A stretch of DNA of 64,000 nt, from assembly GCA_003550305.1 (NCBI GenBank), contig QKYT01000429.1, positions 7,418 through 71,417 on the forward strand, read 5' to 3'. The stretch is from Glomus cerebriforme. Its lineage: Eukaryota > Glomeromycota > Glomeromycetes > Glomerales > Glomeraceae. The notes under the pieces were generated by a model. That model had not been told where the DNA came from, ran no database searches, and worked only from the letters and a program-made list of their open reading frames with translations. This document shows, piece by piece, positions 1 through 64,000 of the stretch (position 1 is the stretch's first letter; every line of letters starts with the position of its first letter). A program made the translations under genes and the position numbers.

Positions 1-600
1 AAAAAAAAAAAATAGATCAAATAAGATTTAAAGTTTTAGATTTTATCAACTTCATTAATTGATGATAATGACATTTGTATATATAAATAAATAAATAAAA
101 TAAATCGTTATAAACATTTATGTGAATTGATAAAAATAACACTTTTTTTTTTTAGTTATGGTTAATAAATAATAATATATAAGGTATTTATTATTTATAA
201 GGAAAATAAAAAAGATGATGAAACGCAGATATTTTTTTTTCTCTCCTTACTTCATAAAACATCAATGAGAAATGGGAAAATAATAATTATAAAAAATTAA
301 AAGAAAGTTTAAGAAAAATATATCATAACACAACATTTCGAAACTACGCAAGGGAAAATAACATTTATATATAACCTAAAATATTATAATTCATAAAGTT
401 CGTGGAATGATAACACCCCATCATTTGAAAATTAACCTAAATTAGTATAGACCAATTTACCAAATTCATAACTTACCGTATTGTTTCAAAAAATATAAAC
501 AATGAAAATCAAATTAATATGGTAAAAACCTGTAACAATTTCCTTTTTTATTCAAATAAAAAAATTTAATTTCTCATTACTGTTTCAGAAAGATTCATTA
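1..600. other. AT-rich non-coding stretch
   Basis: I see no gene here. The sequence is AT-rich with A and T runs. It may be the distal end of the decayed minus-strand retroelement that follows, but I could not recognise any protein motif in it. Confidence 0.4.
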
Positions 601-3600
601 TTATTATATTAGTTATCTCAAGATTTACTTTATTTTTTTGGTATTAAGGAGTGTGTTTCATGATAGCATTTAATTATGTCATTAACAGTTGATTTCCTAT
701 ATTCCAGTTATTTAACAATTGTATAATATGACTATCCACATTTGTAACCATAAATGATTGCACCATGAGTTTTTGGGATAAGTGTTTTCATTTTTCTGAA
801 AGTTTTAGAAAAAATGTGGCGCAAGAAATTAATTTATTGTAATCTTAAGTACAAAATCATTATTTGTTTACATCATAATAATACATGATGATTGGTATAA
901 TTTTGGCAAAACTAAGTATCCAGATAATTTTAGTGATTATCTGTATATTATTTCTTTTGATAAAAGAGGTCTATATATAGCACTCTTCCTTTAAAAGTAG
1001 AATGATTAATAATATGATAGAAGATTAAGTCTTTTAGAATTAGGGATGTTTCTAATCCATTCATGATACCTGTGTTATTATAAATAGTATGAAATTTAAG
1101 GTTATGATTATTGCTTAAATTAATGATAGTGCATGGTAAGTTAAAGATTTTTTTTAAATCCAGAATATAATCCTGTTTTAGTGAGACTTAAAATATCCAA
1201 GTCATATATTAATATTAATTATCTATATCTTGTAATTTGATGTAGTAACCTTTCTTATATTCAATTTTCCTATTTTAATCTGGTCTAGGGAGGGTAAACT
1301 ATTAGTATCTGAATTGTCTTTAATATTATGGAGAGATGTTCTAAATAATTTTTTTGAAGAATAATTCTTTTTCTTTTTCTTCTCTCTTTTTTTATTATTG
1401 ATATTATCATTGTTAGTTTAGTGATCATTATATAAGTAATTATTCATTCTATTATTAATTTCAGTATTAATTAAATCTATATTATTTGGATTAGAATCAG
1501 TTAATGGGTTAGTTCTTTGAATGGCATCGGTTAAAGCTATGAGAATAAAGTCAGTATTTAATATATCATAAGAATTTGGTTATAAATTCATATTGAATAT
1601 TATTATTTCTAAAAGTGAAAGGAATTAATTATTGTGACCAATCCATCTACTTATCTAAGAGGATGGTCATTAATATTATGGAAAAGTCAAAAACTTTGGA
1701 TCGTTAAGTTGATTATTATAATTCATATCCTGTATTTCATCATTAAATACTAAGGGTTTATTGTTTTTTGAAATTAATCTTGTAAAAAAGTAATCATTAT
1801 TTGTAGGTTTGTTTTGGTGAGAATTTTTAAATATTGGGATACTGAGTTGGTTTGATATTACAGTACTAAGAGATTTAAAAGATGATATTATGTCCAATTG
1901 TCAGATAGTGACTAAAGAAGAATTGTTAGTCTGTTTGTTAGATCTATTGTACCCTTTATTTGAGTCTGATTTTCTGTTTTTAGGTAAGAATTAAAACGTC
2001 TTTTTCTTCAGAGTAGATATTGTGATTTAGGAGGTATATTAATAATTGAGATAGTGTTTATGAAGTTATTAAGTTTATTGATGATTATATCTAATTTAAT
2101 ATTAGTTTGTATTTATTATTCTTTAATAGTAATTAGTTCTTTTGTGTTATCTGTGAGTTTTAAATTAAGTTGTTTTACTGTAATATTTAATTTATTTATT
2201 ATACAATTTTGTTGTTTAATAATTTTTTTCAAATCTTCAATTTCTTTATATTGGATAGAATATTGAAGATTATAATTATTATTTTGTCATAATTTTAAAT
2301 TAGATGAAATTCTATTAGATATTTTATTTGAGTGTTGTTAAAATATTCTAGTTGTATTAGGCTATTTGGATTGATGTAGTTTAGGAGTTTTTTGAATGAC
2401 TCTGTTAAATCTATTAGTTCATTCTTCATTTAAGAGTGGAATATGATAATCAAATCATTTTATTGTTTCTTGTAGGTTGGAAGATTCAGTACATAAGTTG
2501 TAAGTATGTATGTTGAACCACAGACTGTATAATATATAGTGTCAGGTAAAAGAACATACAATTTGGAGTTAAACAATTTTGCAGATCTATTTTTGCTGAC
2601 AAAATGTTGTATATTTTACATATACATAAGCAGTTTTTATGAGTCTTCTAGGATATGTATAAGGGAATATATATGTTTTTATATTTATTTTATTTAAGAA
2701 TAGTCAAAGTGAATTCATTGAAAGGTTAATGGGAATACCCATGATTTTATAGCAGTATTGTGTGTGATGAATATATTCATCTGCTTTATTATCATTAGGG
2801 ACAATATGAAAATATAAATTTTTATATGTTATAGATCAAATGTTTTTAGAAATAATTTTTTCAATTGTATTGAATGACGAGATTCCATTTTAAATCATTT
2901 AAAATAGAGTTTTTATTGGATTGTTAATCATAATTATGTCTTTTATTATTTTGTTTTTTAGTAATTTCTTCATATGAACTGATTTTTCCTAGTTTTTCTT
3001 TAATGATTTTCAGAAATATTTGTATATTTAACTATTATAGGATGTCTAAAAATCTAACTGTATTAAATCTTTTGTTTTCTAAAATAGGTTCTATGATGGA
3101 TAGGAGGTGTTTTTGATCATATATATAAAGCACATATTAAGTTCTTTAATGAGAACATTGTGTAAACTATCTTTAATAGTTTTATTATTAACCATTATTT
3201 TAATAATCTTTATTTCTTTAAAGTTCTGGATTCCAAAAAACTCTTTAAAAGAATCTGGAAAATATTTTTTTAAAATTTTATAAACTACCATTTTAAATTC
3301 TGAAATCATGTTTACAAAGAAAGAATTTAGGAATGAAAATACAATAAATTGATTTTTATTAGTATTTAATATAACATCTAATATATTTATAATATCATGA
3401 TTGGTATCTTGTTAGATAATATTAGATGTGATTGGTGTTTAATAATTAAGGAATTGCGAGAATGTTATTAAATTGAGATTGGATACTTTATTGAAATCCT
3501 TTTTATTTATAGACATTGCATGGAATATTTTGTTATTATGTAAGTTATTATAATAAGTTTCTTTATCTTTTCCCTTGAGTGTATTAGTAAAAGACATGTT

Positions 3601-3750
3601 GTTGAAGTAAGACACATATATTGACTAATTTATAGTAAGATTATCAGAATTATTATTATTATTTTTATAATTCATCATACTTTTTATATTATCATTAATG
3701 ATATTAGTAATATTATTAACAATAGATATTGAATTTTTTGGCACAGTGTC
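600..3750 (-). pseudogene. decayed LINE-like non-LTR retrotransposon remnant (ORF1-like region plus endonuclease domain)
   Basis: No intact frame survives, but the minus strand keeps broken coding stretches. Around 3600-3090 there are Lys/Asn-rich peptides. Around 2450-2060 there is a coiled-coil-like stretch including SLIQLEYFNNTQIKYLIEF and EIEDLKKIIKQQN. Around 1320-1150, split by a frameshift, are KIGKLNIRKVTT and YDLDILSLTKTGL. These resemble the first two motifs of the endonuclease/exonuclease/phosphatase domain of LINEs, where the second normally reads LTETGL or LTETWL, so the catalytic Glu position is Lys here. At 1010-970 the peptide KGRVLYIDLFYQKK fits the next strand of that domain. 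I found no reverse transcriptase motif; it may lie outside the window or be lost. The assignment is inferred from motif resemblance, and an unrelated degenerate gene is possible. Confidence 0.45.
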
Positions 3751-5230
3751 ACCGGCACCTGCCACATACTAGTAGACTAAAATTAACTTTTCCCTCATTA
3801 ATATGCTTGGTTTAAATCTTCAGAACTTATTGTTTCTTTCATTTCCTTAAATTTAACTTTCAAAATGTGATAGTTTCCCTTGATTTAAATAACTTTACAT
3901 CGAATAATAAAAATATTTATGCTACTTCAGAACTAATAGAACTATTATGTTCAGGTCTTTTTCGCTAAGAAAATAATTAAGGATTGTGCATTTTAAATAT
4001 TTGTTTTATTTATTATTTTTTAATTATGAGTTCAAAGCTCAAAAGCTGAAAAACTTTTAATTAAAGAATTCTCAGCCAATATTTATACATTTTGATGTTT
4101 CACTAATTACGTTTCACTAAACTACTTGTAATACTTCATTTTTTTCATTCTTTCTTCATTTCCATATATTTCCTTCAATCTTTCTTTCTTTCTCTTATTT
4201 CTATATGTTCTTATCTCTCTTTCTTTCTTTCTTAAATTTCTTATATTCTGCAACTTTCCATCTTTCCTTCTTACTAATGATTACTAATTATTAATAATAA
4301 ATTATCCCTTTATGATGTAATTGTACTCTTCCATTAAGTGATTTGCAATGATTTATAATTAATCATATCGATCATTTGCTTTGTCACATTACTACGCCAT
4401 ACTTTACTTTGTCACACTTTACTTTGTCACACTAATCACATGCTAATCACATGTTACTAAACTAAACTATAAATTATTTAAAATATAAATTAAACTATAA
4501 AATATTTGTAAACGTTAATTCTTATACTATAAATATTATAACTAACTACTAATCTTTATATAATCTATTTTATATCTTTGGTTACAGCAGTCAATAAGAA
4601 AATAGATATTGTAATATTTTCTAAGATGATATTATTTTCTTCTATGTTGTCTCTTTCCATAATATGATTGGTATCTGTATTTAGTTTATTCTCTATATTT
4701 TTTCCAGAAGTTAGTGTATTTTGATAAAATTAATTATTATCAGTTGTATTCTTTATATTATTTTTAACTGAACTTCTTAAAATCCTTGCAGAAGTAGAAT
4801 TTTTAACACTTATATTGTATAAACTGTATTTTGTTTGATCTAATAAGTGTATATTTTATTAAATTTTTATATATTTTTAATAAAGTTTATAGTTTTATTG
4901 TATGAACAAGTCTTTTAGTTTTGAAAATTTGCTGTAGAATTTTTAAGAAATGGAATTTTTAGAGAAAGAATTTCTTTTTTAAGGATGTTAAGATAAAAAA
5001 TAAGGAATCTGATATCAAATTAGCCAAACTACATTATGTGATTATCATCACAAAAAATTTCCAATATCACAAACTTATTATTTATGTTCCATTTATAGGG
5101 TGAACTTGAACTTCATAATTCTTCTAATCTTTTTCTGATCTTTCTTCATTATTTCTTATTTTTTTCCTTTTTTTATTTCTTTTTATTTAGAACTTTTTTT
5201 TTACTTTTTAGTATGATTTCTTGAAAGTTT
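3751..5230. other. AT-rich stretch with simple repeats and a possible coding remnant
   Basis: No gene is supported. At 4137-4262 the plus strand is a polypyrimidine tract built of TTTC-type units. At 4401-4430 a 15-nt unit (ACTTTACTTTGTCAC) occurs twice in tandem. The minus strand at about 4800-4580 holds broken Asn/Ser-rich peptides that may be a further piece of the retroelement to the left. Confidence 0.4.
4137..4262. repeat. polypyrimidine TTTC-type low-complexity tract
   Basis: Dense runs of TTTC and TTCT units on the plus strand, interrupted every 20 to 30 bases. This is simple-sequence DNA with no coding content. Confidence 0.7.
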
Positions 5231-5717
5231 GATATATCTACAAGTTAAGTTTTCATCAGGAAAATTTTAGAGGTGCAAAATTGCAGAAATCTGCAAAATT
5301 TGCAGATTTGTTCTTTTTTTTATGTATTTTTGATAAATATCTGCACAGTTCTTCAAATAATTTTCTTCAAATTTTTTTAGTAAAGTTTTTATAAAAAATC
5401 TGCAGTAATCTTCAATATTGCAAATTTGTTAAAAACTTTGCACAAAAATCTTTAAAGATTTTTTTTTTATTCTGATAAATTTCAGTTAAACTATTATTTA
5501 ACTATTTTAAATTTTAGATTTTGAAATCTTAAACAAAATTGGTAAATTCTCCAAACTTCATATTTAATCTGCAACATGCAGATTTTTTTTTTTTTTTTTT
5601 TAGTTTTTTTTTGCAAGTTCATTATCTTATTATTTTCAAACTTTACTTTTAAAGGTAAATAAATATATATTTTTTTTATTTAATAAATGTTTACTAATGT
5701 TCTTTTGTATTTTTTAG
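5231..5717. repeat. degenerate CTGCAA/TTGCAG-rich stretch
   Basis: Words such as CTGCAAA, TTGCAGA and TTGCAA recur on both strands between about 5270 and 5590, separated by T runs. The pattern looks like a decayed short-repeat field leading into the exon-like array downstream. No coding signal is seen. Confidence 0.4.
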
Positions 5718-6470
5718 ATTCCAGAAAACCAAAATATGGTTCCGAACCCCTATTTTCAAAGGTAAGACTTCAAAAATTTTTTTTTTATTTTTTTTATTAA
5801 ATGAATATTTACTAACCTTTTTTTTTTTTTTTTTATTAAATAAATATTTACTAACATTCTTTTTATTTTACTTTAGGTTCCAGGAAACTGACATATGGCT
5901 CTGAATTTTTATTTTAAAGATAAGTCTTCAAAATTTTTTTGTTTTATTTTTTTTATTAAATGAATGTTTACTAATGTTCTTTTTGTTTTTTTTTAGGTTC
6001 CAGGAAATTGAAGTACAGCTCCAGACTCCCATTTTAAAGGTAAGATTTCAAAAATTTTTTGTTGTATTTTTTTTTTTTTATTAAATGAATGTTTCCTAAT
6101 GTTCTTTTTGTTTTACTTTAGGTTCTAGAAAATTGAATATAGCTTCAGATTTCCATTTTGAAGGTAATAACTTCAAAATGGATTTTTTTTATTTTTATTA
6201 TTTTTTTATTTATGAATATTTACCAATGTTCTTTTTATTTCTTTAGGTTTAGGAAGCTAAAGGACTTTCTTTTTAAAGGTAATTCTTCAAAATTCTGTTT
6301 TTTTTTTGTTTTTTTTTTTAATTTAATGAATGTTAGCTAATGTTCTTTCTTTTGTAAATTCAGGTCTTTGGATATGAGACTTCAAAATAGGTTTGTAATG
6401 AAGGGGAAGGGATATTAAAAAAAAATGTTACTAATGTAACATTCTTTTTTTCTTATAGGTTTGGATTCAA
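5718..6470 (+). repeat. tandem array of exon-like units with splice-site-like borders (period about 120-125 bp)
   Basis: Five clear units start at 5718, 5877, 5997, 6122 and 6247. Two weaker ones follow near 6364 and 6459. In each clear unit a T-rich tract ending in TTTAG is followed by a 32-44-nt block beginning GTTCCAGGAAA or similar and ending in AAAG. Four of the five then have a GT donor-like sequence (GTAAGA, GTAAGA, GTAATA, GTAATT); unit 2 has AT instead. The spacers are also alike (TTATTAAATGAATGTTTACTAATGTTC-like). The blocks contain stop codons in the frames I checked, so they do not look protein-coding. Either a real exon was amplified and decayed, or this is a satellite that happens to carry splice consensus. 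Confidence 0.65.
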
Positions 6471-7100
6471 CTTAAACTTCAAAGATTAGAACTTTAGCTT
6501 TGGATTTGTTCTGAACTTTAAAAGTTTATATTGGGAAAAATATAATTTTTTTTTATTAAAGAAATGTTACTAACATAACATTTTTTCACTCTCCAATTTT
6601 TTTTTCATTCTTGAGAGACTTCCTAACATTTATATAATTATACAAGACCTTTTATTAGTAAAAAATGATAGAAATAAAATTTAAAATTTAAAGTTTTTTA
6701 AGTTGCACATTTGTGTTTTGTGAAACAAGATGACTACAGAAAACATCCAAAATAACTCACAGGTTAGTCAATCTTTTCTTAATATCATTTGGGTAAAAAC
6801 TTTATTTTAAAAAACTGGCAAAATGGTGGAATTACAATATATATATTTATTAAAATTGAAGTAAAATTAGTTTATTAGTTATAGTAAAACATTTAGTTAT
6901 AAAGTATTTATTAAGATATTAGTTGTAAAGCATTAAAATATATTTGATTTGTAATATTTATTATAAAATATTATTGATATATCATTTTTAAATTAATAAA
7001 GAGCATTTTATCATATATATTTATATACTTTATATAGATCTTTTCTTGAAGTCACTTGCCAGATGTTTTGAAACCAGTTTTACCTTGTAATTATACTTAT
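6471..7100. other. AT-rich stretch before the Mutator-like remnant
   Basis: No clear gene. A short reading frame from 6731 ends at a plausible donor (CAG/GTTAGT at about 6762) and could be the first exon of the element downstream, but I cannot confirm this. An inverted word, AATGTTACTAATGTAACATT, lies at 6425-6444, and a variant of it at about 6564. Confidence 0.35.
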
Positions 7101-9930
7101 TTAATTAGAAATTTAAATAATCTACCACCATACAGAACGTAAGAAAATTTTGAGATTATAAATTTTGAGTTAGAAGCATTTGTGAATGTAAGTAACGAAG
7201 AAGAAGCATCTAAATGAGTTGCAGAATTTGAATTATATTCAAAAACTACAATGCCAAAAATAAGAGGTTTTAAGTTAACAGAAAACTGGATGATTTGTCA
7301 GGAGTTAAGGCATTATATTCATAGCCATTAAGCCAAGAAAAAATAAGGAACAAACTGTATAACTAAACATCTACAGTCATCTTGGACGCGTGATATTGAT
7401 TGCACCACATCCATTCATCTTCAGTTGAAGTGGCAGAACCTTGTATATAGTCATCTATTAGAAATAAACCACAAATTTACTCATAATCATATAATTATTT
7501 CTGCAAAATCTCTAAGTTTTTACCATGTTAAAGATGAAATTAAGAAAAAATTTATTGAGTTATTTAAAGACGGATATTTGCCTACTTCTATGCTATTTGC
7601 TCATAAAGATGAACTTCATCTTAGTGCTAAAATAACCAAAAATTGTTGAAGATGCTTTCTGATTAGGCCAACAATCCTGACTATAATGCTGTTTTTCATA
7701 TTTTTCAAAAATATCGTAATACTGTACTTGGCAGTCATAATGGAAATCAGATGTTCATATGCCTAGAATCAATAGTTAAAGACTATAATGATTCAGGTCA
7801 GAAAAAAGCAGTGTTACAAGAATATGATACATGTAATGGCAAAGTATTTATACTTTGCATTGTAATGAGCCTTATGTGTAGAGTGTACGAAAAGATATCA
7901 CAAGCAGAAGAGCTGTATTATATGGATGCTTCAGCTTCATTTGAATAACTTAACACATTGATTACTTTTCTCTATACTAATTGTGCAGTTAGAACACTTC
8001 CATTTGGATGGATGTGATTCATTAGTAGGTCTAGTTATTTTTTTCACAGATGACTCAAATGCAGAGCGCAACGCTTTGGAATTGTGATAACCACAAGGTA
8101 TTATAATGGATTCTGTAATCCAAGTTTAATTTAATTAATTAAAATGAATTCAACAAATTAATCAAATTATTACTAACTATAAATTTGAATTTACTACAGG
8201 GATCCGTCTTTTGTGCACATTTTATGTCTTACAAGCATTTTGAAGGTGATTTCATGATCCAAAACATAAAATTAAAAAGAAAGATTGACCATCCATAATG
8301 GAAAAGATGAAGAAAATTCTTTATGCATCAGTAAGTTTGGAGATGAATACACATTATTGTGAATTTGCACAAACATTTTATTATTTTTCTGAAAATACTT
8401 CAAAATCTTGTGGGAGCGTCATCAATTTTGGGTAGTTTATTAATGCTATTACTATTAATGCTATTACAATTGTTCTATATTTTCCATGCTAATAAATTGT
8501 TGTTTATTTATATTTAGGCCCATTCTTTTCGTGTAGAACTGCCTATATGCAAAAATTATATTATATCGAAAGGAGTTTTGATATTTTGAAAAACATTATC
8601 TTTGCAAGGATACAAGCGTATAATTGTGTTCAAGTATTTCAATTTGTGGTAGCAAATATGAAAAGATTCTATAAGCGACGGTTGCTTAAAATTGCACATA
8701 AACATTCTGGGCATTTAAATATTGCAAAATATTTTTTATGTCCTGGTTGGAAAGAAGTGGATATAAATTCTATTAAAGAAACAAGTGTAGAAAATAAATT
8801 TTCAGTACTAAGTACAAGACAAAGTGATCTTTTCTATACTGTGAATAGCAAGTTTGAAACGTGTACTTGTCCAGTTGGAATATCTGGAGCACTCTGCAAA
8901 TACCAGAATGCAGTTGTGATAAAATATCACATCTCAATACTTAATTTTATACTTTTGCTAACACCTAAAGATCGCATGATATATATTTATGTCACACTTG
9001 GTAAGCAAAATCATATTAAATTTTTGTTAATAATATTCTTGTCTTACTACTTTTTTTTTAGGTTATGTCTCCAAAAATCATTCTTTCTATGCCTCACTGC
9101 GAGTAGTAGAATTTACTTCACAATATCTAGACCCTATGAAAAAAGAATGTTCAGAAATTGTCACCAAAATTGTCTGGGTGTGTCTAAAAAATATTCCATA
9201 CATCCAGGAAATGTTTGGAAAACTGAAATATTCTGAACACTGAGACATCAACTCACTTAGACATTTTCAGAACATTTTCTAAAATATTGCAATATTTCAA
9301 CATCTGGAATATTGCAATTTTCTGATCATTTTCTGAACGTGTGGAATATTTTCTGGACACACCCAGACAATTTTAGCGGCAAGTTCTGAACATTCTTTTT
9401 TCATAGAAAGAACTCACATTATCAAGTAGTTTATCTAATAATGTTCTTGACGAACCATTGAGTAGAGGTAATATTTACTAATAATTCAGAAAATTCTACT
9501 AGAAAAACAATTTGCTAATATTGGATTTCTTAAGAAGTCACGGCAACTTTTTTCGAAACATACTGTATTTAAATAAAAAAAGTACAGAAATCAATTATAC
9601 TGCATTTACTATGTTTTTAGAGGAAGTTAAAGCAGACTATCAAAGTGATAGTTCCCAATTGCGAACTGCACTAGACAAGTTTGCAGATTGATATCATTCA
9701 GTGAGATTAAAATTTATTTCTTGGCTTACTTCCTTCCTCTATGACATTAATCGTGATTTAGACCCAACAGTCTGTGTTAAAAGTAATTCAATGATCTGTA
9801 TTCAAGTGAAATCCATTAAGAGATAAAAAATGGAAAGTTCTGGTAGTAGAAAATGAAAACTACCCAATGCTATTCGTGAAAAAAAGGAAAATCTGGATCC
9901 TCATGTTATTCCTGCATAAAAAAAAGGGTG
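7101..9930 (+). pseudogene. decayed Mutator-like (MULE) transposase with SWIM motif
   Basis: The plus strand holds collinear fragments of a MULE-type transposase, broken by stops, frameshifts and insertions. From 7425 there is a 74-residue piece with HKFTHNH and KKKFIELFKDGYLPTS. From 7751 a 65-residue piece runs VKDYNDSGQKKAVLQEYDTC to MDASASFE. From 8547 a 229-residue frame holds FLCPGWKEVDINSIKETSVE and the SWIM region CTCPVGISGALCKYQ. In active SWIM motifs (CxC...CxH) the last ligand is His; here the CKH-type position reads CKY. The C-terminal part resumes near 9610 as FLEEVKADYQSDSSQLRTAL and reaches about 9930. A 273-bp inverted-repeat element interrupts the gene at 9134-9406. MULE transposases cut and paste DNA; this copy cannot make an intact enzyme. 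Confidence 0.8.
9134..9406. mobile_element. inverted-repeat MITE inserted in the Mutator-like remnant
   Basis: The left arm from 9134 (CTATGAAAAAAGAATGTTCA, then a stretch containing TTGTCTGGGTGTGTC) is mirrored by the right arm ending at 9406 (GACACACCCAGACAA, then TGAACATTCTTTTTTCATAG). The arms are about 100 nt long, with mismatches, around a short centre near 9270. I could not define a target-site duplication. The size and fold-back structure, with no ORF of its own, fit a non-autonomous DNA element. Confidence 0.75.
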
Positions 9931-10074
9931 ACGGCTAAAAAAAGTCATAATTTAAGCATGCATATAGTGAAGAATCAGCCAAATTAAAGTATTTTATATA
10001 TTCTTTTTAGCATCTTTTTAGCATAATATTTATTTAAAATAAAAACTTATTTAATATAGCATTTATGTAGGATA
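9931..10074. other. short AT-rich spacer
   Basis: Sits between the transposase remnant and the long palindromic element. No feature is seen. Confidence 0.4.
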
Positions 10075-10619
10075 CACTGGTCAAAAACTGATCTATCTTA
10101 CAGATATATATCTTACAGATATCTTATAAATATCGGGTACCCAAAATGCGGAAAATCTGCTATACATCGGGTATCCAATATGTATACTATAGAATTAAAA
10201 AAATACAATTTATTAATTATCTCGCTATCCAGTAATCATAAAAAGATGAAATATAGCTCATTCGATTCACCTTACTGAGACGTATCGAATGGTACTAATA
10301 TCGCATTTCTAGATTGATAGATGCTGAGATATTTGATAAATCATAAAAAAATAAACAAAAAATGCCAATTTGTTAAATATCTCGACATCTATCGCACCTA
10401 GAAATGCGAAATTAGTACCATTTGATACGTCTCAATGAGGCGAATCGAATGAGCTATATTTCATCTTTTTATGATCACTGGATAGCGAGATAATTAATAA
10501 ATTGTATTTTTTAATTCTATAGTATACATATTGGGTACCCAATGTATAGCAGATTTTCTGCATTTTGGGTACCCGATATTTATAAGATATCTGTAAGATA
10601 GATCAGTTTTTGACCAGTG
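10075..10619. mobile_element. 545-bp near-perfect palindromic (fold-back) element
   Basis: The left end CACTGGTCAAAAACTGATCT at 10075 is matched by its reverse complement ending at 10619. The arms stay paired almost to the middle: left arm about 10075-10341, right arm about 10367-10619, with a loop of roughly 25 nt and scattered mismatches. The trinucleotide ATA flanks both ends (10072-10074 and 10620-10622), consistent with a short AT-rich target duplication of the Tc1/mariner kind. The TIR start CACTGGTCAAAA also resembles Tc1-like ends; that family call is inference. No transposase is encoded. Confidence 0.85.
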
Positions 10620-11047
10620 ATAGCATTCACTACAAATTACTTAGTATAATTCAAATGGTAAAATATATGTATGAAGAAGACAGAATAAATAATAATAAAT
10701 TTTTCATTATGAAGTATTTTACATTCGTAGTGTTATAATAATTTACTTTTTTTTTTGTTAAATAACCCTTATTTAAAATAAAATATTAAAGATGAAAAAA
10801 AATGGAAAAAACAATAAAAACTATCAAAAAATGAGAATTAAAACAAAGAACGAATATTAGAAAGAAAGAAAAACAGAAAAAAAAACAGAAATAAACAAAA
10901 AAAAATAGGCATTAAAACAAAAAAATAAAAGAAACTAGTGAAAATTTTAATTCAACAGTCATTTTAATTGACGATTATAGTTAGTTACGCTAAATACTTT
11001 ATGCAATATAATTGGCATAATCTGTCACACATTTTGGACGTGCATAA
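10620..11047. other. AT-rich spacer with a purine-rich tract
   Basis: No gene. From about 10785 to 10940 the plus strand is a run of A and G with repeated GAAAAAA-type words. Confidence 0.45.
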
Positions 11048-11301
11048 TAATTTGTCACTCCTCATGTCATACTATAGTTTTCCATTTTTACTATTTATTC
11101 TAAGGACTTAGAATTTTTTTGGTGTGATAAATATTATTTGTCACATATTATTCATCACATGCTTAATTTTGTCCAAATTTTATAACGCTAGCCAAAATAT
11201 CCTTATTTGGATCTTAGGTAACATTATACATTCCAAAAAGGTAATTTTGTTTCTCTCAAAAATTGAAATTTTAGGATACGCAAAATTCCAAAAAAGGGGT
11301 A
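11048..11301. repeat. dispersed repeat, copy 1
   Basis: This stretch includes TTTTCCATTTTTACTATTTA, ATTTGTCACAT and TTTTATAACGCTAGCCAAAAT. It matches 26,740-26,960 in the same orientation with similar spacing. It is probably a decayed member of a MITE-like family, and a shorter MITE is inserted directly at its right edge. Confidence 0.6.
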
Positions 11302-11521
11302 CGTCTAAAGCGGAGCAGAATCACGTGATTTTCGTAAAAATTTTGGCCGGAATTATGGCATTAAGAAATTATGCATGTGACAAATAACAGGTGATAAATA
11401 GGATTTCACCTATCGAAAAAATTTTAAGTCCCTAGAATACTTAGGAAAAATGGAAATGAAGGTGTGACGCAGGGGTGACAGATATTCACTATGATCACGT
11501 GATTCTGCTCCGCTTTAGACG
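11302..11521. mobile_element. 220-bp MITE with 28-bp perfect terminal inverted repeats
   Basis: The 28-nt termini at 11302-11329 and 11494-11521 are exact reverse complements. They begin CGTCTAAAGCGGAGCAGAAT and both contain the palindrome TCACGTGA. The interior has no ORF of note. It does include TTTTGGCCGGAATTATGGCA, whose reverse complement recurs with few differences near 23,247-23,289. A target duplication is not evident. Confidence 0.85.
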
Positions 11522-12019
11522 CCTCCCAAAAAAGGCAATTTTATTGCAGATCATTTGGTTTTGGTCAGAATTATGATAAATTACAAAATCCTATTTTTAA
11601 AATATATTTAATAAATAACTGCATTATCAATTATCGTTGTGATAAAAATATTTCCAAAGTATTAAAATTTTTTCATAAAATTTCTAAAAATAAATAAAAA
11701 ATATTTCTACATGATGCAAATAAAACTTTTAAAAAATTTAAAGAAAAAAAAAAAAAGAAAAAAAAGTGTGTAATTTATTTTTGATATATAAGTGATAAAC
11801 AAATAAATCAGTAGTTATGTTAATATTATATAAAAAAAGCAGAATAAAAGCATATATTTCTTAAGATTATTCTTATTAGTAATACTAAAATAATTATGAA
11901 TTCTTACAGAAAGTATGTGATTTTTATATTTATACATTATTTTAAAAATCTATTTTATTATTTAAAATCAAATAAAAATATAAAAATACAAATGTATATA
12001 TAATTATTTACATAAAAAT
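11522..12019. other. AT-rich stretch downstream of the first F-box gene
   Basis: No gene is seen. It is the 3' flank of the minus-strand F-box gene, with A-rich tracts near 11,740-11,766. Confidence 0.45.
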
Positions 12020-13678
12020 TTAAATACGATTATATTTATATGCTAACCAATCCTTTAAAATACCTTCTTCAGCATATTTTCTACAAACATCATTAATAGT
12101 TTCTATAGGAGTTTTATTATTAACTATTTGAAATTTTAATGAATTAGAATTTTTTTCTTTCCAAATTTCAAAAAATTTCACCAAATCTTTTCTAGTAAAA
12201 TTCCAATCACCACGAATAATTATTTCAGATAAATTATTTGAAGAATGTGTGGCTAAAGTATTTAAAAATTTAAATTCATTTGTTTGTACACCAATTCCAA
12301 CACTTTTTGTTAAAAATTCTAACCAAGAATTTTCATTAACTTTTTTTCTTTCATTTGATTGATTGGAAACACCCAAACTACACCTACCATTTTCACTTAA
12401 ATTACTTTCACCACCACTTCCACTTCCACTACTATCATTACTTTTTATTTCAATATCATCTAAATTATTAAATTCATCATCAACCAATTCCCAATCTAAA
12501 TCTATTGCCTTATTAAGAGTTAAATGTTTTAAATTTTTACAATTAATTAATAAATTTTCTAAATTATTAATTAATTTATCATTAATCCAAAGAGTAAGAT
12601 ATTCAATTTTATTACAATAATTTGTAATAATTTCAATAAATTCTTTTAAATCATCAAAACATTGATCATTTGAAACTTCAATATTAATCTTTTTTAAATT
12701 ACCATTTATACTAGATGAAATTAATTTTGAATATAAATCAATTGTTTGATCAATTAAACTACTATTATTTAAAATTTCAAGTATTTCAAGATTTGGTAAT
12801 TTAATAGTATCTAAAATTTTCAAATTATTAATTAATTTAATTTTTAAAATTTTTAAATTTGGAAATTCTGCATCTTGAAATAAAGGAGAAGGTAATGAAT
12901 TAAAATTTTTTAATGTAATTGATTTAAGAGAATTAATATGAGATCTTAATGATTTTGCTAATGATAAATTTTCTATATTCATAAATGATTCAATCTTAAT
13001 CTCTTCAAGATTAATTTGTGATTCTATTAATGTATTTAATCCCATTTCATCATCTTTTAAATTTCTATTTTGTATAATAATCAATTTTGAAATATTTTGA
13101 CATATTTTAGATAAATCAAAGAATAATGAAGATTCTATATCTGTTGAACATTTTAATTTTTTAATATATTTTAAACAATTATTTTTATCTAAATAATCCA
13201 CGATTTTAATATTTGGTAACGTAATGGATTTTAATGAAATACATTGATTTAAAAACATTTTCCAAATTTCTTCAAATAATAAATTTTTGTGCATTGAACT
13301 AAAAGTATCTTCTTCAAAATTGATTGTAATATAATTATTAACAAATTTTGTAATTATATCTTGAGAAATATATTTGATGTAAGAAATATAATCGAACTTT
13401 GGTTTTTGTGATAAAATCGTAGAAGAAATGATTCCATTAATATGTAAAACTTGTTTAGAATAATCTGAAAGGCATAATATGAGAGCGTCGGTTATAAATT
13501 CCCAAAATTCTGGAGAAATACCAAGTTTCCAAGGTTTTCTCCATAATATAGGAATAGTAATTTCACACCATTGTTTATTAATTAATAAACATGAAAATAA
13601 GGTTTTATGATCTTTATATAAATATTTTAAAATATTTAAAATACAATCGTTAGGTATTTGTTGAGATTTCTTGGACAT
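12020..13678 (-). CDS. F-box/LRR-like protein, paralogue 1 (552 aa)
   Basis: This is probably the substrate-recognition subunit of an SCF (Skp1-Cullin-F-box) ubiquitin ligase, acting in cytosol or nucleus; that is inferred from the fold. An N-terminal F-box spans about residues 8-50: IPNDCILNILKYL, then SCLLINKQWCE and IPILWRKPW. The remainder is leucine-rich in an irregular LRR-like pattern. A Ser/Gly-rich low-complexity insertion at about residues 425-450 sits just before a C-terminal motif, GDWNFTRKDLVKFFEIW, that all four local paralogues share. The gene is a single uninterrupted frame. The ATG at 13678 is preceded on the coding strand by a poly(A) tract containing one undetermined base at 13687. 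The target protein cannot be guessed. Confidence 0.9.
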   Translation of the reverse strand: MSKKSQQIPNDCILNILKYLYKDHKTLFSCLLINKQWCEITIPILWRKPWKLGISPEFWEFITDALILCLSDYSKQVLHINGIISSTILSQKPKFDYISYIKYISQDIITKFVNNYITINFEEDTFSSMHKNLLFEEIWKMFLNQCISLKSITLPNIKIVDYLDKNNCLKYIKKLKCSTDIESSLFFDLSKICQNISKLIIIQNRNLKDDEMGLNTLIESQINLEEIKIESFMNIENLSLAKSLRSHINSLKSITLKNFNSLPSPLFQDAEFPNLKILKIKLINNLKILDTIKLPNLEILEILNNSSLIDQTIDLYSKLISSSINGNLKKINIEVSNDQCFDDLKEFIEIITNYCNKIEYLTLWINDKLINNLENLLINCKNLKHLTLNKAIDLDWELVDDEFNNLDDIEIKSNDSSGSGSGGESNLSENGRCSLGVSNQSNERKKVNENSWLEFLTKSVGIGVQTNEFKFLNTLATHSSNNLSEIIIRGDWNFTRKDLVKFFEIWKEKNSNSLKFQIVNNKTPIETINDVCRKYAEEGILKDWLAYKYNRI

Positions 13679-14297
13679 TTTTTTTTTNTTTTTTTTTGAT
13701 ATCGAAAAAAAAGGGGGAAAAAAATAATAGTTTAAAAGCGAAAAAAAAAATGGCTATTCTTTCTATATATATATAATAACTTTTTATTTATTTAAATATC
13801 TTGATAAGGTAAGCATTAAACTGATATATAAAACAAAGGGATTTTTTTTTTTAAAAAAAAAAAAATCGGAATTGGCTTAAACAAATTCGGAGTTACACGA
13901 AAGAAGGCTTATCTTGAATAAACATTAAACATTTGTTTCATGTTGTAACGTAAAACTCCGTTTGTATAACGTCGTACATTACAAAATAAAGGTAATGGTC
14001 AGTGAAATGTCCGTGACATATTACAAAAATACGACATGGATCAACAAATTTATTGTTAATATAAAAAAAAAAAAAAATAAAGTTTTATTTAAAAATAAAA
14101 ATTGCCGTTGATCGATGATGATACACTGCAAGGTGGCTGTAAATGTGTTTACATATGTATAAATATAGTTTACGTCTAATTTTATCGAAAAAAAAAAAAA
14201 AAATTCCCTTCCTTTCTAATGTACTTTTAAATAAGATCTTTTTATTTGAAAAAAATTCTCAAGATTCTAACATTAGTTAGGTTAATAAATCATACTA
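13679..14297. promoter_or_regulatory. shared upstream region of two divergent F-box genes
   Basis: These 619 bases lie between the start codons of F-box paralogues 1 (minus) and 2 (plus). Poly(A) or poly(T) tracts occur next to both starts and inside, for example at 14063-14077 and 14189-14203. One N is at 13687. No specific operator is recognised. Confidence 0.5.
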
Positions 14298-15761
14298 ATG
14301 AAGGTTAAACAACTTACCGAAGATTGTATAAAAGGGATTTTAGAATATATTTCGGATGATAAAATTACGTTATATTCTTGTTTGAATGCGAATAGGGCTT
14401 TTTGTAAAAGCGTGGTACCGATATTATGGAGAAATCCTTGGATTAATTCATCAATCTTTTATGATGATACAATATTTTGGAAATTGATTGGAAAGACAAT
14501 TCTCAAATGTCTTCCAAAAGAGTCCAAAGAAACTTTTTACAAGAAAGGTTTAAGATTAAATTCATCAATTATTGAACCACCATTATTCAATTATATTTCA
14601 TATTGTCAATCACTTTCGGATAAGGTTATACAAAAATTGGTTGATAATATATTTGATGGATATAATTGTGATCTTATAACATTAAATGATTATAAGGGGA
14701 TGATTCAAGAAGAATTTTGGAATTTATTTTTAAAACAAAGTTATAATATTAAATTTCTTAAACTTCCTATCTTTAAAATTTTTGAATATCCTGGTGCAAA
14801 AAGATGTTTATCATCCCTTTCTACATTAGAATGTGATACATTTTTACCTTCAGAATATTTTTTTGAAATTCCAAAATATTGTCATTCAATACGACGTATT
14901 GAAATTTCAATGAATTTTAATAATTATAATGAAGGAATTGAATCACTTATTCTTACACAAAATAATTTTCAAGAATTAAAATTTATTTCACATGAAGATA
15001 AAAAATTTAAATTTAAGAATAGTAAAACTTTAGAATTTCTTTCACGTTCATTAAAATCAATTGAATTCGAGAATAGAGTTTGTCTTTCTTCTCAAATTCT
15101 TTCCTCTTTTACTAATTTAACTGAATTACATATAAATCTTAAAAATTTTGATTATTGTGGTTTATATTGTTTAAAAGATATTATTATACCTCAATTAGAA
15201 GTTTTAAATTTAACTAATGCTGTTGGTGTTAATTTTGATATTTATTCAAATTTAATTTCAAATACTCAAGGTTTTCTTAGATTTATTAAGATTGAAACAA
15301 AAACTCATCCTCCAACTTCTAATATAGAAATTTATTTACAAACTTTAACTACTTATTGTCCTAGAATTGAGGTTGTACCAATTTGGTTGGCGAGACGTCA
15401 ATCTTTAGATAATTTTGAAAATTTTTTATTTTCTTCTAATGAATTAAAAATAATTCAAATTGAATTAAAAGAACCTAATGATAATGTATATAATAATAGA
15501 GAACCCGTATTAGCAAAACCAGTTTTAGAATTATTAGCTACCAGATCTAATCCTGAATTAAAGAAAATTTATTTAAAAGGAAAATGGAGTTTTTCTCATA
15601 CTGATCTTCAAAAATTTTTTGAAATGTGGAAGGGAAGAAGATTTTTAACTTTTCATTTTGATAATGAATTTTATTCTTATTATATTGTTAAAGTTTGTGA
15701 AGAATATTATAAACAAGGTGTAATTAACGGTGGTACTATTAACTACACATCAAAGGTTTAA
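14298..15761 (+). CDS. F-box/LRR-like protein, paralogue 2 (487 aa)
   Basis: Intronless F-box protein with the same architecture as its neighbours. The F-box (about residues 6-50) reads LTEDCIKGILEYI, LYSCLNANRAFCK and VPILWRNPW. A leucine-rich middle section follows, then the family C-terminal motif GKWSFSHTDLQKFFEMWKGR and the tail GTINYTS. The last two features make the gene at 20,089 its closest relative here, because that protein ends with the same GTINYTS motif and also has LAKPVL before the C-terminal block. Likely role: selecting targets for SCF-type ubiquitination (inferred). The start at 14298 is the first ATG of the frame and places the F-box at the usual N-terminal distance. Confidence 0.9.
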   Translation: MKVKQLTEDCIKGILEYISDDKITLYSCLNANRAFCKSVVPILWRNPWINSSIFYDDTIFWKLIGKTILKCLPKESKETFYKKGLRLNSSIIEPPLFNYISYCQSLSDKVIQKLVDNIFDGYNCDLITLNDYKGMIQEEFWNLFLKQSYNIKFLKLPIFKIFEYPGAKRCLSSLSTLECDTFLPSEYFFEIPKYCHSIRRIEISMNFNNYNEGIESLILTQNNFQELKFISHEDKKFKFKNSKTLEFLSRSLKSIEFENRVCLSSQILSSFTNLTELHINLKNFDYCGLYCLKDIIIPQLEVLNLTNAVGVNFDIYSNLISNTQGFLRFIKIETKTHPPTSNIEIYLQTLTTYCPRIEVVPIWLARRQSLDNFENFLFSSNELKIIQIELKEPNDNVYNNREPVLAKPVLELLATRSNPELKKIYLKGKWSFSHTDLQKFFEMWKGRRFLTFHFDNEFYSYYIVKVCEEYYKQGVINGGTINYTSKV

Positions 15762-16346
15762 AGAAGGAGAAAAAGAAAGGGAAAGGAAAAAGTGGGATTA
15801 AAAGAGAAATTGGTCATTTTTATTAAAAAAAAATCATATATATATTTTTTATATTGTAAAATGTAGAGTAAAATTATATATATATATATATATATTTCTT
15901 TTTCTTTTAAAATAAAATATGTTTTTTTATATATATTCCTTCAATAATTGCACTATCTACGCGATTTAAATTACGAAATTCGTGTCCCGAATCCCGATTT
16001 GCGAAATTCTTGACATTTCTGGAACACCACATGACTTTGTAGTTTTGGCCAAAATTAATTGGCCCGAATTAGGATTTATTGACGAAATTTCCAAAATTTA
16101 AATTTTTAAAGATTGTGGAAATAAATAATTTTAAATATAAAAATAATAATACATTAAATGTATGAACATTTTATATATTTTTAATTACAAATAACAACAT
16201 ACTTCAGTTAATTCGTATTCATTTGTTTTATTTTATATTCTTAACGTCAATTAAAGCAAAATCTATGAAAGATCTAATGTTTATAAATTATCTCTCATAA
16301 GTTTTTCAAATATATAATATTCGACTTTAGTATAACAAGTATAACA
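15762..16346. other. intergenic stretch with repeat-like words
   Basis: The segment contains a TA dinucleotide run at 15872-15893. At about 16,040-16,075 it has a degenerate segment with TTTTGGCCAAAATTAATTGG, like the GGCC-centred words seen in the MITEs elsewhere in the window. No gene is seen. Confidence 0.4.
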
Positions 16347-16672
16347 TTACTTCATTACAACGTCGAATAAACTCTTCGCTTCTTCCATTTTCCATACTTC
16401 ACTTATGTCAATGGGAGCATCTTTAGATATACTTTTCACATAACCCTTGATTATGTTATCTTTGTGCCAAATGCCATTCTTAGTAATCTGAACAACACAT
16501 TCATTTGTGTAAGGCTTCAAACTTACTGCTACTACTTCCCTGTCTCTTGCTAATATTGTTGCTAAGTTGCCAGGAAAATTTTCATAATCCTTCAGATCAT
16601 CGCTTCCTACTCTTGCTTCATCAGCAACAAACTTGATACTTCTGGCAACACATACTTTACTGTAAAATTCCT
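16347..16672 (-). pseudogene. orphan coding fragment without a start codon (about 108 codons)
   Basis: The minus strand is open from about 16672 down to a TAA at 16347-16349. The base composition is less AT-rich than the surroundings and the peptide looks like a real protein: FVADEARVGSDDL, NLATILARDREVVAVSLKPY, then HKDNIIKGYVKSI and APIDISEVWKMEEAKSLFDV. There is no in-frame ATG at the beginning, and a TAG lies immediately upstream. A splice-acceptor-like TTTACAG lies at its 5' edge, so it could be a last exon whose upstream exons I cannot find, or the broken end of a copied gene. I do not recognise the family. Confidence 0.5.
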
Positions 16673-16984
16673 ATTGTTATAAGCTTTTTATATGGAAAGC
16701 ATTTTTGTAAATTGTATTGAAGACGAACAAAATTTGATCAGGATAGGAAAATTTTGATCACGTATAACATTACTTACAAATGTTTGCATTACCAAGTATA
16801 ATTCCGGTCAGAACTAGGTGAGACTGGTGAGTTAAATAAGTTAAATAAGATTTCAAAATTTCGGGATTTCTTTTATTATATTAAATTTTATTTATATAAT
16901 AAAGTATGAATGATGATATTTCTAAGTATATAAAAGTCCTTGAAAAAATTTTTTTTTAAAATCTCTCATAAAAAGAACTATTTC
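16673..16984. other. intergenic stretch
   Basis: AT-rich 3' flank of the third F-box gene. I find no convincing upstream exon for the coding fragment on its left. Confidence 0.4.
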
Positions 16985-18520
16985 TTAATCGATATCTAAG
17001 TTATTACTACACCAACCTTTTATAGTACCATTGGATTGAAAATCATTCAAAATATTAAAATATTCATCGCCCATATCAAAATCACACATTAATCTTAAAA
17101 ATAGAGGATTTCTACCTTTCCATAATTTCAGGAAAGTTTCTAACTCAAGAGCATTAAATCTCCAACTACCACTTAAATTTAGTTGAACTAAATTACGAGG
17201 AAATTTTTCAATAAATAAATCGAAAATAGGTGCGGCATCACAAGCTAAAGTCCAGTCCAGATCAATATTTTCTTGATTATCATCGTCGTCGTTGTCATCA
17301 TCATCACCCCACCAAGTTTCTTCAAGATTAGAAAAAGTTGATAAAGCTTCCAGACTTATATATTTAATACTTTTACAAGATGATAATAATTGTTCTAAAT
17401 CATCATAAATTTCTTCAATATACCAAAGTGTAATATCTTCAATATTTGGGCAGTAATTGATTATTGATTGAATATATGGTTGTATTTCCCCTTCTGATGG
17501 ATGTGGAGTAGTTCTAAAATGAATTTTTCTTAAAAATCCTAAAGTAGTTTGAATAAGAGAAGTATAAAGATCCAGAGGTTGGTAAGCTGAATTTAAAATT
17601 TCCAAAGATTCCAGTTTTGGTAATGTCGCACATATTAATTCCTCTAAATCCGAATCAATATCTTTAACGAAAATATTTAAAGTTTTTAATTCAGTTAAGT
17701 TACACAGAGTCGAAACTGGTATACAAATACTAAATTCAAAAATTATGCTTGTTAAAGATTTTGATTGAGTTTCTAATGCTTTGCCAATTTTTTGACATAT
17801 ATCTCCTTCAATTGAACATAATCTCACTTGTTGTAGATTATTTTGTAAAGAAATTAGTGTTTCTAATCCTTCATTATCATCTCCACATGGATTAATAATC
17901 ATTTTCTTAATATTTCTACAGACTTGTGCCAAATCCAAAAATAATTTTGATGAACTGTAAGTTGAACATTCAAATTCACTCAGTGTTGCTAAGCAATTAT
18001 TGGCTCCCAAGAAATGGAAAATGGACGTGCTTGGTAATTCAAGATATTTAACACTAGAACAATTACTCATGAATAACTTCCATAATTCATTTTCGATAAT
18101 GTTCGCATTATAATTCCATAATACAATTGTCAAATTATTCTCATTTGTAAGAGTTTTAACAACTTTAACGATATGTTCATTGGAAAGACATTGTATATTT
18201 GATATATAATTAAATAATGGTTGTTGTTTTGTTATTGATGGTTTTAAATTGATCCCATTTTTTTTAATGACTTCTTTTTGTTCTTTAGATAAACATAAAA
18301 ATATTGTCTTTGATAATGATATCCAATAATTGTCATCCGTGTAAAAATTTCCTAATCTCCATGGATTCCGCCATAATATTTCTACAGCCGTCTCACACCA
18401 TAATCTATTGACTAGTAAACATGATAATAATGATTTTCTTTCTTCTCTTTGTGATCCTGATATTCCCTGCATATGTTTAAATATCTCTCGAAGACAATCT
18501 GACGGCAAAAATGGTATCAT
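16985..18520 (-). CDS. F-box/LRR-like protein, paralogue 3 (511 aa)
   Basis: Intronless F-box protein. The F-box, about residues 4-55, reads LPSDCLREIFKHM, SCLLVNRLWCETA and VEILWRNPW, with an extra loop of about 10 residues (ISGSQREERK) between helices that the other copies lack. The middle is LRR-like. An acidic run (GDDDDNDDDDNQENID, about residues 403-418) occupies the same place as the Ser/Gly insertion of paralogue 1. The shared C-terminal motif follows as GSWRFNALELETFLKLWKGR. Probable SCF substrate adaptor by family; the substrate is unknown. The start at 18520 is the ATG that begins right at the F-box. An open minus-strand frame just upstream (18,753-18,517) overlaps it and looks like AT-rich leader, not coding sequence. 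Confidence 0.9.
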   Translation of the reverse strand: MIPFLPSDCLREIFKHMQGISGSQREERKSLLSCLLVNRLWCETAVEILWRNPWRLGNFYTDDNYWISLSKTIFLCLSKEQKEVIKKNGINLKPSITKQQPLFNYISNIQCLSNEHIVKVVKTLTNENNLTIVLWNYNANIIENELWKLFMSNCSSVKYLELPSTSIFHFLGANNCLATLSEFECSTYSSSKLFLDLAQVCRNIKKMIINPCGDDNEGLETLISLQNNLQQVRLCSIEGDICQKIGKALETQSKSLTSIIFEFSICIPVSTLCNLTELKTLNIFVKDIDSDLEELICATLPKLESLEILNSAYQPLDLYTSLIQTTLGFLRKIHFRTTPHPSEGEIQPYIQSIINYCPNIEDITLWYIEEIYDDLEQLLSSCKSIKYISLEALSTFSNLEETWWGDDDDNDDDDNQENIDLDWTLACDAAPIFDLFIEKFPRNLVQLNLSGSWRFNALELETFLKLWKGRNPLFLRLMCDFDMGDEYFNILNDFQSNGTIKGWCSNNLDID

Positions 18521-20088
18521 TTTTTTTTATGAGTACGCTCAAAGTTGTTTATACTTTGTTGTGACTTGTGACTAAATAAAGATAGTAAGTTAGTTGGAAA
18601 GGTATTGTCAGAATTTTTCCTTTGACTTTTAATAAAAAAAAAACAATTATTAATGATTAACATATGATTATAAAAAACTCTTACACAAACCACTAAAAAA
18701 TTTTTTTTTACTTTGAACAAATGAAAGGAAAAAAATTTTTTTTTTTTTCGCAAAAAGCCACGAAATGATATTTATAGTCTACGATTAAGGACAATATCGG
18801 AGAAATTTTTATTGGTTCAATTTTTAAATAATGGAAATTATTGGTAATTTGGTATAAACCGGTACAGTATCTGCAATCAATAAATAAAGTTGCTGTTTAT
18901 CTGTTATTGTCTTTTTTTTTAAATAAAAATCATGATTAATTTCCCGTTATACCATTTTGTATTACTAATTAAAGATATTTATATTATTAATATGAAAGTC
19001 TGGCTTATTTGTTTACATGATTACATTGTGTAATCTCACATTTCCGATTTTTTTTTTCACTTCCCTACAAAAAGTGAGATTGTACGGAATAATCTTTCAG
19101 AAAGGTACTGTTAAAAGTAGTACCATAATTGTATTACATCCTATGGCCTATGCCTATTAGATTTGTCCATATTATTATTGGTAAATAAATTTATTTTCGC
19201 GTTTTCCACTAAAAAAATTTGTATAATTTATTTGAAAAGTTGATTTGTTGCGCCACGAGGAACACAAGTAATACACACTGCCGCAAATTCGGATATACTC
19301 CGAGTCTCCGACTCAGGGATCATATTTTGTAGGGATGATTTCTAATTATAAACTCGCCAAATAAAGAAATTTTAGGAGGTTATTTAGTGTAAAATAAATC
19401 GACTTTTTTTTATGTATATGTAATATGAAATTTAGAAGAAACCATTCAATCAAATTCAGAAATTATCATTTCGTATGCTGCACTAGAAGTATTAAACGGA
19501 AACCATATACTGTACACACGATAAAGTGAAAGCGTTACACATTATCACGCTATTTCAGCAATTTCTAGAAATCACAAACGTGCCCCTTTCTCAAGAGTAT
19601 TTTTTTCCACTCTTAAAACAAAAACTCCATAAAAATACAAGTAGAAAAATTTGATACGCGAATATACATCAAAAGTTAAGGATTGAATTACTATGGTAAT
19701 TTTAATCTTGACATTGACAAACATAATCAAAGATCAATTCAAAGAAATATTTAGCTAAAGATGGACTTAGAGACGGATTAACAAAGGGATCAAAAATAAA
19801 GATTAAATGTTCTTAATAATAAGAATTGGGCAATCAACCAGATTCGCAGTATATATATACTGTAAATTCTACACAGAATAAGATACTAGAATTTATCACG
19901 TGATTTAGATTTCACAGATGTTACATATTAATTACTGCGTAAAAATTAATGTGGTAATGCTCATGCGGTGGTATTTTTAAACGCTTATTTGTTTACAGAT
20001 ATAATCATTTGGCACTGATCAGCCCATAATTTCAAACATCTTTCCTCCTCGTTTTTTCATTCAAAAAAAAAAAAAAAAAAAAAAAATA
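18521..20088. promoter_or_regulatory. long shared upstream region of divergent F-box genes 3 and 4
   Basis: No gene is seen in these 1,568 bases. A small inverted repeat (TGTAATCTCAC at about 19,028 and GTGAGATTGTAC at about 19,074) and one TCACGTGA palindrome (19896-19903) are present. A run of 22 A lies directly before the start codon of the gene on the right. No transcription-factor site can be assigned with confidence. Confidence 0.45.
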
Positions 20089-21606
20089 ATGACACTTCCA
20101 GAAGATTGTATTAGAGAAATCTTTGAATATCTTTCAGAAGATAAAGAATCATTATATTCATGTTTATTTACAAATAGATTATTTTGTAGATGTGTTATAC
20201 CAATATTATGGAGAACCCCATGGCCAAGAATTAATATATCAAGAGATAATAATTGTTGGAAAATTCTTGGAAAAACAATAATTAAATGTTTTCCTAAAGA
20301 AATACAATCATTTCTTTTAAAACAATATATACAATATAGGATTTATTATTTAAATCCTTCATTACGACAACCACCTTTATTCAATTATGTTTCATACATT
20401 CAAGAAATTTCTCCACCTGTAATTAAAAATTTAACAGGAAATATAATTGATTATTATTGTAATTATTATTATGATGATTGGCGGATTGAAAAGATTGAAC
20501 AGATGCTTAATAAAGAATTTTGGACATTATTCATGAAATATTGTTTTAAGATTAAGTATCTTGATGTACCAAATTTTAATCTTTTTGAATATCATGATTC
20601 AAAAAATTCTTTATCATCCCTTTCCACTCTAAGAATAAATACACATTATCATAAAGAAATAATTATTGAATTATCAAAAAATGTTCATACGTTAAAACGT
20701 ATTGAAATACATTTGAATGATATTGAAGTTTCAGATTATGGTATTGAACAACTTATTTTATCACAAAAAAATTTAAAAGAAATATCTTTTATTCCCTCTA
20801 CATATCAAAAAATTTTTTTTAATAATCAAGAAACTATTGAATATCTTTCTTCTTCCTTAAAAATTCTTGAATTTTATAATTATATTTGTTTATTTCCTTA
20901 TACAATAACTTCTTTTATCAATTTAATTGAATTAAAAATAGATTATAGTGATCGTACTTTATTTGAAAGAGGTGTTAAAAAATTGAAAGATGTTTTTTTA
21001 CCAAAACTTGAAATTCTTTCTTTAATAAATGTTAAAGGAAAATATTTAACGATTTTTACTCAATTAATAGAAAAAACAAAAGGTTCTCTTAAAATTCTTA
21101 ATATTCACTTTCGTAAAAAATATCCTTTATCTTTATCACCTTCATCATTATCATCAATTGAATATTATCTTCGTACAATTCAAACGACATGTCCAAATAT
21201 TGAAGTCTTACCGGTTTGGTTAATTTCAGAAATTTCTTTAATTGATTTTGAAAATTTATTAAAATCTTGTTCAAAAATTAGAAAAATTATTATTCATGTT
21301 ATAACAACAAATTCAAATTTTCAAATTGATACAGTATTAGCGAAACCAGTTTTATATCTATTAGCAATAAAATCATCATCTACCCTTTTAAATAATATTC
21401 ATTTAATTGGTAGATGGAGTTTTTCTAATTTAGATCTTGAAGAATTTTTTGAATTATGGATAGAAATGAAAAGAAAACGTTTAACATTTAATTTTAATAA
21501 TAATATTTGTTCTAATTATATTATTAGAGTATGCGAATTTTATCATAAAATAGGTGTTATTAAAAGTGGTACAATCAATTACACTAGTCCATATAAATAT
21601 TATTAG
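20089..21606 (+). CDS. F-box/LRR-like protein, paralogue 4 (505 aa)
   Basis: Intronless F-box protein, closest here to the copy at 14,298. The F-box covers about residues 2-46: LPEDCIREIFEYL, LYSCLFTNRLFCR, then IPILWRTPW. The LRR-like body carries Tyr-rich insertions (for example around residues 124-136), absent from paralogue 2. The C-terminal motif GRWSFSNLDLEEFFELW and the tail GTINYTS close the protein. The ATG follows a 22-A tract and a TA. Presumed role: target selection for SCF ubiquitin ligase. The differences from paralogue 2 lie mostly in the LRR body, the expected target-binding part, which suggests different substrates (inference). Confidence 0.9.
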   Translation: MTLPEDCIREIFEYLSEDKESLYSCLFTNRLFCRCVIPILWRTPWPRINISRDNNCWKILGKTIIKCFPKEIQSFLLKQYIQYRIYYLNPSLRQPPLFNYVSYIQEISPPVIKNLTGNIIDYYCNYYYDDWRIEKIEQMLNKEFWTLFMKYCFKIKYLDVPNFNLFEYHDSKNSLSSLSTLRINTHYHKEIIIELSKNVHTLKRIEIHLNDIEVSDYGIEQLILSQKNLKEISFIPSTYQKIFFNNQETIEYLSSSLKILEFYNYICLFPYTITSFINLIELKIDYSDRTLFERGVKKLKDVFLPKLEILSLINVKGKYLTIFTQLIEKTKGSLKILNIHFRKKYPLSLSPSSLSSIEYYLRTIQTTCPNIEVLPVWLISEISLIDFENLLKSCSKIRKIIIHVITTNSNFQIDTVLAKPVLYLLAIKSSSTLLNNIHLIGRWSFSNLDLEEFFELWIEMKRKRLTFNFNNNICSNYIIRVCEFYHKIGVIKSGTINYTSPYKYY

Positions 21607-21974
21607 CAGTTAGTCGTATTTTTTGATAATTAATAAATTTATATATATAAAAGATATATATAAGATAATGTATTTGTTTTTTCGAATTCCAAAATTAAAA
21701 TATTCAACAAAGTGATTTAATATTAAACAATATTCTAAAATTCTTTTATAAATTAAAAGTGCTGTGCGATATTACAAGAACTTGTTGATGTCACTTTTCA
21801 GGATGATTTGATTTCCTAATCTACGAGTCTTTCCGGACGGAAATACTCATAATTATGAGTCACGTTCATGTTTGATTGTTGTATAAAAAACAAATATTGA
21901 TCTGTTACGTTTTAATATAAATATAAAAAAAAATACTGATCAAACAACTTACTTCTCTTATTTTATATCATAAT
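21607..21974. other. intergenic stretch
   Basis: No gene is seen. It separates F-box paralogue 4 from the small spliced gene on the same strand. Confidence 0.4.
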
Positions 21975-22486
21975 ATGGCTACTCCTCATCTCTTCAAACT
22001 CCTTCAAAATTATTCTTCCGTCTTAATCAAAAATTGTAAGGAAAATTTGTAGAAAAAAAAAATTTTTTCTTTATTATGGAGTTTAAATTAAAATTGTATG
22101 TATGTCTTAGATCATGTCATTGAGAATATCCGACAAAATTCCAAAAATGTTGCAATCTTTAGTGGGTTTTGGGGCGTTTCTTTAGCTGTAATTAATCATA
22201 TGATAGTATCAAACATTAGTCCAGTGAATGAAGTAGGTAAAATTATTAAATGTTCTACTTTCTATATGATATCGTTGACACCTTTGTTTCAACTTAGAAA
22301 ATGAATGGCATTAAAGAGAGAATTGATAGCATTGAGAAAAAAACTGATGCCATTGAGAATAGAATTGGCAATCTTGAAAAAAATATGTTAAGTTATTATC
22401 TCTTAAAGATTGCGGGACGCTACGAATTATTTGAGCAGAGATTAGTAAAAGTTGAAGATAAGCAAAAACATATTGATGCAAAGTAG
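21975..22486 (+). CDS. small three-exon protein with a hydrophobic segment and a C-terminal coiled coil (123 aa)
   Basis: I assembled three exons: 21975-22035, 22111-22232 and 22298-22486. Both introns are GT-AG (donors GTAAGG and GTAGGT, acceptors TTAG), and the phases join cleanly into 124 codons including the stop. The protein begins MATPHLFKLLQNYSSVLIKN. It then has a hydrophobic, possibly membrane-spanning stretch, VAIFSGFWGVSLAVINHMIV. It ends in a heptad-like region (IKERIDSIEKKTDAIENRI, IGNLEKNML) typical of a short coiled coil. I do not recognise a family. A small organelle-membrane protein that oligomerises would fit, but that is a guess. Confidence 0.6.
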
Positions 22487-23957
22487 GTGTTAAAAAAATT
22501 TTTCTCCACCATAATCATTGAACTTTTAAATTTTTCTATTTTTTTTCTTTCTCATCTCACCAAATCGATTTTTACAACTGCACAAAATTATTTAGGTATC
22601 TTTGAAAGGGAATTGAGATTATTTTTTATTATTTGCAAGCCCATTTTATTTTATATATTAGGTAAAAAAAAAAAATTATACTTAATTATTACAAAATTTC
22701 TCTAATTAAAGAGTATGAATTTTTTTTCAAAAAAATGAAAGTTGTCAATTATTAACAACAATAAAAGATTCTTATCCGTCTCTCCCCATTTTTTACTAAA
22801 TAAATTAAAATCATTTTCATTATATTTGTTAGAGCTTTAAGTCTTCAGTTTTGTAGTGATTCTCTACACTGTAAGTTTGTCCTAGGGATCGGAATCGATT
22901 CAAACAACATAGTAGAAACGATTCTTGATAATCAATTCTTTACATATAAACCTGACTCCAAAGCAATTTCCAATACATCTAAGTGCTAAAAATTTTTGCT
23001 AAAATTAGAGACTGATGTGAAATCAGGCTGACCATCTATAACTATCATGTAACTTACCCTCACTTTTACTACTTTTATATTTGTTGTAGTCATATGTCCC
23101 AAATCAAAATAATTACAGATCGCCAACAAAATTTCACTTTCACGTGATCATAGTATTTTTTCAATAGGTGTCACGCTTTATTTGTCACACGAAATTTTGT
23201 ATATTTATTTTGTAAACAAATATTTCTAACAATTTCAATTATTTGTAATTTCTTAATGCCATAATTCCAGCCAAAAATCTGGTTAAATCGTGCAATTTAC
23301 TTTCGCTTTACCTGTTCCCTATATAAAAGTTGGATATGTCTTAAGGCATTATAAAAATGGGCCGATAATTTAGGCCAATTATCAATTTTCTTTTAAAAGA
23401 TGAAGGACACCATGGAGTCCTATGCTACCCTAAATCTGAAAAAATTGAAGATGGACAAATTCCAAGTTGAAACACAATAATTTGTAATTAACCTAGCTGT
23501 TAAAAAATGGATACCATCATCTTAATTTGAATATATAATTACTAGCATACTAGTAATTAAAAAAAAAACTTATTTTAGCTTTATATTTTTATATTATATT
23601 TATTTATACTATATTAGCTTTACAGTTATATAGTATTTAACAATTTTCAATTTATAAATTAGGATTTTAATTATTCTATTTTTATAATAGTATAATATAA
23701 CTATATATATATAAAATACTTTTAATTAATATATTACTATTACTATAATTTCTTTTTTTTTTTAAAGATAAATTAATCATATTTATTATATTAAAGTCTA
23801 TTAAAGTCTATTAAAGATGAATACAGTACATTATGTAAATTATGAATATATCTATAAAAGAAAAATGTAATTTGCTATATGAGAATATTAATTTGATTGT
23901 AAAGGTGAAGTTTGAGAAAATAAAATTTCCTTAGTATAAACTAGCTTTTACACTTTA
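22487..23957. other. intergenic, repeat-containing stretch
   Basis: No supported gene. The region contains a repeat copy at about 23,100-23,340 (given separately) and otherwise AT-rich sequence. A hydrophobic open frame at 22,487-22,705 begins immediately after the stop of the small gene and has no independent support. Confidence 0.4.
23100..23345 (-). repeat. dispersed repeat, inverted copy
   Basis: The block at 23,247-23,289, including TTTCTTAATGCCATAATTCC, is nearly the reverse complement of 11,333-11,372 inside the 220-bp MITE. The segment also carries TCACGTGA (23140-23147) and TTTGTCACAC words like the copies at 11 and 26.8 kb. It is a decayed relative of those elements; its boundaries are uncertain. 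Confidence 0.5.
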
Positions 23958-25036
23958 TCATATATTTTTCTGATCTAATTTTATATGACTATTTATATTA
24001 ATACGATTAATTATACCTAAATTTTTATCTAAAGTATTATTACCTATATTGCTATTATAATTATATAAATCCTTAGTACTATTACAACTATTACAACTAT
24101 TTAAAATCTCCTCTTTGATATCATTAAAGAAATTATACAACTTTTTATTATGCATATATTCAATTTTTTCCTTTAACTTGTGAATCTTATCTAACATGCA
24201 TAAACCTAAAACTATCACTTTTTCAATGATCTTTTTTATAGTAGAGTATCTCTATTTTGCAGCTTAAAAGAGTCTCACAGATCAATCTTCAATAGAATAA
24301 TTAAACTCATCATATTCAATTATTAAGTTAATATAATAGTAAAATTTTCTGTAAGTAAAACTTAAGTATAAAATAAAGCTAAATATAGTTAAGATTTGAC
24401 TATCACATTTAGATTCCTATGCTTAAAATAAATTACATCTGGAATACTAAATTCTGTTATAGAAACCTTTGATAAAATTAAAGAAAAATCTGTTTAGAAG
24501 TTAAAAAAAATGACATTGAAGTAAATAAAATTATAACGTAAACTATAAGTAAAGTTTTTAATAATAAAGTGAAGAAGATAAAAGATAAATACATTATTAT
24601 TATTGTTGTTAATAATAATGTCTACATTGTCAAAAATTGCAGATTTATTATCAAATACAAGTTAATTTAGTAATAACATCAGGTTTCTTTAAGTTATGAA
24701 AAGACTTTTAATTATTACTTATGAAATTAAGAGTGTTCTTTATTGTATTTACTTTAATAGTATTCTAAGTACTAGATAGAGTAGTACATTCTCTTTCCTG
24801 AAAGTAGAAGAAATATTTGAAGTTAATATATCTTGAAAGTAAACATTTTATAATAATATTAACTGTAAAAAGAAATAGGTTATTAAGTTTTAATTTGTGA
24901 ATGAAGGAAATGTTAGTATCAGAATTGAAATATATGTTGTTATTCTTAGTAATAAAAGTATTTTAAAGAAAGGGCAAATAAGCAAAGCCATAAGTGCTGT
25001 TATTAATATATTTTATTATTATTATTTTTAATATAT
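23958..25036. other. AT-rich stretch with weak open frames
   Basis: An 86-codon minus-strand frame at 23,958-24,218 is Lys/Asn-rich with a short helical stretch. It could be a retroelement scrap like the one at the window start, but it has no family signature and I do not call it a gene. The rest is AT-rich sequence with TTATTA runs. Confidence 0.35.
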
Positions 25037-25225
25037 ATAATCATCCCCCTCTATAGTCACCTCCTGTTTAGTCATACCCTCCTTATAAGCACATTTATGT
25101 TTGGTCCAATTTACTAATAATATTATTAAAAAAACCTTCTCTATAGTCATATCATATAGGTTTTTTATAATTACACCTTTTTTTTTCAGTTCCGAGGGAT
25201 GTGATTATATAGGGAGACGACTGTA
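25037..25225. mobile_element. short inverted-repeat element with pogo-like ends
   Basis: The left end (ATCATCCCCCTCTATAGTCA, about 25040) and the reverse complement of the right end (CAGTCGTCTCCCTATATAAT, from about 25223) align with most positions equal. Each continues into a TCACxTCC-type motif, and a second internal copy, TCTCTATAGTCAT, lies at about 25,138-25,150. Ends of this kind (CAGTCGTCTCCCT...) are typical of fungal pogo-type elements with TA target sites. There is no room for a transposase, so this is a non-autonomous or internally deleted copy. The family call rests on motif resemblance only. Confidence 0.55.
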
Positions 25226-26682
25226 AATTAAAAAAGGTTTATTACTGATCAAATTTTGATAGTTTATTTTTCTAATTTATTTTATTTTTTATTTAGCAAT
25301 TAAAAATTATATTTTAAGATATTTTTAAAAAGAAACTTGTATCTTATAATATTATTAGAAAATTTTAAAGGTGTTGATATATACCAAAAAATGCATTAAT
25401 TAATACTATTAGTTATTTAACATATTATATAATACTTACAGTATATATTATATATTAAAGTTTATCAATATATAATTTTTTTATATTAACAGTTATTATA
25501 TACTATTCTTTATTATATGGCAAAAAATAATATATAAAAAATAACTATATATTTCATTTTGTCTTGTTTTAAATCTAACCAAAAATTTAGTTAAGTTTAA
25601 TTAAAAATAATAACTATTTTGAATTCTCTTATATTTTAAAATGCAACCAATTATAATATTGATTTATATAATAATTTTTAAAAAATTACTAAATATTGCC
25701 TAAGTAATCATTACCTTTACTAGTATTAGAATAGCATTTTGGATGAAATTACATTTATATTCTTAATTCTGCTTCAAGTTTTATTCTAATGCTGATAAAG
25801 ACAATGATCATTCAGATAATGTTTAATAATATTTAATTTTTAATATATAATAAATATAATTCATTAGTTAATCTTACTATAGGTTTTTTATATTTGATAT
25901 AAGAGAAGTATAACTTATAAATACTACTTAAACTTAAATCTTAAAATCTAAATTCCAAATTTCAAATTCAATCTTAAGTATCAAATTCTAAATTTCAAAT
26001 CTCAAATTTTTTTTTTTTTTACTCACTTATCTTTTAAAATATATGATATTTTTATGAAAATTTGGAGAATATTATATGTAATTCAAATACTATTTGTTAC
26101 AAATAAAATTTATATGTAATTATCACTCAACCCTAATTAAGCTTACATTTAGTTATTACTTAACCTAAATAAAGTTTACATACAATTACTACTTAACTTA
26201 CTAAATTAAATAAAGTTTGTGTATAGTTATTACTTAACTTACTTGATCAAGTAAAGTTTATATATAATACTTTCTAAAATTTGGCAGTATTAAGTAGTAT
26301 TTAAAAAGTATTGAATAGTAGTTTTCAAAATTTAGTGATATTAGATAGTAATTAGAAAATACTAGATAGTAGTATTTTTCAAAATTCAGTAATATTGGAT
26401 AATGTTTAGAAAGTATTAGATAATAATTAAAAAATGGAAATTCTGATTTGAATTCAGATATTACTATTAAAGAAGTCTGATCTAACTAACCTAACTAAAA
26501 TTCAGTAAATTTTTGCTTATATTTACATAATACAAAAAAACTTTATAATTAATTATATATATATCTAGAAGAATGTTAATTATACTGAAAAGTCAAGCTA
26601 TACCTTCTTATATCAATTATTAAATATAAAAAAACTTATAAAATTGATTAATAGATTATATTTATTATAGGAAAAAAGGAAT
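25226..26682. other. AT-rich non-coding stretch
   Basis: No gene is seen. At 26,270-26,430 a degenerate tandem pattern recurs (AAAATTxxGCAGTATT, TAGATAGTA and AGAAAGTATTAGATAG words). Confidence 0.4.
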
Positions 26683-27017
26683 TGGCGACCCGGTCGCCAT
26701 GGCGACCCTGTCACGTGACTTCATATACAAATAATTTATCACCTCCGTATTACATTCCTAGTTTTCCATTTTTACTATTTATTCTAGGGACAGAATTTTT
26801 TCAGCATGAAAAAGCCTATTTGTCACATGTTATTCGTCACACTACTAATTTTAGCAAATTTTATAACGCTAGCTGGAATTTCCTTATTTGGAATCAATGT
26901 AATATTATACGACCCAAAAAGGCAATTTTATATTATACAAAATTCCAAAAAAGGATATTTTTGCTAATCACTTAATTTTGGCCGGAATTATAGGATCGCC
27001 ATGGCGACAGGTCGCCA
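26683..27017. mobile_element. 335-bp MITE with GC-rich terminal inverted repeats
   Basis: The left terminus TGGCGACCCGGTCGCCATGG at 26683 and the right terminus ending at 27017 are reverse complements apart from one extra base. Each contains the internal palindrome TCGCCATGGCGA, so the ends fold on themselves as well as on each other. The GC-rich ends stand out in very AT-rich DNA. The left end is followed by TCACGTGA (26711-26718). The interior (26,740-26,960) is a second copy of the dispersed repeat at 11,048-11,301. There is no transposase. Confidence 0.8.
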
Positions 27018-27369
27018 CATAGTAACGTCCAAATCTAAAATTATTTTTTAAATAGGATTAATTTTACACCTTTAGTGAATTTCACTGTGATTTACATTAT
27101 GCATAAATTTTAAAAATAATTAATTAGAGGGCGAATTTTACCTATTTATGTTAACTATTTTTGGTTAATAATTTTTACTTGATTTATTTATTTTTTTCTT
27201 TCTCTTTTTCATATTTTTTTTTNTTTNTTTNTTTTTNTTNTTTTGTAGGTAATAGTAGTATTATGCTATTGTTTTTTAATATCTTATAAGTAATAGTAGT
27301 TTGTAATAGTTGTATTCTTTGGTTTTTCCATATAGTGGCATTTTTTCAGTTTTAACTCTTGACATTTTA

Positions 27370-28020
27370 ACTAACCTTAACAATTTCAAACTCTAAAATT
27401 TCAAACTCTGATGTGAACTCTTACTCTACAATTTCAAATTCTGACATTTCAAACTCTGATGCAAACTCTGACTCTATAATTTCAAACTCTGACATTTCAA
27501 ATTCTGACGAGTACTCTGACTATAATTTCAAACTCTGCCATTTCAAACTCTGACACATACTCTGACTCTATAATTTTAAACTCTGACATTTCAAATTCTG
27601 CTGCATACTCTGACTCTATAATTTTAAACTCTGATGTTTCAAACTCTAACATGATATACTCTGACTTTATAATTTCAAACTCTGACATTTCAAATTCTGA
27701 CATGAATTTTGACTTAAATTCTGATATTTCAAATTCTAATGCGACTCTGACTTTCAAACTCTGATATTTCAAACTCTAATGTAAACTCTGACTTTACTAA
27801 TTTCAAACTCTGATATTTTAAACTCTGATGCAAACTCTGACTTTTAATAATTTCAGACTCTGACATTTCAAACTCTGATGCAAATTCTAACTTCTAATAA
27901 TTTCAAACTCTGACATTTCAAACTCTGATGCAAATTCTGACTTTTAATATTTCAAACTCTGACATTTCAAACTCTAATGCAATTAAATTTAAACTCTGAT
28001 ATTTCAAACTCTGATTATAA
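27370..28020. repeat. TCAAACTCTGACATT-type satellite, left arm
   Basis: Short related units (CTCTGACATTTCAAACTCTG, AACTCTGATGCAAATTCTGA) repeat imperfectly at about 15-45 nt. The array encodes an apparent 91-codon minus-strand frame at 27,497-27,772 made of EFEMSEFKIIESEY repeats, best explained as a by-product. Confidence 0.8.
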
Positions 28021-28311
28021 TTTAAACTCCAATGTAGTAAATGATATATTACTAATTAAATACTAGAAGTTTTATTTTTTCTATCATTTTAATTACATTA
28101 ATTATTTTTATTGGTAGTTTAATAGATGATTGCAAATGCTAATGTTTTTTACTTTTCTCTTTTTTTTATTATTATTTGTAAATAATTGTTTNTTTTTTNT
28201 GTTTTATACCATTTATTAAAAAAANAAAAAAAANATTTTTATAATAAAATCTTATATATAATTTCAAAATTTCTTTGATAAATTAATAAATATAAAATTA
28301 TGTAATAAAAA

Positions 28312-29072
28312 TTAGGGAAAATTTATTCCTCACCCCATCACGTGATTATATAATGATATATAATGTTAANNNNNNNNNNNNNNNNNNNNNNNNNNNNNNN
28401 NNNNNNNNNNNNNNNNNNNNNNNNNNNNNNNNNNNNNNNNNNNNNNNNNNNNNNNNNNNNNNNNNNNNNNNNNNNNNNNNNNNNNNNNNNNNNNNNNNNN
28501 NNNNNNNNNNNNNNNNNNNNNNNNNNNNNNNNNNNNNNNNNNNNNNNNNNNNNNNNNNNNNNNNNNNNNNNNNNNNNNNNNNNNNNNNNNNNNNNNNNNN
28601 NNNNNNNNNNNNNNNNNNNNNNNNNNNNNNNNNNNNNNNNNNNNNNNNNNNNNNNNNNNNNNNNNNNNNNNNNNNNNNNNNNNNNNNNNNNNNNNNNNNN
28701 NNNNNNNNNNNNNNNNNNNNNNNNNNNNNNNNNNNNNNNNNNNNNNNNNNNNNNNNNNNNNNNNNNNNNNNNNNNNNNNNNNNNNNNNNNNNNNNNNNNN
28801 NNNNNNNNNNNNNNNNNNNNNNNNNNNNNNNNNNNNNNNNNNNNNNNNNNNNNNNNNNNNNNNNNNNNNNNNNNNNNNNNNNNNNNNNNNNNNNNNNNNN
28901 NNNNNNNNNNNNNNNNNNNNNNNNNNNNNNNNNNNNNNNNNNNNNNNNNNNNNNNNNNNNNNNNNNNNNNNNNNNNNNNNNNNNNNNNNNNNNNATAAAC
29001 AAATAAACATTGTTTAAGGGTGATGCCAAAAATGGAAATGTGATCAGGGGGTGAGGAATAAATTTTCCCTAA
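28312..29072. mobile_element. nested MITE with 25-bp perfect terminal inverted repeats around an assembly gap
   Basis: The left terminus at 28312-28336 (TTAGGGAAAATTTATTCCTC then ACCCC) is the exact reverse complement of 29048-29072. Inside are TCACGTGA (28338-28345), the gap, and TGATCA-containing sequence. The flanks rejoin as continuous left-arm sequence of the larger inverted repeat, so this element inserted after the larger one formed. The true length is unknown because of the gap. Confidence 0.75.
28370..28994. other. assembly gap (625 Ns)
   Basis: An unbroken run of undetermined bases. It may stand for unresolved palindromic sequence inside the nested MITE. No coding content can be inferred. 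Confidence 0.95.
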
Positions 29073-29639
29073 AAATTATATAATGCGGTAAAATTAACCT
29101 CTAGTAAATTATTTAAAAATTTATCTCCTGGTTAATTATTTTTAAATTAACCTGTGAACATTAAAATCATCTATAATTAATATTTTTTTAAATTTTTATT
29201 TATAAATTTCAGTTTAATATTAGAATAAAACTGATAACTTTTGTACTTATAAAACTTAATTTTTATTTTATTAGAAATAGGATTATTTTAACGCTTACCA
29301 GAGGTGAAATTCACCAGAAGGTAAATTTTACTGCATCATGTGATTTTTATTATATAATTTTATATTTATTAATTTACCAAAAAAATTGATAATTTTATGA
29401 AATTATATATAAGATTTTATTATAAAAATGCTTTTTTTTTATTTTTTTAATAAATGGTATAAAACAGAAAAAAGAAACAATTATTTACAAATAATAATAA
29501 AAAAAAGAGAAAAGTAAAAAACATCAGCATTTGCAATTATCTATTAAATTGCTAATAAAAACAATTAATGTAATTGAAATGATGGAAAAAATAAAACTTC
29601 TAGTATTTAATTAGTAATATATAACTTACTACATTGAAG

Positions 29640-30055
29640 TTTAAATTATAATTAGAGTTTGAAATATCAGAGTTTAAATTTAAGTGTCAGAGTTTAAAAT
29701 GTCAGAATTTGAAATTATTAAAAGTCAGAGTTTACATCAGAGTTTAAAATGTCAGAGTTTGAAATTATTTAAAGTCAGAGTTCATATCAGAATTTGAAAT
29801 GTCAGAGTTTAAAATATTAAAAGTCAGAATTTACATCAGAATTTGAAATGTCAGAGTTTGAAATTATTAGAAGTCAGAGTTTGAAATGTCAGAGTCTGAA
29901 ATTATTAAAAATTAGAATTTGTATCAGAGTTTAAAACATCAGAGTTTAAAATTAATAAGTTAGAATTCATGTCAAAGTTTGAAATATCAGAGTTTGAAAG
30001 TCAGAGTCGCATCAGAATTTGAAATGTCAGAGTTTGAAATTGTTAAGTTTAGTTA
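29640..30055. repeat. satellite, right arm (inverted copy)
   Basis: CAGAGTTTGAAATGTCAGAG and AAATTATTAAAAGTCAGAGT units repeat through the block, the reverse complement of the array at 27,370-28,020. The two arrays have diverged in unit number. Confidence 0.8.
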
Positions 30056-30374
30056 AAATGTCAAGAGTTAAAAATGAAAAAATGCTAATATATGGAAAAC
30101 CCAAAGAATATAACTATTACAAACTACTATTACTTACAAGACATTAAAAAACAATAGCATAATATTACTATTATCTACAAAATAATAAAAANAAANAAAC
30201 AAAAAAAATATAAAAAAGAAAAAGAAAAAAACAAACAAACCAGATAAAAATTATTAACCAAAAATGGTTAACATAAATAAATAAAATTCACCCTCTAATT
30301 AATTATTTTTAAAATTTATGCATAATGTAAATCACAGTAAAATTCACCGGAGGTGAATGTAAAATTAATCCTTA

Positions 30375-32292
30375 GAAATATTTACATATTAATAATTTTT
30401 TTTTATTTTTTTCTTATAAAATTTTGGATTATATATTGAAAAATAGTAAGTTACATAACTTTAGTTCAAAATTTAGTATTAATATTTTTTCTTTATTTTT
30501 TTTTTATAAATTTGAATATAAAATATTAGGTTTTGTATTATAAAATTTAGACTGATCAAATTTTGGCTTAATTATAATATGATATTTTTGGATTAAAGAT
30601 TTTACCAAAATTGATTTAATTAAAAATTAAATTGAATTTATTTAATTTGATTAATTGAATGTAAAATCAAATCTCTTAAAATTATTTTTTATTTAGTTTT
30701 TTTCATTATAATATTGTAAAAATACTCTTTAGTATTTAATAAATATTAAAATTTATTATATAATAACTAAATACTATATTAACAAAGTATTAAAGAAATT
30801 AATTAAAATTGATCAATGTTAATCAGCACTGATCGATATCAGTATTACTTTTGCATAAATTGAAGTTTTAGCTAAAATAAATTCAAAATTTTAGAAATTT
30901 TTACATTTATGCAAATATTATTACATGTACAATTGATTTAAAATAACTAAAATTCAAAAATTAAAATTTTGAAATTTTGAAATTAAGAAATAATTAATTG
31001 ATTCTAAAATTAATTCTGAAGATTTGATTTTTTATTTAATCAATTCCAATTTCTAGGATAGAGTATATTATAAAAAATATAAAGAAATATATAAATTACT
31101 TAAAAAAACTTTATTTTATTAATATAACTAATATATTTGTAAGCTTTACTTATTATAAATATATATAAAAGTATACTTACCTGCAAAATAGATTTTTTTG
31201 AATTATGACTGATATAACACAATAATATAATTTAACATAATTCATATGTTTTATTAGTAAAAATTATAACTGACATAATTAATTTTATACATGACGAAAT
31301 ATTTTGACAATGGTTTTTAATTTTGCTGGAAATATATAAAAGTACTATTATAATTTTTTTTAACTTAATATATTTTATATTTTATTTTTATAGATTTTAT
31401 TAAAATAAAATAGTACTTTTTAATTAGTATAATTTTTTATAATTTCATAATTTTGCAAAAATTTTAATAATAATTTTTATTTATTTATATTATAATTACA
31501 CATAAAAATTTTATCATTTAAAATGATAATTATATACTCTTCTCTTAAAAAATAATATTATTAATAAAAATCAGTTAAAAATTGGTATTTAAATATCAAA
31601 AATTTAATATATGATTTATACTTAAATTTAGTTTATTTTTAAACTAAATTTTATATTGATTCTTAATCTGATTTTTATCTAATTTTTTAGAACCTAAAGT
31701 TGGCTAAGATATATTTGAATTATACTAATCGACTAAACCTTTTAGCTTTAATATTTTCTAAAAATTGGTTAATAAAATTGGCAAATCTAATTTTAGCTAA
31801 ATTGGATAATTTTGACTATATTTGCAAAAATGCATATTAGTATCCTTTTGAATATTTAATATTTATACAAATGAAATCAAATGAGAGTGATAATTTTTCT
31901 TTAAAAATCAAGAGGAAAAAGAAGAAAAAATATAATTAATTTAATAAATCATTACCTATTATATAAAAATTAAACTTGCAAAATTGGTTTTTTATAAACT
32001 AAAATAAAATTTTGCTAGAAATTCAATAAAAGTATTAGTTTTTTCTTAATACATTTACATTATTCATTAAATACTATAAAAATATATATATATATATATT
32101 TATAATTATTAAGCTATTATATATCTGTTTGATATATATTTAAAATAAAAAAAAATGCTCTTTATAATTACTTTTCTGGTTTTTGGAAATATTAAACCAA
32201 TAAGTATTTTGATGGGTTTATATAATTTTAAAATTAAATTTGATTGAAATAATATTTTATTTAGATTGATTTATATATACAAATATAATATT
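30375..32292. other. AT-rich non-coding stretch
   Basis: No gene, repeat array or structured element is apparent in these 1.9 kb apart from A/T runs and a TA run at about 32,080-32,098. Confidence 0.45.
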
Positions 32293-33300
32293 TTAAATAA
32301 AGTTTGTTTCTGCTAAAATTACTTTCTTAATCCTCTTTTTTTCATCATCAGTTAATAAATTATATTCCCTAGTTTTTTGAAATTCAGAATAACTTTTAAT
32401 ACCCAATGGTAATAAAGGAATTAATTTTCTATCTACATAAACATTAATGGGTTGTGATATTTTCTTTTTTTTAAAAGATAATAATTCATTACTTAATATT
32501 TCATTAATGGTTAATTTAAGACATCTTTGAACATCTTTATCTAAAAAATTGAAAAAAATTGATTTTTCATATTCTAAAAAATCATTAATAGTAAAAGAAC
32601 TTTGCAAATAAATAAATGAATTATTTTTGAGCTTTCTATTTTTATCACTATCAAGAAATTGAATAATTTTGCTATGAAAATTTTGAATATTTGATTTATT
32701 TAAATTATTAGCTGTTGAAGGACTATCAACACAATAACATTCATCTAACAACTTCCTAGAGTTAAATTTTTCTTTTTTATTATAACCAAATATCAATGGA
32801 ACATCATCATTTTCATTACTAGTCAAAGAAACAATTTTCTTATTATTTTGTGATGAACGGATTTCTTTTTTAAAGATATTAAATTCTTTTCCAAACTTTT
32901 CAATATCTTGATCTTTAATGATTGAATCAGCCTCCAATTCTTCAATACGAACGTTTAAATATTCAATTAATTGTGACTGAGAAACAAATTTTTCTTCAAG
33001 ATTTTCACGAACCTTTTTTATTTCAAGAAAATCATTAGAATTCGTTTCCAATTTTTTAATAATCTCATTTTGTTGAAACGAATTTTCTTTATAAAAATTC
33101 TTCAAATTTAAAATCATTTGTTTTCCAAAATCTTCAAATTCTTTTGCTTGTTTTTCCATTAACTTATAAAATGGTTCATTTGGAGTGCCGATCTTATTAT
33201 TCTCGTCTACATTTATTTTTTTCTTAATTTGAATAATCTCATTATTTTGAATAGAAGATATAGTGGAAGATTCCACCAAGACATTTTTTCGTGTATCCAT
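32293..33300 (-). CDS. coiled-coil protein of an unrecognised local family, member 1 (335 aa)
   Basis: Family unknown to me; the function is not inferable. The protein has two N-terminal blocks shared with the genes at 35,101 and 37,866. Block 1 (about residues 44-72) has FYKLMEKQAKEFEDFGKQM. Block 2 (about 109-140) has YLNVRIEELEADSIIKDQDI and is helical with heptad character, so probably a coiled coil. The C-terminal half carries a module shared with the third member: IQNFHSKII leading into FTINDFLEYEKSIFFNFL (about 208-268), then a second half-module IKSYSEFQKTREYNLLTDDE (about 301-331). It is intronless. The ATG at 33300 lies behind mixed poly(A)/poly(T) leader DNA. There is no signal peptide or membrane segment. 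Confidence 0.8.
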   Translation of the reverse strand: MDTRKNVLVESSTISSIQNNEIIQIKKKINVDENNKIGTPNEPFYKLMEKQAKEFEDFGKQMILNLKNFYKENSFQQNEIIKKLETNSNDFLEIKKVRENLEEKFVSQSQLIEYLNVRIEELEADSIIKDQDIEKFGKEFNIFKKEIRSSQNNKKIVSLTSNENDDVPLIFGYNKKEKFNSRKLLDECYCVDSPSTANNLNKSNIQNFHSKIIQFLDSDKNRKLKNNSFIYLQSSFTINDFLEYEKSIFFNFLDKDVQRCLKLTINEILSNELLSFKKKKISQPINVYVDRKLIPLLPLGIKSYSEFQKTREYNLLTDDEKKRIKKVILAETNFI

Positions 33301-35100
33301 TATTAATCCTTTTTTTTTTAAAAAAAAAAAAAAAAAGGAAAGAAAGAAAGGAAGGAAATGTTACAATCCGTATAATTTTTTTTTTTTTTTTATAACTTTA
33401 ACGAATATAAAAAAAGTTATTGTGTAGAAATGATAAGCAATGGCGATTAATTTACCTGTTACCTGATTTGATTTTTTCCGGATAATCTTTGCCGTATTAA
33501 AAAATAACATAAAACAAAAATTATAAGAATAATCAAATATTCCCACCTAAAAATCGATAATCTAAAAATGTTAACAAAAACTTTCTTATCGAAAAGGACT
33601 AAGTAAATTCAGGTTTTATAAGTAAGCTTTTGTTATGATAATTCCTAAAAAGATGAGAATTAGTTCTCGTATGAAAGGAACAAATCAATTTATGTATCAT
33701 AGTCATAAAATTTTGGTGATACTATTATGAAATTAGTTAGTAATTTATAAGTACAAGTACATATTTCAAATCGTTTGCTTTTTTTAACATATTTAGACGC
33801 TTTTGTTTTGACAATTAGTTATAGTATTTTACTTCAGATCATTTATTTGCTTTTTAAAATTTAATTTATTACACATAAAGAAATGATTTGAATTAAAAGA
33901 AAGAAAGAAATAACGTAATCATGTCTCAAATCGACTTGGGATATCCCAAATCAGATTTGGGACATGGTAGAGTTTGGGTTATAAGAATCTGTTCTGAAAC
34001 GTGATTAAGTGATCAGTTGATCGGGTTTATGATATCATGCTACTTCAGTCATGCAAACTCTATTGATTGGTGTAACCGATCAAACGAAGCCATGACATCA
34101 TTATAATTCCACTCATACTAATTATTGTCTTGCCGTCAAATATTAAACCATTGAATTTATTATTTTGTTATACATTTACATATTACTATACCATAAAGAC
34201 CGAGATCGTCCTAATCCAGAACATTTAGTAATCATATTCGAAATCCTTTTTAGATGCATCGCGTATATATTGTATATAAAATTAATTCACAAAACATTTG
34301 AAAGAAATCGTTCAAAAAGACAAAAATTATTTTATTATGATACAAAAAAAAAAATGTGTATATTTATGAATAATATAACTGATAATGTAATGCCTATTTA
34401 CGTAAATAAATTTGTCAAGATAAAATATTTTAAAAATATTAGAATAGTAACTTTAAGAAAGGAATTTTCCACTTTCGAGTTCTCATTGTTATGAGCGTAT
34501 AAACACGCGTATGTATGAGTCATTCTATTTAAATATATAAATTTCTGATTAATCACGTTATAGTTAAAATTATGTTTAATGAACCCCCCTTTTGTGATTG
34601 ACATTTTTATAACGTGGTATCGTAGGTAATGCGGTCGCACATGATTCACTAACTGAAAAAAGTGACGCAATTTATGTATGGAAATTTCCACAAAATAATG
34701 AAATTTTGTCACGTTATACGTTAAAATTTTTTGATACGTCTTTATTTATTTGCCGTATTAAATCTTTGTTACCTGAAACAATCTTCTAAATGTTAATTGA
34801 ATTAAGGCGTAGATTTTCCTTTGTTAAACATTAATTCTATAATCATTTCAGTCTAATTATCCAATCAAATATTACCTGCAAATCATTACTGTACATATTC
34901 AGTAACGCCCGAGAACGCCCTACATTTACTATACTAAGCATAAACGCTTAAATACCCTGTGATGTAATTTCATACAAATTCTCGGCGTATACAATTCTCT
35001 CTTGAAAATCTAGAAAAAATTTTTTTTTTGAAAAAAAAAATTTATTAAATAAACGAAATAATAATAATAAAAAAAAAAAAAAAATTTTTTAAAAAAAAAG
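33301..35100. promoter_or_regulatory. intergenic region between divergent members of the coiled-coil family
   Basis: The 1.8 kb between two divergent family genes contain A/T runs next to both starts and an imperfect 47-nt palindrome at 33,921-33,967. Overlapping open frames on both strands at 34,165-34,712 look like chance AT-rich frames. No gene is supported. Confidence 0.45.
33921..33967. repeat. imperfect 47-nt palindrome centred on GATATC
   Basis: CATGTCTCAAATCGACTTGG leads into GATATC, and the right half returns as CCCAAATCAGATTTGGGACATG-like sequence with a few mismatches. It could be a cruciform-forming or protein-binding site upstream of the divergent genes, or a transposon scar. 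Confidence 0.6.
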
Positions 35101-36279
35101 ATGAATCCTACAACAACTTTTGAAACTAAACAAGAGATGGGAAAACAAGATCCTTTATTTAATATTTTAGAAAAACAATCAAAACAATTTGAAGAATTTG
35201 GTAAACGTATGAGTTTAGAATTACAATCATCATATCAAGATTATTTTAAACAACAAACCGAAAAACTTCAAAAATTATATTCTGGACTTGAATCTGAAAA
35301 TAATATTACTTGTAAATGTAATGAGAAAGATGAATTAATTGTTTCTTTGAAAACTCGTATTGAAGAATTAGAAGCTGATTCTAATATTAAAGATCAAAAT
35401 ATTCAAAAATTACAAAAAGATGTACATTCCCTTTTTAATATTATCGTCAAGAAAGGTATAGCTAATATTGAAGAATTTGATTCTATTCCTACTTGTCCTA
35501 CTAAAATCATGGTTACACCTGACGTTGGAGAAGAACTTTACGATAGTGAAAGTACTAAACAAGAAATAAATGTTAATAAAGTAGAAATTGAAAAAGATAG
35601 ATTATCAGTTGAAAGTATTCAATATTATGATGATATTAAAGATAGTTATTCAGATTCTGCAGTGGATCTATTTACAGATGATGATGATTATGATGGTTCT
35701 TCAACTACTGGAGATTCGGTTAAAACAGAAGATTCAAATTATACTAATAAATATGATCGACCTTCAGAATGGCTTGATGTTTCTCCATCATTAAAACAAC
35801 GTTCTAAATTTGATAAAAGAAATTTGGATCGTTGGAATTCTAAAATGGCTTCTAATGGATTAATACCAATTAAATTAGTAGGAAAAATTGATGAGGAAAA
35901 AGAAAAAAAGATTCAAACTCATCGAAAAAGATATAGTACATCCGCCATCTGGGTAAAAACTTATGAAAATAAACAGAAACAAGATCAAGATGAAAAGTTT
36001 AAAATTCCTTCATTTAATTTTTCTAGATATACTTTTAGTACGACGGAAGATGTTAAATCAAAACAAAAACAAAAACAAAAACAAAAAGATGCAAAAGAAG
36101 AATTTTCTGCTCCTATTTCTTTAAAGAGTTCAGTCAGTACTTCTATATCTGACCTTTATACTACTTCTTTAGTAACTACATCAACTACTTCTTTACAACC
36201 TTATGAATTATTAGAACATCATAAAAATACACCTATGAATTTTAGTAAATCTCAACAAATGCTTTCTCAATATAAGTAA
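35101..36279 (+). CDS. coiled-coil protein of the local family, member 2, with a different C-terminus (392 aa)
   Basis: The N-terminus repeats the family blocks: LFNILEKQSKQFEEFGKRM (about residues 19-38), and LKTRIEELEADSNIKDQNIQ (about 83-102) within a predicted coiled coil. The C-terminal FTxNDxIQY module of members 1 and 3 is missing. Instead there is an acidic Ser/Asp-rich stretch (DSYSDSAVDLFTDDDDYDG, about 180-200), a basic segment (KRYSTSAIW region), a KQKQKQKQK run near 322-329 and a Ser/Thr-rich tail. Intronless. The ATG lies right after a long A-rich leader. Function unknown. The family resemblance is confined to the first 110 or so residues, so this is a domain-swapped or truncated-and-extended relative. 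Confidence 0.8.
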   Translation: MNPTTTFETKQEMGKQDPLFNILEKQSKQFEEFGKRMSLELQSSYQDYFKQQTEKLQKLYSGLESENNITCKCNEKDELIVSLKTRIEELEADSNIKDQNIQKLQKDVHSLFNIIVKKGIANIEEFDSIPTCPTKIMVTPDVGEELYDSESTKQEINVNKVEIEKDRLSVESIQYYDDIKDSYSDSAVDLFTDDDDYDGSSTTGDSVKTEDSNYTNKYDRPSEWLDVSPSLKQRSKFDKRNLDRWNSKMASNGLIPIKLVGKIDEEKEKKIQTHRKRYSTSAIWVKTYENKQKQDQDEKFKIPSFNFSRYTFSTTEDVKSKQKQKQKQKDAKEEFSAPISLKSSVSTSISDLYTTSLVTTSTTSLQPYELLEHHKNTPMNFSKSQQMLSQYK

Positions 36280-36695
36280 TTGAAATGGAGTGGGAGGGGT
36301 TGTTATATATGAAGGATTGATATGAAGGATTGATGTAAATCATATAAAAGGACATTAAAACATTCAAAACTTGTATAAAAAAAAAATTTGTATTTATTTT
36401 ATTTTATTATTATTATTTATTATTTTTTTTTCTATAATATCCATGTGTGTATAGATTTTATTTTGGACATTGGTAGAAGAATATAATAAATATAATAAAA
36501 CTCGATAATACTCTAGTTTTTTTATAAAACGGATCATTTTCCGATAAGCGAATGAGTATAAATTCCTGCTTTTTTTGTGTTACAATTTGAGTTTTAAAAA
36601 GAAACAGATTTCAAGCGTGGTAATTTTTACTGCCCTTTTTTTAAAAATTTTATAATGAAAATACAAGATAATAAAGGAGCGGTTATAACACTGAA
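36280..36695. other. intergenic stretch
   Basis: 3' flank of member 2; AT-rich with TTATTA runs. No gene is seen. Confidence 0.4.
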
Positions 36696-37130
36696 ATTTT
36701 GAATAATACATTTATTAAACAACAAAATGAAACGTTAGAAAAGAATTTAAAATTGTTGCGAAAAATGTAAAAAAAGAAATGATTTCTCAATCAGAATTAA
36801 TAAATGGTCTAATAACTCGTATTGAAAATTTAGTAATAAAAAAGATCATTTTCTTCAATTATATAATAAAGAAACTTATGATAAAAGAGTTTAATAAAAA
36901 AGATTATGAAAATGCATTATGGATGAACAAAGATTTAGATAATGTCTTGGAGAACGATAATATTATAAAGAATTCAATTCAACCCGCTAAAACATCGAAT
37001 AATTCATCTTTATTTTCTCAAGAAAATATAAAAAATTATTAAAAGAAGACAATTTTACGAGTAACGATTTAATTCAATATACAAAAACACAACAATTTTA
37101 ATTCCGCTTTAAAATAATATTAAATAATTT
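36696..37130 (+). pseudogene. broken copy of the local coiled-coil family
   Basis: Fragments keep the family order. IKQQNETLEKNLKLLRK (about 36,710) ends at a stop. Then, in another frame, ISQSELINGLITRIENL (from 36,782) matches block 2 of member 1 (SQSQLIEYLNVRIEEL). Finally, after a further frame change, DNFTSNDLIQYTKTQQF at 37,053-37,103 matches the C-terminal module of member 3, followed at once by a stop. At least two frame breaks and a much shortened middle make it non-functional. It shows that the ancestral gene had both the coiled coil and the C-terminal module. Confidence 0.75.
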
Positions 37131-37865
37131 AAGAAACGGATGGAATTAGGAAATGAATGGATGAATGAAAGTTCGAATTTGGGAGATAAGTAACAGATTT
37201 TGAAAACCGTACTCGAACTTCATTCAACATATAATTATACAAGAAGTTTTGGGTAGGTTGAACCATTTTTAAAGATGTATATATATATATGTTTTTTGTA
37301 TGACCAATAAATAAATGTTTATTTTATACGAAAATTTCGTCACGATGTGGCGGATGTGCCGAATGACTGATAATTTAATTGGTTGATCTAAATTCACTAA
37401 TTAAATTGCGGGATAGCTACGCGTTTAGTTAATTATCAGCCATTTTTCCAAATTAATGACTTTATTATTAAAAGTTCAATTTTCTACATCACCAATAAAT
37501 TCTATATAATTATTGAATCCTTTCAAATTACACAGTAAATATAAAAATCTAAATTGAGTATGTATTGTCTGTTACATCCACATTTTTGCCGTAAAAACGG
37601 AATCAAGGAACTTTAAATTTACTGCGGTATGTTTACCTAATTACCTTAATGAATAAAATAATTACAATCCATTTTAATGAAACAAAAGCGCACATCGATA
37701 TATATTAAAACTCTATATTTCCCACCGGTGAAAATCATCTCCCCGTTTGTTATCGTTTCACATGAAAGTGAGAAAAAATTGTATATAAACAAAAAAAATT
37801 TAACATTTCTCCCATTTTTCTTTATCTGTTGTCTTTTTTTTTTTATATTAAAAAAAAAAAAAAAA
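37131..37865. other. intergenic stretch upstream of family member 3
   Basis: No gene is seen. An inverted pair (ACTGATAATTTAATTGGT near 37,365 and TTTAGTTAATTATCAGCC near 37,424) could form a hairpin. The region ends in a run of A directly before the start codon. Confidence 0.45.
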
Positions 37866-39161
37866 ATGGATTTAGATAATAATGATAATATTTTGGATGA
37901 TGATATAAAAAATTCTTTTTATCAATTATTAAAAAAACAAGCAACGGAATTTGAATTATTTGGTCAACGTCTACAATCAGAAATACAAAATTCTTATCAA
38001 GAATTTATAAAACTTCAGGAAAAACAAGAACAACAAAATTTAACTCAAATAAATCATGAAAAAACTACAGATTTTCAAAAGAGTCAAAAAATCATAAACG
38101 AGATAACAAAACTTAGTAATTCACAAACACAAATAATAGAATCTTTAAAAGCTCGAGTAGAAGAATTAGAAAACGAATCTTTTATAAAAGATCAAGATAT
38201 TAAAAAACTTCGAAAAGATCTTGAACTTAATAAATTACGAATTAAAAAATTTGATACTAAAGGAAAATCTATTGAAATTGTCGATGAAAAATTAAAAGAT
38301 TATGATGAGATATGGAATTATGAAGGTTTAAATTGGGAAGATAATGTAAATGAGAATTTTTTAAATTCTTTAAAGACTACTCATGATGAATCTTCCTCTT
38401 CCTATTCTTCAAATAATAATGTTTCTTCTTCACAAATTAATCAAATTCACGCTAGAGTTCAAAAAATTATTAATCGAAGAGAGAATCTCGGTAAAAAGGT
38501 TAAAAAAAAGAATTTTAAAATTTTAGCAAAAGATTTTACGAGGAATGATTTAATTCAATATACAAAATCAGAATATTTTAATTCTTTAAAAGATAATATT
38601 AAGGGGAATATAAATAAATTGTTAAAAGAAATTCCTTCGAATTCTTCAATGACAACTCATGCAAAATCAGCAAATAGTACTTCTTCACATTCATTAAATC
38701 ATTTTTCTTCTTCACAATTTAATTCATTTCCCCAAGGAAATCAAGAAACTACTCCCGTACTTGAAAAACTTCATTCTCAAATTCAACAAATAGTTATACG
38801 AAAAGGAATTCTTGACTGCAGAGTTAGGTTAAAAGATTTGAAACCTTTAAAATCATTTTATACGATTAATAATTTTATTCAATACACAAAAACAAGTCAG
38901 TTTAATTCTTTGGATAATAATACTCAAAGATTAATGAATCTTCTTATCTATGAAACTTTATCAAAAGAATTAGAACAACGAAGTGTAATGCCACAAAATT
39001 TGGATGAATATATTGGAAGAGGTGTTATCCCAGAATTACCTTCTGGATATAAAAATTATACTGAATATGAGAAAAGTGATATGTTTAACAAGTTAAATAG
39101 GGCTTTAAGAAGAAGGGTTAGTAAGTTAGTTTTATTAGAAAAAAGGTTAATAATCCCATAA
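37866..39161 (+). CDS. coiled-coil protein of the local family, member 3, with repeated C-terminal module (431 aa)
   Basis: I prefer the ATG at 37866 over an upstream in-frame ATG at 37677, because a poly(A) leader precedes it and the family homology begins shortly after; the longer start gives 494 aa. Block 1 is FYQLLKKQATEFELFGQRL (about residues 18-36). Block 2 is LKARVEELENESFIKDQDIK (about 94-113), a likely coiled coil. Two copies of a 62-residue module follow, at about 194-255 and 302-363. Each starts IHARVQKII or LHSQIQQIV and contains FTRNDLIQYTKSEYFNSL or YTINNFIQYTKTSQFNSL. A terminal half-copy is at about 395-426 (YKNYTEYEKSDMFNKL). Ser-rich linkers separate them. No known domain is recognised; the function is unknown. 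Confidence 0.85.
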   Translation: MDLDNNDNILDDDIKNSFYQLLKKQATEFELFGQRLQSEIQNSYQEFIKLQEKQEQQNLTQINHEKTTDFQKSQKIINEITKLSNSQTQIIESLKARVEELENESFIKDQDIKKLRKDLELNKLRIKKFDTKGKSIEIVDEKLKDYDEIWNYEGLNWEDNVNENFLNSLKTTHDESSSSYSSNNNVSSSQINQIHARVQKIINRRENLGKKVKKKNFKILAKDFTRNDLIQYTKSEYFNSLKDNIKGNINKLLKEIPSNSSMTTHAKSANSTSSHSLNHFSSSQFNSFPQGNQETTPVLEKLHSQIQQIVIRKGILDCRVRLKDLKPLKSFYTINNFIQYTKTSQFNSLDNNTQRLMNLLIYETLSKELEQRSVMPQNLDEYIGRGVIPELPSGYKNYTEYEKSDMFNKLNRALRRRVSKLVLLEKRLIIP

Positions 39162-39699
39162 ATATATTATTATATATACTGTATGAACTTATGTAGGTTA
39201 GCAGTATTCAGTCTCAATTATTTATTATATTTTGTATTTTGGTATTTTATATTATTTATTTTATAGGATTATCAAAATAAAATATTTTATATATTTTTAT
39301 CGTTTTTTAATGTTTGTCAGTTTCTTTACCACTTTGCCGAGAATTACAATAATTAGATTTCGCAAATATGGTAAATATGGTAAAAATCGGCAAAAGTGGA
39401 ACTAAATTAACCGAGGTTAGTAACGGGGAAATTTACTTAGTTTACCAATTATGTAAATTGGTGTTAAATTCCGGTTTATAGAAAATTCTTTAATTAATAT
39501 ACATATATAATTTATTTTACAATGAATATAATGAATATTAAAAATATCCTTAATTACTGTTTTTCCTTTTTTGATGACACTATTGACACAATTTAATATT
39601 AACTTAAAATTTTGCCAGGATATACTTTTTTTTTCTCTCTCATATTAAAAACATATATAATTATAAAAAAAAATTTTTTTAAGATAATTATCACGTATA
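39162..39699. other. intergenic stretch with a small hairpin
   Basis: An inverted repeat pairs CCACTTTGCCGA (39,329-39,340) with TCGGCAAAAGTGG (39,387-39,399). The span is about 70 nt and could be a tiny MITE scar. No gene is seen. Confidence 0.5.
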
Positions 39700-42600
39700 A
39701 TGGCGGATAATAAACTGAATAAACTGACAAAATCTGATAATAAATCTACAAAAGAAACAAATAATTTATCACCAAATATTGATAATGATGCAGCAGCTAG
39801 TTCAACTTCACTTGCAACTTCTGTAACTTCGGATAATAATTTTTTGACTGCTGAAGAAGTAGTAAAAAAAGCTAAAAATGTATCAGCATTTCATTTATTT
39901 TTTAAACAATTATGGATTATGATAAAAAGAAATGCTATTTTACAAGTAAGTAAAATACTTTGAATCGAATCTGTTTTTTTCAAAATTTCTGATTTTAAAA
40001 AAGTTCTATTTTCTTTTTTTTTTTTAGAAACGATATTATAAATCAACTATAGCTCAAATTATAATCTGTCCAATTTTATTTTTATTATTACTTTTTATTC
40101 TACAAAAATCTGATAATCAACAAAGATTAAAATCAATCCTTCATCCTTCGTCCTATCCTCTTAATGGAGTTCAACATTGTCAAGGATTTTATACTGATTC
40201 ACCATGTATTAATCTTATGTTTACTCCTGATACAGTAGAAAATCGTGCAATTTTATCAATTTTTGCCACAAATAATGAAAGAAGAACAGGAAAACCTTTA
40301 GCTTTTAGTGATGTTACTTTAGATATTAGTAAAATACCAGATGAAACTCTTGGAATGGTTCCTGTAGCAAATCCTGATTTTATTTATGATTACACTTTGC
40401 AACATCCAAATGTTACAACTTTTGGAATTGAATTCAATTCATTAGCGGGTCCACCAATAAATTATCGTTATCAAATTTGGTTTAATAGTACTTTAATGGC
40501 AAATGATTCTGATGTCTTTAGTGAACAAGTTTTAGCTTTTCAACGTGGAATTGATGAAGCTATTATATCTTTTGCTTCAGGAGAACCAGCAACAAGTCAA
40601 ACACCTGTAACCTTTAATATAAATTTAAAAGATTGGCCAAAAGTTCCTCCGAAACAGACTGGTGATCCAATCGTTTCACAATTTGGAACTATGTTCTTTT
40701 TCTGCGCGAACATGATTATTTTTATTTCAATTCTTAATACTATTGTGACAGAAAAGGAAGCAAAATTAAAGGATAGTTTAATCATGATGGGATTAAAAAT
40801 AGAAGTATATTGGTTAAGTTATTTCATTTCAAATGCTTGGCTTATAGCTATTTGTTCTTTAACAACTTGTTTAGGTGGTCTTGCATTTGGTTTTTTCTTT
40901 TTCACCAATACAAATTTTGCTGTTGTTTACATAACTTTCCTTCTCTTTGGTTTGGCAATGATTACATTTGGATTTTTTATCACAACTTTCTGTCGTCATT
41001 CTCGTATAGCAGTTTTAGTTGGTATTTTCTTATTTATCATTGGATTGATCTTTGAATCTTTCGTATTCTCTAATACATTCATAGGTTATATTTGGTGGGA
41101 TCCAAAAACAAATAGTGCAGGTCGACATATATTAATGTTTATTCCATTTTTCAATTTTGGTAAAATTTTCTTAGATATTTCAAATTTAGCTTCGGGTAAT
41201 CTTGATGAATTAACACAAACATTAATTCCCGGACCTGGATTTAAATGGAATGATTTATATAAAAGGATTGATGATAAACCTGAAGTACCAGCTCCAATTC
41301 AATCTTTGTATTTCTTGTTAATGAATATCGTATTTTATTCAATTCTAACTTGGTATTTTGATAAAGTAATTCCTAATGAATATGGTAATAGAAGGAATCC
41401 TTTATTCTTTTTGACTCCAAGTTATTATGGAATTAAATTTAAAAAAAATTTTAATTTACAAGGTTGGTTAAATCGACATAAAAATTCAAATGAAATAGAT
41501 TATAACGATGATGATGAAGATGTTGCAAATGAACGTACTTTAGCTTTTAATCATGAGCATGATGCAGCTTTACGTATTTGTAATTTAAAAAAAGTTTATA
41601 GGCAATCTTTGTTTATTAAAAGTAAATTAGATAAAGTTGCTGTTAAAGATTTATGTTTAACATTGAAAGAATCAAAATGTTTAGCACTTCTTGGACAAAA
41701 CGGTGCTGGTAAAAGTACTACAATTAATATAATTTCTGGTGCCGCAAGAGCAACTTCAGGTGATGCTCTTCTTTACGGATGTAGTATTAAGAATGATATT
41801 AGTCAAATTCGTACTATTATGGGTGTTTGTCCACAACATGATATTTTATTCAATGATTTAACTGCAAAAGAACATATTGAATTATACGCTGGTATCAAAA
41901 ATATTCCTACTGAAGAAATTAAAAAATTAGTAGATGAACGTTTAGCAAGTGTAAGACTTACTAAAGTTGCTGATAAACCAGCTGGTGGATATAGTGGTGG
42001 TATGAAACGTCGTTTAAGCATGATAATTGCTACTATAGGTGACCCAAAAATTCTTTTCTTGGATGAACCCACAACTGGTAAATAACAATAATATATATAT
42101 TTATATTAAAAATTTAAAATTTTACTAATTTTAATTTAACTCCAATATATTTTTAGGGATGGATCCGGTAAATCGACGTTATGTTTGGAGTTTTATTGAA
42201 AATTTCAAGCGCGGACGTGTAATTATTCTTACAACTCATTCTATGGAAGAAGCTGACGTTCTTGGTGATCGAATTTGCGTTATGGCTCATGGGAAATTAC
42301 GTGCTATCGGAAATTCTATAAGACTTAAGAATAAATTTGGTGGTGGTTACAGGATATCTTTAGTAACAAGAACCGAAGATAGTGCCAAGTTAAAGCAATT
42401 TATGGAAAATAGAATTCCCGAAGCTACTTTAGAAGATGATTCGGCCGGATCTTTATTATATGAATTACCTACTTCTGCTTTACCTAATTTACCTGCTTTA
42501 ATTAAATGGCTCGAAGAAAATGACGAAAGAAGTATTATTGAACCTGACAAGAAATTGATTAAAGCTTGGGGTATTAGTCAAAAGACTTTAGAAGAAGCTT

Positions 42601-42745
42601 TCTTGAGATTGTAAGTAACTCGAATTAATTTTTCTTTTTTTTTTTCGTGAAAAAAACTTAATATTTCTGTTTTTTTTACGCATTTTATAGGATTCGTGAC
42701 GCTAATCCTGGTGGATATAGCGGCTATGAAGAAAACTTAAAATGA
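39700..42745 (+). CDS. half-size ABCA-type ABC transporter (934 aa)
   Basis: Four exons (39700-39945, 40028-42077, 42157-42610, 42691-42745) join in frame with GT-AG introns. ABCA transporters use ATP to move lipids or sterols across or between membrane leaflets; this one's substrate is unknown. The N-terminus is polar. A first membrane helix, STIAQIIICPILFLLLLFIL, comes at about residue 88. A large non-cytosolic loop follows, then a cluster of five or so helices from about 315. The first of these is followed by the ABCA-like KEAKLKDSLIMMGLK. The ATP-binding domain has Walker A GQNGAGKST (about 638), signature YSGGMKRRLS (about 737), Walker B KILFLDEPTTGMDP (about 757, completed only by splicing exon 2 to exon 3) and the H-loop TTHSMEEAD. 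There is one membrane domain and one ATPase domain, so it must dimerise or be a plant/Dictyostelium-like half-transporter. Confidence 0.92.
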
Positions 42746-43420
42746 AGAAATTATTCTAAAAATAATATATAATATATATATATATATGAAATAGAACTTA
42801 ATGATTAATCTTATGAAAATATTTCACTAATAATGAAGAATATTTCGATAAAATAATAATAAAGTCCCAGAATTAGTTGTAGAATAGATAAAATTTAGAA
42901 ATTTATTTCATTCCAATAGATCTGAATAAAATTTACCATTACATAAGATATATGGTATTCAGTTATAGTTAAAATGTATCTTTTCTTTTACCAATAAATT
43001 ATAAAAGTGATCTTTGATGAGAAGTCACTAATTTGTTGGTGAGTAAAAATCAAAGATTGAAATTTGTTCTTAGCGAAAGTTTTAAAACCAAGACCATAAT
43101 AAATAAATGATCAAGATTTTGATAAGTCATTCGCTGTAATATATGATTTTCAACTTATAATACGCTTAGAATATTTCTAAGATAAAACCTTAAATATATA
43201 TTGAATTCTTTTAATCTTGTACTAACTCAGTGGAATAACGAATTATCTCCTTTTACATACATCATAAGGAATTATAAAAAATGTGTCATAAGGAACAAAG
43301 CCTCCTACTATATAATAATTAAGACTAGTGTTTCTTTTGATTTATATAAGGCCTACATGCCTTCAGGAAAAAAAAATATCATTAACCATAAAAAAAAAAG
43401 AACGTATATCATCACCAAAA
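42746..43420. other. convergent intergenic stretch
   Basis: Between the 3' ends of the ABC transporter and the Rrp9 gene. An imperfect hairpin pairs ATCTTTGATGAGAAGTCACT and AGTAAAAATCAAAGAT at about 43,011-43,058. An open frame at 43,201-43,467 has no support. Confidence 0.45.
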
Positions 43421-45549
43421 TTATTCTTTCTTTAGAGGAAGTTCAATTAATCTCCACCCATTCTTAACTTTCTTTATCTTTTGCCATCTACCTAATTTAT
43501 GTTCCTGTCCTATTCCGGCTAAAAGAAAGGTTTTCTCATCAACTACAGCTGTCACGAATCGCAATGAATTTACGAAACCATTCATCATTATTTGTGTCAA
43601 GGGAACAAAAGATTTAAAATTATTCGTAATCTTCCATAATCGAATATTGCCATCCCATGATCCAGAAGCAAACAAATCAGAAAATTTAATTGTAGCTAGT
43701 GAGGTTATCCAATATGCTAAAGGTATTATGCCTTCACTTTCTGATTCATATGTTTGTGTGCCATGTGCTAAATTGTATACAAAGATTGGTTTCTTTTTGT
43801 TTATATTCCATAAAGATATGGTGCTATATAAAATTTCGAAATAATAAATTAGCATAAATATTCAAATTACAATAAATATATGATATAAGTCACTTATCAT
43901 ACCCACTATTACCACCAGAAAGAAAATTATCCTCGTCAATCATTTCCACAACGTCTATACTTTCCTCTTTAAATGATTGGCCGTCTCTTTTTAAAACTTT
44001 CTTATTACCATGAAAGATAAGTTGTTTTTCTTCAACAACTTTAAACAACCTGCAGGTTTTATCTCGAGCTCCCACAGAAACACATCTTTCGCGAGAAAGT
44101 GTATCAATATCCATTATTTGATCCTGATGGCCATACCTTTGAATAAATAAGTTATGAAGAAAAATTAGCTAAATTAACAATAACTTAAAAAGAATTATGA
44201 ATATAAGAGTTGCTCACAAAGTGTCAATGTAACATAATTCATCTATATTCCATATTTTAATTGTTCGGTCAAATGATGCACTATAAAGTTGATTAGAGCC
44301 TTTACGAAAAGCAAGACTCTAATTAAATTAAATGGTGTTGTTAGAAAATTAGAAATTAGAAAATATAAAAATATCAATAATGATGTTCCTTACAGATATA
44401 GAATCTTTGTGCTGTGTAAAGCACTTTAATAATTTATCCTCTTTCACAGACCATATATTAATTTTTTTATCTGCACCACCGCTTGCCAGATACTTTCCAT
44501 CTGAACTGATAGCTAATGATAAAACGTGATTTGTATGGCCATCAAAATTCTTTACTTCTTTCCGGCCTCCTGGAAATGTACGTAATTTCTTGCCAGTTAA
44601 CAAGTCCCCTAGGAAACAGTAGGAGAGAAAAATTAAATAAATGTGAGAATTATATGAATAAACCATGTCTTGGAATTATACAATATTACATTTTATTATA
44701 GAAGCGTCTTTTGATCCTGTATAAAAGATTTGACCATTTTCTGATACGGCGACACATGTAACCGTAAGTTCATGACGACCAGATTTTATACTAGAATTCT
44801 CAATAGGGAAAGAGAACTAAAAAGAAAATTAAGTAAACAAAAATTTTACGCTAAAATAAATTGTAAAAGTACAAATATAATCGATATTTACCGATTCTGC
44901 TATTATACGATGAGCACGACCTGTTTGCTCTAACTGATTTAGATAAGTGAGTAAAAGAAAAGAAATTCTATTTAATTGAATAATAAATAGCAAATTAAGA
45001 CATAATTTCTATTAATGACCATTTACCGCATCCTTTTTGAGACGTTCTGCTATTAAATCTCGATCAATTTCTGCAGCATCGAACCCAGCTTCGTCTAATT
45101 TGGATAAATTTTCATTGGTTAAATGTGCATTTAATGGTAAATTAAGTTGCGCATTTCACATTACCTAATCCTTCCTTGACAGATTCTATATACTGCTTAG
45201 CAAGTCGTCTCTTCTTCTCTGTTGGAGTCTCTCTATTATTTTCATCCTCGTTACTTTTTTCATCCTCGTCACTACCCTTATCAAAGTCCATATCATCGAT
45301 ACCACCAGGCCCAATATCATCCTCGCTACTTAAATCCACTGCTTCTTGATCTGTTTTTTCATCAACTATCTTCTTTCCACTTTGATTTTTACCACCAATT
45401 CTGCTTTTTGGTGGTACCTTTTCCTTAACTTGAGGAATGTTCCCTCCGCTTTGGGTCTTAACCTTTTTTCCGTTTGAAGATACATCCTCAAAAGTCAAAG
45501 ACTTACGTTTTTTAGATTTTAGAGTAACAAAAAATGGATCTGAGGACAT
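43421..45549 (-). CDS. RRP9: U3 small nucleolar RNP WD40 protein Rrp9/U3-55K (524 aa)
   Basis: Rrp9 binds the box B/C motif of U3 snoRNA in the nucleolus and supports 18S rRNA processing in the SSU processome. Eight exons on the minus strand (45165-45549, 45027-45094, 44892-44933, 44690-44816, 44394-44608, 44218-44318, 43903-44136, 43421-43823) join without frame breaks. The start is at MSSDPFFV; six codons upstream there is another in-frame ATG. The N-terminus is Lys-rich then acidic and unstructured (about 1-110). The conserved Rrp9 helix DEAGFDAAEIDRDLIAERLK spans exons 1-2. WD40 blades follow: SGGADKKINIWSV, SASFDRTIKIWNI, SVGARDKTCRLFKV, TISLWNI and ASGSWDGNIRLWKI. The tail GIGQEHKLGRW fits the end of the propeller. 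It is transcribed divergently from the DUF4286-like gene 230 bp away. Confidence 0.92.
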
Positions 45550-45779
45550 TTTTCTGAATTTTTTCAAAAAATTTTTTTTTCTCCATATCTAAATCTAGCT
45601 AATGAATTTAATTGGCTGATAATTTCAGAATAAAATTGCTGATCAAAAAAATATTGGTCTAAATTCTAAAAGGTCGGTCACGCAAACAAATGCAAGCGGA
45701 TCTGGCCAATCAAATTAAACCTCAACCAACCGGCGAAAATGCAATAAATTTTTTTTTTCTTCGAATGATTTTTTTTAAA
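45550..45779. promoter_or_regulatory. short divergent promoter region, Rrp9 / DUF4286-like gene
   Basis: Only 230 bp separate the two start codons, so both genes must share upstream sequence and probably a bidirectional nucleosome-free region. A and T tracts lie next to each start. No named site is recognised. Confidence 0.5.
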
Positions 45780-46442
45780 ATGGCAAACAATAGTACCAAA
45801 GTTATCAATGACAGTTCTATCTTACCTATTATTTACGAGACCAATTTTACTATTGCACTAGGTAATTTGATTTGTAAAGCAGCTCTACTTTAAAATATGG
45901 TTGTTTGCGTATTTATTTTTTTTTTCATTGTTGAAAAGAAATTGCTGATGAATTTGAGAGCTGGCTACAAGATCACCTTAACGAGACGTTGAATAAAGCT
46001 CCTGGTTTCCGTGATGCAGAGGTATTTCAACGCGATCCTCAAAATGATGATGATCCTGAAGTTAAAAATCCCGATAGAGTTCACAAATATTTTACTATAC
46101 TTTTTGAAGTAGATAATAAAGATGGAATTGATAATTATTTGAGAGAAGAGGTGAGCAATGCATAATTGAATTATTTAATATAAATTAACATGGTTTTATT
46201 TGATTTTTATAGAATCGATTCAATTGATGCAATTAATTTAAATATAAGTATTTTTTAATTCATTTTATTTGAATTATCTTATTCCATTTTCATCATTCTG
46301 TATTCCTCTAAAAAAGGCTCCAAAAATTCAAGAAACCTTACAACAAAAATTTAATCAGAAAGATTCTTTGGTTGTTTCTTCGCGTCGTATACTTTACCCA
46401 GTTTCACTTTGGGCTAAGAGGCAAAACTACGAAAAGAAATAA
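45780..46442 (+). CDS. DUF4286-like small protein (139 aa)
   Basis: Three exons (45780-45861, 45939-46150, 46317-46442) splice into 140 codons including the stop, with GT-AG borders and matching phases. The fold reads as a ferredoxin-like alpha/beta domain: IIYETNFTIALEIADEFESW (strand then helix), a charged loop, HKYFTILFEVDN (strand), a helix LREEAPKIQETLQQKF, and the terminal strand VVSSRRILYPV. This order and spacing match DUF4286, a family of about 100 residues known mainly from bacteria and of unknown function. The ATG at 45780 is used because it opens the domain; in-frame ATGs at 45765 and 45690 would only add a basic extension. The domain call is from memory of the pattern and needs a profile search. 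Confidence 0.75.
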
Positions 46443-46866
46443 ATTTAACACTTTATATGCGCGGTTAATTTAATTTATTTATTTAAAATAAACCTTTTTT
46501 TTTCAAATTATGAACATATGAATTTATTATTATGTATTTCTTGATGTTATTATATTTCTTGTGTTTGAATTGTGTTTGAAGAAATAAAAGGAAATTATTT
46601 TGCAATGCGAGTATATTAATGGCAAAAATTAAAAATATCACGTAATTTAATATTACAATAAAACTACATATGCTAAATGTATATATTAAAATTTTCCATT
46701 AAAAATTATTGTCTTGCCTCCACCCAACTATATATATATACAGGTATGAACCTTTCTGTTAGTCTGTAAATAACAAAGACTCAACAAAATCGGTCATAAA
46801 ATTAAATGATGTTGTTTGGAATAATCGTTTAAATAAATATAAAAAATGTAAATATTATTTGTAGAT
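46443..46866. other. convergent intergenic stretch
   Basis: Between the 3' ends of the DUF4286-like and She3-like genes. AT-rich, with a short TA run at about 46,730-46,740. No gene is seen. Confidence 0.45.
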
Positions 46867-47965
46867 TTAACGCGTTTTTATATTTTTCAACCATTTCATT
46901 TTGTTTGATATTTCATCTTCAACTTTTGTAACTTGTTCAGAATATGATTGAGTCTTTTGGTTCGATATTTCAACGTCCTTTTTCATATTTTCAACTTCAT
47001 TTAGTAATGAAGCAATAGATTTCTCTTGATTTTCCTTTAATTGTTTTTGGATTGTTTCTAGATTTGCTACTTCTGTTTTACGTTCCTTTGTTAATGTTTC
47101 AATACGAGAGCCGGCTTCTACTACAACAGTCTTTAATTCTTTAGAAGTTGAACTCATATCAATACGAAGTTCTTGAAATTCTTTTTTAATAGATTCTACA
47201 TCATTTGAATATCGAGTTTTGAAATTTTGTAGCTCTTTGGATAATAATTGATACTGAACCTCTGCTTGTTCTCTGGCTCCTAAGGCAACAAACAATTGTT
47301 TTTCCAATTCTGCAGCTTTCACTTCTGACTCTTGCAATAGTTTGCTAGTATTGTCCCGTTCTATTTTGAATTCATGCTTTTTCTTTTCATTTTCTTTTGC
47401 AGATTCTTCCAATTCTCTAACTTGTCTTTCCTTACGTTCCAACATTCGTTTTAATGAATCAATTTCTAACTTTAAGGTTTGGTGTGATGCAGAATGTTCG
47501 GCAACTTGCCTATCTGCCCGTTCACGAGCAACCTTTGCAATGTGTATTTGAGTTTTAGCATCAGCGACTTCTTTCTTCAAATATTCGATTTCATGTTGAA
47601 GATGACCAATAACTTTTCCAGTAGTAGATTCGTTAGTAGTTCCGTTATAATATTGGGGTCTATTACGATTAAGCTTTTTTTGTACTGTAGCAAGCAAAGC
47701 GTTTTTCTCTGCTAAATCGTGACGAAGTGTATGCACCTGATGTTTTAGTGCTGTTACTTTTGTTGAATCTATATATATTACATCAACAGCAGAAAGAGTT
47801 GTGAAGACATAAGATTACGTGTTGAATAAGGATCAATTTTATTAAAGAGTCAGAAACAAAACCAGAAAGACAAAAAAGATTAGTATATACGTTAATTTAA
47901 AAAACTATCTAACAAAAGAATAACAAAAAAAAGGAGAAAGAAACTTCACCCATTTCTCCGTTCAT
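46867..47965 (-). CDS. She3-like coiled-coil protein (305 aa)
   Basis: My model has two exons, 47950-47965 and 46867-47768, joined across a GT-AG intron. The first exon encodes only MNGEM plus one base, and the protein continues DSTKVTALKHQVHTLRHDLA. Nearly the whole chain is a predicted coiled coil. Motifs resembling fungal She3 (Swi5-dependent HO expression protein 3) include VIGHLQHEIEYLKKEVADA and LKRMLERKERQVRELEES. In yeast, She3 links a type V myosin to She2-bound mRNAs for transport to the bud. Coiled coils are easily confused, so the name is tentative. An alternative first exon could be the frame beginning MGRRALVGSLLPELV at 48,254, which would need the weak donor GTTTAC. The gene is divergent from TBCK. 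Confidence 0.6.
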
Positions 47966-48467
47966 TGAAGGAATTACGACCCGAATTAAAAAAGTTCAAA
48001 TAACGAAATGAAAAATTGTAGTAGGATGAAAAGTACTAGCAAAAGAAATATGCGATCCTTTTGAAAGTAGAGTTCAATTTATCAAGGATTCCAAAAAAAT
48101 TAAAATAAAATAAAATAAAATGAAGTAAAAAAGGATAAACCTGTTTTTTTATAGGTAAACTTGGGCTGTGTTTAATGATTTCCAAAACTTGTGTTACGCT
48201 TATCTTAACTACTAATTCAGGGAGAAGGGAACCAACTAAAGCTCTACGTCCCATGATTACTTATTTTGTACTTTTATTCAGGAAGTATTTTGCTTATTAT
48301 AAAAATTGATTTACGTAGATTCGTGCTAATGATGCAGCGTGATGAACACAGCCGTTTATTCGTGTAGCTTATTTATTTTATATCGTCAAACTTTGTATAC
48401 CATCTTGCATATATATTGTTTTTTTTTAAAAAAAAAAAAAAAATCTCTTTTGCATTCTAGAATATTC
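47966..48467. promoter_or_regulatory. divergent upstream region, She3-like / TBCK
   Basis: 502 bp between the two start codons. It includes the open minus-strand frame at 48,036-48,254, a possible alternative first exon of the left gene, and an A run at 48,428-48,443 shortly before the TBCK start. Confidence 0.45.
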
Positions 48468-51400
48468 ATGGCTACTTTCGCCACCGACAAAGAAATAAAT
48501 GCAAGCTTTCAACAAGATGTACACTTGGGCGTAAACAGTTTTTCTGCTGTTGCTGGTATAGAAGACCGAGATGTTGTACCCGCGACTGCAACGACTGAAA
48601 TTTTTGGCCGGTTTCAAGCATTAAAGGTTTGTTATATATTGAATTTGGGAATTTTTGAAAATTATTTGAATTTAGTATCTCTAACTTCTTCATCACATAG
48701 ACATTGTTACATCCAAACCTTTGTGAATATGTAGAAATTGTTAAAGGCAAACACGGTAATTCAAGGCGATAAAATTTTTTGACAGTAAGTCCACTTGATG
48801 ACGGGCATTTTACTTGATAATGGAATTTAAATTATTAAATTTTCCTAGATCGATTATTTGTGGTATTTGAATATCACATGAATCATCTTGGAGAATTATA
48901 CCAGAGTAGTGGTCAAGTTTCAAAGTAAGAAATTTCAAAAGAATATAATTATGTTTATTGCCATTCCGAGATTTTTAATATTATTTTATTATAAAAGATT
49001 AGGAATTAGTATGTTGCGCGAATGGGCCTTTCAAATTTTAAAGGCGCTTGCATATTTAAATCAAAACGGTATAACACATCATAATTTGGCCCCTCATAAT
49101 ATTTTATATGATGTTGAGGTAAAAAAAAAAAAAAAAAAACTTTTTTTAAATTAATTCATTTATATCTAGTTTTATTTATTAGGATCATCATTTTTTAGGG
49201 TAGGATCAAATTAGCTGATTATGGTTTATTTTATATGACCAACGGAGGAGTAGACGTGGATTTCCCAATCGGGTAAGTGCATAATGAACTGCTTTAATCA
49301 TAAAAATCGACATCCTTGAATTAAATTATAAAATTACAAAAGTTATCCACATTATCTTCCTCCTGAAGCCATTTATCGTCAAGTTAATAAGCCGGAAGCC
49401 ACCGGAAAGGTATGAAAAATTAACTTAAAAACGAATTAATTATTACTTTCTGAAGATTAATATATTTACAGGTAGATGTATGGTCACTTGGTGTAATATT
49501 GGCCGAAATTTTTACTGGGTCACCTTTTTGGGAAGGAAATGATAAAGACATTGAGAAATTATTTTCTTCCTTATGGAAGCTTCAAGAGGAAGAAGAACAT
49601 AACGATGATATCTGGGAAAAGTTTTTTATTTGGGAATTGGGTATAAATGAAGCTATTTTGGAGTTTCTCCAAGGTACCGATGATGATGATATTGTAGATT
49701 TTCGAAAATTCATTCGTGCATGTTTGAAAGTGGATGTTTCAAATAGATGTTCTCCAGAACAATTATTGTCACATCCATTCTTCTCTTCATCATATGGACA
49801 TGGTCTCAGCAACAACTATAAATATTGGTGGAAAAAGCCATTTTTACAGTCACAACAAATTGATTTCGATGAAGAAAGTTTATTTGAGCCTGTAGATGAT
49901 CAACCTAACAAAGATGTTCTTCATAGGATGCCATTATCTCAGATTTATTACTTTTGGAAGCTTGCTGGAGGTGATGTGGAAACAGAATTGGCAAAAAGAG
50001 GTTATCTTTTAAGCACACCACCAATCGAACGAATTCCAAGGACCGTGAAAGTGCAAGATGGAAAAGAAGAAGGCACAACGGAAGATACGGCCTTTCTATT
50101 TTCTGATACTATTTACACTTTGTCTTTAAAGGAACTTCGGCAAAGGCTTGAAGTAGCTACTGGCCCTAATAGAGAAGCGTTTGAATGGGATACCGATTAT
50201 TTTTTGCTTATTGATGAAGATGATATGAACTTTTTGGTAGAAGAAATGTCAGATAATGATAATTCAGGTTCAGGAGATGAAGTTTTTGGAAAGTATCTTT
50301 TCCCTGATCCAAATAACCATAAGGTGACATCATCATCAACAAATGGACAAACTACACCACCAACGAATAACGTCAAATTACCATTGATGAACCGGGAAAA
50401 AGATGTCGGGTATCAATTTCAGAGAGTTGCCTTATTTAGTGAATTACTTAGGCAGTATCCAGCATCACGAGATGAAATTATTCATCATGCCAAAGTAGAT
50501 ATACCACCGTTTTTACGTGGAAAAATTTGGGCTGCGATTTTAGGAGTTAAAGGCGACTATCAAGCTTTATACGATTCATTTAAAAAGGAGACAGAAACTA
50601 CAACAGATCGACAGGTTCGTCATTATAAGTTTAACAATAATTTAAAAATCGATGATTATTTTTTTTATCATCAATATACTTACTCATTTTTATTTAAACA
50701 TAGATTGATGTTGGTAATACACTAATTTGCTAGATGTGGGATTTTATTTTTATTTATTAAAATCTAACGGATGTTGGTTATTGGTGGCAGACGTTCCGAG
50801 GTGTCATCAATATAATCAACTACTTTCGTCTCCTATTGGTCATGAAAAACTTCGAAGGCTCTTGAAATGTTTTATAGCGGCGAATGCGAATAATAAATTG
50901 GTTTATTGGCAAGGTACATATTAGAAATATTTTATTTTTTATTTATATAATCGATTAATTAAAAATTTATTTTTAATATGTTATATTAGGATTGGACTCT
51001 CTTTGCGCCCCCTTTCTAACTCTTAACTTTAATGATGAAGCCCTCGCATTTAGTTGTTTGCACACATTTATACCGAAATTCGCTCAAGACTTTTTCTTAT
51101 CTGATAATTCACCTGTCATTACAGAATATCTTGCAGTTTTTCGCCATCTTTTATCATTTCATGATCCGGAACTTTCCAGTCATCTTGACAGAATAGGATA
51201 CCACCCTGAACTATATGCAATTCGATGGTTTTTGACATTATTTACTCGTAAGTTATATATTCATTTTATTTGTTCTATTTACATAACTTTTATTGTTCAT
51301 TAATTTTTTTCAATTAACAGATGTTTTTCCATTGGAAAAAACATATCATCTATGGGATAAAATTCTTGTTGGACCACCATCGCTACCATTATTTATTGGT

Positions 51401-52311
51401 ATCTCCATCCTACGACAGCTTCGTGAGATGCTCATAAAATCCGAATTTAATGATTGTGACACATTTTCTGAATCATTTCCTGATGTTGACATTGAAAAAT
51501 GTATCCAATCGGCACTTTCAATGTGTAAGGTAACACCCCCTTCGGTAATTTATCGCGTTCATGAACCTTTTGCGACACCTGATACATTACATAACGGAGT
51601 TCCTGTAAGTATCTCACCATTAACAACATGAGAAATATCTTTAAATATATATGCGTACCTATAATACATCAATCTTTCCACAATCAGGATCATCATATCC
51701 AACGTTGGTGGGAACAACCTATCCCGATTAATGATAAAAAAACTGAATTAGCACCAAGAATTTCACTTAAAGATTTAGTAAAATTGAAGAATCATGTATT
51801 GGTTATCGACATAAGAAGCGAACAAGAGTATGAAATTGTTTCTCGGTCTTTTTTATTTTAATTTTGAAAATTTTATATCCTACCTATATTTAGTACAATA
51901 TGGTATGTTGCAATTATGGTTTTATAGATTTTCTAGAGGACATTTCCCATTGTCCGTAAACATGGATCCGACGCAACTAGAACAATTTGCACATGCACTT
52001 AGACTAGAGAATAAGAAGTATCATGTAGTTTTAGGCAAGAGAGGAGATTTAGGACCTCAGGTTTGTGATTTAAATTTGTTGGTTTTTTTTTTAAAAAAAA
52101 AAGGTTAAATAAAATATTTTTTTTCCATTAATTACAGTTTGCCGCAGATCTCGTTCGTGCCAATTTTCCACGGGTTGCAGTGTTAACAGGTGGCATTGAT
52201 GTTATGCGTGTTGATCCCGAGGAAGGTGTATCAGTATGTGCATGTCGAAATTTCACCTCGGGATCAAAGAACGGAACTGCTGCTTATCGGAAATGTAGAA
52301 TTTGTTTTTAA
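48468..52311 (+). CDS. TBCK: TBCK-like protein: pseudokinase, TBC domain and inactive rhodanese domain (938 aa)
   Basis: Fourteen exons: 48468-48626, 48701-48755, 48849-48924, 48998-49118, 49199-49272, 49343-49409, 49472-50614, 50704-50713, 50791-50913, 50990-51247, 51321-51604, 51688-51827, 51928-52060, 52138-52311. TBCK in animals is a Rab-GAP-like subunit of the FERRY complex, which links mRNAs to early endosomes, and affects mTOR signalling. The kinase-like domain has [10 protein letters not shown] where active kinases have HRD, so the catalytic Asp is Asn; DFG reads DYG. The TBC domain starts near [15 protein letters not shown] and includes [17 protein letters not shown] and [15 protein letters not shown]. 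The rhodanese domain ([18 protein letters not shown]) lacks the catalytic Cys: its loop is [12 protein letters not shown]. Exon 8 is only 10 nt long. The C-terminus after GGIDVMR is Cys-rich and unusual. Confidence 0.92.
50704..50713 (+). other. 10-nt micro-exon of the TBCK gene
   Basis: The ten bases ATTGATGTTG lie between an acceptor (ACATAG) and a donor (GTAATA). Including them makes [19 protein letters not shown], which matches the conserved TBC sequence (TDRQIEVDIPRCHQY type). Skipping them would lose conserved residues and shift the frame. Confidence 0.85.
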
Positions 52312-52841
52312 CTTGAATAGAATATTTTTTTTGAACATTCACTTTATGTATAGAACGATCCTCCTATTTAATGATTTGGGAATATTATTTTATATAAATT
52401 TGATTTATGATATATGGGTTTGGAGATTATTAGATCAAAAATAAAGCTTTTGAGTAAACTTTTATTTCATTTATTTAGCGAGGATATATGTACAGATTAT
52501 ATAACAAGAGATTCCGACAAATAAAAAAAAAAACTTATTGATTAAAGTTATTTATATTTTGCAGATTTTTTTGTATCATTACATAAAAAAAAATATATAT
52601 ATATATTTTTAGCAATATTAATTATATTTAATTTTTAATTTATATGTAAAAGACAATATTATAATAGTAATTTGAATTCTCTTAACACTTTATATGATAA
52701 ATACAATAATTACAATAACCTGTTTAATCTATAATACAAAAGTAAAGATTTATGACGTCACATTTCATAATGCTAATGTAATGACTCTATGAATATTTCA
52801 TATCTTTTGATAAAAAAAAATCTACTATATTTCTATTTTTA
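52312..52841. other. convergent intergenic stretch
   Basis: Between the 3' ends of TBCK and the unknown minus-strand gene. AT-rich, with a TA run at about 52,592-52,606. No gene is seen. Confidence 0.45.
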
Positions 52842-54636
52842 TTAAAGAACAAGAGGAACTTCTAAATTTGTACTCTTTCCCATACCTCTACCACTTTCCA
52901 ATCCACAATCACTTCCAGCGCGACTTGTAAAACTTTTTAAACTTGTAGAACTTGAGACGGGAGTGAGAAAGATTCTTGCAGTATTGGATGAAGAAGTAAT
53001 GGAATTCCTTCTTTTATTATACGATGATGTGGAAGGTGTAGATGATGTGCTATAATGATTTTTATAACTATGCAAAGAAGGACAAAGTTCGGATAGAGTT
53101 AAATGATTTCCAAAAGGAAGATAGCATGTATCATAATGATTTTCGCCTGTAATTATAGAAGCTAAACCAGTACTATGAGTATTATGATTTGATGACGCAA
53201 ATGTTAAATTTGTAGGATGAGAAAAATCATTAGGAACTGGATCTATGTCATCTGATACAATGATATTATTTGTTATACGACAAAAAGTTGTCCAGAACGT
53301 AGATAAAAGCGAATTTTTATCTGACTGCGAAGGTATTTGTGATTGTTGATTTTGATGATCGGCACTAGATAAAACAAATGAATGAATAAAGCAACTTTTG
53401 TTGAAAGACACGGATTAGCGATTAACTTACCTATTGACATTTTCGGTTGATATCATTTCGTTTAACATGTCCTTAGAGATAGTAGGTGCAAAATTAATAG
53501 CCATTGGATCTTTCGGCATAATCAATCTACTACTAAACCTTGTTATAATGGAAGCACGTTTTTCGGTACATGAACCATCAATAACATTAGTGGATGACGA
53601 CGCTGATGAACCAAAAAGATGAGTCATAGGAGCAGGTAGTTTTTCCAAATAATTTTTTTGAGAAGATTGATTTGGAAGTGTATCAACGTACTGAGTCGTA
53701 ACTGTTGTGTAAGTAGTGGAATTTGCATTTTCGTTTCCAACATTAGCGAGAACTTTAATGGGATTTGTCTAGAAATTAAATATAAGCATATATTGATCGG
53801 TATGTGTTATAGACTGTATGTGAGATAAATTTTAAACGTATGAACATTAGTCATCCAAAATATTCTTACATTTCCCAAGTCACCAAGTTCAAAATTAGCC
53901 GCGGATGAAGCTGATTCAGCAAATTTATGATAAATTTGTTGAGATGCTTTAGTTTGTTCCTGTGAATCGATTGTTAAAAAAACCTTATCTTCGCCTCGGA
54001 AAACATTACGGAACTTAGTTATCCAAGATTGTCGAGGGTTCTTTCCCATAGAAATAGGAGTATTCGTATGTCGAGTATCTTGGGATGTCATAACGGATTC
54101 TTCCAGATCACGAGATAACGATTCATTATCTTGATCTGAATTACTAGATACTGTTGATTCAATAAGATGAGTGTCGGTTCCAACAAGACAAAAATAAAAT
54201 GTCCATCAAAAAATATGTAAGGCTTACCATAATCAAGCGGAGCCGAATTGGAGTCTACAAGACTTGTTGACAAATCATGATCTGGCCCATCGGAATGTGT
54301 AGCATTAAAAAAGTTTCCTGTTCCATCGTGGGAAGGCATTTTCCTGAGAAATGACTCTATTGAACGAGAAGCTTCGTCTTGGGCATAATAATGTTCAGAA
54401 TCGTTGTCGCTACCACCACTAGCAAATTCAGAATTGCTTTCGAATGTAGCTATACCCTCCTCTACAGGGCTTGTATCGCTAAGGACATGCCAGTCCTCAT
54501 CGTCACTAACATTGTTAACAAGTCTACGTTCAATTGGTTTGTTAGGGGCCTTAAACATTACCCATTCTTGTTCCGATTCTTCGGAATCACGTTCTACATG
54601 TTGAACTCTTGGAAGTTTTTGCTTGTAAGTAGCCAT
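52842..54636 (-). CDS. unrecognised Ser/Thr-rich, acidic-N-terminal protein (516 aa)
   Basis: Four exons on the minus strand (54228-54636, 53870-54150, 53431-53768, 52842-53364) splice in frame with GT-AG introns. I do not recognise the family. The N-terminus has conserved-looking tryptophan motifs in acidic surroundings: EEWVMF-like (EQEWVMFKAPNKP) and DDEDWHVLSD. A central segment, QSWITKFRNVFRGEDKVF, looks like a short amphipathic helix. The rest is low-complexity Ser/Thr/Asn with TRFSSRLIMPKDPMAINFAP as another ordered patch. There is no membrane helix or signal peptide. The composition suggests a phosphorylated regulatory or adaptor protein, which is inference. The start codon lies 505 bp from the SMG1 start on the other strand. 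Confidence 0.75.
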
Positions 54637-55141
54637 AATGAAAAGTAAAAAAATAATTTAGAGAGCGAATTAAAAGTCACACGGTCAAAACTGGTTAAAT
54701 CATATAATTAATCATTAACCTAAATTTGGAAATGTATCCTTCAAAAAAGCTTTGTCCATACATCATTTCCCCCAGATATAGCAGATATTGGTCAAATCAA
54801 AAGGTTTATTTGTTTTTGTTTGGATAATGCATACGATAAGCCACAGGAAACCGATTATTGACATGTGAGAAGTCAGTGATTCTGTAATTTGCAATTTTTG
54901 CATTACGATTAGTAATTTGGTAAACTATCACGTGGTTTTAGTCATTAGCAGACACGTGTTTGGTTTTTTAAATTTTAAGTTACACATACACAAATCTATA
55001 GAAGTTCATTCAAACTGTGTGCTCATTATATATAGACCGACTTGCGTTCTAATATCACGACTATATTTTTACGCGTCGTTTCGCATAATAAACAATTTAA
55101 TTTTATTTTGAGTTGTAATTTGAATCGTGAATTTTGTTTTA
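54637..55141. promoter_or_regulatory. divergent upstream region, unknown gene / SMG1
   Basis: 505 bp between the start codons. A CACGTG core occurs at 54,930-54,935 (ATCACGTGGT). A plus-strand open frame at 54,917-55,111 seems to be leader sequence. Confidence 0.45.
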
Positions 55142-58100
55142 ATGAGTGGACCAAGAAATAGGTACGGTAGACGTTCTACCTATCAACACCGTCAGCACCA
55201 AGCGCAATCGCATTTTCAACATTCACACAGTCACGAAAACAGAGGTATTAGCATTAGGCTTAGAAATAATATTTAGTATATTACTTAACTATATTCTTTT
55301 CTTTCTAACCTTAGATTCTGCAAAGATTTCACGTGTAAATTTACTTCTTTCGCGTATACGCGATGAAAATGAGCGGCGTTTATCTCATGTACATCAACTT
55401 ACTTCCCTGCTAGCAGATCCTTGTTCGCCTTGGGAAAAAATGCAAATTTTTGATGCTGTTACTCGAATACAAGGAAATTCTTCAGGATTTGAAACCGTCT
55501 TTGAAGATATTCGGTAAGTGATGTTTCATCAATTCGATTAATTAATCAAAGTGTATTAACTACAATGTGCCTCATCAAGTACTAATAACATTTTTTTTTT
55601 TTCACTACAGAGCAACCGTAAATTTTAAAACTGCCGTGGCAAAATGCTTAGCCTTAATTGCTTTTAATTTAAATAATGAAATAAGCTCGTATTTCCATTG
55701 GTTATTTGAAAGGCTACAGATATCTAGTACAAATTCTATTGAAAGGGAAAAAGAACGTAAAATTTGGCTATTGTTTTCTCTTAAAGAGGTAGGAAATAAT
55801 TTTCTTTATCTTTATTGATTCGACATTGAATCCATCATTAATAATTTTTTTTACACATTATATATAAAGGTTCTCTCACGTAATATTTCAGGAGCTTCTC
55901 AAAATGCTTCAGCTTTGGGACCTTTTCAGCAATTTATTCCTGGATTACTCCAAGATTTGGAAAGTTTACTTGACTCGATGGATAGGTGTGATTGCTTTCC
56001 GGGCATTTTAGAAGTATTGGAAAAAATAGCGGAAAAATATCCTCAAGAATTTGGAGAACGATTTCAGGTAGCTACATATTATTTTCTTAATCTTTTGCTC
56101 AAAAAAAAAAAAAAAAAAATCTTTATCAATAACATTCATAATTTTAATAATGAATAAATAGGATATAATTGATTTATTGGTTGGATGGTACATTGATACA
56201 TCTGTATCAGATTCTCTTCATAGTCTTATTGCTGGTATTTTCTTTTATGATAACTAATAATCGGTTAAACACACGCAATGAATTTTTATTTAATATCCTA
56301 TGCATTAACACACTTTTTATCTAGATACCTTCAAAAAGTTAAGACCTTTTTGGTCTCAATATTTAGACTTTGCATATGAGTTGATGAGTCATTTCTTGGC
56401 AGACATGGAAGTATTCTCAGGTGTGACTGTGTCTCAAGATGGACCTCAAATTGACAAGAAAATAAAGACCGAAGACGAGGCAATACCGACTAATGTTAAA
56501 GCGTTATTGAGGTAAAACAACAATTTTATATGTTTATTCGAAAGTTTCCAAATTTTCCAATTTAAATATTAATATTGATTTGCATTCTTAGTTGTTTTCA
56601 TGCAGTAGCCGATGCTGTTAGCACAATTTTACCACAGGCTTCATTAGATGAACTTAATGAGACTACAATTAATGAGAACACGCATCCACATGATCGACTT
56701 CGTGCTTTGATCATTAAATTCATATTGGTTATAGGAGAAATGTATATGGATGTTGAATGGTTTGAAAAAGGTGCAAACTGCAATAAAGCTTGTGATTTAA
56801 GTCAACTATGTAATTAAAAGAGTCCAAAAGTTTGTCAATAAATTTGACAAAGAAGTTTTTGACTTTTCCAGGAAATCAAGTTATCCAAACATTGAGCATG
56901 TCGCGGAAACCTTTGTTTGTGCAACATCAAATTCAATCAACTAAATTTTGGTTGCTGCAAATTCAGGAAGGTTTTCATATAGATCTTTCAATACAAAGCC
57001 TGGATGAATGGTTTGATGGATTACTTCAGGTTATTATCTCGTTTTTTTTTCAAAAAAATCTATTTTTTCTAATTTATATAAATGTTAGGTTCTTGCACAA
57101 TGGATACCTTCTATACATCCCGAGGTTGTATATATTCTAACAAATCCGGATTCTGCTTTGATGAAACTTCGCCGGAATTCTTATGGCGCTCGTTTAAGTT
57201 CTGACTTGCTGGATATGTTGCATATTGTTCTTCAAAATCAAGCCTCTTTTATTCCTAGATTCAAAACGGATGAAATGACTTTGATTCATAATATAACCGC
57301 TGAAATCGGCAATATGATGAGTGTAGTGTTTCGTTCAAATAATTCATCGAGAATTCCTTCACAGCTGCGTTGGAAAGATATTTTGAGTAGAAAAGAGCTT
57401 AAAAATGATCAAGCTATAGTTCAAATTCTTGAAAGCCTACGATCTCTTTTAAATTCTAACGATAATCAATTGAAGGACTGTTCAGTAAATATCAGAACTG
57501 CTACTTCAATACTTATCTTCAATATTGAAGTTCTGACAGATCTTGCATGTTCATGGCATCATAATCAAGAAATTTTTTGGATCTTTTATGTCATGTTAAA
57601 TAAAATTGGGGAAAGTGGTCACTTTGATGTTTTAGTTATGTGTACCTTGCTTAAGGCGTTACGTCAAACATGTCGAAGGTATAATATTTTGATTAATTAG
57701 TTATTTTTTATCTTAATGTATAGACATATGTATAATATTTTTAATTATCCATTATAATAGTGAAAATTACTTTATGACCAATATTAATTTTCCACTTCCC
57801 TCGGCCTTTTGTGCAATTATTACTATTCTTACTGCACTTTTGCGATGTCCAAATGAAATTTCATTAAATGTCTTTGCTTTAGCACTTGATTGGTTTAAGG
57901 ATATTTTAGAATTTTGTAATGGTTATCAATTTCATTCAAATGAAATAAAAGAAAACATTCGGAGGGATTTTGGAAATATTATCTTTTCTTTGGTCATTAC
58001 TGCCAGTAAGTCAAGTACAGATTAATCCATTAATATTTATTTTTCTTAATTAAAATTGGCATAATGCTATTATTTGTTATAGGAGTCATCAAAAATAATG

Positions 58101-61100
58101 AGATTCGTCTTCAAATACCTAAAGTTATTCGTGATTATTTTAATGTTTTTGGATCTCTTAAATTGCATAAGAATGCCATGATCAAGATTGCACACAGGTT
58201 AATATATATTATATTGATTTCAAATTTTTTAAATTTTAATAAATATTTATTTTTTTACTTTTATATTATTAAAACATTTACAAAGATTGTTTGATTCGGA
58301 CATCAATGTACAAAGTGAATTTTCAAGTTTGATTGATTGCCTTAATCCTCTCTATGCCACTTTTCGAATTGATCCTCTGGTAGATCAATTTATTATAAAT
58401 TTCAAAGTATATATTATAATTTGCAGTTGTTAATGAGTTTATTTTAGATTGTGTTTTTTTTTAATTTTAATTTTAATTTTTTTTAGACAAATGTTTCTGC
58501 AGCTCCTCATTTAGGCAATTTTAGACCACCACATTTTCAAATTGTAATGTCACATCTTGGTATGAAAGATTTATTATCTCCTCAGGATGAACCAGATGTT
58601 ATAAACGATGATATATACGAAAAAGGACAATGGCGGATTCGATTATTTCATTCATGCCAGTCTATTGAAGTATTTTGCAAAGGAAATCATATAGAGGAGG
58701 AAGATGATGTGAAATTTGGTATAATATAATATATATATATATATTTGTTACCTTTATCCGTTATATAATAATAACAACCAAAATTTTAATAGTCTATTCA
58801 GAAAGTGATATAGCTGGTGCAATTGCCAACTCTAACGATCTTCTCACGTTTTGGAGCCTTTGGGAAGTCGCTCGTTATTGTGTGCTGTCTAGGTTACGAA
58901 CACCATTTGGAGGACCTAAACAAGTATTTATATATTATTTATTCATTTTTATTATTGAGATATGCACTCATAGTTTTATATTGAACTAGACATTCGATGC
59001 TTTTGAAAAAAGGTTAAGTGATTTATTAATACAAGATATCAGCATTCCTATCGATTATGGGCCCGATGATATGAGTATTCATGATAGGTAACATATATTA
59101 TGTCTATTGAAATTTTAGTTGATTATTTGTTAATTAAATATATATTTTTTTAAGTTTGCTTAATTTAAATCAATTACGTGATTTATTGATCCTAATCGAT
59201 CGTTTGGAGCTTCAAATATATAATGCAGCGGTCGGAACTGCTCTTGGACAGTTGCCGCAAGCTCCACGTGCAAGTATAGTTTTTTTCAGAACAAATCGCA
59301 AAGTTTGTGATGATTGGTTTTCCCGAAACAGGACCAGTATTGTAAAGGGTTCCAAAATTGTTGGCCATGACGCTATGGCCATTAGGCATGGTCTATTGGT
59401 AAATTTCTTAGGGTTTAAATAGTTTATTAATTGTACATTTAAGCTAATCGCTGTCTTATTTAGTCCCTTGCAGAGCGAGTTAATTTATTGAAACAAGGAG
59501 TAATTAAAAGCAAAATGACATGGATGATGGAATTTCAACAAATGTTAATGGATGTTGGTAAGTTTATAAGTAACTTTTTCCTTTTATATTATTTAATTTA
59601 ATTATGGTTTTATATATTTTAGTTCAATGTCTCCAAAGAATACATGCTGTTGACAGTATAATTGGGTTATTAATTTGGTCAAAACGTATTTGCATAAGTA
59701 ATGAAAAACCGGAATCTAGTTCATTAGGTCAACCTGATGAGACACAGACAGGACACAAAACTAACATAGCCACTTCGCCACAATCTCCTACGCAACGTGA
59801 GTTTCTATTGAGTTTAAATATTGGTTTAAGATATAATTGTATTTATTTTTGATCGGTTTTAGGGACTCTGCTTCAACGTAAACCAACAAATAAAACAATT
59901 CCAAGTTCCGCTCATTTTTATTGGATGAATAGTTCTTATTTATTTGCGGAATCAAAATATGAATCTGCTGCAAAAGAGAGTAAAGAAGCATTAAATAGTC
60001 TTCTTGAACTTGATCCCGAAATGCAAATAATATCTCAACAAGTTCAATTCTTAACATCTCAAGTAAGCAAATTTTTATTATTCAGCTCATAAATCTATGG
60101 GGAAAATATATCAATTTACATTATAATTTTTCAGATAATGGATAGTTATTGTAAAATGAATGATTTATCTTCTCTTGCTGAATGGTTAGATACTTTTGAT
60201 CTTATTGGAGGTATTTTAGACCCTTTGGCACAGTTAAACCAACATTATTTGGAATCTTTGGTCAAATACCATGTTGGGGAACATTTGTCTGCATGGGAAC
60301 TTATTGAATCTAAGCCCCCACAAATATCAGAACATCATATTAATCTTCGTGCAGCGAACTTTATTTACTCTCTCTGTTGTTTCCGTGGAATGCTAGCAAG
60401 TATTCTAAACATTGAATCAAACCATCATTCAGGATATGCTATTTTAAAAGCTGCTGCTCAATATTCTATTGAAAGTTCACTCATAAATACGATTCCATTG
60501 TTAGCTAAATCATCAATCGCAAAATCTGATGTTGAAAGCATTCAAGGATTGTTGAGTGAATTTGTTGATTATACTAAAGAATATCAACAAATATCATTTA
60601 CAGACACTTTTGTTGGTGATTTAGAGATATGGAGCGCATTAAATTCTAGCATTGATAAAATACTTATAAGAAATGAATCTTCTCAATCTTCTCAATCGAT
60701 AGAGAAACAAGTCGATGTATTCAAGCTTATGATGGCTAAAATTGCAAGAAAAAGTTCTGCTTTTCAAATTGCAAATTCACTATTAGATCACTGGAAGCAA
60801 GATTCTCCTCTTGAAGTTATTATGGAGCATGCTAAAATAATGTATGCTCAAGGCCAATATCAAGAAGCCATTATCCGTGCTTGCTCATCATTCGGTGAGA
60901 AAGAACATACCAAAAACGTTTCAACTATTTTTTATGATCTACAAGGATTTGGTCAAAAGATTTATCTAAAGATTGCTAAATGGTTACAAAATTCAGAAAA
61001 TGCAATAAGTAATGAAACCCTCTCCGAAATCTGTAACCTCTTGAATGAAACAACCAAAAAGAAAATTAACGAAACTGAGTTTATAAATTATATTGAAAGT

Positions 61101-64000
61101 GGGTCAATAGTGGAGGCTTGTCTGTCACGCGCTGTTGAAGGTGAAAGTTATGATAAAGCTTGGTTTTCATATGCTACGTATCATTATCAAAGAGGACGAC
61201 AAATCCTTGAGGAACTTGGTAGTGGTAAAACTACCATCAATATAATTAATGTCGCACGAAATAAAATTCAAAAATCATTGACAAACGATTGGAAGGATAC
61301 AAATCATGATAATTTAATTGAATTCGATTTATTATTTAAGGTAATAAATATGTTTTACTATTTGTTGATGATCTTTTATTTGTAGATGTAAAAATTTAAT
61401 TACTTTTTTTTCGAATTAATTTAGGGTTTATTTCAACTGTTCTTAAGAAAATTCGAATCTCGTTCAAAATTTGAAAATGATGAATCGGAGTTTAAGGAAA
61501 TAATTCCTTGGATCTCTGGAAAATCTACAGGAGAAATTACAACAATTTTACATGATTTACAAGAAGAAATTTTTATTTCTTACAAATGTGCAGTAGAAGG
61601 ATATTTTAAATATCTCCAATTAGCTTATGGGAGAAAGAAAGACGGAATAAATAAACATGAGGTGAATGATGGTTTTGAGATCTTATTTATAATAATTGGC
61701 AATTTTTTTACAAATTAAATTTTCCTAACCTCTATCTTTACAGAATGTTTGTAATAAACTTGTTGAAGAATCTGATATAACTACTGCAGCTCTTAGGTTA
61801 TTTAGGTTATTAATGAAGTATGGAGCTTGCTTAGAGTCACAATTTACTCAAGGATTTGACAATATAGATTATAGAGCCTGGGAAAAAATTATTCCTCAAT
61901 TGTTTTCGCGACTAGATCATCCCGAGCTATTTGTTCAACAACAACTTTGTAAACTTCTTTGTGCAATTGCTACCAATTCACCTCAGCTAGTCGTATATCA
62001 TACGGTTGTCGCATCAAATTCCAGCGGAACTAGCGAGCAGAATATTCAGTTGCTTAATAAAATTGCCGACAGTTTGGATTATTCGGATGGTGCACTAATT
62101 GCTGAGATCCGTAAAGTTATTAAGGAATTACAACATATAACAGTTTTATGGGAAGAGCATTGGTTAAACAAAATTGGTGGATTACAACTTGATGTCAATA
62201 AGCGATTACATAAAATTGAGAATGAATTTGAAAGAATTAATGATAATCTTAACTTGACATCTGATCAGAGAGGTAAAATCATGAAGGAAAGTTACGATGC
62301 AATCATGAAACCTGTAATTTCATCTATTGAAAGGTTGTATAATACTACTATTGCGACAGCGTCGACACCTCATGAACAATGGTTCAATCATACTTTTGGA
62401 AGTAGAATCCGTGATGCATTAGAAAAGCTACGTATACCAACTTCATGGAGTACATATAAGGAAGGATGGGATCTGTTCAGAAATGTGAGTATCATACGGA
62501 ATTGATAATTAAAGGATCGAATTATACGTCTTAATTAATTTTTTAATTCATGAATATAGGTTCATAAGGACTTGACAAAAGAGTTGCAGACAAGTCGAAC
62601 ATTGAAGTTATCAGATATTAGTCCATTTTTGAGTAGTATTAGATCGTCACAGATTACGATGCCTGGATTAATCACACACGATGAAACTATATTCATTCAA
62701 TCATTTAATGATAATGTTGTCATTTTACCTACAAAGACTAAACCTAAAAAATTGATTCTTCTTGGTTCTGATGGAAAACAATATGGATATTTATTCAAAG
62801 GTCTTGAGGATCTTCATTTGGATGAAAGAATTATGCAATTATTACAAATTACAAATGATTTATTTAATAGAGACAAACAATCTCGTAGCAGAAAATTGAA
62901 GGCTCGACACTATGCAGTAATTCCTTTGGGTGATCATTCTGGCATGATTCAATGGGTTGAGAATGCTACGCAAATGTTTGTTCTTTACAAGAAATGGCAA
63001 CATCGAGAACATTTTGCGAAGCTTTTGCAAACCAATAATAATGCGGAGATAGCTGGTAATCCACTTAGACCAAGTGATGTGTTTTTTGAAAAAATTGGCA
63101 AAGCGTTAAAGAAAGAAGGATGGGCTATATCTTCTTCAAGGCGCAATTGGCCAAAGTCTGTTTTGAAATCGGTATTCCTCGAATTAGTTTCAGAGACTCC
63201 TTCAGATTTATTAGAAAAGGAAGTTTGGTCATCATGTTCTAGTCCTTCTGAATGGTGGGATAAGAATATATCTTTATCGAGGTCATTGGCTGTAATGTCA
63301 ATTATAGGCTATATAATTGGGCTCGGTGATAGACATTTGGATAATATACTAATCGATTTTAATCAAGGAGAAGTTATACATATTGACTATAATGTCTGTT
63401 TTGAGAAAGGAAAAAAATTACGTGTACCAGAAACTGTACCTTTCCGACTTACACAAAATCTTGAGACAGCACTTGGCATCACAGGAGTAGAAGGAGTTTT
63501 TAGAATTGCGTGTGAACATGCACTTAGAGTAATGAGAAAGAATAAAGAAATGTTGATTACTTTGCTTGAGGCTTTTGTTTATGATCCTTTAGTCGATTGG
63601 AATCAAAATTTATCAGAAGATAAAGATAAACAAATAATGGAACTTGAAGAGAATATTGTATTATTAACTTCAAGAATTGGTAAATAAGAATTTTTTTATT
63701 GGTTTCAATTAAATATTTTTCCTTACCTTTATTTTTTTTTTTTAATTAGCTGAACTCCGAGTTCCACTCGAGAATAATCAAAAACAATTATCGAATATTG
63801 TATCAGAATTCCTTAAAACATATGAGAATTTATGGAACAATCATATCGAAAGCGAATCAAATGTTGAAATATCAACAAATGAGCTACGGGCCCAAAGTGT
63901 TCAAGCCAGTTCTAATCTTAATAATATCGAAATAATACGTCAAGGGATAGTAAAGAACATTAATAGTAATAATAGTAATCAGTTAGAATTTGAAAGTTTG
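55142..64000 (+). CDS. SMG1: SMG1-type PI3K-like protein kinase, 5' part (at least 2358 aa, runs off the window)
   Basis: SMG1 phosphorylates UPF1 in nonsense-mediated mRNA decay. I traced 24 exons, all with matching phases: 55142-55244, 55315-55513, 55611-55788, 55870-56067, 56162-56234, 56325-56511, 56592-56770, 56872-57029, 57089-57678, 57761-58005, 58083-58197, 58286-58406, 58487-58718, 58793-58923, 58990-59087, 59155-59398, 59464-59557, 59623-59796, 59863-60062, 60135-61340, 61425-61661, 61744-62484, 62560-63679, 63750-64000. The basic His/Gln-rich start (SGPRNRYGRRSTYQ) leads into helical repeats and a FAT-type region. The kinase domain in exon 23 has LILLGSDGKQYGYLFKG (about residue 1966), the catalytic loop GLGDRHLDNIL (about 2158) and IDYNVCFEKGKKLRVPETVP (about 2175). 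The last matches SMG1 better than TOR, ATM or ATR. The DYN version of DFG is intact. The terminal FATC domain must lie beyond 64,000. The exon 7/8 border is the least certain. Confidence 0.9.

What the first reader, a model, noticed from the sequence alone, without database searches (positions are those of the whole stretch)
32293..39161. Local family of coiled-coil proteins with a repeated, unrecognised C-terminal module
Seen directly: three intronless genes (32,293 minus; 35,101 plus; 37,866 plus) and one pseudogene (36,696-37,130) share two N-terminal blocks, of the form FYxLxxKQxxEFExFGxxM and LxxRIEELExxSxIKDQDI. Members 1 and 3 and the pseudogene also share a module of about 62 residues built around FTxNDFIQYTKSxxFNSL, followed by a basic helix ending in E. 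Member 3 has two full copies and a terminal half-copy; member 1 has one full and one half. I know no named domain with this pattern. Inference: a lineage-specific scaffold or effector-like family evolving by tandem duplication and module gain and loss.
Basis: partly seen in the sequence, partly recalled or inferred. Interest (0 to 1): 0.75.

Follow-up and report, generated by a model that had tools for sequence, protein, structure and literature searches.

The report
Fungal adaptor family, new helical domain
Three neighbouring genes of an arbuscular mycorrhizal fungus belong to a small family that joins one shared helical block to very different partners: a new-looking compact domain, zinc fingers, or one of two halves of a translation factor (eIF4G), which suggests a lineage-specific assembly tag.

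Summary
Three intact single-exon frames and one decayed copy share a conserved helical block of about 44 residues; the intact genes also share an N-terminal helix, not found in the pseudogene. All named relatives are Glomeraceae. The genome holds at least 12 family loci. The block also heads C2H2 zinc-finger proteins and, strikingly, two complementary parts of an eIF4G paralogue: block + eIF4E-binding region + MIF4G on one contig, block + MA3 part on another (this one needs an unproven intron). No block was found in the ordinary eIF4G. Best reading: a lineage-specific intracellular adaptor family; the block docks members to each other, the C-termini bind RNA/DNA or translation factors. Docking and nucleic-acid binding are inferred. 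"Effector-like" and "recent tandem duplication" are not supported; R. clarus has counterparts of members 1 and 3, by locus tag on one scaffold.

The parts
32293..33300 (-). Member 1, 335 aa, N-terminal helix + shared block + A+B domain
   Evidence: ORF; relatives R. clarus P0011 (44% over 99%) and G. cerebriforme P0012 (52% over 49%)
33076..33183 (-). Member 1 N-terminal helix block (residues 40-75)
   Evidence: alignment; AF2 helix from residue 43
32854..32985 (-). Member 1 shared helical block (residues 106-149)
   Evidence: gapless block
32446..32688 (-). Member 1 repeat A of the C-terminal domain (residues 205-285)
32296..32445 (-). Member 1 repeat B of the C-terminal domain (residues 286-335)
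35101..36279 (+). Member 2, 392 aa, N-terminal helix + shared block + Ser/Thr/Asp-rich tail; no A/B domain seen
   Evidence: ORF; alignment
35149..35250 (+). Member 2 N-terminal helix block (residues 17-50)
   Evidence: alignment
35320..35451 (+). Member 2 shared helical block (residues 74-117)
36743..36850 (+). Pseudogene: remnant of the shared block
   Evidence: tblastn, frame 1
37033..37098 (+). Pseudogene: remnant of repeat A, in a different frame
   Evidence: tblastn, frame 3; repeat D1
37866..39161 (+). Member 3, 431 aa, N-terminal helix + shared block + A, then A+B
   Evidence: ORF; full-length relatives P0002-P0004, 59-62%
37908..38015 (+). Member 3 N-terminal helix block (residues 15-50)
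   Evidence: alignment
38118..38249 (+). Member 3 shared helical block (residues 85-128)
38436..38639 (+). Member 3 first repeat A, without B (residues 191-258)
38760..39002 (+). Member 3 second repeat A (residues 299-379)
39003..39158 (+). Member 3 repeat B (residues 380-431)

Best explanation
A Glomeraceae-specific family of intracellular adaptor proteins. The defining part is a conserved helical block (SLKxRIEELExDSxIKDQDIxKL), usually preceded by an amphipathic helix, which docks members to one another (inferred). The C-terminus is exchanged: a basic, compact two-repeat helical domain (members 1 and 3), a Ser/Thr/Asp-rich tail (member 2), C2H2 zinc fingers, or one of two complementary parts of an eIF4G paralogue. 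Most likely working: the block brings together RNA- or DNA-binding members (zinc fingers and, by inference from its charge, the A+B domain) and the two eIF4G parts, so that the family tunes translation initiation or mRNA handling in the fungus. Shown by computation: the block's homology, the architectures, the A/B repeat, the confident model. Inferred: docking, nucleic-acid binding, the splicing of the MA3-side gene, and the translation link of the window's own members.
For: Block homology: the MIF4G-side protein scores 45.1 bits against a profile of 14 other members (several of them close relatives of each other), the best of 5,894 scored shuffles 17.4; the MA3-side exon scores 56.2 bits, the best of 5,906 scored heptad-preserving shuffles 22.7. 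In canonical eIF4G the profile gave 1.6 bits in one of three pieces and nothing in two, and genome searches with the two eIF4G heads put no block hit on C358. Pfam: eIF_4G1 2.6e-15 and MIF4G 4e-35 in one uninterrupted frame with the block; C2H2 fingers (zf-C2H2_4 5.4e-12) in L006. The two eIF4G parts match non-overlapping pieces of canonical eIF4G. Domain model: pLDDT 88.6, pTM 0.81. Conservation of member 3 against P0002, P0003, P0004: block 31-34 of 41, N-terminal helix 26-30 of 36, B 41-45 of 59, A copies 46-47 of 68 and 43-48 of 72, linker 1 38-39 of 65, linker 2 14-21 of 40; of member 1 against R. clarus: block 29 of 42, B 35 of 60, A 35 of 75, linker 3 of 50. Net charge +7 to +13 in six module stretches, -3 to -10 in six N-parts.
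Against: No interaction, localisation or expression data. Against G. cerebriforme P0012 the contrast is not seen: linker 23 of 50 identical, A only 26 of 75, B 29 of 60. AF2 confidence over the N-part is about 50-74 and it predicts a break near residues 125-129, inside the block, so a continuous coiled coil is not shown. Positive charge is a weak sign of nucleic-acid binding and was not compared with other proteins of this AT-rich genome. The MA3-side fusion needs an 86-nt GT-AG intron not confirmed by RNA; without it the block frame stops. Its MA3 exon is below the Pfam cut-off (16.5 against 23.2 bits), although 71-72% identical to the canonical exon, which passes (28.6). The MIF4G-side head has H where the others have the near-invariant S. 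Only this genome could be searched for the fusions.
Confidence: 0.42

Rival explanations
1. Promoter and first-exon capture: the block is a conserved 5' piece of an old gene family that duplicated genes (eIF4G parts, zinc fingers) picked up with its promoter; the block has no common docking function.
For: The MA3-side locus has the block on its own first exon, and both eIF4G-type heads lack the N-terminal helix. The MIF4G fusion lies on C185 with three other family loci, so local duplication is easy.
Against: The block keeps R, E, L, E, S, I, K, Q (invariant or nearly so) over the 13 aligned proteins; the eIF4G heads still keep R, L, E, K and Q of it although they stand at dS 0.41-0.56 from canonical eIF4G, where an idle piece should have eroded.
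Confidence: 0.25
2. Structural or cytoskeletal helical scaffold unrelated to RNA; the eIF4G link is a side branch.
Confidence: 0.2
3. Secreted or host-directed symbiosis effectors, as the first reader half-suggests.
For: Lineage-specific, without known domains.
Against: No signal-peptide-like hydrophobic stretch near the N-terminus (highest 11-residue mean 1.25, 0.04 and -0.10 for members 1, 2, 3; highest of nine proteins 1.49); relatives are joined to eIF4G and zinc fingers.
Confidence: 0.06

Closest known systems
SCAN-, BTB- or KRAB-type zinc-finger families of animals (recalled)
   Same: A shared N-terminal interaction part with exchanged or varied C-terminal binding parts, often clustered in the genome
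   Different: Unrelated sequence by Pfam; about a dozen loci, not hundreds; includes translation-factor parts and a new-looking domain; oligomerisation unproven
eIF4G and its short relatives (DAP5/eIF4G2, PAIP1, PDCD4; recalled)
   Same: MIF4G with eIF4E-binding region in one protein, MA3 part in another; short eIF4G relatives regulate translation
   Different: Here the parts are complementary and each starts with the same lineage-specific block; my paper searches listed no such case (listed papers not opened)
Hypothetical proteins of Rhizophagus diaphanus (C1646_709394), R. clarus (RclHR1_01550011, RclHR1_01550002) and Glomus cerebriforme (C1645_794789)
   Same: Same architecture; 61% and 59% identical to member 3, 44% to member 1 (first three); the fourth 52% over 49% of member 1
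   Different: Unnamed; a search for four such tags in papers found none

Membership tests
One homologous family defined by the shared block | Block similarity above shuffled, heptad-preserving controls | tested here: met
   L029 45.1 (control maximum 17.4); L056 56.2 (22.7) and L058 55.9 (11.0); L057 32.0, no control of its own
One homologous family defined by the shared block | Block acts as an oligomerisation or docking part | not testable with these tools
   no complex prediction available; AF2 monomer only
A+B domain as a known domain family | Profile match to Pfam-A above cut-off | tested here: not met
   none in members 1 and 3, P0003-P0005, L008, L002, P0011, P0012, P0002; nearest is Mrx7 in P0012, 19.6 bits against a cut-off of 22.8
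A+B domain as a known fold | Fold match in the PDB | tested here: inconclusive
eIF4G (C185 protein) | eIF4E-binding region and MIF4G | tested here: met
   eIF_4G1 56.8 bits (cut-off 27), MIF4G 121.8 (30.8); PDB matches to eIF4G, best 3.7e-35
eIF4G (C185 protein) | MA3 in the same protein | tested here: not met
   last matched frame stops after GAKGWI; MA3-like sequence was found only on C633, C358 and a broken copy on C550
eIF4G C-terminal part (C633:416k) | MA3 domain | tested here: inconclusive
   16.5 bits, cut-off 23.2, but 71-72% identical to the canonical exon
Secreted effector | N-terminal signal peptide | tested here: inconclusive
   none seen by simple hydropathy; no trained predictor and no positive control
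SCAN/BTB/KRAB zinc-finger families | SCAN, BTB or KRAB domain | tested here: not met
   none in the Pfam scans of 13 proteins

The most novel reading that the evidence does not exclude
An eIF4G paralogue of this lineage was split between MIF4G and MA3, and both parts carry one lineage-specific helical tag that lets them reassemble with each other and with zinc-finger and A+B adaptor proteins: a modular, alternative translation-initiation scaffold peculiar to Glomeraceae, in which the window's genes supply a nucleic-acid-binding domain of a new fold.
Probability: 0.18. Interest if true: 0.85.

Novelty: new variant of a known kind. Interest (0 to 1): 0.58.

Why it matters
Arbuscular mycorrhizal fungi carry many lineage-specific genes without a functional hint (general knowledge). 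Here the fusions of one block with known domains give such a hint (translation or RNA handling), and the A+B domain is a small, confidently predicted, so far unmatched fold that should be easy to express and solve. A split, tagged eIF4G would be an unusual natural example of a core factor divided into two genes with an assembly tag.

Tried and rejected

Pairwise dN/dS is not decisive: dN 0.27 and dS 0.56 for the MIF4G side, 0.17 and 0.41 for the MA3 side, against canonical eIF4G; constraint on the canonical branch alone could give this. The tree of N-parts has 4 of 13 inner branches starred, and the grouping of the two eIF4G heads is weak (77/85). A and B were not superposed: no coordinates were available. 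The first two protein searches scored only the 7,991 and 7,987 candidates sharing most words, so distant relatives may be missed. Papers: only search listings with starts of abstracts were seen; no paper was opened. Alignment A2 was made and not used.

Full report
Observation. Two N-terminal blocks align in all three: an amphipathic helix (FYxLLxKQxxEFExFGxxL) and a block of the form SLKxRIEELExDSxIKDQDIxKL. The pseudogene keeps a remnant of the second block and of repeat A, in different frames; the first block was not found in it.

The module. Profiles of A and B align over 31 columns with probability 90 and score 33.6; the best of 200 shuffled profiles scored 14.4. Member 1 has A+B; member 3 has A followed by A+B. 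The latter arrangement is present in the R. diaphanus and R. clarus relatives too.

Spread. Three protein searches returned 8, 8 and 3 proteins, the window's own included. The named ones are from Rhizophagus diaphanus, R. clarus, R. irregularis, Funneliformis geosporum and Glomus cerebriforme (Glomeraceae, for three of these names); two more have no name. R. clarus carries relatives of members 1 and 3 under locus tags that point to one scaffold, so the pair is probably older than the split of these species. In the window's own genome eleven single-protein searches found 11 loci, and the pseudogene makes 12: members 1-3 and the pseudogene on C556; four on C185 (192k with a Ser/Thr-rich tail, 210k with eIF4G, 214k with a single A, 224k with A+B, cut by the contig end so that no block is seen); two on C633 (197k zinc fingers, 416k eIF4G); one broken zinc-finger copy on C724; one remnant on C809. 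Such counts are lower bounds by the tool's own note.

The fusions. At C185:210596 the block and an eIF4G-like region lie in one uninterrupted frame: eIF_4G1 (2.6e-15) and MIF4G (4e-35), 59-62% identical to canonical eIF4G on C358. Its last matched frame ends before MA3. At C633:416175 a block exon is followed, in frame after an 86-nt GT-AG stretch, by the linker and MA3 part of eIF4G (54% and 71% identical). The two loci match complementary, non-overlapping pieces of canonical eIF4G. Both heads lack the N-terminal helix and group together in a weakly supported tree (77/85). Their membership in the block family is secure: 45.1 and 56.2 bits against control maxima of 17.4 and 22.7. No block was found in canonical eIF4G (pieces; no C358 block hit). 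C633:196896 joins the block to C2H2 fingers.

How it probably works. Between close relatives of member 3 the block and the N-terminal helix are the best conserved stretches and linker 2 the least; member 1 against R. clarus shows the same for block and linker, but member 1 against G. cerebriforme does not (linker 23 of 50, A 26 of 75). The block is therefore probably a docking surface. The A+B domain is basic (+7 to +13) and sits where relatives carry zinc fingers or eIF4G parts. From this I infer RNA- or DNA-binding adaptors acting inside the fungus, perhaps on translation. The steps from block to docking, and from charge to nucleic acid, are inference. No signal-peptide-like stretch was seen by hydropathy, which speaks against secreted effectors without excluding them.

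Limits. One genome only for the fusions; no RNA, no complexes, no coordinates for superposition; the intron at C633 is a guess that fits the frame. Absence from print rests, in a library of openly licensed papers only, and the papers listed there were not opened.

Noticed in passing
L010:5025-6659 (G000:C185:210524-212158) and L056:3676-4575 (G000:C633:416175-417074): Two complementary parts of an eIF4G paralogue, each headed by the same block as the window's genes; canonical eIF4G is on C358.
   Followed up: yes
L006:1408-2973 and L057:4347-5362: The block joined to C2H2 zinc fingers; the second copy (C724) is broken by stops and holds undetermined bases.
   Followed up: partly
G000:C550:28080-28403: A degenerate MA3-like stretch with stops, perhaps a dead eIF4G copy.
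   Followed up: no
window 12023-21603: Four large ORFs with similar starts (around DCxxxI), which look like an F-box-type gene cluster (recalled motif, no profile run).
   Followed up: no
window 39700-42611: An ABC-transporter-like gene in several exons just downstream of member 3 (read from the ORF sequence; no profile run).
   Followed up: no
P0005 (R. irregularis): This gene model skips the core of the first A repeat and part of the second, while P0006 of the same species holds the first; perhaps a false intron.
   Followed up: no
L037, minus-strand ORF near base 2781 of the reverse complement (C633 about 415 kb): An HMG-box-like protein (RPKNPFILFSNN...) lies close to the MA3-side locus (by eye, no profile run).
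   Followed up: no
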